From: Terfezia claveryi | Taxonomy: Eukaryota > Ascomycota > Pezizomycetes > Pezizales > Pezizaceae | Direction of reading: 5' to 3' | NCBI GenBank assembly: GCA_015179025.1 | Contig: WHUX01000169.1 | Location: forward strand, 53,146 to 117,145 | DNA: 64,000 nucleotides | In this document: positions 1-64,000 of the stretch, in pieces | How positions within the stretch are numbered: the stretch's first letter is position 1 | How the letters are laid out: each line of letters starts with the position of its first letter | Program-made: the position numbers and the translations under genes | The notes under the pieces: generated by a model | Databases searched by the model: none | What the model was told of the DNA's origin: nothing | The model's input: the letters and a program-made list of their open reading frames with translations, nothing else

Positions 1-960
1 GTTGATTTAATTGATATACTAGTGTATTTGCATCAATCTCAACTAGAAATCATACTCTATATAGGTAATTTCGTGTCTTTTTCAGTGCCTTTAGCAGACC
101 TCGGCACTCTAGTTTCCCTGAATCATTGCCTTTTTCTGCACCTTTCCAGGCTCTATTCTTATATCTGGTCGGATATCTTCTATTTTCATTGTCCAGCTTG
201 GCCTATTGTAGTATCGCTCCCTATCCTAGTAATGACAAATCAACCGATAGGATAATTCTGCTCCAATTGGGCTCGTAGTCTATTGGTCGTAATACAGGTG
301 GACTAGTCAATCTTAATTTGAGCTCTGTCATTGCTTCTTCTTGCTCTTCCTTACAGCTGAACACTTCCTTGCTTTTTGTGAGCTTATACAAAGGTTCTAC
401 TAACCATATGAATTTTTCTATCCAAATCTGGTAATAAACGCAAGTTCCTAGAAAAGCCTTGATCTCTGTTACATTCCGACATGGGGGCTAATCCACTATC
501 TTTCTGATCTTCTCTTCCAGTGGAGTCCTTCCTTCTGATCTACACATGAAGGAGACAATCTTTAGTCCATTCTTCAAAAATTTACTCTTTCTCCAGCAAT
601 GGTTGCTCCTGCTCTTTCAAGATCTGCTAAAGTCTGGTCAATAGAATAAATAGCCTCTAAAACAAATCACCTAATGCCAGGGAAAAACTCTGCAAAAGTC
701 CCATCCTCTAACTCGTACCAGCTTCTCAAACTAGCTTTAGATGCAATATCATCTATAAATAGAGCAGCTAGTCTTTTCCCAATTTGCACCCTAATGGCCT
801 TCCTAATAACTCAATCAAAATCTTGGACTCCATTCATATATCCTTGCAGTAAGGTTGTCATGCGTAATAACCTAAAAGGAGTGACAAAGATAGTTAAATC
901 TCTAGACTCTGGTGCCAAAGCACATTGATCGTATCCAGAAAACAAATCCATTAAGGAAAC
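1..960 (-). pseudogene. Gypsy A pol, reverse transcriptase to RNase H part (degenerate)
   Basis: On the minus strand, 811-960 encodes the RT stretch LFSGYDQCALAPESRDLT and continues toward a LLRMTTLLQGYMNG stretch, the usual region of gypsy RT upstream of the catalytic aspartates. Bases 22-255 are the antisense of the RNase H region seen in copy B near 25796-25978. Comparison with B shows the same order without the foldback insertion. Stops and frameshifts run throughout and there is no intact product. The rest of pol (integrase) must lie left of position 1. Confidence 0.8.
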
Positions 961-1060
961 AACATCAGGAAAGATTTTTCCTCGCCTCAACGCCCCTCTA
1001 GGCCTCCTGACGGACCACACCAACCCCTTGGACGCCTGGTCGCCCCATGCGCCCTGACGG

Positions 1061-3120
1061 CCACCTGTTGATGATCCACGCACTGACGTTGTACTCAGGA
1101 GGTTGGCGCCCTAGGGTTCTGTATTGTGTAACAGCGCCCTGGCACCCTAACTTGTGCATCCGCGCCCTCAAGCCATATACTGTTTCTGCCCCCAGGCGCC
1201 AATCCATAGTCATGCAACGTCCAGGTGCTACAAGAGCGCAGTATGCCTCTGTAACGCAGGTGTGCGCCCTGGCACAACTACCTGACAGGCAACATGTCCA
1301 CTCTACTTGGCGCACATGGAGAATAATGGTAATAGCAGCCAGGCAAACGCAGCCAGGCAGAGATGGGTAGTCAGGCAAAGGCAGCCAGGTATAAGCAATA
1401 CATTGCATGCACTATGTGAACTTGAGCTTCTATATACACTGATGAGCCATATTTGTACTTCCACCGAACCATTCCATCATAGATCCCACTAGGACTCTGT
1501 CCTACGCATATGCCTCCCATAATCCAGCCGTTCCCAGACCTCAGCAGTCTCCAAAGTAGTAACCACCCTCGCTGATGTAGTTATCCACTGCCACGAGCAA
1601 CCCCTAGTAGTAGACCAATTAGCTAGGCAGTCCCACAGAGTCCGCGGATTTGCTGGCGAGTCCACGTACCTAGCTATGTCTGCGCATATTGATAGGGGAT
1701 ATGTCGGGTGTCTCCTAAGAGCAATTAGCTAGGCAGTCCCACAGCGGATTTGCTGTCGAGTCCACGTACCTAGCTATGTCTGTGCATATTGATAGAGGAT
1801 ATCTCGGGAGTGCACTTGCGGAGTCCTAAGAGCAATTAGCAATGCCTCCACATAGAGTCCGCTAGTTTTCTGGCGAGTTCACACACCTAGCTATGTCTGT
1901 GCATATTGATAGGGGATATCTCTGCGGAGTCCTAAGAGAAATTAGCAATGCCCTCACATGGAGTCCGCTGGTTTTCTGGTGAGTTCACATACCTGGCTAT
2001 GCCTGTGTCTGCGCATATAGATGGGGGATATCTCGCAACTGCACTTGGGGCGTCCTAAGAACAATTAGCGAGGCCTTGACATAGGGTCCTTTGGTTTTCT
2101 AGCGAGTTCACATACCTAGCTATGTCTACGCATATGTTTTAGGGGATATCTCGCAACTGCACTTTGGGCGTCCTAAGAGCAATTAGCAATGCCTTCACAT
2201 AGAGTCCGCTTGTTTTCTGGCGAGTTTACGTACCTAGCTATGCCTGTGTCTGCCCAAATAGATTGGGGATATCTCGCAACTGCACTTTGGGCGTCCTAAG
2301 AACAATTAGCAATGCCTTCACATAGAGTCCGCTTGTTTTCTGGCGAGTTTAAGTACCTAGCTATGCCTGTGTCTGCGCACATAGATTGGGGATATCTCGC
2401 AACTGCACTTTGGGCGTCCTAAGAGCAATTAGCAATGCCTTCACATAGAGTCCGCTTGTTTTCTGGCGAGTTTACTTACCTAGCTATGCCTGTGTCTGCC
2501 CACATAGATTGGGGATATCTCGCAACTGCACTTTGGGCGTCCTAAGAGCAATTAGCAATGCCTTCACATAGAGTCCGCTTGTTTTCTGGCGAGTTTACTT
2601 ACCTAGCTATGCCTGTGTCTGCCCACATAGATTGGGGATATCTCGCAACTGCACTTTGGGCGTCCTAAGAGCAATTAGCTAGGCCTTCACATAGAGTCCG
2701 CGGGTTGTCTGGCGAGTTCACGCACCTGGCATATAGATGGGGGATATCTCGAGAGTGTACTGGGGGAGTCCTAACCTCAGCGCTGGCTGCTTGACCTTCC
2801 GCCGACTACTGGCTGGCTGCGTTATGTGTCATACCTGTGAAAAGAGGGGGCACACGTGCTCTCGTGTTCTGTTGGGTCGCGCAGCCTGGAAATATGTGTT
2901 GGTTGACGCGGCCGGGAAATATGTGTTGATTGGTCGGAAGGCAGATTTGCGCACACTGGTGTGACAGATCAGCACATGCATGTTTCAGGCTACATGTGCC
3001 CGCCAGCCGTGAGTTTACCGAAGTGGGTAATAGGTATGGAAGATGAGCACTGGTGGCGGGCTTGTTCATATGGACTTGTGCATGCGAGAAACTCATGCTT
3101 TTGGAGACTTATTAGTATAT
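1061..3120 (+). repeat. Left inverted arm of the foldback element
   Basis: This arm is nearly identical to the reverse complement of 4655-6600. For example, both arms hold a 75-codon open stretch (2737-2964 and 4803-5030 on opposite strands) that differs at one residue. The outer part is GC-rich with repeated GCGCCCTGG-like words. The inner part is a 118-bp tandem array. The short ORFs here are mirrored in both arms, match nothing recognised and are not called as genes. Confidence 0.85.
1610..2770 (+). repeat. 118-bp tandem repeats in the left arm
   Basis: About nine to ten units carry the landmarks CCTAAGAGCAATTAGC, CACATAGAGTCCGC, TTTTCTGGCGAGTT, ACCTAGCTATG and GGGGATATCTCGCAACTGC. The central units (about 2170-2650) are almost identical and spaced about 118 bp apart; the outer units are shorter and divergent, as expected when arrays homogenise from the middle. 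There is no spacer/repeat alternation of CRISPR type. Confidence 0.85.
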
Positions 3121-4654
3121 ATGCGAGAATCTCATGCTTTTGGGACTTATAGATTGATTCCATGTATGTCTAGAGGCTGCGAATGCATAAGTTTCTTGCC
3201 TATGCATATATATTAGTCTCTAAAAGCACGACTTTCTTGCATATATACTAATCAGCCTCAAAAGCACGAGTTTCTCGCATATATACTAATAAGCCTCTAA
3301 AGCAGGAGATTCTCGCATATATATATATATATCTCCAAAAGCATGAGATTCTCGCATATATATATATATATCTCCAAAAGCATGAGTTTCTCGCATATAT
3401 ACTAATAAGCCTCAAAAGCACGAGATTCTCCCATATATACTAATAAGCCTCAAAAGCACGAGATTCTCGCATATATATATATATATCTCCAAAAGCATGA
3501 GATTCTCGCATATATACTAATAAGCCTCAAAAGCACGAGAATCTCGCATATATACTAATAAGCCTCCAAAGCAGGAGATTCTCGCATATATATATATATA
3601 TCTCCAAAAGCATGAGATTATCGCATATATATATATATATCTCCAAAAGCATGAGATTATCGCATATATATATATATATCTCCAAAAGCATGAGTTTCTC
3701 GCGCATATATACTAATAAGCCTCAAAAGCACGAGATTCTCGCATATATACTAATAAGCCTCCAAAGCACGAGATTCTCGCATATATACTAATAAGCCTCC
3801 AAAGCAGGAGATTCTCGCATATATATATATATATCTCCAAAAGCATGAGATTATCGCATATATATATATATATCTCCAAAAGCATGAGTTTCTCGCGCAT
3901 ATATACTAATAAGCCTCAAAAGCACGAGATTCTCGCATATATACTAATAAGCCTCCAAAGCAGGAGATTCTCGCATATATATATATATATCTCCAAAAGC
4001 ATGAGATTATCGCATATATATATATATATCTCCAAAAGCATGAGATTATCGCATATATATATATATATCTCCAAAAGCATGAGTTTCTCGCGCATATATA
4101 CTAATAAGCCTCAAAAGCACGAGATTCTCGCATATATACTAATAAGCCTCCAAAGCACGAGATTCTCGCATATATACTAATAAGCCTCCAAAGCAGGAGA
4201 TTCTCGCATATATATATATATATCTCCAAAAGCATGAGATTATCGCATATATATATATATATCTCCAAAAGCATGAGTTTCTCGCGCATATATACTAATA
4301 AGCCTCAAAAGCACGAGATTCTCGCATATATACTAATAAGCCTCCAAAGCAGGAGATTCTCGCATATATATATATATATCTCCAAAAGCATGAGATTATC
4401 GCATATATATATATATATCTCCAAAAGCATGAGTTTCTCGCGCATATATACTAATAAGCCTCAAAAGCACGAGATTCTCGCATATATACTAATAAGCCTC
4501 TAAAGCACGAGATTCTCGCATATATATATATATATATATCTCCAAAAGCATGAGTTTCTCGCCTATATGCTAATAAACCTCAAAAGCACGAGTTTCTCGC
4601 ATATATACTAATGAGCCTCAAAAGCACGAGATTCACGCATATATATATAAGTAT
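3121..4654. repeat. Central (TA)n-containing tandem array of the foldback element
   Basis: Units of about 35-38 bp alternate between CTCGCATATATACTAATAAG, CCTCAAAAGCACGAGATT and CTCGCATATATATATATAT, TCTCCAAAAGCATGAGATT forms. Larger blocks repeat every 389 bp: the stretch at 3712-3900 recurs identically at 4101-4289, giving a higher-order repeat. The array separates the two arms and would form the loop of the foldback. Confidence 0.85.
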
Positions 4655-6600
4655 ATAAGTCTCCAAAAGCATGAGTTTCTCGCATACACAAGTCCATATG
4701 AACAAGCCCGCCATCAGTGCTCATCTTCCATACCTATTACCCACTTCGGTAAACTCACGGCTGGCGGGCACATCTAGCCTGAAACATGCATGTGCTGATC
4801 TGTCACACCAGCGTGCGCAAATCTGCCCTCCGACCAATCAACACATATTTCCCGGCCGCGTCAACCAACACATATTTCCAGGCTGCGCGACCCAACAGAA
4901 CACGAGAGCACGTGTGCCCCCTCTTTTCACAGGTATGACACATAACGCAGCCAGCCAGTAGTCGGCGGAAGGTCAAGCAGCCAGCGCTGAGGTTAGGACT
5001 CCCCCAGTACACTCTCGAGATATCCCCCATCTATATGCCAGGTGCGTGAACTCGCCAGACAACCCGCGGACTCTATGTGAAGGCCTAGCTAATTGCTCTT
5101 AGGACGCCCAAAGTGCAGTTGCGAGATATCCCCAATCTATGTGGGCAGACACAGGCATAGCTAGGTAAGTAAACTCGCCAGAAAACAAGCGGACTCTATG
5201 TGAAGGCATTGCTAATTGCTCTTAGGACGCCCAAAGTGCAGTTGCGAGATATCCCCAATCTATGTGCGCAGACACAGGCATAGCTAGGTACTTAAACTCG
5301 CCAGAAAACAAGCGGACTCTATGTGAAGGCATTGCTAATTGTTCTTAGGACGCCCAAAGTGCAGTTGCGAGATATCCCCAATCTATTTGGGCAGACACAG
5401 GCATAGCTAGGTACGTAAACTCGCCAGAAAACAAGCGGACTCTATGTGAAGGCATTGCTAATTGCTCTTAGGACGCCCAAAGTGCAGTTGCGAGATATCC
5501 CCTAAAACATATGCGTAGACATAGCTAGGTATGTGAACTCGCTAGAAAACCAAAGGACCCTATGTCAAGGCCTCGCTAATTGTTCTTAGGACGCCCCAAG
5601 TGCAGTTGCGAGATATCCCCCATCTATATGCGCAGACACAGGCATAGCCAGGTATGTGAACTCACCAGAAAACCAGCGGACTCCATGTGAGGGCATTGCT
5701 AATTTCTCTTAGGACTCCGCAGAGATATCCCCTATCAATATGCACAGACATAGCTAGGTGTGTGAACTCGCCAGAAAACTAGCGGACTCTATGTGGAGGC
5801 ATTGCTAATTGCTCTTAGGACTCCGCAAGTGCACTCCCGAGATATCCTCTATCAATATGCACAGACATAGCTAGGTACGTGGACTCGACAGCAAATCCGC
5901 TGTGGGACTGCCTAGCTAATTGCTCTTAGGAGACACCCGACATATCCCCTATCAATATGCGCAGACATAGCTAGGTACGTGGACTCGCCAGCAAATCCGC
6001 GGACTCTGTGGGACTGCCTAGCTAATTGGTCTACTACTAGGGGTTGCTCGTGGCAGTGGATAACTACATCAGCGAGGGTGGTTACTACTTTGGAGACTGC
6101 TGAGGTCTGGGAACGGCTGGATTATGGGAGGCATATGCGTAGGACAGAGTCCTAGTGGGATCTATGATGGAATGGTTCGGTGGAAGTACAAATATGGCTC
6201 ATCAGTGTATATAGAAGCTCAAGTTCATATAGTGCATGCAATGTATTGCTTATACCTGGCTGCCTTTGCCTGACTACCCCTCTCTGCCTTGCTGCGTTTG
6301 CCTGGCTGCTATTACCATTATTCTCCATGTGCGCCAAGTAGAGTGGACATGTTGCCTGTCAGGTAGTTGTGCCAGGGCGCACACCTGCGTTACAGAGGCA
6401 TACTGCGCTCTTGTAGCACCTGGACGTTGCATGACTATGGATTGGCGCCTGGGGGCAGAAACAGTATACGGCTTGAGGGCGCGGATGGACAAGATAGGGC
6501 GCCAGGGCGCTGTTCTACGATGCTGAACCCTGGGGCGCAAAGCCCCAGGGTACAGCGTCACGGCATGGATCGCATTAACAACTGGCCGTGGGGCGCGCGC
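4655..6600 (-). repeat. Right inverted arm of the foldback element
   Basis: Reverse complement of the left arm, including the 118-bp array (about 4985-6050) in the mirrored order of diverged and homogenised units. Differences from the left arm are scattered single bases, apart from a stretch near the outer end (6480-6600) where the sequences diverge by substitutions and small indels. Confidence 0.85.
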
Positions 6601-6722
6601 TGCAAGAGAGCGGCGCCCGGGCGACAACAGCCTTCCGCGCTGCGCCGTTAACTGTCAGTTTGTCTTTTGAACATCGCGGGCGTCGGGGGCCGCAAAGGCA
6701 AACTGCAATCGTTTCTGATGAA

Positions 6723-7290
6723 GAGGATATCCAGAAAATTCTTCACTAAACTCGTCAACTGCTGGTGGAAGCGAAGCATCTTTGAGCATTACCATATTTA
6801 AGTAAGTTGCTGCATTAATTAGCAGGTATTTTCTATTATTCTTCTTTACAAGAAACCATGAATTTCTGTAAGGCCCAAAACTGTGTTCCAGTGCTCCACA
6901 TTGAATTCTGTCCTTGCAAATTTTCGTAACCTCTAGAATCAATAGTTTAGGTACACAAAAACTTGGTACTTGCCATGGTTCATGTGGAATGGTTGGAATT
7001 TGGTGCGGAGGCTCAACTTTCTCTCTGAAGACTCCTTTCTGTATGAAATCAAATGCTATTACTACTTCTCGATTGAACAAAACCTCTAACAAAATTTCCT
7101 TTTTCTGCACGGTGATGCCTTCTCCAATTTTCAGATCCTTGATAAATTCTGAAGTCAATCTAGAATCCTTCGAAATCCTTGAGAATTTAGGTATAATCCA
7201 TCCTTTTTCATAGAGGGATAAATTAATGTTTGATTTATTAGCTTCACCAGATTTGGCATGACCCTCAAACAGCGATTGTTCCTATTCAAT
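6723..7290 (-). pseudogene. Gypsy A pol, N-terminal reverse transcriptase part
   Basis: The minus-strand frame 7158-6655 reads across the insertion edge. The A-derived part includes PWQVPSFCVPKLLILEVTK, ALEHSFGPYRNSWFLVKKN and KYLLINAATYLNMVMLKDAS, the typical start of gypsy RT (an LVKKN/R-hINaA type motif). It ends at SGYP, and the foldback element then supplies the last 20 or so codons. Copy B has the same region at 24660-25100. The gene is inactive because RT is cut before its catalytic centre. Confidence 0.8.
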
Positions 7291-8480
7291 GTGTTTGTTA
7301 CACCAATTTTCATCTCTGGCAGGTTTTGCACTATTCTCGTGAGGCTTATTCACGGGTCTTATCTTATCAGCTTTCCTCTTGTATAACGTCTGAATCCGTG
7401 ATATCCTTTTTGCTTTTTCTTTGACTATTTTGCCCATAACGCCAGGGACTGATACTTTTCAATAACTTTCACGTACTGCTTTCCTACTTAAAACAAACTT
7501 CTCCTTAATACCTGGAATATTATAATCAAAATCATAAACAACATCCTTAACAATATTTTCAGGAATACTATGAATAGATTCTATCTTCTTCTCCTCTTTT
7601 CCTAACCCTTATTATAAGGTCAATAATTCCCGAGTTACTCATTGACTTTCTTCATTTCCCTCTAGAGTCATAAATCTTGCCTCCTCTCTATTCCTCCCAT
7701 GATTAGCTGGTACCGCACAGAACATAACCTCATTTTCATTGATGCCCATAACCATAATGTAGCAATTTCTATCATCATGATTATCTTCCTTCATCTTGAT
7801 AGACCTTACCCAAGGTCTGCCAAGTATGATTTCACAGGTTAGGTTTACCATTACAAAGAAACAACCACTGGTTACTACTCCTCCTATCATAATTGTAACT
7901 TTATGGCAGACTCCCACCACTCATATACTATGTCCCGTAGCCCCCTCTATAGACCAGTTCACTTTAACGTCAATTGGTATATTGTATTCCTTGACGATAT
8001 CCTCCCTCACTAAGTTTAACTTGAATCCTCTATCAATTAGCATTTCCAACATATTTTCTGCATTATCATTTAGAGCTACAATGCATACTGGGCATGCCGC
8101 TGCGTAAAGCTCTCTATCCGACTCATTCCTGTACACCCGTGATATTACTGCATCTATCTTTTTCTCTATGCAATGCTGCGTTTCTGTAATTCGTAGAACT
8201 CTTCTGATTCTAATACACCACTGTACTAACTCTGGCCCCGCTGTTGCTAGGATCTCTCCTGGATTGAGTCCTCTACCACTCATTAACTTATAAGCAATTA
8301 TATCAAGGTCTAAGTTTTCCCTCATCCACATCCAAATAGGGACATTCTTAACTTCTTCTATTTCTTCAATCTTCTTTTCTTCCAGCTTCTCCTTTATCCT
8401 TTTCTTTTTAGGTTCAAGCTCCTTCAATTCCTCTATATCCTTCATTATCTCATCTTCCATTGTAGGCTCCTGTACCTTCT
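7291..8480 (-). pseudogene. Gypsy A pol, retropepsin-like protease region
   Basis: The frame 8460-7921 contains a lysine/glutamate-rich linker, then AACPVCIVALNDNAENMLEM and LIDRGFKLNLV. By position and by comparison with B (LIDGGSELNLV) this is the aspartic protease, whose usual DSG/DTG is DRG here and DGG in B. The frame 7920-7639 continues with the flap and C-terminal part (EIILGRPWVRS). Stops and frameshifts separate the pieces. The region 7291-7638 is the decayed linker to RT. Confidence 0.65.
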
Positions 8481-8489
8481 GTTCTTCTT

Positions 8490-10113
8490 ACGGCTTTCTT
8501 TAGTTTGATGGTAGCTTCGGATTACTCGGTGGCCAGAATTTCATTCCTTCTCGAGATTCTCTAGGAATAATTCCTTTCTTTATATTCCTAGATTCGCCTT
8601 GTGTTTGGACTGGCTTATAAATCATTGGCTGCCTATTCATCTTCCCACATTCATATCCTTCTCCTTCATGGGTCATAGTCTTCACACTAGGCATTTGTTC
8701 TTGTAGTATTATTGTGCTGGAAATAGACTTAATCGAATCGATTTTTGATTCCTTAGTCTTTAACACTTTCTCTAACCATTCCTTCTGCCATTCAATTACC
8801 TGTCCATCCTTAGCTATCATTGGATAAGGCACCCTAATTGTCCCTTCCGTTCCTTCTTGTCCTAAGAATAGAGAGGCTCTATAGAAATGTACGTCTCCTC
8901 TTTCGATTGCCTTCTGGAAGTCCTTACATTCATCTCTCTTATGCATTCCACCATCCCAAAAACATCCTCGAAACCTTTGTCCCCCACCTTGATTTCCTGT
9001 ATTGGATTGATAATCTCTTCATCCATACTGATTGAGATTGTACCGTTGTTGTGGTTTTTACAACTTAGGAGTCATTATGGCAATCTTCTTGAGCTCTACT
9101 AACTCAAGATCTCGCTTGATTGCTTCCTCTTTAGTACTTCACTGAGCTTCTAAGTACTGAAGCTTCAAATCTCTCAGTTGGTTAATGATCTCATCCATAG
9201 GGTCTACCTTTTCCTGCTTCTTTGAGGTTTCCTTCTTCATCTCCTTGTGCTTACTATCGTTCTTAAGTATCTTGACTTGAGGTACTGTTTCTTCATATTC
9301 TGTCTCATCTTCTTCTTCCCTAAAGAACCTTGTCATCTGTGACCCTTTATCCTCTAACTATTCCAATGCAGTTTGCTTGATGTCCTCCCACTTATCTATG
9401 TGTGTGTTAGGATTCTCTAGATCGATCTCACACTTCTTGCAAATCTTATCTCCTGCATGAATTTTGAAGGCTCACAAGAATAATATAATCTCAGTCCACT
9501 CATCCAACCTTTTTTTCTCCAATAACATTTCTGATCATTCACTGTATTAGATGATGAACGAATGGTAGTTACCAGGACTTGGATTTTCCTTCTTTCTCAT
9601 TTTCAATACTATCCTTCGTAAGTCCTTTACAGTGATCCTTTTCAACTCTAAGTCACTAGCTCTGAAATCCTTCAACAGTTGCTTCTTGAATTCATCCCAA
9701 TTGTTCTCCTTGTACATCCTAATTCTCTTGAGATATTTTCCAATTGATTTCTTACAGTATTGGACAATTCTCTTTATTTTTTGCTCCTCTGTCTACGCAA
9801 CTGTTAGATTATCCTATTTGGCAAGGAAATCAGAGACATCTATTCTATCAAAATAGGGTGCCCCCTTCTGACCAAGTAAAGGATAAAAGGCCACTGTGCC
9901 CAAAGTTGTAATTTGAACTTCACAAGGCACCACAAGACTATTTCTCCCTTCTCTCGCCTTTCGCTTTCCTGCTACTTTTGAGCTTTCTCCAGGCTCTTGA
10001 TGATAGGCTCCCTCTTCTTCAGGAGACATTTTGTTCAAAAATAAGTCAATTTTAGTCAAAACCTTTTCTAGCTTTTCACTGCAAGAATAGGTTATGGACT
10101 GAGAACTATACAC
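8490..10113 (-). pseudogene. Gypsy A gag (capsid-like and nucleocapsid-like)
   Basis: From the 5' side: a 10113-9814 frame with KGAPYFDRIDVSDFLAK, the start of a fungal gypsy Gag domain; then acidic and coiled segments (9336-9139, KKQEKVDPMDEIINQLRDLK); then 8946-8500 with a knuckle-like CFWDGGMHKRDEC just upstream. The second cysteine of the CCHC pattern is aspartate in both A and B. The likely start is a GTG-like codon at the position of the original ATG, or an internal Met. Several stops break the frame. Gag would package the RNA and form the particle. Confidence 0.7.
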
Positions 10114-10509
10114 TTATATAGAAATTCTCCTTGTTAGTTGTTCTACTCTACTTCTTTTTCTTACTTACCTCTTAAACTTAGATACTATATCATTCAATTC
10201 TAAAAATTCGCTTCTTTCTGTTGTCTTCGAGGATCGCTTTGATCCTTTTTCTGTTCTTCATTTTTCCTTCTTCGTTCCTCTCTCTTTTCCAAGTTCCAGA
10301 TCCTCTTCAAGTCTTTGTACATTTCCATTAGCATCTATACTATTATCATCTACATCCATTTTTTCCACGACATTTTGATTAGCTTTCCGCTAACCATTCC
10401 TATAACTTCATATATTTCTGCTTCGTTTTTAGGACTCTCCGTCTTGTTTTTTTTTCTTCCTTTTGGTGATAACAATTTAGTGATAAACTTTCTAGTCGAA
10501 GGGACCAAT
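10114..10509 (-). other. Gypsy A untranslated leader with primer-binding site
   Basis: Leader between LTR and gag, collinear with 21336-21729 of copy B. Next to the LTR the minus strand reads TTGGTCCCTTCGAC, a TGG-starting candidate tRNA primer-binding site. No ORF of note. Confidence 0.6.
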
Positions 10510-10880
10510 ATGAAGGCACTTCATTCCTAATAGAAGAATATTCACTAAAGGACTAAGTGAGAGCTTCAATAGTATCGCTAACTTAGAAAAGAAGAAAAGA
10601 TAGAGAGATCACAAAAGTAGAATCATACATCACAAAATCACTGCTTTTTTTTCCCCTCCTTTGAGTTTTTTGTCTATAAAAATACCATAATAAACGTATC
10701 CTTCTGCTTTCCATCATAATAATATCATTATCAACCAACAAAACTAACTTTGTGCATAATTCTGCCTCAAACTAACTCTCATACTGACCCCCATCTCTCT
10801 TAACACCCAAACAAGTTTGTTTGACAGTAATTTCTTCACCTTTCCCTTATTCTGACACTCAAACAACTCTGTTCGACTGT
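10510..10880 (-). repeat. Gypsy A 5' LTR, inner half
   Basis: Matches the second half of the B LTR in inverse orientation and ends at the ACTGT duplication made by B. The other half is at 30528-30903. Joined, the LTR would be about 740 bp, as in B. Confidence 0.8.
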
Positions 10881-11319
10881 TGTGATAGAGAATAAGGAAG
10901 AGTAGGGAAAAGTTTGATTTTTTGAGTTTTTTTAGTTTTTTTTATTATTTTATTTTTATTATTTACTTTATGGGTTTTCGTTTGTCAAATGATTTAGTTA
11001 GTTAAATGAATGGCATTGTTTTTAGTGATTTGCTTATTAACGCTGACACCCGAACAGACTTTGTTCAAGTGTCAAATTAAAGAGGCTGATATACTAGAAA
11101 GGCAAGAGATTTGACAGTCGAACAGAGTTATTCGGGTGTCAAATAAAGTGAAGATTTAACAGTCGAACAGAGTTGTTCGAGTGTCGAATAAGCAAGAGAT
11201 TTGACAGTCGAACAGAGTTGTTCGGGTGTTGAATAAGGGAAAGGTGAAGAGATTTGATAGTCGAACAGAGTTGTTTGGGTGTCGAATAAGGGAAAGGTGA
11301 AGAAATGACAGTCGAATAA
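10881..11319 (+). repeat. Gypsy B 5' LTR, first part
   Basis: Starts TGTGATAGAGAATAAGG, as does the 3' LTR at 29494. The U3 part holds an iterated palindrome CGAACA-GAGT-TGTTCG. It is interrupted by C directly after AATAA, the mutated left copy of the AACAA duplication. Confidence 0.85.
11045..11319 (+). repeat. Iterated palindromic sites in the family 1 LTR
   Basis: About six sites of the form CGAACA-N4/5-TGTTCG, spaced roughly 45-50 bp, joined by GTGTCAAATAAG and GATTTGACAGT. The last site (CGAACAAGCTTGTTCG in the 3' LTR at 29968) is a perfect 16-bp palindrome and is split by C here. It looks like a tandem binding-site array in U3; the factor is unknown. The copy number differs between the two LTRs of B. 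Confidence 0.7.
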
Positions 11320-11994
11320 TGTAATGGAGAACGTTGTTTCATTGCTTATATAATTGATTATATACTTTTGTATTTCCTATATTACTACTATGTTAAGTAA
11401 CTAAGCTCTCGGTTGAAGGACTAGCCTTCTACCACCTCCTATTGCTTTATAAGCGTCCATAGCATGCGGAATTTGCCATGGGAATTCCATGGCACTTGCC
11501 ATATGAAGACACTCTCATTATGGCCACGTGACCTCTGTTTAAAGGCATGTGAGTCATTACTATGGCCACATGACCATCATTTATGGCGTGTGACTCATTA
11601 CTATGGCCACATGACCCTTTTTGTACAGCGCACCACCTTCTGGTATGCCACCCTTTATTGTATTTATTTTCTTAGTCATCAGATCTCAGAGGAGTATAAA
11701 TAGGCCGCTGGATTCCCTCTGGAATCTACAAGAAAGAGAAGAAGCAACCAAGCAAGCACAGCAAGCAAGCCTATATTCCGATCAGATCAAGATCATATAG
11801 CTTAGATAGCACAAATCATATAAGATAGATTACACCAGTTAATTACTGTTCCCTTTGGGAACGTCCCACATAGTAATCTCCCTACCCTTCTGAGGTCTTA
11901 CCTCAGCAGAACCGAAATACACAAACGTCCGTGCCTATGGATATAGATTGTATAAACGGTACCGAATGAATACTGTCTAGTACCATTCATTATA
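11320..11994 (+). repeat. Gypsy C 5' LTR
   Basis: 675 bp. U3 has two near-direct repeats around CTATGGCCACATGACC, two TGASTCAT sites (11550-11557, 11591-11598) and CACGTG at 11525-11530. A TATA box follows at 11695-11704 (TATAAATAGG), so transcription would begin near 11720-11730. Confidence 0.9.
11525..11704 (+). promoter_or_regulatory. Gypsy C promoter: CACGTG, two TGASTCAT sites and a TATA box
   Basis: CACGTG (E-box, bHLH type) is followed by TGAGTCAT and TGACTCAT, the classical Gcn4/AP-1 (bZIP) site, and then TATAAATAGG. These motifs recur in the 3' LTR and on the minus strand in the E LTRs. Regulation by a bZIP factor is inferred from the motif only. Confidence 0.5.
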
Positions 11995-12544
11995 TTTTTT
12001 TTAACTTACTTACCTAATCTTTACTCTTAAATCCAAGGCCTGATCAACCTTCGGATACCTTTATTACACTCATGCAAGTGTATACAATTCGACACCCAAG
12101 TGCACATATAAAATCGATATCGTTATTCAACTAGCTAGCCAATAAAAAAATCCAACAAATAAGACATCAGACTCTCAACTGCAGTACATCAACAAAAGAC
12201 TTAGAAGCAAGCTAAGCAGAGCTCTAACGGGCAGTGGTATCCCATATTAAACAATCCCACCCTCGTTCACAACACTTTTCCCAATAAGATCGACAACTCA
12301 TCTTGCACTCCTGGCAACCGCCATTACATCTGTACCTGTAAATCCAGTACACCATTGAAAACCCGGCCCCCCAGGTCCCAGGAATAATTGGTCTAAACAA
12401 CCAAGCGTCACAATCCCAAGGCTCAAATCTCGCTGCCTCCACTGCAGCCATTTCCTCCAGAAAAGAATTACCTCCATCAGAACCTTCTTTAGGCCCAGAC
12501 ATCTCTACCAATACCTCTGCGCCCCCAACGTCTACCTCTACACA
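11995..12544 (+). other. Gypsy C leader, first part
   Basis: Noncoding leader after the LTR, collinear with 48100-48620 of copy E. No TGG-starting PBS was recognised next to the LTR. The open minus-strand frame here has no coding support, being absent as an ORF in E. Confidence 0.6.
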
Positions 12545-13277
12545 TAGCGTGCGCACCGAGTCGAGTTTTCCCCGCGCCGACTCGCCAAGACTCGCGCCGA
12601 CGGCCGAGTTTCGTCCAACCCTCAAACTCGGCGAGTCGGCTACACGATTCTCTGGAATACTCGGGCCAGCGCCGAGTAGCCGACGAGTACTCGCCAAGCC
12701 TTTTCGTTACGCTGGAAGCCTACCTTCGCCGCCCATATATACATGGAAATCATGCATTCGCGGCTTATATATATACATGGACGTCATACATTTGCGGCTT
12801 ATATATATACCTGGAAATCATGCATTCGCGGCTTATATATATACATGGAAATCATGCATTCGCGGCCTGTATATATATACATGAATTCGATACATATTAG
12901 CCGCGAATGCACGAATTCCATGTATATATATAAGCCGCGAATGCATGATTTCCATGTATATATATAAGCCGCGAATGCACGAATTCCATGTATATATATA
13001 AGCCGCGAATGCATGATTTCCATGTATATATATAAGCCGCGAATGCACGAATTCCATGTATATATATAAGCAGCGAATGCACGAATTTCATGTATATATG
13101 GCCGGCGAACCTAGGATGCTAGCCTGTTCCCCGTAACAAAAGGGCTTGGCGAGTACTCGCGAGTAGCCGGCGAGTCGGCGCGAGCTGGCTTCTCATGGAT
13201 TGCCATCGGCGAGAGTCGGCGTCGAGTAGGAAAAATAGTTGGCAAACTCGCCTCGACTCGGGCCGATGCGCACACTA
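12545..13277. mobile_element. hAT-like MITE in the gypsy C leader (733 bp)
   Basis: Flanked by an exact 8-bp duplication TCTACACA (12537-12544 and 13278-13285); copy E has an uninterrupted leader at this point. Terminal inverted repeats begin TAGCGTGCGCACCGAGTCGAG (left) and TAGTGTGCGCATCGG (right, reverse complement). An 8-bp TSD with TAGNG ends is typical of the hAT superfamily. Subterminal parts (12552-12720, 13120-13270) are rich in CGAGT words in inverted orientation. The middle is an inverted array of about ten 34-bp units. There is no transposase, so it is non-autonomous. Confidence 0.88.
12735..13100. repeat. Inverted array of 34-bp units inside the hAT MITE
   Basis: About four units read ATGCATTCGCGGCTTATATA-TATACATGGAAATC from the left. 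About six units read the reverse complement from the right. They meet near 12885-12899. Unit variants swap GGAAATC and GAATTC. The overlapping short ORFs on both strands simply read this array. Confidence 0.85.
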
Positions 13278-13285
13278 TCTACACA

Positions 13286-13568
13286 CCAATCAGAAAACGT
13301 GACACTCTTGCCGGAAGAACTAGAACTAGATTCTAGACCAGTAGACGAAGAAAAACCAGGACCATAAGAAACATCAGGATCCTGACATCCAGCCTCACCA
13401 GCCTCGTGAGCCACCGAGCCAACAGAACCGTCAGTCGAACGGAGATCATAAGGATCATCAGCCACCACACCATCAGCACAGAAAGGTGCCAAAGAAGAAA
13501 AGTAAATCGACGATCATATCACATAACCAGCTACATTTGGTTGCAGATAGACGACGAAATCAGACATA
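13286..13568 (+). other. Gypsy C leader, second part
   Basis: Leader continues after the MITE up to the gag start; collinear with 47802-48090 of E in inverse orientation. No gene is supported. Confidence 0.6.
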
Positions 13569-16500
13569 ATGGCGTCTGAACTTAGTAAGAAGACTAAGAG
13601 GTCGAGACGGTTAACTATGTTACCCGAAGATATTAAGAAATTAGTAGAAGAAACCCCCAGAAAGACCAGATTTATAGTTCCTAACACAGAAAGGGAAATA
13701 AATCTGCCCATGGATATAGAATTAGGAGAACCAGGCGGAGCAGGAACCAAACTATATTTTAGTATGGCTCTACCTCTCGCACCAGAAGAATTTTGAGATA
13801 GACATCTTCCAACAATTGAGGAGATTTTGAAATATACTCGCTTAATGGGACATGCCCAACAGTATCATCCTGATGATACTCGACTCTTAATGGAAGCCAT
13901 AGCAAAACACTACTTATGGCTAACGCCTTACCCATTCAAAGAAGAAGACTTAGAAATGAACGCATTTTTAAGTAAAGAATTAAGGAAACCTGTTGTACCA
14001 CTTTTAAGGAAATTGAATTGGGTAATAAATAACTGGAAAGAAATAATGGCATTCATGATGAGCAGCACTCATCTAGAAGAATCAGCACATACCATGGAGG
14101 ATTTTTTCAATCCTAGCAAAGAACTTCCAGGAGCGTTCCTAAGAACACCGAAAGATCAATCGAAAGGTAAAGGTCGAGCACCTGAGATGCCAGAAAGGAG
14201 GACTGGGTCAGCCAAAGAACCAAGCGACAAAAACCAACCACCAGAAGATATACAACTACCGGAAGATGATAACGATCTGGAAACAGGACCAGATCCACAA
14301 AAGCAGAAATCTCAAGGAGGAGGACGAGATCCCGATGATAGTGGAGATGACAGCTCGGACTTTGATAACGCATCGTCAGTTGGAAGTCAACCTTTAGTTA
14401 GAAAGCCCCAATAAGGAAAATCGGTTGAATATCAACTATGGGAATCAACTACAGGAATAGTTACAGCAGGTAACCATAAAACAACGGATGTTTTAAGAGG
14501 AATAAAGATTGATCTACTAGAAAAGGTAAAAGGAGAAGACAAAAAATGGCAAGACTCACAATATTTTGACTCTTGGGCTACAGCAATGCAACGTTGGTTG
14601 GTTCTAAAAAGGATAGATTTAGAAGGCGCTTTAGCTCTGGAAATTGTTGGATTCAGAATGGAAGGAAGTGCATTTACTACTTATAATCAATTCATTAGAG
14701 AAAAAGGGAAGGATGCTAAATTCTTCAGCTTCATGCTAGTACTAAGGGATTTTCTAATACCCTCCACTAGCAAAGATATTTTATGGAAACGATGGGAGAC
14801 AGCCACACCATACAAGGACGGACGTCACATGGGGATTAAACAGTTTGCCAATTGGCTCACTGAAATACAGATCAAATTAATCGACAAGAATGGTAAACAG
14901 TCAATATCGCAGGAAGTAAAAAGAAGGAAGTTTCTTAATCACCTGCTACCATATATGTCGGCCACATTAATTCCTTTAATTAAAGAGGAATGGTCATATG
15001 ATCAGCTCGTACATCAAGTGGAGTCATATGAAGCTTCAAAAAAGGATATTGCCCCACCATCCATACCGAATACATCCCGACGACAACACCCTCGGAATGA
15101 AAATTGGAGTCACGGTCCATGCAGGGACCAGAATCAATGACAAAAAACAGGATTTAATCCTAGCAGCAATCTCAACACCAAACCCAACACAGAAAATCGG
15201 AAGGACTCAGATTGGGACATCATCACAAAAAAATTGGATCAGAAGACGAAGATGCAATTGATTAGAGACAAGAAATGTCTATAGTGTTGGAACCCTGGAC
15301 ACTCCTACAAGGACTGTAGGAAACGAAAGAATAAGGTACCCATGCGTACAGCCGCACAAGATTTAGCTATGCCAATAGCCACCAAGAATAAAAACGACAA
15401 GGATAAAATCAAGGAACGACCCTTGTCAAGACAGGTACCAGATTTTAGCAAGGTATTCGTTAAAGCTAACGAACACCCCGCACTAGCTTTAATTGATCTC
15501 TAAACAAAGGGAGGAGACTTAATTAATTCTCAATTCGTATACTTGTACAAAATACCGACTAGAAGTATTGAGAAGAAATCGTTAAGCACTGCAATTAAAG
15601 ACTCAAAAGGAATGATAGACAAAGCTTGTACTATCAAACTAGATTGGATAGGTTATATAGAAGAACGAACGTTCTATGTAGCTCATTTGACTGGATAGGA
15701 CATGATACTAGGAGAACCTGCTCTCAGTAAAGTGTGAGCAATAATTCCTGCCCATCAGGAACCAGTTACTATCCAACCGGAAAACATTCCACGATTCCAG
15801 CTAAATGTATGGAAGGGATCTAGAACTATGGCGAATGGTATAAGATCAGCGTATACACAGGTCAGCTGTGAATCAGTAACAGATTATAGTGAACCAGATA
15901 ATTGGGAAAATATTAGTGACGCAGAAGAAACCGATTTAGAAAGAGAACTCGTGACAGCTGTTTCTATGGTACAGAAACAATTCAACCCTGTAATGGAGTT
16001 TCCCTTATTATTTCCCAAGACAATTCCATGGGAATTACCCCCACTAAGAAAAATTAATCACTCTATTAAACCAAAAGCAGGAGCTACTTGAATACCAAAA
16101 TGGCGACCCTTAGGACATCGATTTAGACAACAAATCCATGACAAATTAGTCGAAGAAGAAGCATCAGGTCGTATATATAGAGTAGAAAATAATACAAATG
16201 CTGTAGTCATGTTCACTATCCTTAAACGAGATAAACCGGAAGAAGCCAGACATGTCAATGACTGTCGAGAACGCAATTTAGCCGTCGAACCGGATCATAC
16301 CCCATTGCCAGATATTAATAAAGCAATTGAACTAGTAGCGGAGAATCCCATTTGGACTAAGCTCGACTTAGCCGACGGATTTTGAAATATCAGGAACAAT
16401 AAAGAATCTGAGCAACACTCTACCTTTTTATGTCACATGGGATATTTCAGAAGTAGAGTTATGCAACAAGGGGATCGTAACGCACCTGCTACCATGGTTC

Positions 16501-19500
16501 GTATTATACATGAAATTTGTAAAGACATGGTCTATAAAAATTTAATCATCTATATTGATGGTATTATTATACTCTCTAAAACGTATGAAGAACATATAGA
16601 ATTATTGAAGAAAGTACTTCAACATCTACAGGACGAGAAATTCTATCTCAAAGAAAGCAAATGCCAGTTCTTTACTCCAAGATTGGAAATCTTAGGACAC
16701 GTTTTGACATCAGATGGATTACATGTAGACCTGAAGAAGAGGACTACTATATTAACATTTCCAACTCCTACAAGAAAAAAGGATCTTAGAGGATTCCTTG
16801 GAATCGTTAATTATCTCAGCAGATTTATTCCTGACTTGGCATCATATGCGAGCACCCTGTCAGAACTGCAAGGAGAAACAAAGAAATGGGAATGGACAGA
16901 TACTCATAACGCAGTGTTTGAAAAACTCAAGGAACTCGTGAATTCCCCACATATTTTAAAACCCTGGAATAATGAATCTATTGAACCCAAATATTTAGTC
17001 TGTGATGCTAGTGATGTAGGACTAGGATCTTGGATAGGTCAAGGACCGTTGACGCATATCAGACCATTATGCTTCCACTCTAGAAAATTTAATCCAGCAC
17101 AACTCAATTATCCTACCTTTCAAAAGGAATTATTAGCGATTATTGACTCATTAAAATTTTTTGAAGCACAATTAAGAGGTCACAAGTTCACTATCCTTAC
17201 CGACCACAAACCATTAGTAACCTTCCATACTAAAACGCCTGCAAGTCAAAAATTGAGGCGATGGCAAGATTACCTAATGCAATTTGATACAGACATACAG
17301 CATACCGCAGGAAAGGAAAATTTGATAGCGGATGCTCTATCAAGAAAGCATAAATACTTGGATACTCCTACCACCGAGGATGATTATATCTCCAACAGCA
17401 TCGATCCTCCTAACCATACCAACAACCACAACATCTCTACCAACGCTTTAAGAACTTTCCACTCACCAGAAACCTCCACTCAGAACAATATGGTTTCTCG
17501 CGGAGCTATCAATTTCAAGCATGTCGACTGCAACTTCAACAAATGTCATGGAAGAGCCGAAGAACTTGGACACCATATCTTCTGTCCATACTTCGAGGGC
17601 ATCCAGGATGAAGAAAGCGAATATGACATGATGAAGGAAGAAGAGTCTTCAGACGACGAGACTCTATCCACTATACCAGAAGAAGTTTTCAGCGGGTATG
17701 ATCATATACCCAATATAAACAAGAACAAACCCTTAACAGTTCTTGGACTAAGATATAGGCCTCTATCTTCTGAAAACACACAACAAAATACCCTCACTCC
17801 TGAAGAAGCGAAAGGAATTGCTATTGACCTGGCTCATAGCAATTGGCAACAACACAAAAGGATGCACTGGTCCTTTTCCCGTGATTTTTACTGTCCAGTT
17901 TATGGCAGCTCCCACGCCATGAACAACCGTATGTTCACCATCGAAACATGTGCAATCTGCAACCACCACGGACATGGCAGTTTGAACTGTGACCTGACAG
18001 CCTCAGTTCTTAAGAAGGAGAAGAAATTCCTTACGACTCGTATTGCACACCTCGTATCCGCAAATGAGCCTCAAAAGGAACTAGCACCAGTACAATAAAT
18101 GCCAGCTTATCCACCTCCACAAGCTCTCAGCCGCGAAGAAGCTATCCAGGAAATTGGAGAATGGGCAAAAAGATGGATTGCCAAAAAGCCGATACAACCC
18201 ACTCTCCAACCCAGCATTCAGTTCAGTAACCCTACCGAACAGATGACCAACCGACAAATGGAACAGGAGATCATGAATACTCCTGTTGCCCCACAACAAC
18301 CATGGAATGCAGCTCAACAACCAGCGGCAACCGCTAGCAACAGTAATGCGATTCCAATCAATACCGCCGCCGTCACTACTCGTTCTAAAAAGAGAGTAGC
18401 AATTGATGAAGATTTGCCCTCTTTCATTCAAGACACCAAGACCTCCAGACAGCGTTGTGATTTCTGTAAGTTTTCAGGACATAATGCTTCTACATGCAAG
18501 GAGAAGAAACCCACCATCAATGACTTCAATATAAGGATCGAACCGACCCTCAACAAGCTCATTGAAGAGAAACACATCAGCGACGGATGGGAAGACGACA
18601 AGGACTACTTCATCACACAGTGGCTTGACCAAGGTATAGGTATGAAAGCCGCATATCAATCATGTATGAGAGTATGTCCTATCTGGAAGAACTACTATGA
18701 TACCTTTGTGAACTGTAAGGATCATGGAAGAAGAGATGGATTTTTGTATGTCAAGAACTGACAAGGACAATGGAGACTAGTCTTGCCCTCTACCTTTAAT
18801 ATCGAAGGTAAGAACTATCTCGAATTGGTTATTAAAGATGCACATGAAGCAACCGCTCATGGTAGTATTGAAAAAACGATGAAATATCTTACTGACCGAT
18901 ATAATTGCCAGTTCTTTACAGAACCAACTAAGGACTATATCAGAAGTTGTGATACTTGTCAACGGACAAAGTATTTCAACAAGGCACCACTTGGACTCGT
19001 AACCCCATTACATGTACCAAGTAGGCCATGGACTGACATATCGATGGATTTCCTTAAGTTAGCACCTGTGTTTACTAAGTGTTCAATTTTGTACCCGAAT
19101 ATTCCTGTTGAAGAAGATCATGTAGTTTGTATTTCACGACTTTGGACGATTGTCGATAGACAATCAGGATTCAAGTTTCTTATTCCTGTCTCAGATAATT
19201 TCACAGCAGAACAATGTACTGCTACCTTTGATACTCATGTAGTCCCGACTATGGGATACCCTTTCTGTATTGTTTTTGACCGCGACACTCTTTTTATGTC
19301 AACGCACTTTCAAGATTGGGCTAGGAATAAAGGAATCAAGTTGGAACCGTCCACTGCATATCATCCACGTGCAGATGGACAATCGGAAATTGTGAACAAA
19401 GAAATTCTACAAGTAGCAAGAGCCTGTAAAATCGAAGGATTTGATTGGCTACAGAAACTACCAGAGATACAGTTGAAACTCAACTCTAGGTATAATGCCG

Positions 19501-20327
19501 CTAGACAGAATAGTCCCTTTTCCACACTATTTGGATTTAATGTACATCTTGGCGTATTAATACTTCCATACCCCATTAATGTATATGTACCCGCAAATGA
19601 ACGTCATAAGGTAACGTCTAAAAACCTATATGACGCCAAAAAGACTCAAGTATCTCAAGCGAACAAACGACTATCCAATACAGCCAAATTTTTAGTCGGA
19701 CAACAAGTTATGCTTTCCTCAGAAAATATCAACCTATCGAATGTTTCACCTAAACTCAAACCAAAATGGCTAGGCCCATTTCCCATTATTTCCAGTAATC
19801 GGAAACGCAATAACTATAGCCTAGACCTATCCAGTCAACCTGACCTCCACCTTATATACAATACTTTTCATATTAGCAAACTCAAACCATACTACAAAAA
19901 CGATCCCACCCAGTTCCCTCACAGACAAGATCAGGAACCAGGACCAATTCAAGACGATCGTTATGAAGTTGAAAAGGTATTAGAATTCAGAACAGCTCCT
20001 CGAACTGAAGAAAGACAATATAAGGTCAGATGGCTAGGATACTCTCCTAAACATGATTCCTGGGTAAACGCTAAGGATATCACCACCGAAATTCTTCAAG
20101 ACTTCTGGACGACCAGAAGTATGGAAGATATATTCAAGAGACGTCGAAGGACTAAAGGAAAACAAGGACCATGAACCAGAGATGAGACCCGAGCTCTTAT
20201 CCAATAAGAACGAGATAGAATCATGAGTTAAGGAAACACTAAGGATATTTATGTTAATGCGAATGTATTAACAATGCATCAAATCTTAGGACGTATGGAA
20301 ACCAATATGGCAGAGCGAACGAAGTAA
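13569..20327 (+). pseudogene. gag-pol: Gypsy C gag-pol, single frame with in-frame stops
   Basis: One frame runs 2252 codons from ATG 13569 to TAA 20325 with no frameshift, broken only by nonsense codons (13794, 14412, 15138, 15282, 15501, 15696, 15735, 16089, 16383, 18096, 18759, 20172, 20205, 20229). Where E can be compared, it has Trp, Gln or Arg codons at most of them. Order: Gag (13569-15260); CCHC knuckle CL-x-CWNPGHSYKDC (15276-15317); protease (15430-15750); RT with YIDG in place of YIDD (near 16549; E has YIDD); RNase H (DASDVGLGSW, TDHKPL, ADALSRK; 16980-17350); an unusual insertion with two CCHC knuckles (17352-18760); integrase with HHCC zinc site and D,D,E core (18820-19480); GPY/F-like part; chromodomain (19950-20110). 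Confidence 0.9.
17352..18760 (+). other. Extra region with two zinc knuckles between RNase H and integrase of gypsy C
   Basis: About 470 codons in the gag-pol frame lie between ADALSRK and the integrase HHCC domain, where gypsy elements normally have a short tether. It is acidic and Ser/Asn-rich and holds CAICNHHGHGSLNC (17949-17990) and CDFCKFSGHNASTC (18456-18497), both fitting CX2CX4HX4C exactly. A further Cys/His cluster (CNFNKCHGRAEELGHHIFC) lies near 17530. The family thus has three knuckles counting the one in Gag. An RNA/DNA-binding role is inferred from the motif. Confidence 0.75.
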
Positions 20328-20347
20328 GGATAGGAAATCCTTCTATG

Positions 20348-20355
20348 TGGGGAAG
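20348..20355 (+). promoter_or_regulatory. Gypsy C polypurine tract
   Basis: GTGGGGAAG directly precedes the 3' LTR, and the same tract (inverted) precedes the E 3' LTR at 35671. This is the expected plus-strand primer position. Confidence 0.7.
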
Positions 20356-21030
20356 TGTAATGGAGAACGTTGTTTCATTGCTTATATAATTGATTATATA
20401 CTTTTGTATTTCCTATATTACTACTATGTTAAGTAATTAAGCTCTCGGTTGAAGGACTAGCCTTCTACCACCTCCTATTGCTTTATAAGCATCCATAGCA
20501 TGCGGAATTTGCCATGGGAATTCCATGACACTTGCCATATGAAGACACTCTCATTATGGCCACGTGACCTCTGTTTAAAGGCATGTGAGTCATTACTATG
20601 GCCACTTGACCATCGTTTATGGCGTGTGACTCATTACTATGGCCACATGACCCTTTTTGTACAGCGCACTACCTTCTGGTGTGCCACCCTTTATTGTATT
20701 TATTTCCTTAGTCATCAGATCTCAGAGGAGTATAAATAGGCCGCTGGATTCCCTCTGGAATCTACATGAAAGAGAAGAAGTAACCAAGCAAGCACAGCAA
20801 GCAAGCCTATATTCCGATCAGATCAAGATCATATAGCTTAGATAGCACAAATCATATAAGATAGATTACACCAGTTAATTACTGTTTCCTTCGGGAACGT
20901 CCTACATAGTAATCTCCCTACCCTTCTGAGGTCTTACCTCAGCAGAACCGAAATACACAAACGTCCGTGCCTACGGATATAGATTGTATAAACGGTACTG
21001 AATGAATACTGTCTAGTACCATTCATTATA
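20356..21030 (+). repeat. Gypsy C 3' LTR
   Basis: 675 bp, same length as the 5' LTR and carrying the same TATA box and TGASTCAT sites. Followed by AACAA (21031-21035), the right target duplication, and then by the rest of the B LTR. Confidence 0.9.
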
Positions 21031-21335
21031 AACAAGCTTATTCGGGTGTCAAGAGAGATAGGTGTCAGTATGACGGTTAGTTCGAGGCAGAATTACCCAA
21101 AAGTTAGTCTTGTTGGTTGATAATGATGTTATTGTGACAGAAAGAAGAAGGATACAGTCGTTATGGTATTTTTTATGGAAAAACTCGAAGTAGGTAATGG
21201 GAGTGATTTTTTGGAGGTACGATTCTACTTTTGTGATCTCTCTATCTTTTCTTCTTTTTTAAGTTAGCAATACTATTAAAGCTCTCACCCGGTCCTTCAG
21301 TGCATATTCTTCTGTTAGGAATGAAGTGCCTTCAT
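21031..21335 (+). repeat. Gypsy B 5' LTR, second part
   Basis: Continues the B LTR after C, from AACAAGCTTATTCGGG to GTGCCTTCAT. The 3' LTR has the same stretch at 29970-30527, there containing a 248-bp MITE. Confidence 0.85.
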
Positions 21336-21729
21336 ATTGGTCCCTTCGACCGGAGAGTTTATCACTAAATTATTATCACCAAAAGGAAGAAAAAACAAGA
21401 TGGGGAGTCCCAAAAAACGAAGCAGAAATGTATGAGGTTATAGGAATGGTTAGCGGGAAGCTAATCAAAATGTCGTGGGAGAACTGGGTGTAGATGACGA
21501 TAGTATGGATGCTAATAGAAATGTACAAAGACTTGAAGAGGATCTGGAACTTGGAAAAGAGAGAAATATGAAGAAGGAAGAACGAAGAATAGAAAAAGGA
21601 TCAAAGTGATCCTCAAAGACGACAGAAAGAAGTGAATTTTTAGAATTGAACGACATAGTATCTTAGCTTAAGAGGTAAGTAAGAAATAGAAGGAGAGCAG
21701 AACGACTGACAAGGAGAATTCCTATACAA
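21336..21729 (+). other. Gypsy B leader with primer-binding site
   Basis: A candidate PBS TGGTCCCTTCGACCGGAG starts at 21338, just past the LTR end. The rest is purine-rich leader collinear with A. No ORF. Confidence 0.65.
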
Positions 21730-23395
21730 GTGTACAGTTCTCAATCCATAACCTATTTTTACAGCGAAAAGCTAGAAAAGGTTTTGACCAAAATTGACTC
21801 ATTCCTGGACAAAATGTCTCCTGAAGAAGAGGGAACCTATCATCAAGAGCCTGGAGAAAGCTCAAAAGCGGCAGGGAAGTGAAAGGCGAGAGAAGAGAGA
21901 AATAGTCCTGCAGTGCCTCGTGAAGTTCAAATTGCAACCTTGGGCCCAGTGGCTTTTTATCCTTTACCTGGTCAACAGGGAGCACTTTATTTCGACGGAA
22001 CAGATGTCTCTGATTTCCTTGCCAAATGGGATAATCTAACAGTTGAGTGGACAGAGGAGTAAAAGATAAAGAGAATTGTCCAATACTGTGAGAAATCAAT
22101 TGGAAAATATCTCAAGACAATTAGGTCGTACAAGGAGAACGATTGGGATGAATTCAAGAAGCAACTGTTGAAGGATTTCAGGGCCAGTGACTCAGAGTTG
22201 AAAAGGATCACGGTAAAGGACTTGCGAAGGATAGTATCGGAAATGAGAAAGAAGGAAAATTCAAGTCCTGGAGACTACCGCTCGTTCATCATCGAATACA
22301 GTGAACGATCAGAAATGTTATTGGAGAAAAGAAGGTTAGATGAGTAGACTAGGATTACATTATTCTGGCGAGCCTTCAAAATTCGTGCAGGAGATATGAT
22401 ATGCAAGAAGTGTGAGATCGATCTAGAGAATCCTGACACACTCATAGATAAGTGGGAGGACGTCAAGCAGACCACGTTGGAATGGTCAGAGGATAAAGGG
22501 TCGCAGATGACAATGTTCTTTATGGAAGAAGAAGATGAGACAGAATATGAAGAAACGGTACCTCAAGTCAAGATACTTAAGAATGAAAGTAAGCACAAGG
22601 AGACAAAGAAGGAAACCTCAAAGAAGCAGGAAAAGGCGGACCCTATGAATGAGATCGTCAACCAACTGAGAGATTTGAAGCTTCAGTACTTAGAAGCTCA
22701 GCAAAGTGCTAAAGAGGAAGCAATCAAGCGAGATCTTGAGTTAGCAGAGCTCAAGAAGATAGCCACAATGACTCCTAAGTTGCAACAACCACAACAACTG
22801 TACAATCCCAATCAGTATGGACGAAGAGATTATCAATCCAATACAGGGAATCAAGGTGGGGGACAAAGGTTTTGAGGATGTTTTTGGGATGGTGGAATGC
22901 ATAGGAGAGATGAATATAAGGACTTCCAGAAGGCGATCGAAAGAGGAGACGTACATTTCCGTGGAGCCTCTCTATTCTTAGGACAAGAAGAAACGGAAGA
23001 GACAATTAGGGTGCCTTATCCAACAGTAGCTGAGGACGGACAGGTAACTGAATGGTAGAAGGAATGGGTGGAGAAAGCGTTAAAGACTAAGGAATCAAAA
23101 ATCGATTCGATTAAGTCTATTTCCAGCACAATAACACTACAAGAACAAAAGCCTAGTGTGAAGACTATGACCCATGAAGGAGAAGGATACAAATGTGGGA
23201 AGATGAATAGGCAGCCAATGATCTATAAGCCAGTCCAAACACAAGGCGAATCTAGGAATATGAAGGAAGGAATTATTCCTAGAGAATCTCGAGAAAGAAT
23301 GAAATTCTGGCCACCCAGTAATCTAAGCCACCATCAAATCAAAGGAAGCCACAAGAAGAACAGAAGGTGCAGGAGCCTACGATGGAAGATGAGAT
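21730..23395 (+). pseudogene. Gypsy B gag
   Basis: One frame from 21730 (GTG where an ATG is expected; ATG 21814 is an alternative) to about 23330, broken by stops near 21881, 22060, 22345, 22873 and 23056. It contains YFDGTDVSDFLAKWDNLTVE, the hallmark start of this fungal Gag type, then a helical capsid-like domain (NDWDEFKKQLLKDF), an acidic KE-rich coil, a Gln/Asn-rich stretch and a knuckle-like CFWDGGMHRRDEY with only part of the CCHC ligands. The stop at 22873 is CGA in copy A. A 1-base loss near 23333 shifts the frame into the linker. Confidence 0.8.
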
Positions 23396-24200
23396 AATGA
23401 AGATATAGAGGAATTGAAGGAGCTTGAACCTAAGAAGAAAAGGATAAAGAAAAGCCAGAAGAAAAGAAGATCGAAGAAATAGAAGAAGTTAAGAATGTCC
23501 CTATTTGGATGTGGATGAGGGAAAACTTAGACCTCATAAAATTGCTCATAAGTTAATGAGTGGTAGAGGACTCAATCCGGAAGAGATCCTAGCAACAGCG
23601 GGGCCAGAGTTAGTACAGTGGTGTACAGGAATCAGAAGAGTTCTGCGAATTATGGAAACGCAGCATTATATAGAGAAAAAGATGGATGCAGTAATATCAC
23701 TGGTGTACAGGAATGAATCGGATAGAGAGCTTTATGCAGCGGCATGCCAGTGTGCGTTGCAGCTCTAAATGATAATGCAGAAGATATGTTGGAAATACTA
23801 ATTGATGGAGGATCCGAGTTGAACTTAGTGAGGAGGACATCGTTAAGGAATACAACATACCAATTGACGTTAAAGTGAACTGGTCCGTAGGGGGGCTACG
23901 GGACATAGTACGTGGTGGTAGGAGTCTGCCACAAAGTTACAATTACGATAGGAGGAGTGGTAACCAGCGGTCGTTTCTTCGTAATGTGAACCTAACCCGT
24001 GAAATCATACTTGGCAGACCTTGGGTAAGGTCTGTCAAAATGAAGGAAGATAATTGTGATGATGGAAATTGCTATATTACGGTTATGGCATCGATGGAGA
24101 CGAGGTTATGTTCTGCGGGTACCAGCTAATCATGGGAGGAATAGAGAGGAGGCAAGGTTTATGACTCTGGAGAGAAATGAAGAAAGTTAATGAGTAACTC
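23396..24200 (+). pseudogene. Gypsy B pol, protease region
   Basis: Collinear with A 7639-8460. The frame 23505-23768 contains LMSGRGLNPEEILATAGPEL. After a frameshift comes LIDGGSELNLV (near 23800), the retropepsin active-site region with DGG in place of DSG/DTG, then EIILGRPWVRS (near 24000). Aspartic protease would cut Gag-Pol in the particle. Inactive through frameshifts. Confidence 0.65.
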
Positions 24201-25780
24201 AGGAATCATTGACCTTATGATAAGGCCGGAAAAGAGGAAAGAAGATGGAATCTGTTCTTGGCGTTCCGGAAGATATTGTTAGGATGTTGTGCATGATTTT
24301 GATTACAATACCTCAGGTGTTAAGGAGAAGTTCGTTTTGAGTAGGAAAGCAGTACGTGAAAGTTATTAGAAAGGATCAGTCCCTGGCGTTATGGGCGAAA
24401 TGGTCGAAGAAAAAGCAAGAAGGATATCATGGATTCAGACGTTATACAAGAAGAAAGCTGATAAGATAAGACCTGTGAATAAGCCTTACGAGAATGGTGC
24501 AAAACCTGCCAGAGATGAAAATTGGCAAAACAAACACATCAATGGGAACAATCACTATTTGAGAGTCGTGCCAAATCTGGCAAGCTATTGAATCAAACAT
24601 TAATTTATCCCTCTATGAAAAGGGATGGATTATACCCAAATTCTCAAAGATTTCGAAGGTTCGAGATTGACTTCAGAATGTATCAAGGATCTGAAAATCG
24701 GAGAAGGCATCACCTGCAGGAAAAGGAAATTTTGTTAGAGGTTTTGTTCAATCGAGAAGCAGCAATAGCATTTGATTTCATATAGAAAGGAGTCTTCAGA
24801 GAGGAAGTCGAGCCTCGCACCGAATTTCAACCATTCCGCATGAACCATGGCAAGTACCAAGTTTTCGTATACCTAAAGCATTGATTCCGGAGGTTACGAA
24901 AATTTGCAAGGACAGAATTCAATGTGGAGCACTAGAACACAGCTTTGGGCCTTACAGGAATCCATGGTTTCTCATTAAGAAGAAAAATGGAAAATACCGG
25001 CTAATTAATGCAGGACACACTTAAATGCGGTAACGCTCAAAGATGCTTCTCTTCCACTAGCAGTTGATGAGTTTAGCGAAGAATTTTCTGGATATCCTCT
25101 AGTTTCCTTGATGGATTTGTTTTCTGGATACGATCAATGTGCTTTAGCACCAGAGTCTAGGGATTTAACTGCCTTCGTCACTCCTTTTGGGTTATTGCGC
25201 ATGATGACCTTACCGCAAGGATATACGAATGGAGTCCAAGTTTTTGATGAGTTATTAGGAAGGCCATTAGGGTACAAATTGGGAAGAGACTAGCTGCTCC
25301 GTTTATAGACGATGTTGGTCTAAACTAGTTCAAGAAGTTGGTATAAGTTGGAGGATGGGACTTTCGCGAGTTTTTCCCTGTATTAGGCGATTTGTTTTAG
25401 AGGCTATTTATTCTATTGACCAGACTTTAGCGGATCTTGAAAGAGCAGGGGCAACCATCGCTGGAGAGAAGAGTGAATTTTGAAGGACGGACTAAAGATT
25501 GTCTCTTCATGTATGGATCAGAAGGAAGGACTCCAGTAGAAGAGAAGATCAGAAAGATAGTGGATTGGCCCCGTGTCGGAATGTAACAGAGATCAAGGCT
25601 TTTCTGGAACTTGGTTTATTACCGGATTTGGATAGAAAAATTCACATGGATAGCGGAACCTTTGTATAAGCTCACAAGAAGCAAGGAAGTGTTCAGCTGG
25701 GGGAAGAGCAAGAAGAAGCAATGGCAGAGCTCAAATTAAGATTGACTAGTCCACCCGCATTACGACCAATAGATTACGAG
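24201..25780 (+). pseudogene. Gypsy B pol, reverse transcriptase
   Basis: Recognisable in order: CKDRIQCGALEHSFGPYRNP and WFLIKKKNGKYRLINA (24900-25015), SLMDLFSGYDQCALAPESRD with PFGLLRMMTLPQGYTNG (25100-25235), then FIDDV (about 25297-25311), the YxDD box. The following connection domain (25320-25640) is frameshifted. This region gives the uninterrupted target sequence that dates and positions the foldback insertion in A. Confidence 0.82.
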
Positions 25781-26350
25781 CCAATCGGGGCAGAATTATC
25801 CTATCGGTTGATTCGTCATTACTAGGATGGGGAGCGATACTGTAACAGGCCGAGCCGGACAATGAAAAAAGAAGACATCTGGCCAGATATAAGAACGGGG
25901 TTTGGAAAGGCACAGAAAAAGGCTATGATTCAGGGAAACTGGAGTGCCGAGGCCTGCTAAAGGCACTAAAAAAGACACGAAATTACCTATATGGAGTACG
26001 ATTACTAGTTGAGATTAATGCGAATACACTAGTACATCAATTAAATCAACTGGCATCAGACTTACCTGGATCAGTAGTCAATAGATGGCTTGCATGGATA
26101 TGATTATTTGATTTTGAAGTAAAGCATGTGTCTGGAAAGAAGCATAGAGGACTAGATGGATTGTCTAGGAGGGAAAGAGGAAAGAATTCGTCTGAGGAAA
26201 TAGCTCCTAATGAATTCGACTGTACTCTTGATGCCGACTTGGATACTATTAATGGAACACCTCTGAGATGTGGGATACCGGCACAAGCAATAGTTGCAGA
26301 TGCGGAGTGGTATGAAGAGATCGTAGGGTTCCTTACCACTATGTAAAGAC
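25781..26350 (+). pseudogene. Gypsy B pol, RNase H
   Basis: Contains a VDSSLLGWGAIL start (usual DAS replaced by DSS), LECRGLLKALKKTRNYLYG, VRLLVEINANTLVHQLNQ and a VKHVSGKKHRGLDGLSRR end that matches the IEHIPGK...ADGLSR terminus of gypsy RNase H. At least two stops. It removes RNA from the cDNA hybrid. Confidence 0.8.
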
Positions 26351-27600
26351 CACAAGGAATATCGAATAAGGAGTATCGGAAATTAAGACACAGAGTGACG
26401 AAGTTCCTAATAAGAGATAACCATCTTTATTGTCGCATGAAGCGGAATCTTCTACCAGCAAAAGTCATCTGGGACGCAGAGGAACGACAGTACATCCTAC
26501 GAGAATTGCACGATGAAAGCGGACATAGAGGACGGAATGGAACATACCAGAAAGTGAAGCTTCGATATTGGTGGAAAAGCCTCTACACTGACGTAAAAGA
26601 CTATGTTCAGACATATGATCAATGTCAACGAAGAAAACCTAACCAATATGACGAAGAACTTCACCCGACAATATACAGTGCAAAGTGGAGAAAAGTTGGA
26701 CTCGACATAATCTACATGCCAAGAGATGCTGGGTGCGGGTACATTGTTGCGATAAGGGATGACCTTACCGGATGGATCGAAGCGAAAGGAATCAGAAAGG
26801 CAAATGCAAAGACAGTAGCAGCCTTCATTTTGGAGTGGATAGCTAGGTTCGGAGTACCAGCACAGATAGTGTGCGATAACGGCTCGGAAAATAAAGGAGA
26901 AGTGCAAGAGCTTTTGCAATAGTACAATATCGTGAATATAGCAATTGCTGTATACCATCCTCAGTCTAATGCATTGGTGGAATGGAGACATTAACAGATT
27001 ATTGATGCACTAGATAAATTGGGCAAAAATTAGACAAAGAACCTACCGTTTGTTCTTTGGGCCGATCGTATCACTATTCGAGCATCAACCGGGTTCCCAC
27101 CATTTACGCTAGTATTCGGACAAGACTGTGTTTTACCCATTGAGCTAACTGCGATTTCATGGGCAATGGTAGACTGGAATCGGGTACATACAGAGAACAA
27201 TTATTAGCAACTAGAACGAAGCAACTGGAAAGAAAAGAAGAAATCTTGAGAGCTACTGCTGAGAGATTGGCCGAAAATCGTTTGCTAAATAAATAATTCT
27301 TTGACCAAAGAAGGCAACAAAGAGTTGAAGATTTGGATATCGGTGATCTGGTCCTTTTCTATATTTCTGTATTAACAAAACAATGGTCTAGGAAGTTAGA
27401 GAACCATTGGCTTGGCCCTCATAGAATTAAAGATTTGCACAGGGATAGGGGTACCTACCTTCTGGAAGAGTTAGACAGTACCCAAATAAAGCTACCGTAC
27501 CCGGGGGAAAGGCTGAAACGCTTCTACCCATGAACAGGGGTCGACTGCGAAGAATATGGACTACCACAAGAGGAAGTAGAGGAAATGGAACTGGATGAAT
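26351..27600 (+). pseudogene. Gypsy B pol, integrase
   Basis: The frame 26395-26922 holds the zinc domain HDESGHRGRNGTYQKVKLRY with YDQCQRRKP (the first Cys of the CX2C is Tyr). The catalytic residues lie in KVGLDIIYMP, VCDNGSENKG and, after a stop, HPQSNALVEW. C-terminal parts follow with PFTLVFGQDCVLPIEL, DIGDLVLFY and the strand-rich NHWLGPHRIKDL (27333-27533). No chromodomain is seen, unlike C and F. A glutamate-rich tail ends near 27600. Confidence 0.82.
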
Positions 27601-27728
27601 AGGTGTAGTTTAATATAGTGTGTTACAAATTTGCATATGGTGTTATAGGGCAAGTCTAAGCATTGCAGTGTTTTTAATGCGTTTTATCTTATTTAGTGTA
27701 CCTTACTACATGGTTGAAGGAAAAAGGA

Positions 27729-27739
27729 GTATATAAAGG
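27729..27739 (+). promoter_or_regulatory. TATA box upstream of the extra ORF in gypsy B
   Basis: GTATATAAAGG stands about 245 bp before the first ATG of the extra ORF, followed by a pyrimidine-rich CTTTCCTCCTCAG that could act as a 3' splice site or an initiator region. It suggests separate expression from the LTR promoter; this is inference. Confidence 0.45.
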
Positions 27740-27982
27740 TGGAAAGCAAGAGCTAAGTCTTCCTTTTCTTTCCTCCTCAGGATAACCATCAACATCACGT
27801 AACAGCCTTCTTCAGTTTTCAGGAAAATACTGAAAAAACTTTGCCCATATTCACCAATATATCTCTAGTCTTCCTATTACTATTCCTTACCTATATTCCC
27901 CACAATATCTTCTTCTGGACTGGAGCTTGCTCGACCATTCACTATCACAGAAGGAGAATTACAGACGAAATTCACGGAAATA

Positions 27983-29229
27983 ATGATCAGCGAGAGTATT
28001 GTCAACACTCAGTTTGAAGGAGCGGTCAAATCCATCGTCGGCGGACCAAATCAATGGAGATTTCTGAAGGGAATAGCACGATTAACAAGAGAAATAGGAG
28101 AAAGAGTTGGAGCACTTGCAGCAGCTCAGACAACATTGATCACACAAGCCATAGATGCCGAACTAGCAGCATGGGGAGTTTCTCGTGAATAAGCCAAACA
28201 AGAGCTACAAATAGACGAGTTAGATAGATTGGGCTCTGTGTATACTGTTGCTCTTCGAAGATGCCGTAATTACAATCTTCTGACGGAAAAATATTGGAGC
28301 CCAGAATGGACAATACTTATGGGCGAGCTCTATCCTCTTTGGCCATCTATCGAATTCACCCGACTATGTTCCCTTGCAGCACAACTATTATCATTTGATC
28401 GTGGCATGGATTTAGTTGATGATATCATACCATTAATCAGGACCGAAATCACTGCTCGAAAAGAAATGCCAAGAACCAAGAAGGATGACTGGGCAACAGC
28501 AGAAGACATTCGGTGGGTACTTCAGAATGCTAACCTACCACTATTGCTCAAACCACATCAGAAGAAATACCATCCAGCCTATACTGCGATGTTGAGATCA
28601 TTGGCAGATCGAATGGGTCAAGACAACCTCTTAAATTCTTTGGAGAATGCGGAAGCCAGGGAAAGAGAGAACCAAAGTCAAGAGGCAGCAGAAGCGGCAT
28701 TGTCTTCTATACCACGAATCCCTGCCGCATCGGTAGTAATACCACCCAATCCTCCAACTTCGATAAGGCAAAGTACATAGATAAGAGGGCGACAGACAAC
28801 TCGTGGACGTGGCCAGACTCATAAGTGCCAAAGAGCACCCCCGCAAGAGCAACTCCCCACCTACAAGCAAATACGGATAGAGGAGGCAAATGAAGAGGAC
28901 TGTGATTCTGAAGTGCTAAGGTTGTTGGACCATTCGATACAAGAAAACGTTGACGCCATGAACTCAGAAACTCTCAACGATCTACTCGTGGTAGGTAAGG
29001 TTCGAGATATGCTAACAGCACCGAACGCTCACGATGAGAACGAAGAGGAAGATGAGCTATAGGTCCCGCCTGCTCGAATAATACGCAGGCTACGAATGCT
29101 TATGAGCGGAATGAAGATGAAGGTAGTGCCAGTGATAAGAGAGATGTCCCCAATAATGAAAAAGGCACCTGAAATCTTCCTTGATAGCGATGATGATGAT
29201 GAGGAGGAAGAGGAGGACGATGAGTAGGG
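27983..29229 (+). pseudogene. Extra ORF downstream of pol in gypsy B, unknown function
   Basis: A single frame from ATG 27983 to a TAG near 29227 (about 415 codons) is broken only by three stops (28190, 28778, about 29060). It has no signal peptide or membrane helix, so it is not an envelope. The N-terminal half is helical (FLKGIARLTREIGERVGALA, WSPEWTILMGELYPLWPSIE). The middle is Gln/Glu-rich, then a basic RGRQTTRGRGQTHK patch, then an acidic tail DSDDDDEEEEEDDE. No family recognised. It sits in the sense direction between pol and the 3' LTR. It may be an element-specific third ORF or captured host sequence. Copy A cannot tell, as its 3' end is outside the window. Confidence 0.6.
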
Positions 29230-29493
29230 TTTCTTTATATTTGATGTTTTGATTTTTTCTTTTTTGGGGTGAATTATCTTTTCTTTGGTTAGGAATATAG
29301 GGATTTTTTTTTTTGGGATATTAATGGTGTTTTTATTTCATTTGGATGCATTTTTTTTAGGGATTATTTGGGTTTTTTTTATAAGTCATGGTATGTTCAG
29401 TTAAATTGTTTTTTTTCTTTAGTGTTTATTTATTTTTTGGAATTGGATTTTGTTGGGTAGACGAGGACGTCAACTCTTGTTAGGGAGGTTGGA
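29230..29493 (+). other. Gypsy B 3' untranslated region
   Basis: T-rich noncoding stretch with many poly-T runs, ending in TTAGGGAGGTTGGA, a possible polypurine tract just before the LTR. Confidence 0.6.
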
Positions 29494-30527
29494 TGTGATG
29501 GAGAATAAGGAAGAGTAGGGAAAAGTTTGATTTTTTGAGTTTTTTTTAGTTTTTTTTATTATTTTATTTTTATTATTTACTTTATGGGTTTTCGTTTGTC
29601 AAATATTTAGTTAGTTAAATGAATGGCATTGTTTTTGGTGATTTGCTTGTTAATACTGACACCCGAACAGACATTGTTCGAGTGTCAAATTAAAGAGGCT
29701 GATATGCTAGAAAGGCAAGAGATTTGACAGTCGAACAGAGTTGTTCGGGTGTCAAATAAGGTGAAGATTTGACAGTCGAACAGAGTTGTTCGAGTGTCAA
29801 ATAAGGTGAAGATTTGACAGTCGAACAGAGTTGTTCGGGTGTCAAATAAGCAAGAGATTTGACAGTCGAACAGAGTTGTTCGGGTATTGAATAAGGGAAA
29901 GGTGAAGAGATTTGACAGTCGAACAGAGTTGTTCAAGTGTCGAATAAGGGAAAGGTGAAGAAATGACAGTCGAACAAGCTTGTTCGAGTGTCAAGAGAGA
30001 TAGGTGTCAGTATGACGGTTAGTTCGAGACATAATTACACAAAAGTTAGTCTTGTTGGTTGATAATGATGTTATTGTGATGTAAAGCAGAAGGATACGGT
30101 CGTTATGGTATTTTTTATGGAAAAACTCGAAGGAGCATCAGCAAGAAAAAAGTGGCATCGGGACGCCAGGTAGTGTCTCCAGGAGACAGGGTTGTCTCCT
30201 GTGTCTTTTGTGTCTTTTATGTCTCTTAGGTGTCTCCCGAGTGTCTCCTATGTGTCTCCCAGTGTCTCCCGGTGTCTCCAAGAGACACTGGGAGACATTC
30301 TGCCAATCGGGGAGACACACCTTGTCTCTAGTGGCATTACTGTCTCTAGAGACACTGGAGACAAACTATTTTTTTTCCTGATGAGGTAATGGGAGTGATT
30401 TTTTGGAGGTACGATTCTACTTTTGTGATCTCTCTATCTTTTCTTCTTTTCTAAGTTAGTAATACTATTGAAGCTCTCACCTGGTCCTTCAGTGCATATT
30501 CTTCTGTTAGGAACGAAGTGCCTTCAT
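29494..30527 (+). repeat. Gypsy B 3' LTR
   Basis: Starts TGTGATGGAGAATAAGG and ends GTGCCTTCAT next to the ACTGT duplication. It carries about seven CGAACA/TGTTCG palindromic sites (29655-29985), at least one more unit than the 5' LTR. A 248-bp MITE interrupts it at 30136-30383. Confidence 0.85.
30136..30383. mobile_element. 248-bp MITE with CATCAG ends in the gypsy B 3' LTR
   Basis: Absent from the 5' LTR of B (around 21188, CGAAGTAGGTAATGG). Ends are CATCAGCAAGAAAAAA and, reverse-complemented, CATCAGGAAAAAAAA. It is flanked by AG on both sides, a 2-bp duplication if the target was CGAAGGAGGTAATGG. The interior is made of GTGTCTCC/GGAGACAC words in both orientations. It shares its ends and 2-bp duplication with the 5.76-kb foldback element. 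Confidence 0.78.
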
Positions 30528-30903
30528 ACTGTCAATTCTCTTGCTTATTCGACAACCAAACAACTCTATTCGACTGTCAATTCTCTTGCTTATTCGACAC
30601 CTGAACAAGTCTGTTCAACTGTCAAATCTTTTGCTTATTCGACACCCAAACAACTCTGTTCGACTATCAAATCTCTTGCTTTTCTAGCATATCAGCCTCT
30701 TTAATTTGACACTCGAACAAGTCTGTTCGGGTGTCAGCATTAACAAGCAAATCACCAAAAACAATGCCATTCATTTAACTAACTAAATCACTTGACAAAC
30801 GAAAACCCATAAAATAAATAATAAAAATAAAATAATAAAAAAAAACTAAAAAAAACTTCAAAAAAATCTAACTTTTCCCTACTCTTCCTTATTTTCCACC
30901 ATA
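30528..30903 (-). repeat. Gypsy A 5' LTR, outer half
   Basis: Inverse-oriented start of the family 1 LTR, with the same palindromic sites (30535-30735) and the poly-A/TAAAATAA stretch. It starts at the ACTGT duplication of B and ends about 30903, one base from the LTR of H. Confidence 0.82.
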
Positions 30904-30904
30904 A

Positions 30905-31019
30905 TGCTATTTCTTAGACATACTATAACATCTGTATAGGTAATCAAGGTAAGATAGTTAGCCAGAGTAGAGTATTGGTTGTCTCAGAAGAGGGTAGGTT
31001 TTTCACCTGAGCCATAACA
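30905..31019 (-). repeat. Gypsy H 3' LTR
   Basis: About 115 bp. On the minus strand it starts TGTTATGGCTCAGG and ends AAGAAATAGCA. The partner LTR is at about 57545-57658, with many transitions between the two. Confidence 0.7.
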
Positions 31020-32800
31020 TTACTTTCTATTTTGAGGCAGCTGTTCTTAGCTAAATATAAGTCCTACTGACTCTAGAGAAGACAAGTATTAGTAACAACT
31101 TAGGTAACTGTGATAGCTAGGCTCTAACCTTATAGCTAGATACCTCTATCCTATTTAAGGGTACTATAAGACTAGTATACTTTCACATGTATACTATGGC
31201 TATTAAAAACTAAACCTCTTGCCAAAAAACCCACAGGAAAAAGATGATAAGTAGGAGAGTAAAAGGTACTATGTCTTTGTCTATTGAATAACTTGATGTG
31301 AGTCCTAGCCTTAGATATCCTTTTTATCTCGTAGTTCATTAAAGAACTTCTCTTGATACTTTCTGTACTTCTCTAGATAGTTATCTAACTTGTTAAAGGT
31401 CTTCCAAGTGTCTTCAAACTCTATATATCCTTCCTAACATATCCTATACTTGACTATACTTCTATTCTTATGGGAGTCTATAATGGATTCAACTTCGAAG
31501 ATATCTAGTTCATCTTCATATATATCTTGTAGTTTATTTCATTGTTTAAATGGCTTTAGGAAGGTAATATAAAAAATGTTATGCTATCATATGCCTTGTA
31601 GAACTTCAAGCCTATATGTATATCAACCAACAGTTTCAATAACCTTGTAGGCCCCTCTCTATTTGCTAGTTAGGGAGCAGTTGTTCCTAGCTCGTATCTG
31701 TAGGTTCTGGTAGTCAACAAATACTTAGTTATCGATAGCAAACTTATGTACTTTTTTGAAGTATATATCACTTCTTTTATGGTTGATTTGCTTAAGGGTA
31801 TTATAAATTTAGTTGTACACTGTTATTATTTGGTCTAGCTATGCTTTTGCAGTAGGAGAAGAGAATTCATAGTCATCTGATAGGTGAATAGTACGAGGGT
31901 CAAAGCTATATAAACTTCAGTAAGAGGAGTACTTATGGGTAAAGTGGGTGGCAGTATTATAGGGAAACTCAGCTAAAAGTAGTAATTATTTCCAATGAGC
32001 TTGCCTATCATAACAGTAGATGTGGAGGTACTGCTTAAGTGTTTAGACTGCTTGTTTAGCAAGTCTATTAGTCTAGAGATAATAGGTGATGAAGAGGCGG
32101 AGGGTTATATTGAGCTTTTGGTTAAGCTCCTTGAGGAATTTAGAGGCGAATTGTAGACCACAGTCAGAGATGATATATTAGGGAAGACTATAAAGTCTCT
32201 ATATCTCATTAACATAGGTGTCAGCAACATCAGATGCTGTCTATATAGTCTTTACTAGTATATAGTATTGTACTTTCATAAACCGGTCTGTAATAATGAA
32301 TATAGTATTGAAACCTTCTGACTCTAGCAGTTTACTAATGAAGTCTATAGCTATATCCTCAAATGGTCTTTTTTCAATTGGTATTGGTACCAACTTCATT
32401 TGCTTACTGTATATATCTGCCTTTACTTTCTGATACTTAGTATATCCTATTATATAATTTACAATATCTCCTTGCCACTTATCTTACATAAAATTCCTTG
32501 ATACTAGCTCTTGAGTATGATGTCTTCCCCAATGTCCTGCCACTTAACTGTTATAGTGCTACCTTAACACTTTAAACTTAAACTTAGGGTGTACTACCTA
32601 TAGTCTATCCTTCTTCTGCTATCTAGCCATGTCTATTCCTTCCACTTCAATGTCCTCTGCTTCTTCTTTATCCTCTTCTTCTGGTACCGTAAGCTGTCCA
32701 TCTGTAAAAAATATAGTATTTATGCTGGATTTCTCTTCCCCTAAACATCTAGATAGGCTATCTGGCTTGCCCATTTTCGAACTAGATCTATAGTAAATAT
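31020..32800 (-). pseudogene. Gypsy H pol, integrase
   Basis: On the minus strand near 32130-32360 one reads PFEDIAIDFISKLLESEGFN, a TDRFMKVQYYI stretch and SDCGLQFASKFLKEL. These are the first two catalytic blocks (D, D) of a gypsy integrase; the third is decayed. Upstream, 32400-32700 would be the zinc domain but only fragments remain. 31020-31900 holds the C-terminal part without readable motifs. Confidence 0.65.
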
Positions 32801-34100
32801 TGTAAATGAACTCTAATATATGGAAGTATTAGGTAGCTTGATGGGAGTTAAGCTTTTGCTTTGTATTGAAATACTGTAACCTTTGATGGTCTATGTAGAT
32901 ATTCAATTGAATGCCTACTAGCCAATTTCGCTACTTTCAGAAACAATCTACGATTGTAAACAATTCTTTATTATTGATAGGCTAGTTGTATTAAGCTGCG
33001 GAAAGGGTTTTTGCATAGTATTTGACGGGATAAAGCTGTTTTCCTTTATTGACAATATGGTATTAAGATAGAATACTATCAATAGCTTGATTACTAGCAT
33101 CAGTCTCCATGATTGTCTTGAGCTATTTGTCAAACTATATAAGGATAGGTGCAGTGAGGAATCAGTTTCGGAGGTCTTCAAAGGCTTGCTATTGTTTATA
33201 TCCCCAACTGAAAGGAATATCTTTTGTCAAGTCAATTAAGGGGTATGCCTTAGCACTATAATTAGCAATAAATCGATAGTAGTAGTTAGTAAAGCCTAAG
33301 AATGCTTGTACCTCTTTCTTTTTAGTAGGAATAGGCCATGGTGACATAGTTTCAAGCTTGTAGGGGTCCATTTAAACTTATTGACTATTGATAATATGGC
33401 TAAAGAATAAGGTCTCTCAGACATAGAATTTAGACTTTGTAAGGTTAACTACTAGCCTATGCTGGATGCATTGCTAAAGAACTTTTTCTACTAGCTGTTG
33501 GTATTCTTCTTCCATTTCACTTCCATAGATAAGAATGTTGTCCAAGTACTAGATACATCCTTCCATATCCTTAAAGATCATATTCATTATCTCTTAAAAA
33601 GTAGCTAGAGTATTAGTCAGTCTAAATAGTATAATAGTATACTCAAATAGTCTCTTCTTTGTCTTAAATGCTATTCTCTACTCATTATATAGTGCAATTC
33701 TAATAAGATTATACCTGTTCTTGAGGTCTAATCATGTAAACTATTTACCTCCTCGAGTGCTATCAAGCAACTTAGAAATAAGAGGGAGTAGGTATTTGTT
33801 TGGTACTGTAAAATAGATAACAGCTCAGTAATCAACATATAGCCTTAAGGATCCATTTTTCTTTCGAACAAATAGAATGAAAGTACCAGCAGATGAGTGT
33901 AAGTATTGGACTTTGATAGTAGGAAGATTTTCATTATGGTACTTCTGGAGAGCTTCATCTTCCTCCCATGTGGTCTTGTAGATAGGCCCAAATAGTATCT
34001 TTGCAATTGGGTCTTGAAGGGGATTTCATGGTCCTATGGCTTGTATTTAGGAAGTCTCACTGCCTGTTCTATAATAAAGCAATGTGCGTAATAGAAATAT
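32801..34100 (-). pseudogene. Gypsy H pol, RNase H and reverse transcriptase
   Basis: The frame 33371-33189 reads PWPIPTKKKEVQAFLGFTNY, YYRFIANYSAKAYPLIDLTK and PFSWGYKQ, the RT connection to RNase H; it continues into RNase H at 33181-32948. The catalytic box reads YLDNILIY (33527-33548, minus), so the second Asp of YxDD is Asn (a GAC to AAC change). Nonfunctional. Confidence 0.75.
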
Positions 34101-34934
34101 CATTCACTTACGTCAATAATAAATACAATCTTACTATCTTCTAGTGGCTCTTTAACTTCAAGAATAGAAATAGTAGGAATCTATCTAATAGAACAAAGAA
34201 TAATCAAACTTGTAGAAACTTGTCTCAGGCACCTATCCTGAGTATCTACTTAAAATCTATTTTCTGTCAATCAAAATAACCCCAAAATAATATCCTTCTT
34301 CCCAATATTCAAAACTTTAGCATCTATCTTGAACTTACCCAAAAAACGAGAAGAGAAATCCAACATATTAAATCTCGTATTAACCATATATTTTCCTGCA
34401 AACTTCCGAGAACTATCTCACTATCTAACCTTAACTTCTTGTACTCTTTTCCAAATTCCTAACTTAATTGCCAATCTTTTCCCAACTACTAGAGCACTTG
34501 CTCCACAATCTACTACAGCTTTTACTTCTTCTCTAGCAATGAGAATTCGAACTGTCATGAGAGGAGAATGTCTAGGAGTATGTCTAATAGTTGGTAGTAT
34601 ACTCCTTACTCATTTTCCAACTGTTCTTCCTCAGAACCTAGTTTTATAATCCGAAGCTATCATTTGTCTGTTCGGGCTTTCTTGACAGTAGGTACTAGGG
34701 TCTGACTTGTAGTAGTAGTAGTAACCTTGAGTTTGTAGAAATATTGTTCAGTAGCATGCATTCTATGAAAGTATTTATTAGACCTATGATCATCTCTTCC
34801 ATACTTAATACAATATCCTTCTTTAAGTCTACTTTAATAGATTGTATCCAGAAGTTTTTCGAGGAGGTTAGACAATTGAGTGGGTTTCTTTTTGAACTGA
34901 ATGTACTCTTCAAAGGTACGCTTCTTAGGTGCTG
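34101..34934 (-). pseudogene. Gypsy H protease and end of gag
   Basis: The protease site reads AVVDCGASALVVGKRLAIKL near 34460-34515 (DCG for DSG). Further upstream on the minus strand YCIKYGRDDHRSNKY (near 34785-34815) is a CCHC knuckle whose second and last Cys became Tyr, each by a G to A change. G interrupts just upstream at 34935, and gag resumes at 55595. Confidence 0.7.
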
Positions 34935-34992
34935 TGTAGTGAGTGCTCTGGGGGACAAGGTGACTAAGAGGTACACTGTGGTAGTGGCAAGG

Positions 34993-35670
34993 TGTAATGA
35001 ATGGTACTAGACAGTATTCATTCGGTACCGTTTATACAATTTATATCCGTAGACACGGACGTTTGTGTATTTCGGTTCTGCTGAGGTAAGACCTCAGAAG
35101 GGTAGGGAGATTACTATGTGGGACGTTCCCGAAGGGAACAGTAATTAACTGGTGTAATCTATCTTATATGATTTGTGCTATCTAAGCTATATGATCTTGA
35201 TCTGATCGGAATATAGGCTTGCTTGCTCTGAAGGCTTGCTTGGTTGCTTCTTGTCTTTCTATGGATTCCAGAGGGAATCCAGCGGCCTATTTATACTCCT
35301 CTGAGATCTGATGACTAAGGAAATAAATACAATAAAGGGTGGCACACCAGAAGGTGGTGCGCTGTACAAAAGAGGTCATGTGGCCATAGTAATGAGTCAC
35401 ACGCCATAACGATAGTCATGTGGCCATAGTAATGAGTCACACGCCTTAAACAGAGGTCACGCGGCCATAATGAGGGTGTCTTCATATGGCAAGTGCCATG
35501 GAACTTCCCATGGTAGATTCCACATGCTATGGACGCTTATAAAGCAATAGGAGGTGGTAGAAGGCTAGTCCTTCAACCGAGAGGCTTAGTTACATAACTT
35601 AGTAGTAATATAGGAAATACAAAAGTATATAATCAATTATATAAGCAATGAGATAACGTTCTCCATTACA
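34993..35670 (-). repeat. Gypsy E 3' LTR
   Basis: 678 bp, from TGTAATGAATGGTACTAG to CTCCATTACA, followed by the inverted polypurine tract CTTCCCCAC. It contains the inverted TATA box CCTATTTATACTCC and the TGASTCA sites seen in C. Confidence 0.88.
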
Positions 35671-35698
35671 CTTCCCCACATAGAAGGATTTCCTATCC

Positions 35699-36570
35699 TT
35701 ACTTCTTTCGCTCTGCCATATTGGTTTCCATACGTCCTAAGATTTGATGCATTGTTAATACATTAGCATTAACATGAATATCCTTAGTGTTTCCATGACT
35801 CATGATTCTATCTCGTTCTTGTTGGATGAGAGCTCGGGTCTCATCTCTGGTTCGTGGTCCTTGTTTTCCTTTAGTCCTTCGACGTCTCTTGAATGTGTCT
35901 TCCATACTTCCAGTCGTCCAGAAGTCTTGAAGAATTTCGGTGGTGATATCCTTGGCGTTTACCCAGGAATCATATTTAGGAGTGTATCCTAGCCATCTGA
36001 CCTTATATTGTCTTTCTCCAGTTCGAGGAGCTGTTCTGAATTCTAATACCTTTTCAACTTCATAACGATCATCTTGAATTGGTCCTGGTTCCTGAGATTG
36101 TCTGTAAGGGAACTGGATGGGATCGTTTTTGTAGTATGGTTTGAGTTTGCTAATATGAAAAGTATTATATATGAGGTGGAGGTCAGGTTGACTGGATAGG
36201 TCTAGGCTATAGTTATTGCATTTCCGATTACTGGAAATAATGGGAAATGGGCCTAGCCATTTTGGTTTGAGCTTGGGTGAGACATTTGATAGGTTGATAT
36301 TTTCTGAGGAAAGCATAACCTATTGTCCGACTGAAAATTTGGCTGTATTGGGTAGTCGTTTGTTCGCTTGAGATGCTTGAGTCTTCTTGGCGTCATATAG
36401 GTTTTTAGACGTTACCTCATGACGTTCATTTGCGGGTACATATGCATTAATGGGGTATGGAAGTATCGATACGCCAAGATGTGCATTAAATCCAAATAGT
36501 GTGGAAAAGGGACTATTCTGTCTAGCGGCATTATACCTAGAGTTAAGTTTCAACTGTATCTCTGGTAGTT
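35699..36570 (-). pseudogene. Gypsy E integrase C-terminus and chromodomain
   Basis: Begins abruptly at LPEIQLKLNSRYNAARQNSP next to the PLE end and runs through FSTLFGFNAHLGV, a stop near 36317, MLSSENINLSNVSPKLKPKW (GPY/F-like), NTFHISKLKPYY and a chromodomain (DDRYEVEKVLEFRTAP, RQYKVRWLGYTP, DSWVNAKDI). It ends at TTA 35699. Unlike C, its tail after KGKQGP is open, so it shows the true family 2 C-terminus. The chromodomain would direct integration to marked chromatin. Confidence 0.88.
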
Positions 36571-37102
36571 GGGGGGGAGGAAGAAAATTGTTAGAATTCC
36601 TGAAGAGTATCACGAAGCAGACAACTTGACTTGTGGGTCACTATTGGTTTCATCTGGATTGACTCTTCAGTGCTTGATACTTATACCTTTTCCTACCTCT
36701 AATGTGACTCACGGTAATTGTGATTATTTCCGTGGTGTGGGTGGGCTGACCACCCTCTTCTAAAAATCTAAATTAAAAGTGTGACTCGTTCATGCATAAT
36801 GGTGTGACTCATTAAACATGATTGCGTCATGCAGTCAGCAATACTAATTTGGGGGCGGTGTGCTAATCTTACCTCCATGCATGACGCATGTGCGCCGGGT
36901 GTGACTTCGACGTGCATGTGCATGCATGATGACTGCATTGCGCTAATGCAGGGTAAGCGCTAGTAATATACCCTTGCTAGCGGCTATGTTTCAGTGTGGC
37001 ACACTAAAAACATAACCGAATTCACCCAGAGTGAGCCGCAACGAGAGCGGTTACCCGGAGGGGCGAGCGAAGCGAGTAGCGGAAGTGGAGGGGAACGGAG
37101 GG
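36571..37102 (-). repeat. PLE pLTR, downstream copy
   Basis: About 532 bp, nearly identical to the inverse of 40755-41281. On the minus strand the order is GC-rich segment, ACTCTGGGTGAATTCGGTTA, CATGCATG-rich stretch, several TGAGTCAC/TGACTCAC sites, hammerhead, poly-purine end AGAAAATT...CCCCCCC (inverse). Confidence 0.82.
36606..36681 (-). ncRNA. Hammerhead ribozyme candidate, downstream pLTR
   Basis: 76 nt. Core reads CTGAAGA, stem II GTC-AATCCA-GAT, then GAAA, then stem III, then GTC as cleavage triplet. Stem I is AGTATC-AAGCA with TGCTT-CGT-GATACT. One G-U pair closes stem II (GAC in the other copies). Same strand as the RT ORF. Confidence 0.78.
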
Positions 37103-37223
37103 TGAAGCCTTCATTTTCCCGTTTCTTGGGTATTAGCGTATAGCCCAAACTAGTATTCTGACTCACTTATCCTGAAGTAGGAACTTACAGGTTATGTTTT
37201 TAGAACACGCCACCATATTATTT

Positions 37224-40200
37224 TTACAGATGTAGACTTTCGAATAAGTCTCCGAGGGTGGTATCATCTGGAAATGTTTCAAGGAATTTTGCATTGAATC
37301 TTTGGCACAAATCACCGAAGTTAATAGTTTTTTTACGACTAATAATCAATGTTGCTTCGAGAAGTTTAGGAGGGATTTGGCTTCCCTGCCAGACTTCTTG
37401 AATTCCTTGTTGTACATTTCGTACATCTATAAAATCCCATATTGGATTAAGAACGGATTTAACTACCATGATGTTATCCACTCCCGCTGGTTTGACCATA
37501 CGGTACCGGTTTTCCCATCTTGTATTGTAGTTACGGGTAATCCATTCTTTGACCAAAACGAGTGGGTACTCTCGGCTGAGGTAAATAGAGGCAAGTTCCT
37601 CAACCGATTGCTTGTATATGTCTGCATTAGACGACAAGGCAGCGAGCCGACTCATCTCTCCGAGGAAAGTTCCTTTTTTCATCCACTTTGGATGCCCCGA
37701 AGAGAATGGGATTCGTTCGAAATGGTTTAGTGGTTTCCTGTATGGTCTGAAGTCAACCTCCCTGTAGACGGGGTGTGCATAACTTCTAGATCCAAAAATA
37801 CTATACGGTATTTATCCACTTCACATTTGAGCTTAAGACCTGGGAAATTCAGGCGCTCTTTGGCATATTCCAGCGCTAAACTTTCATTTGGCGCGAGGAT
37901 TATAGTAAATATGTCATCGATATACCTTTTGTACAGAAGTACTCGAGGATCTTTATCATATGTTGTTCATATTTGCCGCGTATAGATTAGCAATATGTGG
38001 CGAGCTTGCGACTCCCATTGCTAATCCATCCGTTTACAAGAACAAATTACTACCATACCGAAAAACAAGGTAGTTGTTCGCAATTGAACAGAGTTCTCGG
38101 GCAAGTTTGCCTTTGATCTCTCCGTGATGTTTAGAAGCCGCAGCTTCGACTACATCGTGAATGGCAATAAGCGGGACATTCGGGTAGAATGCTTCTACAT
38201 CCGCTGAAAGCATAAAAGCTTTCATACCAAACGGAACTTTAACCTTTAACAGTTCTTGGGCTAGCGTTCTACTGTTAAGTAGAATCGTAGGTGATGTTTT
38301 AACTTCATCTTCCAAGAGGTTACACAACATGGACGCAGCAGTTTCACCCGTGAAACTGTAGCAAGGAATGATTAGTCTAAACTTGGTCGGTTTTTTATGG
38401 ATTTTCGGGAGTCCACTAAAGCATGGCAGCTTCCGAATATCTTCGTTCCAAGCATTAGCCAGTAGGAAATTTTCCTCTTGTTCGGTCAGGGAATAGGTAT
38501 CTGACTGAACAATCTGGTCCAAGTGTGTTTGCAAGTTTTTCATAACTTCGTGACACTTATCAACGTTGATCTTGGTTATCGATCTATCATTGGCTAAGTA
38601 ATCATTGCATTGCATAATATACCATGTTCGGGATACTACAGCAGTACCAAGATTCTTGTCCGTACTTGTTACGAACAAGTCGTATTTTTTCAAGTACTCC
38701 AGCAGTTTTGCTGCATCTTTCATCCCTTGGTGATTGATGCCAGTTGTTTTAGGTGCTTCTTCGATCATTCGACATAATCAAGAACGTCCCTCGGCCAACC
38801 CTGCTTCGACAGGTACTGACGCTTTAGGAGCTGATACTGGTGTATCGGAACCTAAAGAGTAGCAGTGGTCATATGCTTTATTGTCTTTACCATTAAAATG
38901 ACATTTCCATCTAATGGTATTGCAAAAATGTTCGTATCACGTAAGACAATAGAAGAGTTTATTTCAGTACTAAACATAAAGCGGAAACCCTTGCTAATGG
39001 AATTCGCCACGTCATATGGCAATTCCACTCCTTCCAACAGATGTACTCCTCGCCGAAATCTAAGCGAGTCCAACAATGCCAGTGGCATACGCTGACGAAT
39101 TTCCATTACTGCTTGGTTGAAGGGATGTTTAGTAAACGGTCTGGATAAGATGATGGGTTGGACCAGGTCCACATACCTTCTGAGTCTTTTTCTGACTCTT
39201 TGTCTTCTTCACTTTCGTCGCCGAAGTGGCGGCGTTGGATTCGGCTCGCTTCCTCTTCTTCCCGTTTGAAGTTTTTGAGGAGGTGTTTTTCGCCAGCTTT
39301 GCTGGCGTTTTGCCCTTTCCGTTGCCTTTTCTCTTCGAATCTATAATCGACACAATTTGAGTTAGATAATGATCGCTTTAGCCCTTTCGGAGGGATCGTA
39401 CCTTTCTCTTTTCGAAGAGCGTCTTGGACGGCTTTGCGAACCGTGTCAGCCAGACTATCTTGAGTGATAGCTGGACACTGTTGGGGGTCTTTCGCAGCAT
39501 CCTTCAACTTCATCTTATTCAGAGCTATTTCCAGCTCTGCTATTGCCTTGCTTCCGGCAATATCTACTACTCGAGTAGCATAAGTGAAGATGTCTGAGAA
39601 AGCAGGCCTTTTTCGTTGGTAAGAAACGACGTATTCTTGCCAGTGGCGGTAGATGTATCCGTAGCGTTATGAAGGGCTACCAGTTCTTCATAACGTTGAT
39701 CAATAATATTGACCACGTTTTTTGGATCGCGGGCGACGTAGTCTAGTATGGAGGAATGTCACTTCCTGTTCCCTTGCTGTAATAGCTTGGGAGAGCATTT
39801 CCATACGGAAGGCCAACACCTTCGATTCGACTCCTGCTAGGAATACCTTCGCAGTAGAGGTTTGATCGAGTAGATCATTCCCGTCATCCAAGTCCATTCC
39901 CTCACGGGAATCCTCCAAGTATTCCTTAGAAAATTGGATTTTTGGCACATGGATGCCCTGGATTTCAGAGGGCCAGGTCCCTCGTGATTTGTGCTCCTCC
40001 AACTTTCTCAAAGTGGCTCGAGACCTGTAATAGGTCTGAGCTAATTTGTAGTGTTGGACCAAAAAGGAATGGAGACTTTCGCGATAGCTCGTCGGAATAA
40101 GGTCAATGACCTCATTCAGCGACGTCGCGAGCGGAGAGTGGTTCGCTCGTTGGACAGATTGGTTCATCTGAACGTAGGAGGAGGAGGTGACGGCGAAGGC

Positions 40201-40287
40201 GGACGGAGATGGGAGCGGATGGCACGAAGGGAGGACATTGTTGTTTTCGTGGGTGGTATGGATCGTTTGTGCGAAAAAGAATTCATC
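37224..40287 (-). pseudogene. Penelope-like reverse transcriptase ORF (frameshifted)
   Basis: The reading order on the minus strand spans several frames. N-terminal helical part (40167-39700); Lys-rich part (39513-39130); ELPYDVANSISKGFRF (39172-38852); RT with STDKNLGTAVVSRTWY, LPCFSGLPKIHKKP, LSADVEAFYPNVPL (38768-38034), GLAMGVASSPHIANLY and LYKRYIDDIFTI (YIDD at 37913-37924); thumb and tail with ARCLVV-like and INFGDLCQRFNAKFL parts to the stop at 37224. LPKIHK and AMG-SP are hallmarks of PLE RT. No GIY-YIG endonuclease motif follows, so this is an endonuclease-lacking type, or the domain has been lost. At least three frame breaks; start uncertain. Confidence 0.78.
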
Positions 40288-40301
40288 TTTGAAAGTCGGG
40301 G

Positions 40302-40754
40302 GGGAGGAAGAAAATTGTTAGAATTCCTGAAGAGTATCACGAAGCAGACAACTTGACTTGTGGGTCACTGTTGGTTTCGTCTGGATTAACTCTTCAGTGC
40401 TTGATACTTATACCTTTTCCTACCTTAATGTGACTCACGGTAATTGTGATTATTTCCGTGGTGTGGGTGGGCTGACCACCCTCTTCTAAAAATCTAAATT
40501 AAAAGTGTGACTCGTTCATGCATAATGGTGTGACTCATTAAACATGATTGCGTCATGCAGTCAGCAATACTAATTTGGGGGCAGTGTGCTAATCTTACCT
40601 GCATGCATGACGTATGTGCACGGGTGTGACTCCGACGTGCATGTGCATGCATGATGACTGCATTGCGCTAATGCAGGGTAAGCGCTAGTAATATACCCTT
40701 GCTAGCGGCTATGTTTCAGTGTGGCACACTAAAAACATAACCGAATTCACCCAG
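40302..40754 (-). repeat. PLE pLTR, upstream copy
   Basis: Same orientation as the downstream copy, but lacks the last ~75 bp (GC-rich segment). It meets the inverted third copy at 40754/40755, so 40302-41281 is a palindrome with a 72-bp centre. Confidence 0.82.
40333..40408 (-). ncRNA. Hammerhead ribozyme candidate, upstream pLTR
   Basis: Core CTGAAGA, stem II GTT-AATCCA-GAC (one G-U pair), GAAA, stem III, cleavage triplet GTC, and the same stem I as the other two copies. Sense to the RT ORF, so it would cut a tandem read-through RNA at the pLTR. Confidence 0.78.
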
Positions 40755-41281
40755 CGTTCCCCTCCACTTCCGCTACTCGCTTCGCTCGCCCCTCCGGGTA
40801 ACCGCTCTCGTTGCGGCTCACTCTGGGTGAATTCGGTTATGTTTTTAGTGTGCCACACTGAAACATAGCCGCTAGCAAGGGTATATTACTAGCGCTTACC
40901 CTGCATTAGCGCAATGCAGTCATCATGCATGCACATGCACGTCGGAGTCACACCCGGCGCACATACGTCATGCATGCAGGTAAGATTAGCACACTGCCCC
41001 CAAATTAGTATTGCTGACTGCATGACGCAATCATGTTTAATGAGTCACACCATTATGCATGAACGAGTCACACTTTTAATTTAGATTTTTAGAAGAGGGT
41101 GGTCAGCCCACCCACACCACGGAAATAATCACAATTACCGTGAGTCACATTAGAGGTAGGAAAAGGTATAAGTATCAAGCACTGAGGAGTCAATCCAGAC
41201 GAAACCAACAGTGACCCACAAGTCAAGTTGTCTGCTTCGTGATACTCTTCAGGAATTCTAACAATTTTCTTCCTCCCCCCC
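40755..41281 (+). repeat. PLE pLTR, inverted copy
   Basis: Inverse of 36571-37102, including the GC-rich stretch (CTTCCGCTACTCGCTTCGC). Its outer end forms the right edge of the PLE against truncated gypsy F. Confidence 0.82.
41171..41246 (+). ncRNA. Hammerhead ribozyme candidate, inverted pLTR
   Basis: Best-paired copy. Stem I AGTATC-AAGCA (41171-41181) pairs with TGCTT-CGT-GATACT (41233-41246). Core CTGAGGA 41182-41188; stem II GTC/GAC with loop AATCCA; GAAA 41201-41204; stem III C-c-AAC-ag-TGAC, loop CCACAA, GTCA-a-GTTG; cleavage after GTC at 41232. All invariant type I hammerhead core positions are present. Confidence 0.8.
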
Positions 41282-43636
41282 TACCTTAAGCCTGAAAAAT
41301 GCGAATTTCACGTCCAAGAGGTGAAGTACCTGGGCTTGATCATAACCACGGAAGGTATTAGGATGGACCCCGCCAAAGTTGCTGCAATCCAAGAGTGGGA
41401 AACCCCAGCCAATTTGAAGGATGTGTAGGCCTTCCTAGGATTTGCCAACTTCTACCGCCGATTTATCCTGGGATACTCAAGAATCGTGGCACCCCTGACA
41501 GTCTTGATGAAAACGAAGGTAGAAGCTGGCTCACACCTGACAAAAAGGGCCTTCCACTGGAATCCAGAAGCCCAATCCGCCTTCCAGAACCTCAAGGAAG
41601 CCTTCTGCTCAGCCCCAATCCTGGCCCATTTTGACCCTAATAGCGAGTGCATCGTGGAAACGGACGCCTCCAACTATGTCTCCGCCGGAATCCTGTCCCA
41701 GTATGTCGATGGAGTCCTCCACCCAGTGGCCTATTTCTCCACAAAGCACTCCCCGGCAGAGTGTAATTACGAAATCTATGATAAGGAGTTAATGGCCATT
41801 GTGCGAGCATTCGAGGAATGGAGGCCCCACCTGGAGTCAGCGAAGGGGGTTATCGAGGTCCTTTCTGACCACAAGAACCTGGAATACTTCACAACTACCA
41901 AGTTGCTGAATCGCCGGCAGGCTAGGTGTTTGGAATTCCTGTCCCGGTTCAACTTCAAAATCAAGTACCAGCCAGGAAAGGCTGGTGGGAAGCCAGACGC
42001 ACTGACCAGGAGATCAGGAGATCTCCCTAAGGGGGGGGATGAAAGGCTGAAGTACCAGAATCAGGTGGTACTGAAACCTGAAAATCTCGACCTGGCGGCC
42101 AATACCCTTGCGGAAGCTGAGGCTGAGGCTGATGCAGAAGCTGAGGCTGGGGCGGATGCAGAAGCTGAGGCTGACCTCCGACAACTAGTGAGACAGGCAT
42201 ATGAGGACGACCCCCTGACCAAGGAAATTATCACCGCAGTGGCTTCTGGCCAGCACCGCCACCCCAAGATCTCCCTAGCCGAGTGTACCATCCAGGAAGG
42301 CCTCCTCTACCACCTCGAACGGCTGTATGTGCTGGAAGGAGAGCTGCGCCTTAGATTGATCAAGGAACACCATGACAGCCTGGCTGCAGGTCACCCTGGA
42401 GTAGCCAAAACGTTAGAGCTTCTGGCCAGGGAATACACATGGATTGACCAACGGAAGGACGTGGAGCGGTACGTACGGAACTGCCACGTTTGCAAGCATA
42501 CTAAGCCTGTCTGCCACGCTCCTTATGGGACCCTGAAGCCCCTGGAGATCCCAGACCAGCCTTGGCAACACCTAACCATGGACTTTGTGACTGGGTTGCC
42601 GGAGGATTCAGGGTTTAACGCTATTCTTATGGTAGTAGACCGATTGACCAAAATAAGGCATGTTATACCTTGCCATGATACCTGTTCTGCCCGGGACCTC
42701 GCCGGCCTCTACCTCAACCATGTATTCCGCTAGCATGGTCTCTCCAAGTCTGTCGTCTCGGACCGCGGCCCCCAATTCATCTCGGACTTCTGGAAGGTAT
42801 TCTGCGAGCTTCTGGGAATCAACGTACACCTCTCCACGGCGTATTACCCCCAAACAGATGGTCAGTCCAAGCGAATGAATGCAATCATGGAGCAGTACCT
42901 GAGAGCATACGTCAATTACCAGCAAAACAACTGGGTTTCGCTGCTGGCAACCTGTGAGTTCGCCGCTAACAACCATTTCTCGGAGTCTCTAAAAACCTCC
43001 CCGTTCCTGGCCAATTATGGCTGGCACCCTCGTTTTGTGGACTCTCTAGCACCTCTGCACAAGGCTAGGGAGAACACTCCAGCTAAGGAGTTCGCCACGG
43101 AGATTGCTGAGTTGCACTCCACCCTAAGAGCCGAACTGGTATATGCTCAAGCTAGGCAAGCGGAGCATGCCAATGGATCATGGTTGCCAGCCCCCAGGTA
43201 TCAGCCAGGAGATAAGGTGTGGCTCTCCAGCAGGCACTTCCGGATGGAACGGCCATCTCGCAAGCTCGACCATAAGTTCCTGGGTCCATTCGAGGTGGTG
43301 GCCGCTGTGGGCACTCATGCCTATCGATTGAGGTTCCCCAAAGACATCAAACGACACCCAGTCGTCCATGTCTCCGAGATCGAACCTGCTGCTAGCGACC
43401 CTCTCCCCGGCCAGAAACACCCTCCACCTCCCCCCGTGGTTATCGAAGGTGAGGAGGAATGGGAGGTAGAGGAAGTGCTGGACTCCCGAAGAAGGTATGG
43501 GCACCTGCAATATAAGGTCAAATGGCTAGGAGATGAGGAGACGACCTGGCAACCAGTGGAGGACCTGGAAAACGCACAGGACTTGGTCACCCTGTTCCAC
43601 CAGCATTACCCCCGAAAGCCTCGCCCCGCCCAATGA
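41282..43636 (+). pseudogene. Gypsy F pol: RT end, RNase H, integrase, chromodomain
   Basis: One frame of 785 codons with only two stops (41426, 42731; both fit CAG to TAG). RT thumb: CEFHVQEVKYLGLIITTEG and FLGFANFYRRFI. RNase H: ETDASNYVSAGILSQY, YDKELMAIVRAFEEW, LSDHKNLEYF, GGKPDALTRR. Linker of AE/AD repeats (about 42110-42180). Integrase: HHDSLAAGHPGVAKTLELL with CHVCKHTKP, LTMDFVTGLP, SDRGPQFISDF, YPQTDGQSKRMN (Lys where the catalytic Glu is expected). Then GDKVWLSSRH, LGPFEVVAAVG, HPVVHVSEIEP and a chromodomain (EEWEVEEVLDSRRRYG, QYKVKWLGDEETTW). Ends QYPRKP-like tail at 43636. Confidence 0.9.
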
Positions 43637-43849
43637 TGTTCTTGTCGTCCTGGAATTGGTTATTAGGGTCGTTTTGTCGCTGTTGTTATTGTCGTTGTTG
43701 TTGGGATTATTGTTGGTACGTACTTCCAGCATTGGGGTTGTGTTATGGGTTATTGGTTTTAGTCGCCTCTTTTGTTTGTTTGTTTTTGTCTTGCCTTTCA
43801 CCTGGTCTTGTCTTTCGTCGCTGGGGCTCCAAGCCTAAAGGGGAGATAG
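43637..43849 (+). other. Gypsy F 3' untranslated region and polypurine tract
   Basis: T/G-rich (TTGTTGTTG-like) noncoding stretch, ending AAAGGGGAGATAG just before the LTR, a good polypurine tract. Overlapping small ORFs have no support. Confidence 0.65.
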
Positions 43850-44363
43850 TATTACAACCGTCCTTTCCTAGCCGGGTTTGAGAGTCAGACGGGATTCCGT
43901 CCGACTCTCGTTATTGTTGATTGATATCGTTGTTATCTCTGTTCCCGAGATAAGGGGTCTCGGGAACCTTATTCCTTCCAGTGGCCTTGGCTAGGAAGGA
44001 AGCCTGTATATATAGCTTGCTCTCTCCACCCTCTCGTTGGATCCCCATCCAACGTCTTGTATACCTAATACAGGACCTTGTCTCTCCACGAAGGTGTACC
44101 TCCCTTGTACACCCCCTCGTCTTGCCTTGTCTCGTGAATAACTCTGCAGCACAGCTGCCCTCCTCCGACACACGCGGCAACTGCCTCCACGTGTCTCGTG
44201 CTCCTTACCCTCTGCCCCTCTTGCCTCTTGCCCTTGCCCCTAGCCTTTCCCCTGATCACACACGTAGCGTTCCTACGTGTGTGTTACCTCGTCCCTGTCC
44301 TCGCCCCGGCGTACCCCTTGGTCGCCTTGTCCCCGGAGCCCTCGTTACACTGCCCTCGTTACA
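43850..44363 (+). repeat. Gypsy F 3' LTR
   Basis: 514 bp, from TATTACAACCGTCC (TG to TA at the first base pair step) to CCTCGTTACA. It contains CTATATATA (near 44008) as TATA candidate in inverse of the G LTR layout, an ACACACGTAG stretch, and a short duplicated TGCCCTCGTTACA end. G has LTRs of matching structure. Confidence 0.82.
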
Positions 44364-47300
44364 TCCAAGATCCTAGTCCTACATCACTAGCATCACAGAC
44401 TAAATATTTGGGTTCAGTAGATTCATTATTCCAGGGTTTTAAAACATGTGGGGAATTCACGAGTTCCTTGAGTTTTTCAAACGCTGCGTTATGAGTATCT
44501 GTCCATTCCCATTTCTTTGTTTCTCCTTGCAGTTCTGACAGGGTGCTTGCATACGATGCCAAGTCAGGAATAAATCTGCTGAGTTAATTAACTATTCTAA
44601 GGAATCCTCTAAGATCCTTTTTTCTTGTAGGAGTCGGAAATGTTAATATAGTAGTCCTCTTCTTCGGGTCTACATGTAATCCATCTGATGTCAAAACGTG
44701 TCCTAAGATTTCCAATCTTGGAGTAAAGAACTGGCATTTGCTTTCTTTGAGATAGAATTTCTCATCCTGTAGACATTGAAGTACTTTCTTCAATAATTCT
44801 ACATGTTCTTCATACGTTTTAGAGAATATAATAATATCATCAATATAGATGATTAAATTTTTATAGACCATGTCCTTAAAAATTTCATGCATAACGCGAA
44901 CCATGGTAGCTGGTGCGTTACGATCCCCTTATTGTATAACTCTACTTCTGAAATATCCCATGTAACATAAAAAAGTAGAGTGTTGCTCAGATTCTTCATC
45001 GTTCCTGATATTAAAAAATCCGTCGGCTAAGTCGACCTTAGTCCAAATGGGATTCTCCGCTACTAGTTCAATTGCTTCATTAATATCTAGCAATGGGGTG
45101 TGGTCTGGTTCTACGGCTAAATTGCGGTCTCGACAGTCATTTACATGTTGGGCTTCTTCCAGTTTATCTCATTTAGGAATAGTAAACATGACTACAGCAT
45201 TTGTGTCATTTTCTACTCTATATATGCGACCTGATCCTTCTTCTTCGACTAATTTGTCATGGATTTGTTGTCTAAATCGATGTCCTGAGGGTCGCCATTT
45301 TGGTATCCAAGTAGCTCCTGCCTTTGGTTTGATAGAGTGATTAATTTTCTTAATGGAGGTAATTCCCGTGGAATTGTCTGGGAAATAATAAGGGAAACTC
45401 CGTTACAGGGTTGAATGTTTCTGTACCATAGAAACAGCTGTCACGAGTTCTCTTTCTAAATCGGTTTTGTCTGCGTCACTAATATTTTCCCAATTATCCG
45501 GTTCACTATAATCTGTGACTGATTCACAGCTGACCTGTGTATACGCTGATCTAATACCATTCGCCATGGTTCTAGATCCCTTCCATACACTTAGCTGGAA
45601 TCGTGGAATGTTTTCCGGTTAGATAGTAACTGGTTCCTGATGGGCAGGAATTATTGCTCGCACTTTGCTGAGAGCAGGTTCTCCTAGTATCATGTCCCAT
45701 CCGGTCAAATGAGCTACATAGAACGTTCGTTCTTCTACATAACCTATCCAATCAAGTTTGATAGTACAAGCTTTGTCTATCATTTCTTTGAGCCTTTAAT
45801 TGCAGTACTAATGATTTCTTCTCGATACTTCTAGTCGGTATTTTGTACAGGTATACGAATTGAGAATTGACTAAGTCTCCTCCCTTCATTTGGAGATCAA
45901 TTAAAGCTAGTGCGGGGTGTTTGTTAGCTTAACGAATACCTTGCTAAAATCTGGTACCTGTCTTGACAAGGGTCGTTCCTTGATTTTATCCTTGTTGTTT
46001 TTATCCTTGGTGGCTATCGGCATAGCTAAATCTTGTGCGGCTGTAGCATGGGTACCTTATTTTTTCGTTTCCTACAGTCCTTGTAGGAGTGTCCAGGGTT
46101 CCAACACCATAGACATTTCTTGTCTTTAATTAATTGCATCTTCGTCTTCTGATCCAATTTTTTTGTGATGGTGTCCCAATCTGAGTCCTTCCGATTTTCT
46201 GTGTTGGGTTTGGTGTTGGGATTGCTGCTAGGATTAAATCCTTTTTTTGTCGTTGATTCTGGTCCCTGCGTGGACCGTGACTTCGATTTTCATTCCGAGG
46301 GTGTTGTCGTCGGGATGTATTTGTTGTAGATGGTGGGGCAATATCCTTCTTGGAAGCTTCATATGACTCCGCTTGATGTATGAGCTGATCATATGACCAT
46401 TCTTCTTTGATTAAAGGAATTAATATAGCTGACATGTATGGCGGCAGGTGATTAAGAAACTTTCTTCTTTTTACTTCCTGCGATATTGATTGTTTGCCAT
46501 CCTTGTCAATCAATTTGATTTGCATTTCAGTAAGCCAGTTGGCAAACTGTTTGATTCCCATGTGACGTCCGTTCTTGTATGGTGTGGCTGTCTCCATCGT
46601 TTCCACAAAATGTCCTTACTAGTAGAGGGTATCAGAAAATCCCTTAGCGCTAGTATGAACAAAGAATGTCACATTCTTTCCTTTTTCTCTTAGGAATTGA
46701 TTATAAGTAGTAGGCGCTCCTTCCATTCTGAATCCAACAATTTCCAGAGCTGAAGCGCCTTCTAAATCTATTCTTTTGAGAACAAACCAACGTTGCATTG
46801 CTGTGGCCCAAGAGTCAAAATATTGTGAGTCTTGCCATTTTTTGTCTTCTCCTCTTAATTTTTCTGGCATATCAATCTTTATTCCTTTTAAAGCATTCGT
46901 TGCTTTATGGTTACCGTTGTAACCATTCCTGTTGTAGATTCCCATTGCTGGTGTTCAACTGATTTTCCTCGTTTGGGTTTTCTTTTAAGAGTTTGACTTG
47001 CAACTGACGATCCTTATCAGAGTCCGAGCTATCATCTCGCTATCATCGGGGTCTCGTCTCCTCCTTGTGTTTTCTGCTGCTGTTGGTCTAGTCCTGTATC
47101 TAGATCATCATCGTCTTCTGGTAATTCTATATCTTCTGGTGGTTGGTCTTTGTCGTCTGGTTCTTTGGCTGACCCAGTCCTCCTTTCTGGTGTCTCAGGT
47201 GCTCGACCTTTGCCTTTCGATTGATCTTTTGGTGTTCTCAGGAACGCTCCTGGAAGTTCTTTGCTAGGATTGAAAAAATCCTCCGCGGTATGTGCTGATT

Positions 47301-47801
47301 CTTCTAGATGAGTGCCGCTCATCATGAATGCCATTATTTCTTCCAGTTATTTATTACCCAATTCGGTTTCCTTAAAAGTGTACAACAGGTTTCCTTAATT
47401 CTTTACTTAAAAATGCATTATTTCTAAGTCTTCTTCTTTGAATGGGTAAATCGTTAGCCATAAGTAGTCTTTTGCTATGGCTTCTATTAAGAGTCGAGTA
47501 TCATCAGGATGATACTGTTGGGCATGTCCCATTGAGCAGTATATTTCAAAATCTCCTCAATTGTTGGAAGATGTCTGTCCAAAATTCTTCTAGTGTGAGA
47601 GGTAAAGCATACTAAATATAGTTTGTTCCTGCTCCTCCTAGTTCTCCTATTTCTATATGATGGGCAGATTTATTTCCCCTTCTGTGTTAGGAACTATAAA
47701 TCTAGTCTTTTGGGAGTTTCTTCTACTAATTTCTTAATATCTTCGAGTAACATAGTTAACCGTCTCGACCTCTTAGTCTTCTTACTAAGTTCAGATGCCA
47801 T
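44364..47801 (-). pseudogene. Gypsy E gag, protease, RT and start of RNase H
   Basis: Starts at ATG 47801 (MASELSKK, as in C). Gag 47801-46130 with EIQL/QDSQYFDSWATAMQRW, CCHC knuckle KCLWCWNPGHSYKDC (near 46075-46115, intact here), protease LALIDLQMKGGDLVNSQF (45870-45930), RT with a readable YIDDIIIFSKTYEEH (44904-44584) and RNase H ending at DASDVGLGSW, where F begins. Fewer stops than C at shared sites but with several small indels. It restores the reading of C's mutated codons, e.g. Trp where C has TGA. Confidence 0.85.
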
Positions 47802-48620
47802 TATGTCTGATTTCGTCGTCTGTCCGCAACCAAATGCAGCTGGTTATGGATATGATCATCGAGTTACTTTTCTTCTTTGGCACCTTTCTGTGCTGATGGT
47901 GTGGTGGCTTATGATCCTTATGATCTCCATTCGATGACGGTTCTGTTGGCTCGGTGGCTCACGGGCTGGTGAGGCTGGATGTCAGGATCCTGATGTTTCT
48001 TATGGTCCTAGTTTTTCTTGTCTACTGGTCTAGAATCTAGTTCTAGTTCTTCCGGCAAGAGTGTTACATTTTCTGATTGGTGTGTTGAGGTAGACTTGGG
48101 GCGCAGAGGTATTGGTAGTCATGTCTGGGCCTAAGAAGGTTCTGATGGAAGTAATTCTTTTCTGGAGGAAATGGCTGCAGTGTAGGCAGCGAGATTTGAG
48201 CCTTGGGATTATGACGCTTGGTTGTTTAGACCAATTATTCTGGGACCTGGGAGGCCGGTTTTTCAATAGTGTACTGGATTTACAGGTACAGATGTAATGG
48301 CGGTTGCCAGGAGTGCAAGATGAGTTGTCGATCTTATTGGAAAAGTGTTGTGAACAGGGTGGGATTGTTTAATGTGGGATACCACTGCCCGTTAGAGCTC
48401 TGCTTAGCTTGCTTCTAAGTCTTTTGTTGATGTACTGCAGTTAAGAGTCTGATGTCTCGTTTATTGGATTTTTTGTTGGCTAGCTAGTTGAATAACGATA
48501 TCGATTTTATATGTGCACTGGGTGTCAAATTTATACACTTGCGTAAGTGTAATAAAAGTATCTGAAGGTTGATTAGGCCTTGGATTTAAGAGTAAAGATT
48601 AGGTAAGTAAGTTAAAAAAA
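47802..48620 (-). other. Gypsy E leader
   Basis: Noncoding, collinear with the C leader without the hAT MITE (uninterrupted site near 48085-48100). This is what fixes the MITE boundaries and TSD in C. Confidence 0.7.
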
Positions 48621-49291
48621 TGTAATAAATAGTACTAGACAGTATTCATTCAGTACCATTTATACAATCTATATCCATAGGCACGGACGTTTGTGTATTT
48701 CGGTTCTGCTAGGTAAGACCTCAGAAGTGTAGAGAGATTACTATGAGGGACGTTCCCGAAGGGAACAGTAATTAACTGGTATAATCTATCTTATATGATT
48801 TGTGCTATCTAAGCTATATGATCTTGATCTGATCGAATATAGGCTTGCTTGCTCTGAAGGCTTGCTTGTTGCTTCTTGTCTTTCTGTGGATTCCAGAGGG
48901 AATCCAGCGGCCTATTTATACTCCTCTGAGATCTGATGACTAAGGAAATAAATACAATAAAGGTGGCACACCAGAAGGTGGTGCGCTGTATAAAAGGGTC
49001 ATGTGGCCATAGTAATGAGTCACACGCCATAACGATGGTCATGTGGCCATAGTAATGAGTCACACGCTTAAACAGAGGTCACGCGGCCATAATGAGGGTG
49101 TCTTCATATGGCAAGTGCCATGGAACTTCCCATGGTAGATTCCGCATGCTATGGACGCTTATAAAGCAATAGGAGGTGGTAGAAGGCTAGTCCTTCAACC
49201 GAGAGGCTTAGTTACATAACTAGTAGTAATATAGGAAATACAAAAGTATATAATCAATTATATAAGCAATGAGATAACGTTCTCCATTACA
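48621..49291 (-). repeat. Gypsy E 5' LTR
   Basis: 671 bp, ends TCTCCATTACA next to CAAGG (49292-49296). Same motifs as the 3' LTR. Differences from the 3' LTR include several single-base deletions. Confidence 0.88.
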
Positions 49292-49296
49292 CAAGG

Positions 49297-49793
49297 AGGA
49301 TCATACACATAGGAGCACTATGTGTATAATCTGGGAAAAGGCTAGGGCAAGACAAGGCAAGGCTAGGGTAATACATATGAAGAAATACTACATATATGAC
49401 CGGGGAAGGCTGAACGAGGGACAAGGGCAAGAGCCAAGAGATATATAGAAGTAGTTGCCACATATGTCGAAAGGAGACAGCTGTTGCTGCAAAGTTGTTC
49501 ACAGGAAAAGGGGGGTGTACAGAGAAGGTATACTAGCGCAAGGGAAGCAAGGTCCTGTATTGAGTATACAAGATATTGGATAGGGATCCAACGAGAAGGT
49601 AGAGAGAGCGCACTATATATACAGGCTTCCTTCCTAGCTAGCCAAGGCTACCAGAAGAATTAAGGTTTCCCAAGACCTCTTATCTTGGAGTCGAGATAAC
49701 AAAGATATCCAACAGGAAACAATAACAATAATGAGATTCAGGCGGAATCCTACTTAACTATCAAAACTAGGCTAGGAGAGGACGTTTATGACA
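49297..49793 (-). repeat. Gypsy G 3' LTR, main part
   Basis: Continues 34935-34992 after removal of E. Ends GTTTATGACA, i.e. starts TGTCATAAACGTCC on the minus strand, followed inward by CTATCCTACCTTTAGG, an inverted decayed polypurine tract (CCTAAAGGTAGGATAG). Confidence 0.8.
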
Positions 49794-51720
49794 CTATCCT
49801 ACCTTTAGGTTTAGAGCCCCAGTAACAAAAGGCAAGGCGAAAGGTAAGGCAAAAGGCAAGGCAAAATAATAAACAGATAAAACAGGCCAGTAAAACTAAT
49901 AACCCATAACATAACCCCAATGCCGGAAGTACATACCAATAATAATCATGACAATAATGGCAATAATAATAGTGATAATAATAATAATGACAATTACAAC
50001 CCTAATAACTAATTTCCAGAATGACAAGAATATCACTGAGTGGGGTAAGGCTTTCAGGGTAATGCTAGTGGAATAGTATAACCAAGTCCTGTATGTTTTC
50101 TAGGTCCTCCACTGGTTGCTAGGTTGTCTCTTCGTCCTCCAGCCATTTGACCTTATACTGCAAACACCCATACCTCTTCCGTGAGTCTAGTACCTTCTTA
50201 ACCTCCCATTCCTCCTCACCTTTAATAACTACAGGAGGGGGTGGGTGGTCTTTCTGTTCTGGAAGAGAGTTCTCTACAGTAGGCTTGATCTCGGAGATAT
50301 AGACAACTGGGTGGTATTTGATGTCCTTGAGGAACCTCAGTTGATAGGTATGAGTGCCCACAGTATCCAACACCTCAAATGGACCTAAGAACTTATAGTC
50401 AAGTTTGCAAGATAGCTGTTCTATGTAGAAGTGCCAGTTGGAGAGCTACACCTTGTCCCCTAGCTAGTATCTGAGGGTTAGCAGCCATGATTCATTAGCA
50501 TACTTAGCTTGTCTAGCTTATACATATTCTAGCTCAGCTTTCAGGGTACGGTGGAGTTCAGCAATATCAACTATGAACTTCTTAGTTGGGGGGTGGATTT
50601 TGCAGGGGCGCCAAGGCATCCTCAAACCAGGGGTGCCAACTATAGTTAGCTAGGAAAGGCAAAGTTTTATAGGATTCTAAGAACTGGTTGTTTACAGCAA
50701 ACTCGTAGGTAGCCAGCAATGAAACCTAGTTATCCTAAAGGTAATCGATGAAGGCCTGCAGATATTGCTCTATAATAGCATTCATCCTCTCCGATTGGCT
50801 GTCTGTCTAGGTGATATACTGTAGACAAATACACTTTAACCTCCAGTAGCTGGCAGGAGGCTCTCCAAAGTCCGAGATGAATTGAAGGCCATAGTCAGAC
50901 ACAATAGATTTAGGGAGCCTATAATACTGGAACATGTTGTTAAGCTAGAGGTTGGCCAGCTCCTGCATAGAACAAGTGTCTCAATAAGGTACGACATGCC
51001 TCATCTTTATCAACCAGTCCACTACTATTAGGATGGCATTGAATCCCAAGTCTTTTGGCAATCCCATTATGAAATCCATGGTCAGGTGCAGCACAGTTGA
51101 TCAGGTATATCTAGGAGCTTCAGAGTGCCATATAGGGCATAGTAGATAGGCTTAGTATATTTGCACATATGGCAATTCTATATGTACTACTCTATATCCT
51201 TCCACTGGTTAATCCAGATATACTCTCTAGATAGAAGCTCTAGTATTTTGGCCACTCTAGGGTGACCTGCCACAAGGTATTGTAGTGTCCTTGATTAGCC
51301 TCAGCCTTAACCCTCCTCCTTCTGATATATAGAGCCGTTCACAGTAGTATAGGAGGCCTCTTAGATAGTACATATGGTCAGGGAGGTCTTAAAGTAGTAG
51401 CACTGGCTGGAATTTACTATAGTGAAATTTCCTTGGCCAGGGGTTATCCTTATCTACCTGTCTCACTAGTTGTCGAAGGTCAGCTCTCACTTCAGCCTCT
51501 CTATTAGCTTTAGCTTCAGCATTAGCCTTAGCTTTAGTATTAGTCTTAACTTCAGCATTAGCCTTAGCTTTAGCTTCCACATAAGCCTCCACATTAGCCT
51601 CAACTTTAGCAAGGACATTGGCTACTAGATCGAGGTTTTTGGACTTCAATACCACCTGATTTTGGTATTTTAGCCTTTCATCCCCCCTATTAGGGAGATC
51701 TCCTGATCTCTTAGTCAAGG
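49794..51720 (-). pseudogene. Gypsy G integrase, linker and chromodomain
   Basis: The chromodomain frame (50373-50119) reads HPVVYISEIKPTVENS, EEEWEVKKVLDSRKRYG and LQYKVKWLEDEETT, close to F. The linker frame (51718-51389) reads [18 protein letters not shown], then an AE/AK/AN-rich repeat. The integrase between them is aligned with F but full of TAG/TAA codons (e.g. near 50500, 50820, 51120). 49794-50040 is the 3' UTR with ATAATAATAA-type runs. Confidence 0.75.
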
Positions 51721-53450
51721 CGTCTGGTTTCCCCCAGCTTTCTTGGCCGGTATTTGATTTTAAAATTTAACTGAGATAAGAACTCCAACACCTGGCCTGC
51801 TGTCGGTTAAGCAGTTTAGTGGTAGTGAAATACTAGAGGTTCTTATAATCGGATAGTACCTCAATAATCCCCTTAGCTAACTTCAAGTGTAGCCTCCATT
51901 CCTCAAAAGCTTACATAATAGCTATTAGTTCTTTATCATAAATCTCATAATTGCACTCAGCGGTGAGTGTTTTTTCGAGAAGTAGGCCACAGGGTGGAGA
52001 ATGCTATTATTGTCATTCTGGGATAGGATTCTCACAGAAACATAGTTGAAGCATTAGTTTCGATAATACACTCCTAGTTAGAGTTAAAATAGGTGAGGAT
52101 CAGTGCTGAGCAGAAGGATGCCTTAAAGTTCTAGAAGGCAGATTGGGCTTCTAGATTCCAGTCGAAATGCTGGTCTTTTTTGGTTAGAGCAGTAAAGGAG
52201 GCTACAATCTTCGAATACCTTAGAATGAACTATAGGTAAAAGTTAGCGAACTTTAGGAAGGCTTGGACGTCCTTAAGATTTACTAGGATTTACCATTCCT
52301 AGGCAGTATAACCTTGGTAAGGTCCATTCTGATACTTTCTATAGTGATGATTAACTCTAGATACTTGACCTCCTGCATATATAACTCACATTTCTCTAGT
52401 TTCAGGTATAATCTGGCCTTCGCCAGCTTCTCTAGCACCTGCCTCATATGGACTTTGTATTCTACTAGAAGTCCCAGTATATGAGATATCGTCTAGGTAA
52501 GCTGTACAGAACATATCGAGGAAGTCCGCAAGATGTTATTAATGAAGTACTAGAAGGAAGTAGTGGGCATTGGTTAGGCCAAAATGCATCATATTATACT
52601 CAAAATGACTATATCATATTCTGAAGACAGTTTTCCACTCCACCCCCTTGGTGATCCATAGCAGTTGTAAGCCCTCTCAAATCCAGTTTAGTGAACCATT
52701 TGGCCTTGGAGAGCCTGGCTAATGTCTCCTGTATTAGTGGTAGGGGTCCCTGTTTTTGACCGTTATGCCGTTTAGGCTCTAGTAATCGATACACAATTAG
52801 AGAAAGCTATCCGATTTCTTCATAAAAAGTACTGGAGCACCTACTGGTGAGGAGCTGTAGTGAATGAAACTCTTGTTAAGGTTTTCTTCCAAGTACTTCT
52901 TTAAAGCTTCTAGCTCTACCTAAGATATTCTGTAAAGAGGCCTATAGGGGGAGTTTTAAACTCTATTAGTAGAATAGTATGTCATACAGTCGATGTGGTG
53001 CAAGCTTCTCCACAGCCTTCTCTAAGAACAAGTTAATGAATTCGTGTATTTGTCTAGAACTATAAACTTCTATTCCTCCTTAGACCTCATTTTATTGATT
53101 TCTAGTTTACCTCATATATAGAGAAGGTATGTGCCTTCAGCTTGTGCCTTCTAGTGAGGTAAGCAAAGGCTCTGCTCTAATAAAGCTCACATTCAGAGGT
53201 TTTAGAGGTGACAAAATAGGGGGAACAGGGAAAACAGGTGGAATAGGTGGAACAGGTGAAACAGGGAAATAGTAGTATTGAAATCCATGAGCGTGTACAG
53301 TATTTGGTTGGGTAGATTATCAGAGTGGCAAGGCATATAGCCTAGTAATAGTAGCTTCAGATTTCTACAGTATTTTTTGTAGTAGGAGCTATTGAACTAT
53401 AATTATAAGAGCTGAAGTTGACCAATATAAAGTGCATTCTGAGCCAGGGA
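51721..53450 (-). pseudogene. Gypsy G reverse transcriptase and RNase H
   Basis: The frame 52794-52609 reads KQGPLPLIQETLARLSKAKW and FTKLDLRG, the RT palm start. The rest aligns with F at 51730-52500 (RNase H, thumb) but is broken by frameshifts and stops. F supplies a cleaner copy of the 3' two thirds. Confidence 0.7.
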
Positions 53451-55043
53451 TTTTGAGGACAATTGGGTATTTTAGCTTAGTAACTAATATAGGTAGGTTT
53501 GCCTCGGAATGATCCCCGACCTAGGCAGGTACGTATGCAATATTAGTGATATCTCCAGAAGAGATAGGTCAACTATCAATGACATCCAAAATACAGGGGG
53601 TTTTGAGCTTAGATATGGGTATAGAGAATTTACTGATAAAGGCTTAGTCAATGAATACAATTCTTGAAGCTCTACAATCTATAAGTGCTGATGTATTGAC
53701 TATTCTATCATTAATTTTAAGGGAGATAGATACAACAAATACTCGCTAAACAAGCAAGATTCATTAATAGTGGAAGAAACAGAAAATACAGACAAAGACA
53801 AATAGCCTGGAGCAGGTTCCTTACTAGTGTTAGTAACTAGGCAAGGACAGGGCTTTTTCCGACTCATCAACCTTCTCGATTCAGGTATTAGAGTGTCGGC
53901 CGAGGAAATGGCATAGATGGCTACAGTGCGAGCTTTCCAGAGAGGACAGGCTGTAATAAAATAGTCCACCTTCCCATATATAATATACAGGCCTTTATTC
54001 CTACACCTGTCCATTTCTCCTGTGTTAATCAAGGCCTTCCTAGGGATAAATCCATAGAGGAGTACCTCCTGGCACTAGTAAGAAGTGTGCCAGCTTGTTG
54101 CTTATGGGGATTGGCTGCTTAGTATTCAGCTGCTGATGCTGTTGTTAAGTTGGGCAGGTGGTCGGTTGGAAGACCAGTCGGTAGCATAACCTAACCATTT
54201 GTTGCTCTATCATAGAGGCCTGGTCGATCAACTCCTCGAGGGTATTAACTGCAGGGAAGGTAACTATGGCCTGTTAGAGCTCATCACTAAGCCCCTCCTG
54301 GAATTGCTCGAACTTAGCCTGGTTGTTCCACCTTACCTCTATGGCCAGCCTGGAGAACTCTACCACATACGTGGAAAACTTTAAGTTCTACTATCACAAG
54401 GCTTGAGGGCTCAGCTAGCCATCTCCACTACATTATGATCTCTGAATACCCAATACAAGACAATAAACAAGGCTGAGACGTTGTCGAGCTTGATTTCTGT
54501 CTCGAGCACATAAGGCTGAATTTGATTAGTAGCCTTAACCTCTAGCAGAGCAAATACATAGGCTAAGCGGTGTTGTTCTGATGGAAACCTAGCCAAATCC
54601 CTGCTTAACTTCAAGTTCACCACATTTTTTCCAGGCTGGTAAACTAGCCCTATCCCCATTAAACTTGGGGGGGGTGGGGATACTTTCCATTTTGGCAGTG
54701 GTGGTTGGCATAGGGATAACTATGTTCGCCAAGCATAGCTGAGGTTTTGTACCATAGTTCATTCGGTAGCTAGGGCAAGGTTCACATGGTTGAGAACAGT
54801 CTAGAGGACCCTAATCTCTTTATTAGTAGATCTTAGTTTTTGTTCAGCCACAGCCAGGCTGTTGCCGCGTTTGGCTCCGATGGCATCCTTGACCTCAAAG
54901 ATGTCAATGATTTCTCGATAGTAGGCCATTCAACTCGTTTAAGCCTGAGGTTATGGGGAGCTTCTTTAGGTTTGAAACTTGACAGTAGATAAAGGGTTCC
55001 AGATATAACACTATATCAGTTGGTTGAGAAGATCCAATATAGT
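53451..55043 (-). pseudogene. Gypsy G gag and protease
   Basis: The protease site reads ALIDCRASRIVFID near 53650-53695 (usual DSGAS changed to DCRAS). Gag frame 54659-54411 contains GLVYQPGKNVVNLKLSRDLA and VFALLEVKATNQIQPY. 53700-54032 on the minus strand covers the Gag/protease joint (EMDRCRNKGLYIIYGKVDYF, a decayed knuckle). The upstream coil reaches 54990. Confidence 0.6.
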
Positions 55044-55594
55044 ATAGCAAGGCTCTGGGAGACAAGCTGACTGAGGGTACGCCGGGCAGTGGCAAAGGGG
55101 GATTGCATACATAGGAGTGCTACATGTGTGATCTAGGGAAAGCTAAGGGCAAGGAAGAGTAAGGCTAGGGTAACATACATGTAGGAATGCTATGTGTATG
55201 ACTGTGGAAGGCTTAGACGGAGGATAAGGGCAAGAGGCAAGAGATACGTAGAAGCGGTTGCTGTATGTATCGGAAGAAGACAGCTGTTGCTATAGAGTTG
55301 TTTATGAGATAAGGGGTATACAGAGAAGGTTATACCAGTACAGGGAAGCAAGGTCCTGTATTGGATATACAAAATGTTAGATAGGGATCCAATGAGAGGA
55401 TGGAGAGAGTGCACTATATATATAGGCTTCCTTCCTAGCTGGCTAAGGCTACTAGAAGGATTAAGGTTTCCGAGATCCCTTATCTTAGGAGTTGAGATAA
55501 CAATGATATCCAATAGAAAACAACAACAACAATAAGAGTTGGGTGGAATCCCACCTGACTGTCAAAACTAGACTAGGAGGGAATGGTTATGACA
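55044..55594 (-). repeat. Gypsy G 5' LTR
   Basis: About 550 bp, matched along its length with 34935-34992 plus 49297-49793 and, in structure, with the F LTR. Ends GGTTATGACA. Next to it on the internal side the minus strand reads TATTGGATCTTCTCAACC, a candidate PBS. Confidence 0.78.
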
Positions 55595-57100
55595 TACTAG
55601 TTAACTAGGAGGAGTATTACAGTTGTGGTTTTGGAATTTAGTACTGATAATATCTATCTCAATAAGTTTCTATCTCTATTGATAAGGGAAGGTATAGAGG
55701 TTTTGTAGTAAGCTATTGATTTGCGGAGATCATAGAAAAGGTTCGAGATTATAATATTAATGACTTATATTTTGGATAGTTGGCATAATTATTAAGCCTA
55801 TCTACCTCTATTAGATAATCTAAGACAGAACCAGTCTTCTTTAGTACTACTAGGTCATAATATACTTGATTTACCTAGTAGTGATTTCCATAATATAGTT
55901 CCATAGCTTCCTTAACCTCCTTCCAAGTATAATACTTAACCTAATTAGCCTTCTACTAATCCAATGCCTTTCTATCTATTAATAACCCAACATATGCTAG
56001 CTTTTGTCCTTATTCCAAGTGAGAATGATAAGAAAATAATCATTTATTTGAAGGATCTAGCCTTTGCAGTGTATTCAGTCTCCTTTGAATTTATTTAGGG
56101 TAGTGCTTTGCCTACTATTTGCTTATCTTCGAAGATCCTAAGTCCTACTGGTGGTGGTAGTAGTAGAGTGGAATCTCTAGGTCAATATTATCCTACTGTA
56201 GAGTAGGGTAGTAGTATGCCACCTACTACCTGCTCAAGTCTTTGTGCTTATTTGTTAGTAGATGTATAGGCTGAGAGCCTGTACTCGTTATTCTACTTTG
56301 GCAAGTCATTCTTCTATACTAGCAAACTGTCCTTCAATTCTAGTGAATTATTACTGGTATTGGTCATTATAGAAGTCAGCTTGTCCCTTAAAGTATTGAA
56401 GATTATGGTAGATTGTCTGAAATTCTTTTGTCTAAGTTATTTGTTTAGAAATGATAAGGTTCTAGATCTGTGAGAGTGTATCTTATGTATCATTCGATAG
56501 TTATACATGTTTACTAGTAGCAGTATTTGCTATGTTCTGTATATCTACTGCACTTCACTAGATAAATTCTATATATGCTGATTTGTCTGTTGTAGTTACT
56601 TTACTTGCACAAGTACAGCTTGCTTTCTACTTCTAGTTACTGAACTTGTGCCTTCATAGTAGAGAATCTAGGGTTAATAGGAGTTTGATGGTGAGCTGCT
56701 AGTTACTTACCTTTACTGGAGGGTCCTGAATTAGTATATGGAAACTACTGATAAGGCAACTGATTAAATAATAGTTCAGGAGAGCAAGAGATATCGATTC
56801 AAGTCCTATTTATTGACAGAGGGTGCTTTAATGTTTTTGGAACTACAGAATCTATAATGAAGGAGCATAATATTGCTCAATGAATGTTCAACTTGTTGTT
56901 GTACCTGAACAATACTATCATTATCAGTATCAGCCATAGGTTTATCGGAGGCTTCACTAAGTAATCTTCTTCATATTGATATATTGTAGGGAATGGTGGG
57001 TGTTGGTATCTATAAAGGTATATAGACAAGTAATGTAATATACAAGCAGGCCTGTAACTATAATTATACAAGTCAGTGAAAGAGTAGAAAGAGGTAAAGT
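55595..57100 (-). pseudogene. Gypsy H gag, N-terminal and central part
   Basis: On the minus strand, around 55790-55960, decayed Gag text is seen (KEVKEAMELYYG, DLVVLKKTGSVLDYL, DRLNNYANY), the helical capsid region of gypsy Gag. It continues into the knuckle at 34790 on the other side of G. TpA-rich and full of stops. 57100-57544 is leader without a visible gene. Confidence 0.55.
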
Positions 57101-57544
57101 GATATCTATAAGTAAAATGTAGTAGCAACTTGGGTGTAAAGTGGACTTGATAAGAGTAAAGCTATATGAGACTTAGAATACTATTTGGGTCTTATTGTAT
57201 TAACTATGTAAAAGCAGTGGGTTATATAGAAGCTTAAATCTAATAGGAAATAATTAGATCTGGATAATGCTTCCTATAATAGCTTAGTAGTATTGACATC
57301 AGGTTGTTACCTAAATAGGGAGCCACTTCTCAATTAGGAATACTGCAGTCTGATATATATTAATTAGGTAGCTTGAACTTTAACATATTGTAGTTAGGCT
57401 AACATTTAGGACCTGAACTCAAGCACAACCAATAATAATATATGAATGACAAACATAAGAATATAATAGAAATATATCAAAGAGAGTACATGTATGACAT
57501 ATATTATCAGAGGTCACATACTTCTATTATCCAATCTCTTTAAC

Positions 57545-57658
57545 ACCATTCTTTAAATATACTATAATATCTATATGAGTGATTAAGACAAGACAATTAG
57601 CTATAGTAAGGTATTAGTTATCTCTGGAGAGGGTAGGTTTCTTACCTAAGTTATAACA
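57545..57658 (-). repeat. Gypsy H 5' LTR
   Basis: About 114 bp, matching 30905-31019 (shared GGGTAGGTTTYTYACCT and TACTATAAYATCTRTAT). Left edge accurate to a few bases. Many C/T and G/A differences from the partner. Confidence 0.68.
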
Positions 57659-58820
57659 GAATATATAAAGTAGCATACGTAAAGTAACTTAGAATTAAAG
57701 GTTCTAGCAGGCCATATAGTGAGGAGAGAATAATTTAAATAGAGGAATATGAGGATCATAGAGCAATACAAGTTATTGGAATTTTGGATATAGAGGGAAT
57801 AGTATATATAATACTATTAGAGATTAATAGGGTCTGGTTAGTTAATAACAGGATTGATTTCAATATATAAAATGAGTTATATAACGTAAATATATAGGAG
57901 CCAAATATATTGAATATAATGGAAATTAAAGTGAAAGTTTATAAACAAGTACCATAGTTATGAAGCTACAAATAAATTTACTACAAAAAAACTCTGAGAG
58001 TTTGGTATAACTTTGTCAATAATAGTATATCATTGAATTGTATTTTTATATCCTTAGTACTCTTATACTAAAATACTAAAGAGATATCTAAGAAATTTAA
58101 GAAGCTAATAATAGAACATAAGTTACTATAACAAGGTTGGTTATAGTAAGATTGTAAGGATAAGGAATACTACAAAAAAATTAATTATAGTAGGATTGTG
58201 AAGATAAGGAATTAGATGATAAAGAGGTACTTATATGAGATAGAGTCAAGGCTAATAGGTACTTTAGCATTAAGAGCATTGAGAGGTATGTAATAGTTAG
58301 TTAATTATCCTAAGACCATCAGATTATAAAAAGGGATTATAGAGGTATATTAGCTAAGAATGATATTGAGGTGACCTAATATATATGGTGGAACAGGTAG
58401 AAGGTGGTCCATTAAGTATTAAGAGGGGGTGTTGTAGTATATAAATATCTATCCTGATATAGCTTATAAATATTCTATAAAGTAATATAGTTTATAGTAT
58501 ATGTATTTCTCTATATAGTAAGTAGCTTGAGTCTATACTAATATAGCTTATATAGTAGACTACTAAGGAACTTATAGCTACTCGTAGTAGTTGTTATAAG
58601 TAGTATAGAGAAATAGAGTAGATAGTTATACTAGAGGATAGTCATAGGAGGTATTAAAGATTTAGGTATTATAGAGGGTTCAGAGTAGATCGGAGCAGGT
58701 TAAAAATATTAGATTTAGGTTTTTTAAATATTTTTAGCCTATATTTATTATTCTTATAGTATTAATATTGTATATATTGATAGATAAATTATAATGTTAC
58801 TGTATGTAGAAATGGAGCCA
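57659..58820. other. TpA-rich decayed sequence, unassigned
   Basis: AT-rich and dense in TAG/CTA words, with no ORF over 60 codons. Frames broken by TAG/TAA only (e.g. plus strand 57960-58430) suggest a heavily mutated coding remnant. A purine run AAGAGGGGGTG at 58425-58436 followed by TTGTAGTATATAAATATC could be a polypurine tract and LTR start of an old element. Not assignable by eye. Confidence 0.4.
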
Positions 58821-59571
58821 TGTTGATTGTTATGTAGTTATCAATCATTATGTAATAAGTAATACTATATAAGGATGACTAACCATAGTAGGTTGACCCT
58901 ACTTGCAGGTAGTCTTATGCCAAGACCCAATAGTGCTTGTTATGTATGAGCTCTAGAGGTCTTAGCATATAACTAACTTGCAAGAGAGTATGATTCTGTT
59001 TGCCATCTAAGTAGGTACAGTAGGTGCATTTAGTTTAGACATAACTTTGCACATCATTCTACTTTGGTCATAGACTTGCAGTAGTTATGCGTACAAATTG
59101 TACCATACCGGTATACATTTAGTCTCAGCATAGCAGGTCTGGAGCACCCAAAAAGGCAATTATGGACAAACTACCTCGTTGGAAGTGGAGCATCAATTGA
59201 GGGTGTCCCTTTTGTGCCGGTAGGTAGGTAGATAGACTCTATCATCTTGTTTGTTAACCCAGAACCCATACGGGCTAGAGACCCGCCCATAAGGGTGCCT
59301 TGCCTCTCGGGAGGGTATCTCAGCCCATGTGGATATAGCTTCTCTCCATAGAGATATATTGGTCTATATCTACATGGGCTGAGATACCCTTATGGGGAGG
59401 AATTATGTCCACACGGAATGCGATACCCCTACAGAGACAAATCATGCCCAGGAGGACTTTGCGTCCATATACCCACAATCCACCAATACTTTCATATTGG
59501 AATGGATTCCAAGATTTGTCACCCAGTTCCATAAGTACTCAAGGGCTCTGCGATCACAGATAATTGCAACA
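58821..59571 (+). repeat. Copia 5' LTR
   Basis: About 751 bp, starting TGTTGATTGTTATG and ending AATTGCAACA (inverted TGTTG/CAACA ends). TATA candidate CTATATAAGG at 58865-58874. It contains a long hairpin at 59315-59390. Limits are inferred from the ends only, since the partner LTR is outside the window. Confidence 0.6.
59312..59391. repeat. 26-bp-arm hairpin in the copia LTR
   Basis: GGGTATCTCAGCCCATGTGG-ATATAG pairs with CTATAT-CTACATGGGCTGAGATACCC across a 25-bp loop, with one mismatch. The loop itself holds TCTCTCCATAGAGATA. Function unknown. Confidence 0.75.
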
Positions 59572-60081
59572 TACTAGATCTAAGAAAGCAGTGACTACGC
59601 TAGTAGGTTAGTGCCAATTTACTATGGTGGGAGACTTTCCCGCAGGGTCTCCCACTGCAGCACACATTGGGTTATTAGAATTTTTGACTTCTTGTTTCGG
59701 TATTGTTGAATGGTTGCCTTTTTGAGAAATCACACAGGTCCGTTTTTGGCCCATACCCTTTCCGGTATCTCCCGTCAACCCTTTTGTCATTAAGCTAGTC
59801 CTATCTTGGTATTCTCCCTACCACACCATTTTTAGATCGAGTTTTGGAAGCCAAGGGCTTACTCAGCGATGCTACGCTAGAAAGATAGAGATATGATACG
59901 AGAGGGAAGAACCTGGATGTAATATACATAGTTAATGACAAGGCAGAGCTTCCAGGTGATGAGCCTGGTTGCACGCATTTTTTAGATAAACTCCTCTTAA
60001 TCTCGCTGCCTTGCATGAGACTACGCTGCCCTCTACTGTATCTTTGGACTACTCTACAATCTAAGCTTCGAGACTCACAAA
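59572..60081 (+). other. Copia leader
   Basis: Noncoding stretch between LTR and gag. No clear tRNA-type PBS at its start (TACTAGATCTAAG). The minus-strand ORFs here have no support. Confidence 0.5.
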
Positions 60082-60822
60082 ATGCCAACCAATAAGGAGA
60101 ACAGCTTGCAGAAGGTAACTAAACTCAACGGACTCAACTATCATGAGTGGAGGGATGATATCAAAATGATTCTTATTATGAAAGGCTACTAGAGAACGTT
60201 CAACAGTGACCGACCTCCTCGTGAAAATGAAAAAGACCATGAAAACTGGCTCAAAATTCAAGAACAGTGCTAAGCGGTGATACACCTATCATGCGAAAGG
60301 GACCAAAAACATCTTATATCACAGTGTAAAACTGGTGTCGAGGCGTGGGAAATCCTAACGGACACTTATGCTTCTAATGATATATCAAATGTCATGAGAC
60401 TAGAAGAGCTTTTCGGAAGAGCTAGAAAATCTGAGGAACAGACGATGGGTCAATGGATTGCACACCTGAAAAGTCTTGCGAACCAACTGAAGGAAGTGGG
60501 GGTGGAAGTGAGCTCAGATAGAGTGGCGAATAGAATATTGAATGGACTGGAAAAGGAGTATCAAAGCATTAGATATGGACTGAAAACACAAGCAGGGAAA
60601 CTCAAGGTTGAAGTAGTTACACAACACTTACTTGCTGCCGAGATGGAACTCAATGAGGAGAAGGAAAACCTTTCAAGACAATCAGTTTTGACCACGACAG
60701 CTTCCACATCAATCACGAATACGGGTATCCAAACTACCACAAGCTACCAAGTAGCTACTCCAGAAAATCATCCAAAACCCAAATACACCATGGTCCTCAC
60801 GCTACAGCCATGCCAACACTAA
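60082..60822 (+). pseudogene. Copia gag
   Basis: From ATG 60082 (MPTNKENSLQKVTKLNGLNY, HEWRDDIKMILIMKGY) with stops near 60190 and 60271, then a long open frame 60277-60822: CKTGVEAWEILTDTYASND, RLEELFGRARKSEEQTMGQW, LKSLANQLKEVGVEV, RILNGLEKEYQSIRYGL. This is the UBN2/DUF4219 type copia Gag. Frame ends at TAA 60820; the knuckle lies in another frame, so there is a frameshift between. Confidence 0.85.
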
Positions 60823-61982
60823 TGGTAGATACATGTCCCCCATGCCTGACAATTTGCGAGTGTGGAGGAACTATTCCTCATCCTACAGGACCTCAACGGA
60901 CAAACAGACAAGATCAACGAAGAGCTCCATACCAACAAAGACCGAGAGGACTAGACACACTACAATGCCATCATTGTAATAACTACGGTCACACAGCGAA
61001 TAACTGTTGGATCAGATACCAGGAGTTAAAACTACAATGGATGAGGGACGCGGACGAATGGAGAAAACAACGTAAGAACAAAGACACACAACTCACCACT
61101 ACACAGCTACCTAGGCACAACCAAATGGCAATGCCAGTACAAGGCCATCAGTTAGGATATCAGACGGCATATCAAAACCCCATATTCTTAGGAAATGCTT
61201 CCCTTACGGACATACAAGGCTTTGTGGGACCAACAGGATCAACTATCGACAAACATCCCACTGCACATATCACTCTAGCTGATCTAAATGGAAAATCGTC
61301 ATTCAGGAAAGAATTCGCTTACTCAACTCACAAATTCAATCCGACTGATAAAGAGATAGGTGGGGTAGGACCTTTAGATGAACCTAGAAAATGGCTAGTA
61401 GATACAGGTGCCTCTAATCATTTCAGCCCATTCAAACATCTTTTCCTTTCTCTTATTCCATGCAATCAACCGGTGGAAGTACTAACAGGAAATGGCTGGG
61501 TCTATGCCTACTACTACGGTACTATTCCACTAATCATTAAGGTCAACAGTTGGGTGCTGCATGTACATTTGGAAAACGTCCTCTATATTCCTACACTACA
61601 AACCCGAGTCAATCTATTCTCTGTTGTTGTGGTAGCGGATAGAGGATACAACACGGACTTCGGCTCTACTGGAGTACAATTCAGATTGGATGGTCAAATA
61701 CTTGCTACTAGGACAAGAATTGGAAATAGTTGGTGGCTAGACTATGACGTTCGATCACATGAGATATGTATGGCAATACGAGATGACGTGAAAACAATTC
61801 GACCAGAGACGTTACAAACATGGCATCAACGAATGGGTCACTTGAATAAGGTCGATCTAGTTAAACTACCATCTATGAGTCGAGGGATCAACATCGGCAC
61901 TCCTCCTATCTCCAATAAGATACAATGCACTAGATGCCTGGTAGGCAAACAGCACCGGCAAATCTCTCGCATTCCAAGATGA
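60823..61982 (+). pseudogene. Copia pol: nucleocapsid knuckle, protease, integrase zinc domain
   Basis: An open frame covering 60810-61982. Knuckle CHHCNNYGHTANNC (CX2CX4HX4C, near 60965-61006), protease WLVDTGASNHFSPF (near 61392), GAG-pre-integrase HQRMGHLNKVDLVKL with CTRCLVGKQH (HHCC zinc site, 61822-61955). TGA at 61980 interrupts the same frame, which goes on into the integrase core. Confidence 0.88.
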
Positions 61983-63180
61983 CAACCCAGTCGAAAGTTG
62001 GAAGTTATTCATGCTGATATCTGCTGTCCCATTCAAGTGCCGGGATATGTTGGTGAATATCGGTATTTCTGCGTGTTCGTAGATGGACATACCAAGTTTG
62101 TTTGGGTATATTGTTTAAAAACCAAGGATGAGATACGAGGGGCTTTCCGAGAATTCAAGGCCATACAACAAAACTACACAGGTCTTTGTATTTTAATTTT
62201 GTTCACTGATGGAGAAAGATCTCTAATGGACAAGGAGTTTCAAGCTGACCTAGTAGCTGACGGAATAAAACACCTCAGAACACAAACTCATTCTCCGGAA
62301 ATGAATGGACATGCGGAAAATGCTATTAAAGACCTTGTTCAAAGAGCTTCGTCGTTGATGTGGCACCAAAAATGCCAGTTGGATTCTGGCCAGAGGTGGT
62401 AAGAATAGCTGAATTTTTAAAAATCGTTCCCCACACAAAGCAATTAGATATACACCCTATGAACGATGGTTCGGTGAAAAACCCAACCTTTCCTACCTAC
62501 GGATTTTCGGCTGCCGCTGTTATGCTCACCTCGAAGATGCAAACCGAAAAAAGTTTGACTCATATACAATCGAGGCTGTACTTATGGGCTATTTCTCGGA
62601 TGAAGGTCTATATGAAGTCTATGACGTGAATAAAAGAGTCATATTGAAGAAAAGGATATGATTTTCATGAAGACATACTAGGTATCCTAGCATGAGCGCA
62701 TGGGACTTGCTCCAGGATTTAATATAAGAGGAGAACAAATTGAGTTAGTGGATGGTGACATCCCAGAACTGATACAGAATGATGGGAAGAAGGTATCGAA
62801 ATGGAAATAGGTACCTTAAACCTGCAGAAGACGATATACTACACCTAACCTTAGCATCACTATCAATGAATGAATCAACCCTCACGGAAACTGGATGGGA
62901 AAAATGATTATGATATCGGCATGCTAGATATGGTAGCACCGAAAATCATGGGACACGCAAGAGCAATGATAGCAGAATGGCAAAAAAAAGGGAGGTTGAA
63001 CGAGCTCTAACCACTAATTCAAATAAGAGGAGTGAGGCTCTAGAGGATATGCAAATGCAAGAGGATACATACGAGCCGAAGGTAAAAGATCAAAACCCAC
63101 AACAGGACTCACTACTTTCGATGTATGCAGAGATATACGAGACCCTGAAGAAAGAGTATGGATCACAAATCATACACTAG
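61983..63180 (+). pseudogene. Copia pol: integrase core and linker
   Basis: VIHADICCPIQVPGYVGEYR and YFCVFVDGHTKFVWVY (first Asp), FTDGERSLMDKEF (second), THSPEMNGHAENAIKDL (Glu), then a frameshift near 62350 into PVGFWPEVVRIAEFL. C-terminal part 62430-63180 is frameshifted; ENAIKDL type motifs fit copia. No chromodomain. Confidence 0.82.
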
Positions 63181-64000
63181 ATATACAGGATGCCATTAAT
63201 GAACAAGATCCTAAGAGTTGGAGGCAAGCGATGAAGAGTACAAATAATGCATTCTGGCTAAAAGCTGCATACGAGGAGATGCAAGCAATTGCAAAAATGG
63301 GGGTATTTACTTTGATTACAGAACTACTTACTGGAAGAAAGGCTCTACCAACAAAATGCGTATTTGTGACAAAAAGGAATACATTAGGTATAATCATCAA
63401 GTTTAAAGCTCGATGGGTAGCTCGTAGAGATCTTCAGAAAAAAGATATTGACTACAAAGAAACCTTTGCACCGGTTGGGAACTTAGTGATTTGAGAATTC
63501 TACTTACTAAAGTCGCTGGTAAAGACTTCGAACTGGACCAAGCTGATGTGATATCGGCCTTTCTGAACGGGAAGATAGACATCCTAGTGTTTCTAAAACA
63601 GGCTGAGGGCTTTACAATAGGGATGGCCTTTTGCCTGGTACACCACAGTATCTACGGCCTGTGTCAAGTAGCTCGAGTATGGTACATCATACTGGATGAA
63701 GCCCTATTGGAAATTGGTTTCATAAGATGCAAAGGTGATCTAGCATATTGGACATACCCAGATGGAAGATGTGTCATTGCTCAATGTAGACGATATCCTA
63801 AATGGAGGAAAACGTGCACAAGTGGATGAAACAAAAGCGCACCTGGCAACTAAATTCAAAATCAAGGATTTGGGTGAGGCTCGGTTGTTCGTGGGAATGA
63901 ATATTATAAGGGACCACCCGAACCATATAATATATATCAACCAAACCCACTACACACGAGAAATACTGAACACCTATGGCATGAGAGATTGCAACCCTGT
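63181..64000 (+). pseudogene. Copia pol: reverse transcriptase, partial
   Basis: NNAFWLKAAYEEMQAIAKMG, FVTKRNTLGIIIKFKARWVA, KETFAPVGN (63231-63480), then after a frame change ELDQADVISAFLNGKIDI and SIYGLCQVARVWY (63491-63720). The catalytic box reads LNVDDILN (63783-63806) for the usual YVDD. GEARLFVGMNI and NQTHYTREIL follow up to the window end. Confidence 0.88.

Follow-up and report, generated by a model that had tools for sequence, protein, structure and literature searches.

It has been established that Penelope-like elements (PLEs) carry hammerhead ribozymes (PMC6155905, PMC7761336, PMC7229834), which are usually described as minimal, without helix III or loop-loop contacts (PMC6155905, PMC7761336), and whose role in these elements has been called a mystery (PMC7761336). 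According to PMC3846280, animal PLEs share the layout pLTR-ORF-pLTR plus an inverted pLTR, the origin of which has been proposed to lie in self-priming; the same paper says that the endonuclease-deficient PLEs of fungi do not share this direct and inverted organization, a statement which later papers may have revised. In the Poseidon element PAc of Anolis carolinensis it has been demonstrated that hammerhead mutants still insert in vitro, that cleavage needed the element's own protein, and that no RNA-seq reads start or stop at the hammerhead cut (PMC11167929). Circular RNAs with hammerheads have been reported for retrozymes (PMC7229834). In the portions of open PubMed Central that were accessible, no description of hammerheads in a named fungal PLE was met, which is not to claim that none is in print.

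The DNA analysed here, referred to as the window, is a stretch of 64,000 nucleotides of contig WHUX01000169.1 from the ascomycete Terfezia claveryi. It holds three copies of a motif that we take, with a probability of roughly 80%, to be a genuine type I hammerhead ribozyme with predicted activity, located in the pLTRs of an endonuclease-deficient fungal PLE. The first copy (41171-41246, plus strand, predicted cut 41232/41233) lies in an inverted pLTR and was identified by a check of its letters, a structural descriptor and an alignment to RF00163; the second (40333-40408, minus strand, predicted cut 40347/40346) lies in the direct pLTR that precedes the ORF, and the third (36606-36681, minus strand, predicted cut 36620/36619) in the pLTR that follows it. 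The letters of the first copy are those of the complete fold that the initial annotation had described: its 76 bases comprise the core segments CTGAGGA and GAAA, a GTC/GAC stem II capped by a loop of 6 nt, stem III and the GTC triplet, and its stem I consists of AGTATC/GATACT plus AAGCA/TGCTT, that is, 11 bp in two parts with a bulge of 3 nt (CGT) on the 3' strand. The CUGANGA, GAAA and NUH core elements are thus all present, and three helices with an open-ended stem I mark the motif as a type I hammerhead by core and fold, stem III being bulged beside the core and the predicted minimum-energy fold being a different one.

Stem III amounts to nine pairs, including A15.1-U16.1, with one bulge, and in the first copy it runs from C35-G60 through a bulged C36 adjoining the core to AAC/GTT and TGAC/GTCA; these pairs had been listed correctly beforehand, the unpaired C beside the core having gone unmentioned. 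Fungal and protist PLEs reportedly carry hammerhead variants that are stable as monomers (Cervera and De la Pena 2014), and the real stem III of the present motif would fit such variants. According to papers that cite this study, the hammerheads of PLEs are likewise of type I and located in pLTRs; the minimal forms usually described in PLEs differ from the Terfezia motif with its bulged nine-pair stem (PMC6155905, PMC7761336). Both minus-strand copies keep CTGANGA, GAAA and UC, which bears out the earlier observation that all core bases are retained. It had also been held that the differences between copies all fall in harmless places; the 36606 copy, however, alters two stem pairs, the closing pair of stem II (G19-C30) having become G-U and the stem III pair C39-G57 having become U-G, a position that belongs to a pair and not to the loop.

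That such a fold should be the chance product of a hairpin in a repeat is extremely improbable. A loose descriptor (stem I of 5 bp, stem II of 3 bp and stem III of 3 bp with one bulge, the remaining 6 bp of stem I going uncounted) matches the window at exactly the three motif places, which are copies of one repeat, and found 2 matches in 300 dinucleotide shuffles of the window searched on both strands. Across the 72.6 Mb genome, the pattern of core plus GTC/GAC stem II has 34 matches, every one of them at one of the 42 copies compared below, while the reversed pattern, used as a control, has 0; the motif moreover stands on the right strand and in the right place of a PLE. What speaks for chance is the want of any covariance-model match above threshold and an ordinary local folding energy (z -1.09). 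As regards the former, a covariance-model match above threshold had been proposed as a check on the fold, and it was not obtained: Rfam 15 gave no match on the window at gathering scores, nor any hammerhead at E values up to 10, and RF00163 on a 141-base slice with the 41171 copy reached 12.1 bits (E 4.4), with all core positions aligned correctly, against a gathering cut-off of 34 bits, so the motif lies outside the Rfam family as curated. The cut-off reflects what a 45-position model is able to detect and is no property of the ribozyme. A genome-wide search with RF00163 found no match either, and since the control genomes likewise gave none, that search demonstrates no absence.

A purpose-built model of 22 selected rows, two of them from decayed copies and one of these two incomplete, scored the three motif places at 105 to 107.5 bits and nothing further in the window up to E 10; the recovery of these places is by construction, because all three are among its rows. 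The covariation score of the 22 rows was equalled in 29 of 500 shuffles and does not clearly exceed them, and two pairs changed on both sides, a number equalled in 84 of 500 shuffles; covariation is uninformative here because the copies are too alike. Other Rfam matches in the window, to microRNA and further models, were all below their gathering scores and were rejected. AT-rich nested inverted repeats at 12799-12974 score on several microRNA models, again below the cut-offs.

Thermodynamic prediction is less straightforward. For the 41171, 36606 and 40333 copies, the full hammerhead pairing has a predicted energy of -12.2, -8.5 and -10.1 kcal/mol and the minimum, which is not the hammerhead, one of -16.2, -13.7 and -16.2 kcal/mol, a gap of 4.0 to 6.1 kcal/mol under an energy model that ignores the non-canonical contacts of the core. 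In a context of 185 nt the minimum is again a different fold, of the ordinary stability given above. When the core is forced to be unpaired, the best fold becomes hammerhead-like without A15.1-U16.1, at -15.3, -11.6 and -13.2 kcal/mol in the same order. It may be argued from the more stable competing folds that the motif is a former hammerhead which persists only as a structured landmark in the RNA, where proteins bind or reverse transcription starts, for example, and which cuts to no purpose; the insertion in vitro of the Anolis element with dead hammerhead mutants would suit this (PMC11167929). We regard this explanation as rather unlikely, since with the core unpaired the hammerhead-like fold lies only 0.9 (41171), 2.1 (36606) and 3.0 (40333) kcal/mol above the minimum, and since every core letter is kept in 40 of the 42 copies.

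These 42 copies were compared by place; a search of the genome with the motif-bearing region scored the best 40 of 47 first-look candidates, and two of the copies compared came from a second query. Outside this set remain two decayed motifs on contig C34, a copy with an internal deletion on C26 and a remnant without motif on C4. All 23 pairs are kept in 33 of the 42 copies, and the core together with all 23 pairs in 32. Per site-copies, changes number 2/504 in the core, 23/1848 in the stems, 21/840 at other motif sites and 291/15303 in the rest of the pLTR; relative to composition-matched sites the core changes less, at a non-significant p of about 0.055 for copies that are related and hence not independent. 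In the older copy on C34, core letters of both motifs have been lost through C-to-T and G-to-A changes, and the diverged remnant on C4, a pLTR piece of about 71% identity, breaks off at the hammerhead and is without the motif.

The host element of the window has two direct pLTRs and one inverted pLTR with a palindromic junction, the organization by which PLEs are recognized. Its outer ends are formed by two C-runs, one (41275-41281) closing the inverted pLTR (40746-41281, plus strand) and the other (36571-36577) closing the direct pLTR after the ORF (36571-37106, minus strand); the direct pLTR before the ORF (40298-40757, minus strand) stands head to head with the inverted one, and the palindrome formed by these two upstream pLTRs has its centre at 40735-40830. 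In the direct pLTRs the hammerhead occupies the junction of pLTR and ORF on the strand of the reverse transcriptase, a placement that is as in animal PLEs and that is also found in PAc (PMC11167929). Two direct pLTRs, an overlapping inverted pLTR and palindromic junctions likewise characterize the Penelope families of Adineta vaga (PMC3846280). The junction at 40735-40830 and other head-to-head pairs form a stem-loop bounded by TTCACCC/GGGTGAA, the ends of which vary between copies, as if the palindrome re-formed or the loop flipped, and on C229 and C341 the motifs are arranged as a symmetric double element.

The reverse transcriptase ORF region of the window copy (37224-40317, minus strand) is broken into several frames, the pieces of which gave no match to RVT_1. 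On the other hand, the copy on C8 has an open frame of 939 amino acids with RVT_1 at E 5e-9, and 15 of the 17 aligned members of the reverse transcriptase group match RVT_1 at E up to 0.1. Fold searches were made with a relative from R. necatrix (P0008), which shares 40% identity in the part searched, in place of the window's own protein; telomerase came first in both, at low TM-scores (at most 0.29 by query among the ten best), and together with RVT_1 on C8 this points to a telomerase-like reverse transcriptase, as in PLEs. Six of the seven related proteins are 67-84% identical, and where a contig is given it is from ENA or JGI; outside this genome, no relatives were confirmed in viral contigs or in bacterial or archaeal genome contigs. 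All 17 aligned members show weak similarity to Drt3a, a bacterial defence reverse transcriptase (best E 1.4e-14), the C8 member scoring 41 bits against a cut-off of 200; the weak similarity to the Drt3a and retron models was not read as kinship, being far below their cut-offs.

A GIY-YIG endonuclease, which defines the canonical subclass, was not found: neither the 939-residue frame on C8 nor the frames of the window matched PF01541 at E up to 1, and the single GIY-YIG match in the whole genome is on C13, a contig that holds none of the copies found. In this respect the Terfezia element differs from PAc (PMC11167929) and from the A. vaga families (PMC3846280), which possess an endonuclease. 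It resembles the terminons, telomere-associated PLEs that have no endonuclease and in which a C-rich stretch follows a hammerhead close to the 3' end, although in terminons that stretch is the reverse complement of the telomere repeat at chromosome ends and here it is a plain C-run (PMC6431247). The more unusual point is the element itself, an endonuclease-deficient fungal PLE with direct and inverted pLTRs, against the statement of PMC3846280 cited above.

The ends of the insertions bear on what the ribozyme does. Of 37 distinct sequences that follow the cut site, sorted by eye, 17 run on into ORF or pLTR sequence of the element itself and 20 into outer flanks; the 20 distinct outer junctions are situated in the C-run or just past it, at a distance of 47-53 nt from the predicted cut on its downstream side. 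The search for outer junctions is by itself blind to ends at the cut, because its expression demands the C-run tail. Among the best 40 of 47 motif matches, no copy stops at the predicted cut, all of them reaching at least base 130 of 135, and no copy begins there among the best 40 of 45 places of a second query; at the two places new in that query, on C223 and C549, the motif lies upstream, the C223 copy being a 564-nt fragment that starts 11 nt upstream of stem I. These observations argue against hammerhead cleavage setting the ends of inserts. The initial annotation thus stands as regards type I architecture, location in pLTRs, a Penelope-like host element and a fungal genome, and its further proposal, that self-cleavage is put to the same use here as in animal PLEs, meets the difficulty that junctions lie past the cut and none of the matches just mentioned stops at it. 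The genomic inserts of PAc also end downstream of the cut, at the start sites of reverse transcription, which in that element lie 111-118 bp inside the ORF, within an AC-rich stem loop (PMC11167929). That all 20 junctions are past the cut site is also what a landmark without useful cleavage would leave behind.

At 9 insertions with both flanks, no target-site duplications beyond 4 bases were seen; in the A. vaga families such duplications occur in several and are absent in some (PMC3846280). No telomere repeats were seen by eye in the 20 outer flanks, and four-fold TTAGGG arrays occur on contig C483 only, in a fragmented assembly of 794 contigs and for a repeat that may not be that of this fungus; neither lends support to an association of the element with telomeres. 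The window's own insertion is apparently flanked by two different Ty3-type elements, which lie on opposite strands: the right flank (41282-43640, plus strand) has RNase H, integrase zinc and chromo domains, and 36000-36567 on the left and 44359-46600 further right, both on the minus strand, contain pol-like frames by reading only, and the site of the insertion may be a rearranged or broken one. C78 and C167 share one right flank and the motif letters, and because these are common to both, one or the other may represent the window's insertion as an allele or a duplicate. On C341 and C549, as read, a pLTR abuts with its C-run end directly on mid-ORF sequence of the element itself, as expected from 5'-truncated copies added onto an existing pLTR end.

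Since the cut precedes the outer junctions by 47-53 nt, the templates must have carried RNA beyond the downstream hammerhead, or else have been circles. In the latter case, cleavage by two hammerheads would yield a unit-length RNA that is ligated to a circle, and reverse transcriptase running from the C-run past the joined site would produce pLTR-ORF-pLTR copies, which would explain the retention of these 47-53 nt despite an intact motif and would have a parallel in the hammerhead-bearing circular RNAs of retrozymes (PMC7229834); it leaves unexplained the inverted pLTR, for which self-priming is proposed (PMC3846280), and we consider it quite improbable. As regards the preferred reading, a genuine type I hammerhead in a PLE, self-cleavage is likely, as predicted from the motif. 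The transcript of the element would fold into the hammerhead, which would cut after the GUC triplet and might trim tandem or read-through transcripts so that they begin with a 5'-OH shortly before the ORF, and reverse transcription would start independently at the C-run. Because of this start at the C-run, cleavage of the downstream copy would be unneeded for insertion from a linear template and must not precede it.

A wider proposal, speculative and distinctly unlikely as it is, would be that an endonuclease-free fungal PLE with animal-type pLTRs and a hammerhead inserts internally without target-site duplications, its C-run, at the 3' end of the RNA, capturing both ends of a DNA break and its hammerhead making unit-length or circular templates. 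If true, the pLTR and hammerhead life cycle would be separable from the endonuclease, against what PMC3846280 states of fungal PLEs. With its 42 motif copies and no endonuclease, the Terfezia family offers a fungal setting in which to test the need for hammerheads in the movement of PLEs, and, because the Rfam model misses the Terfezia hammerhead, the ribozymes of fungal PLEs may be undercounted.
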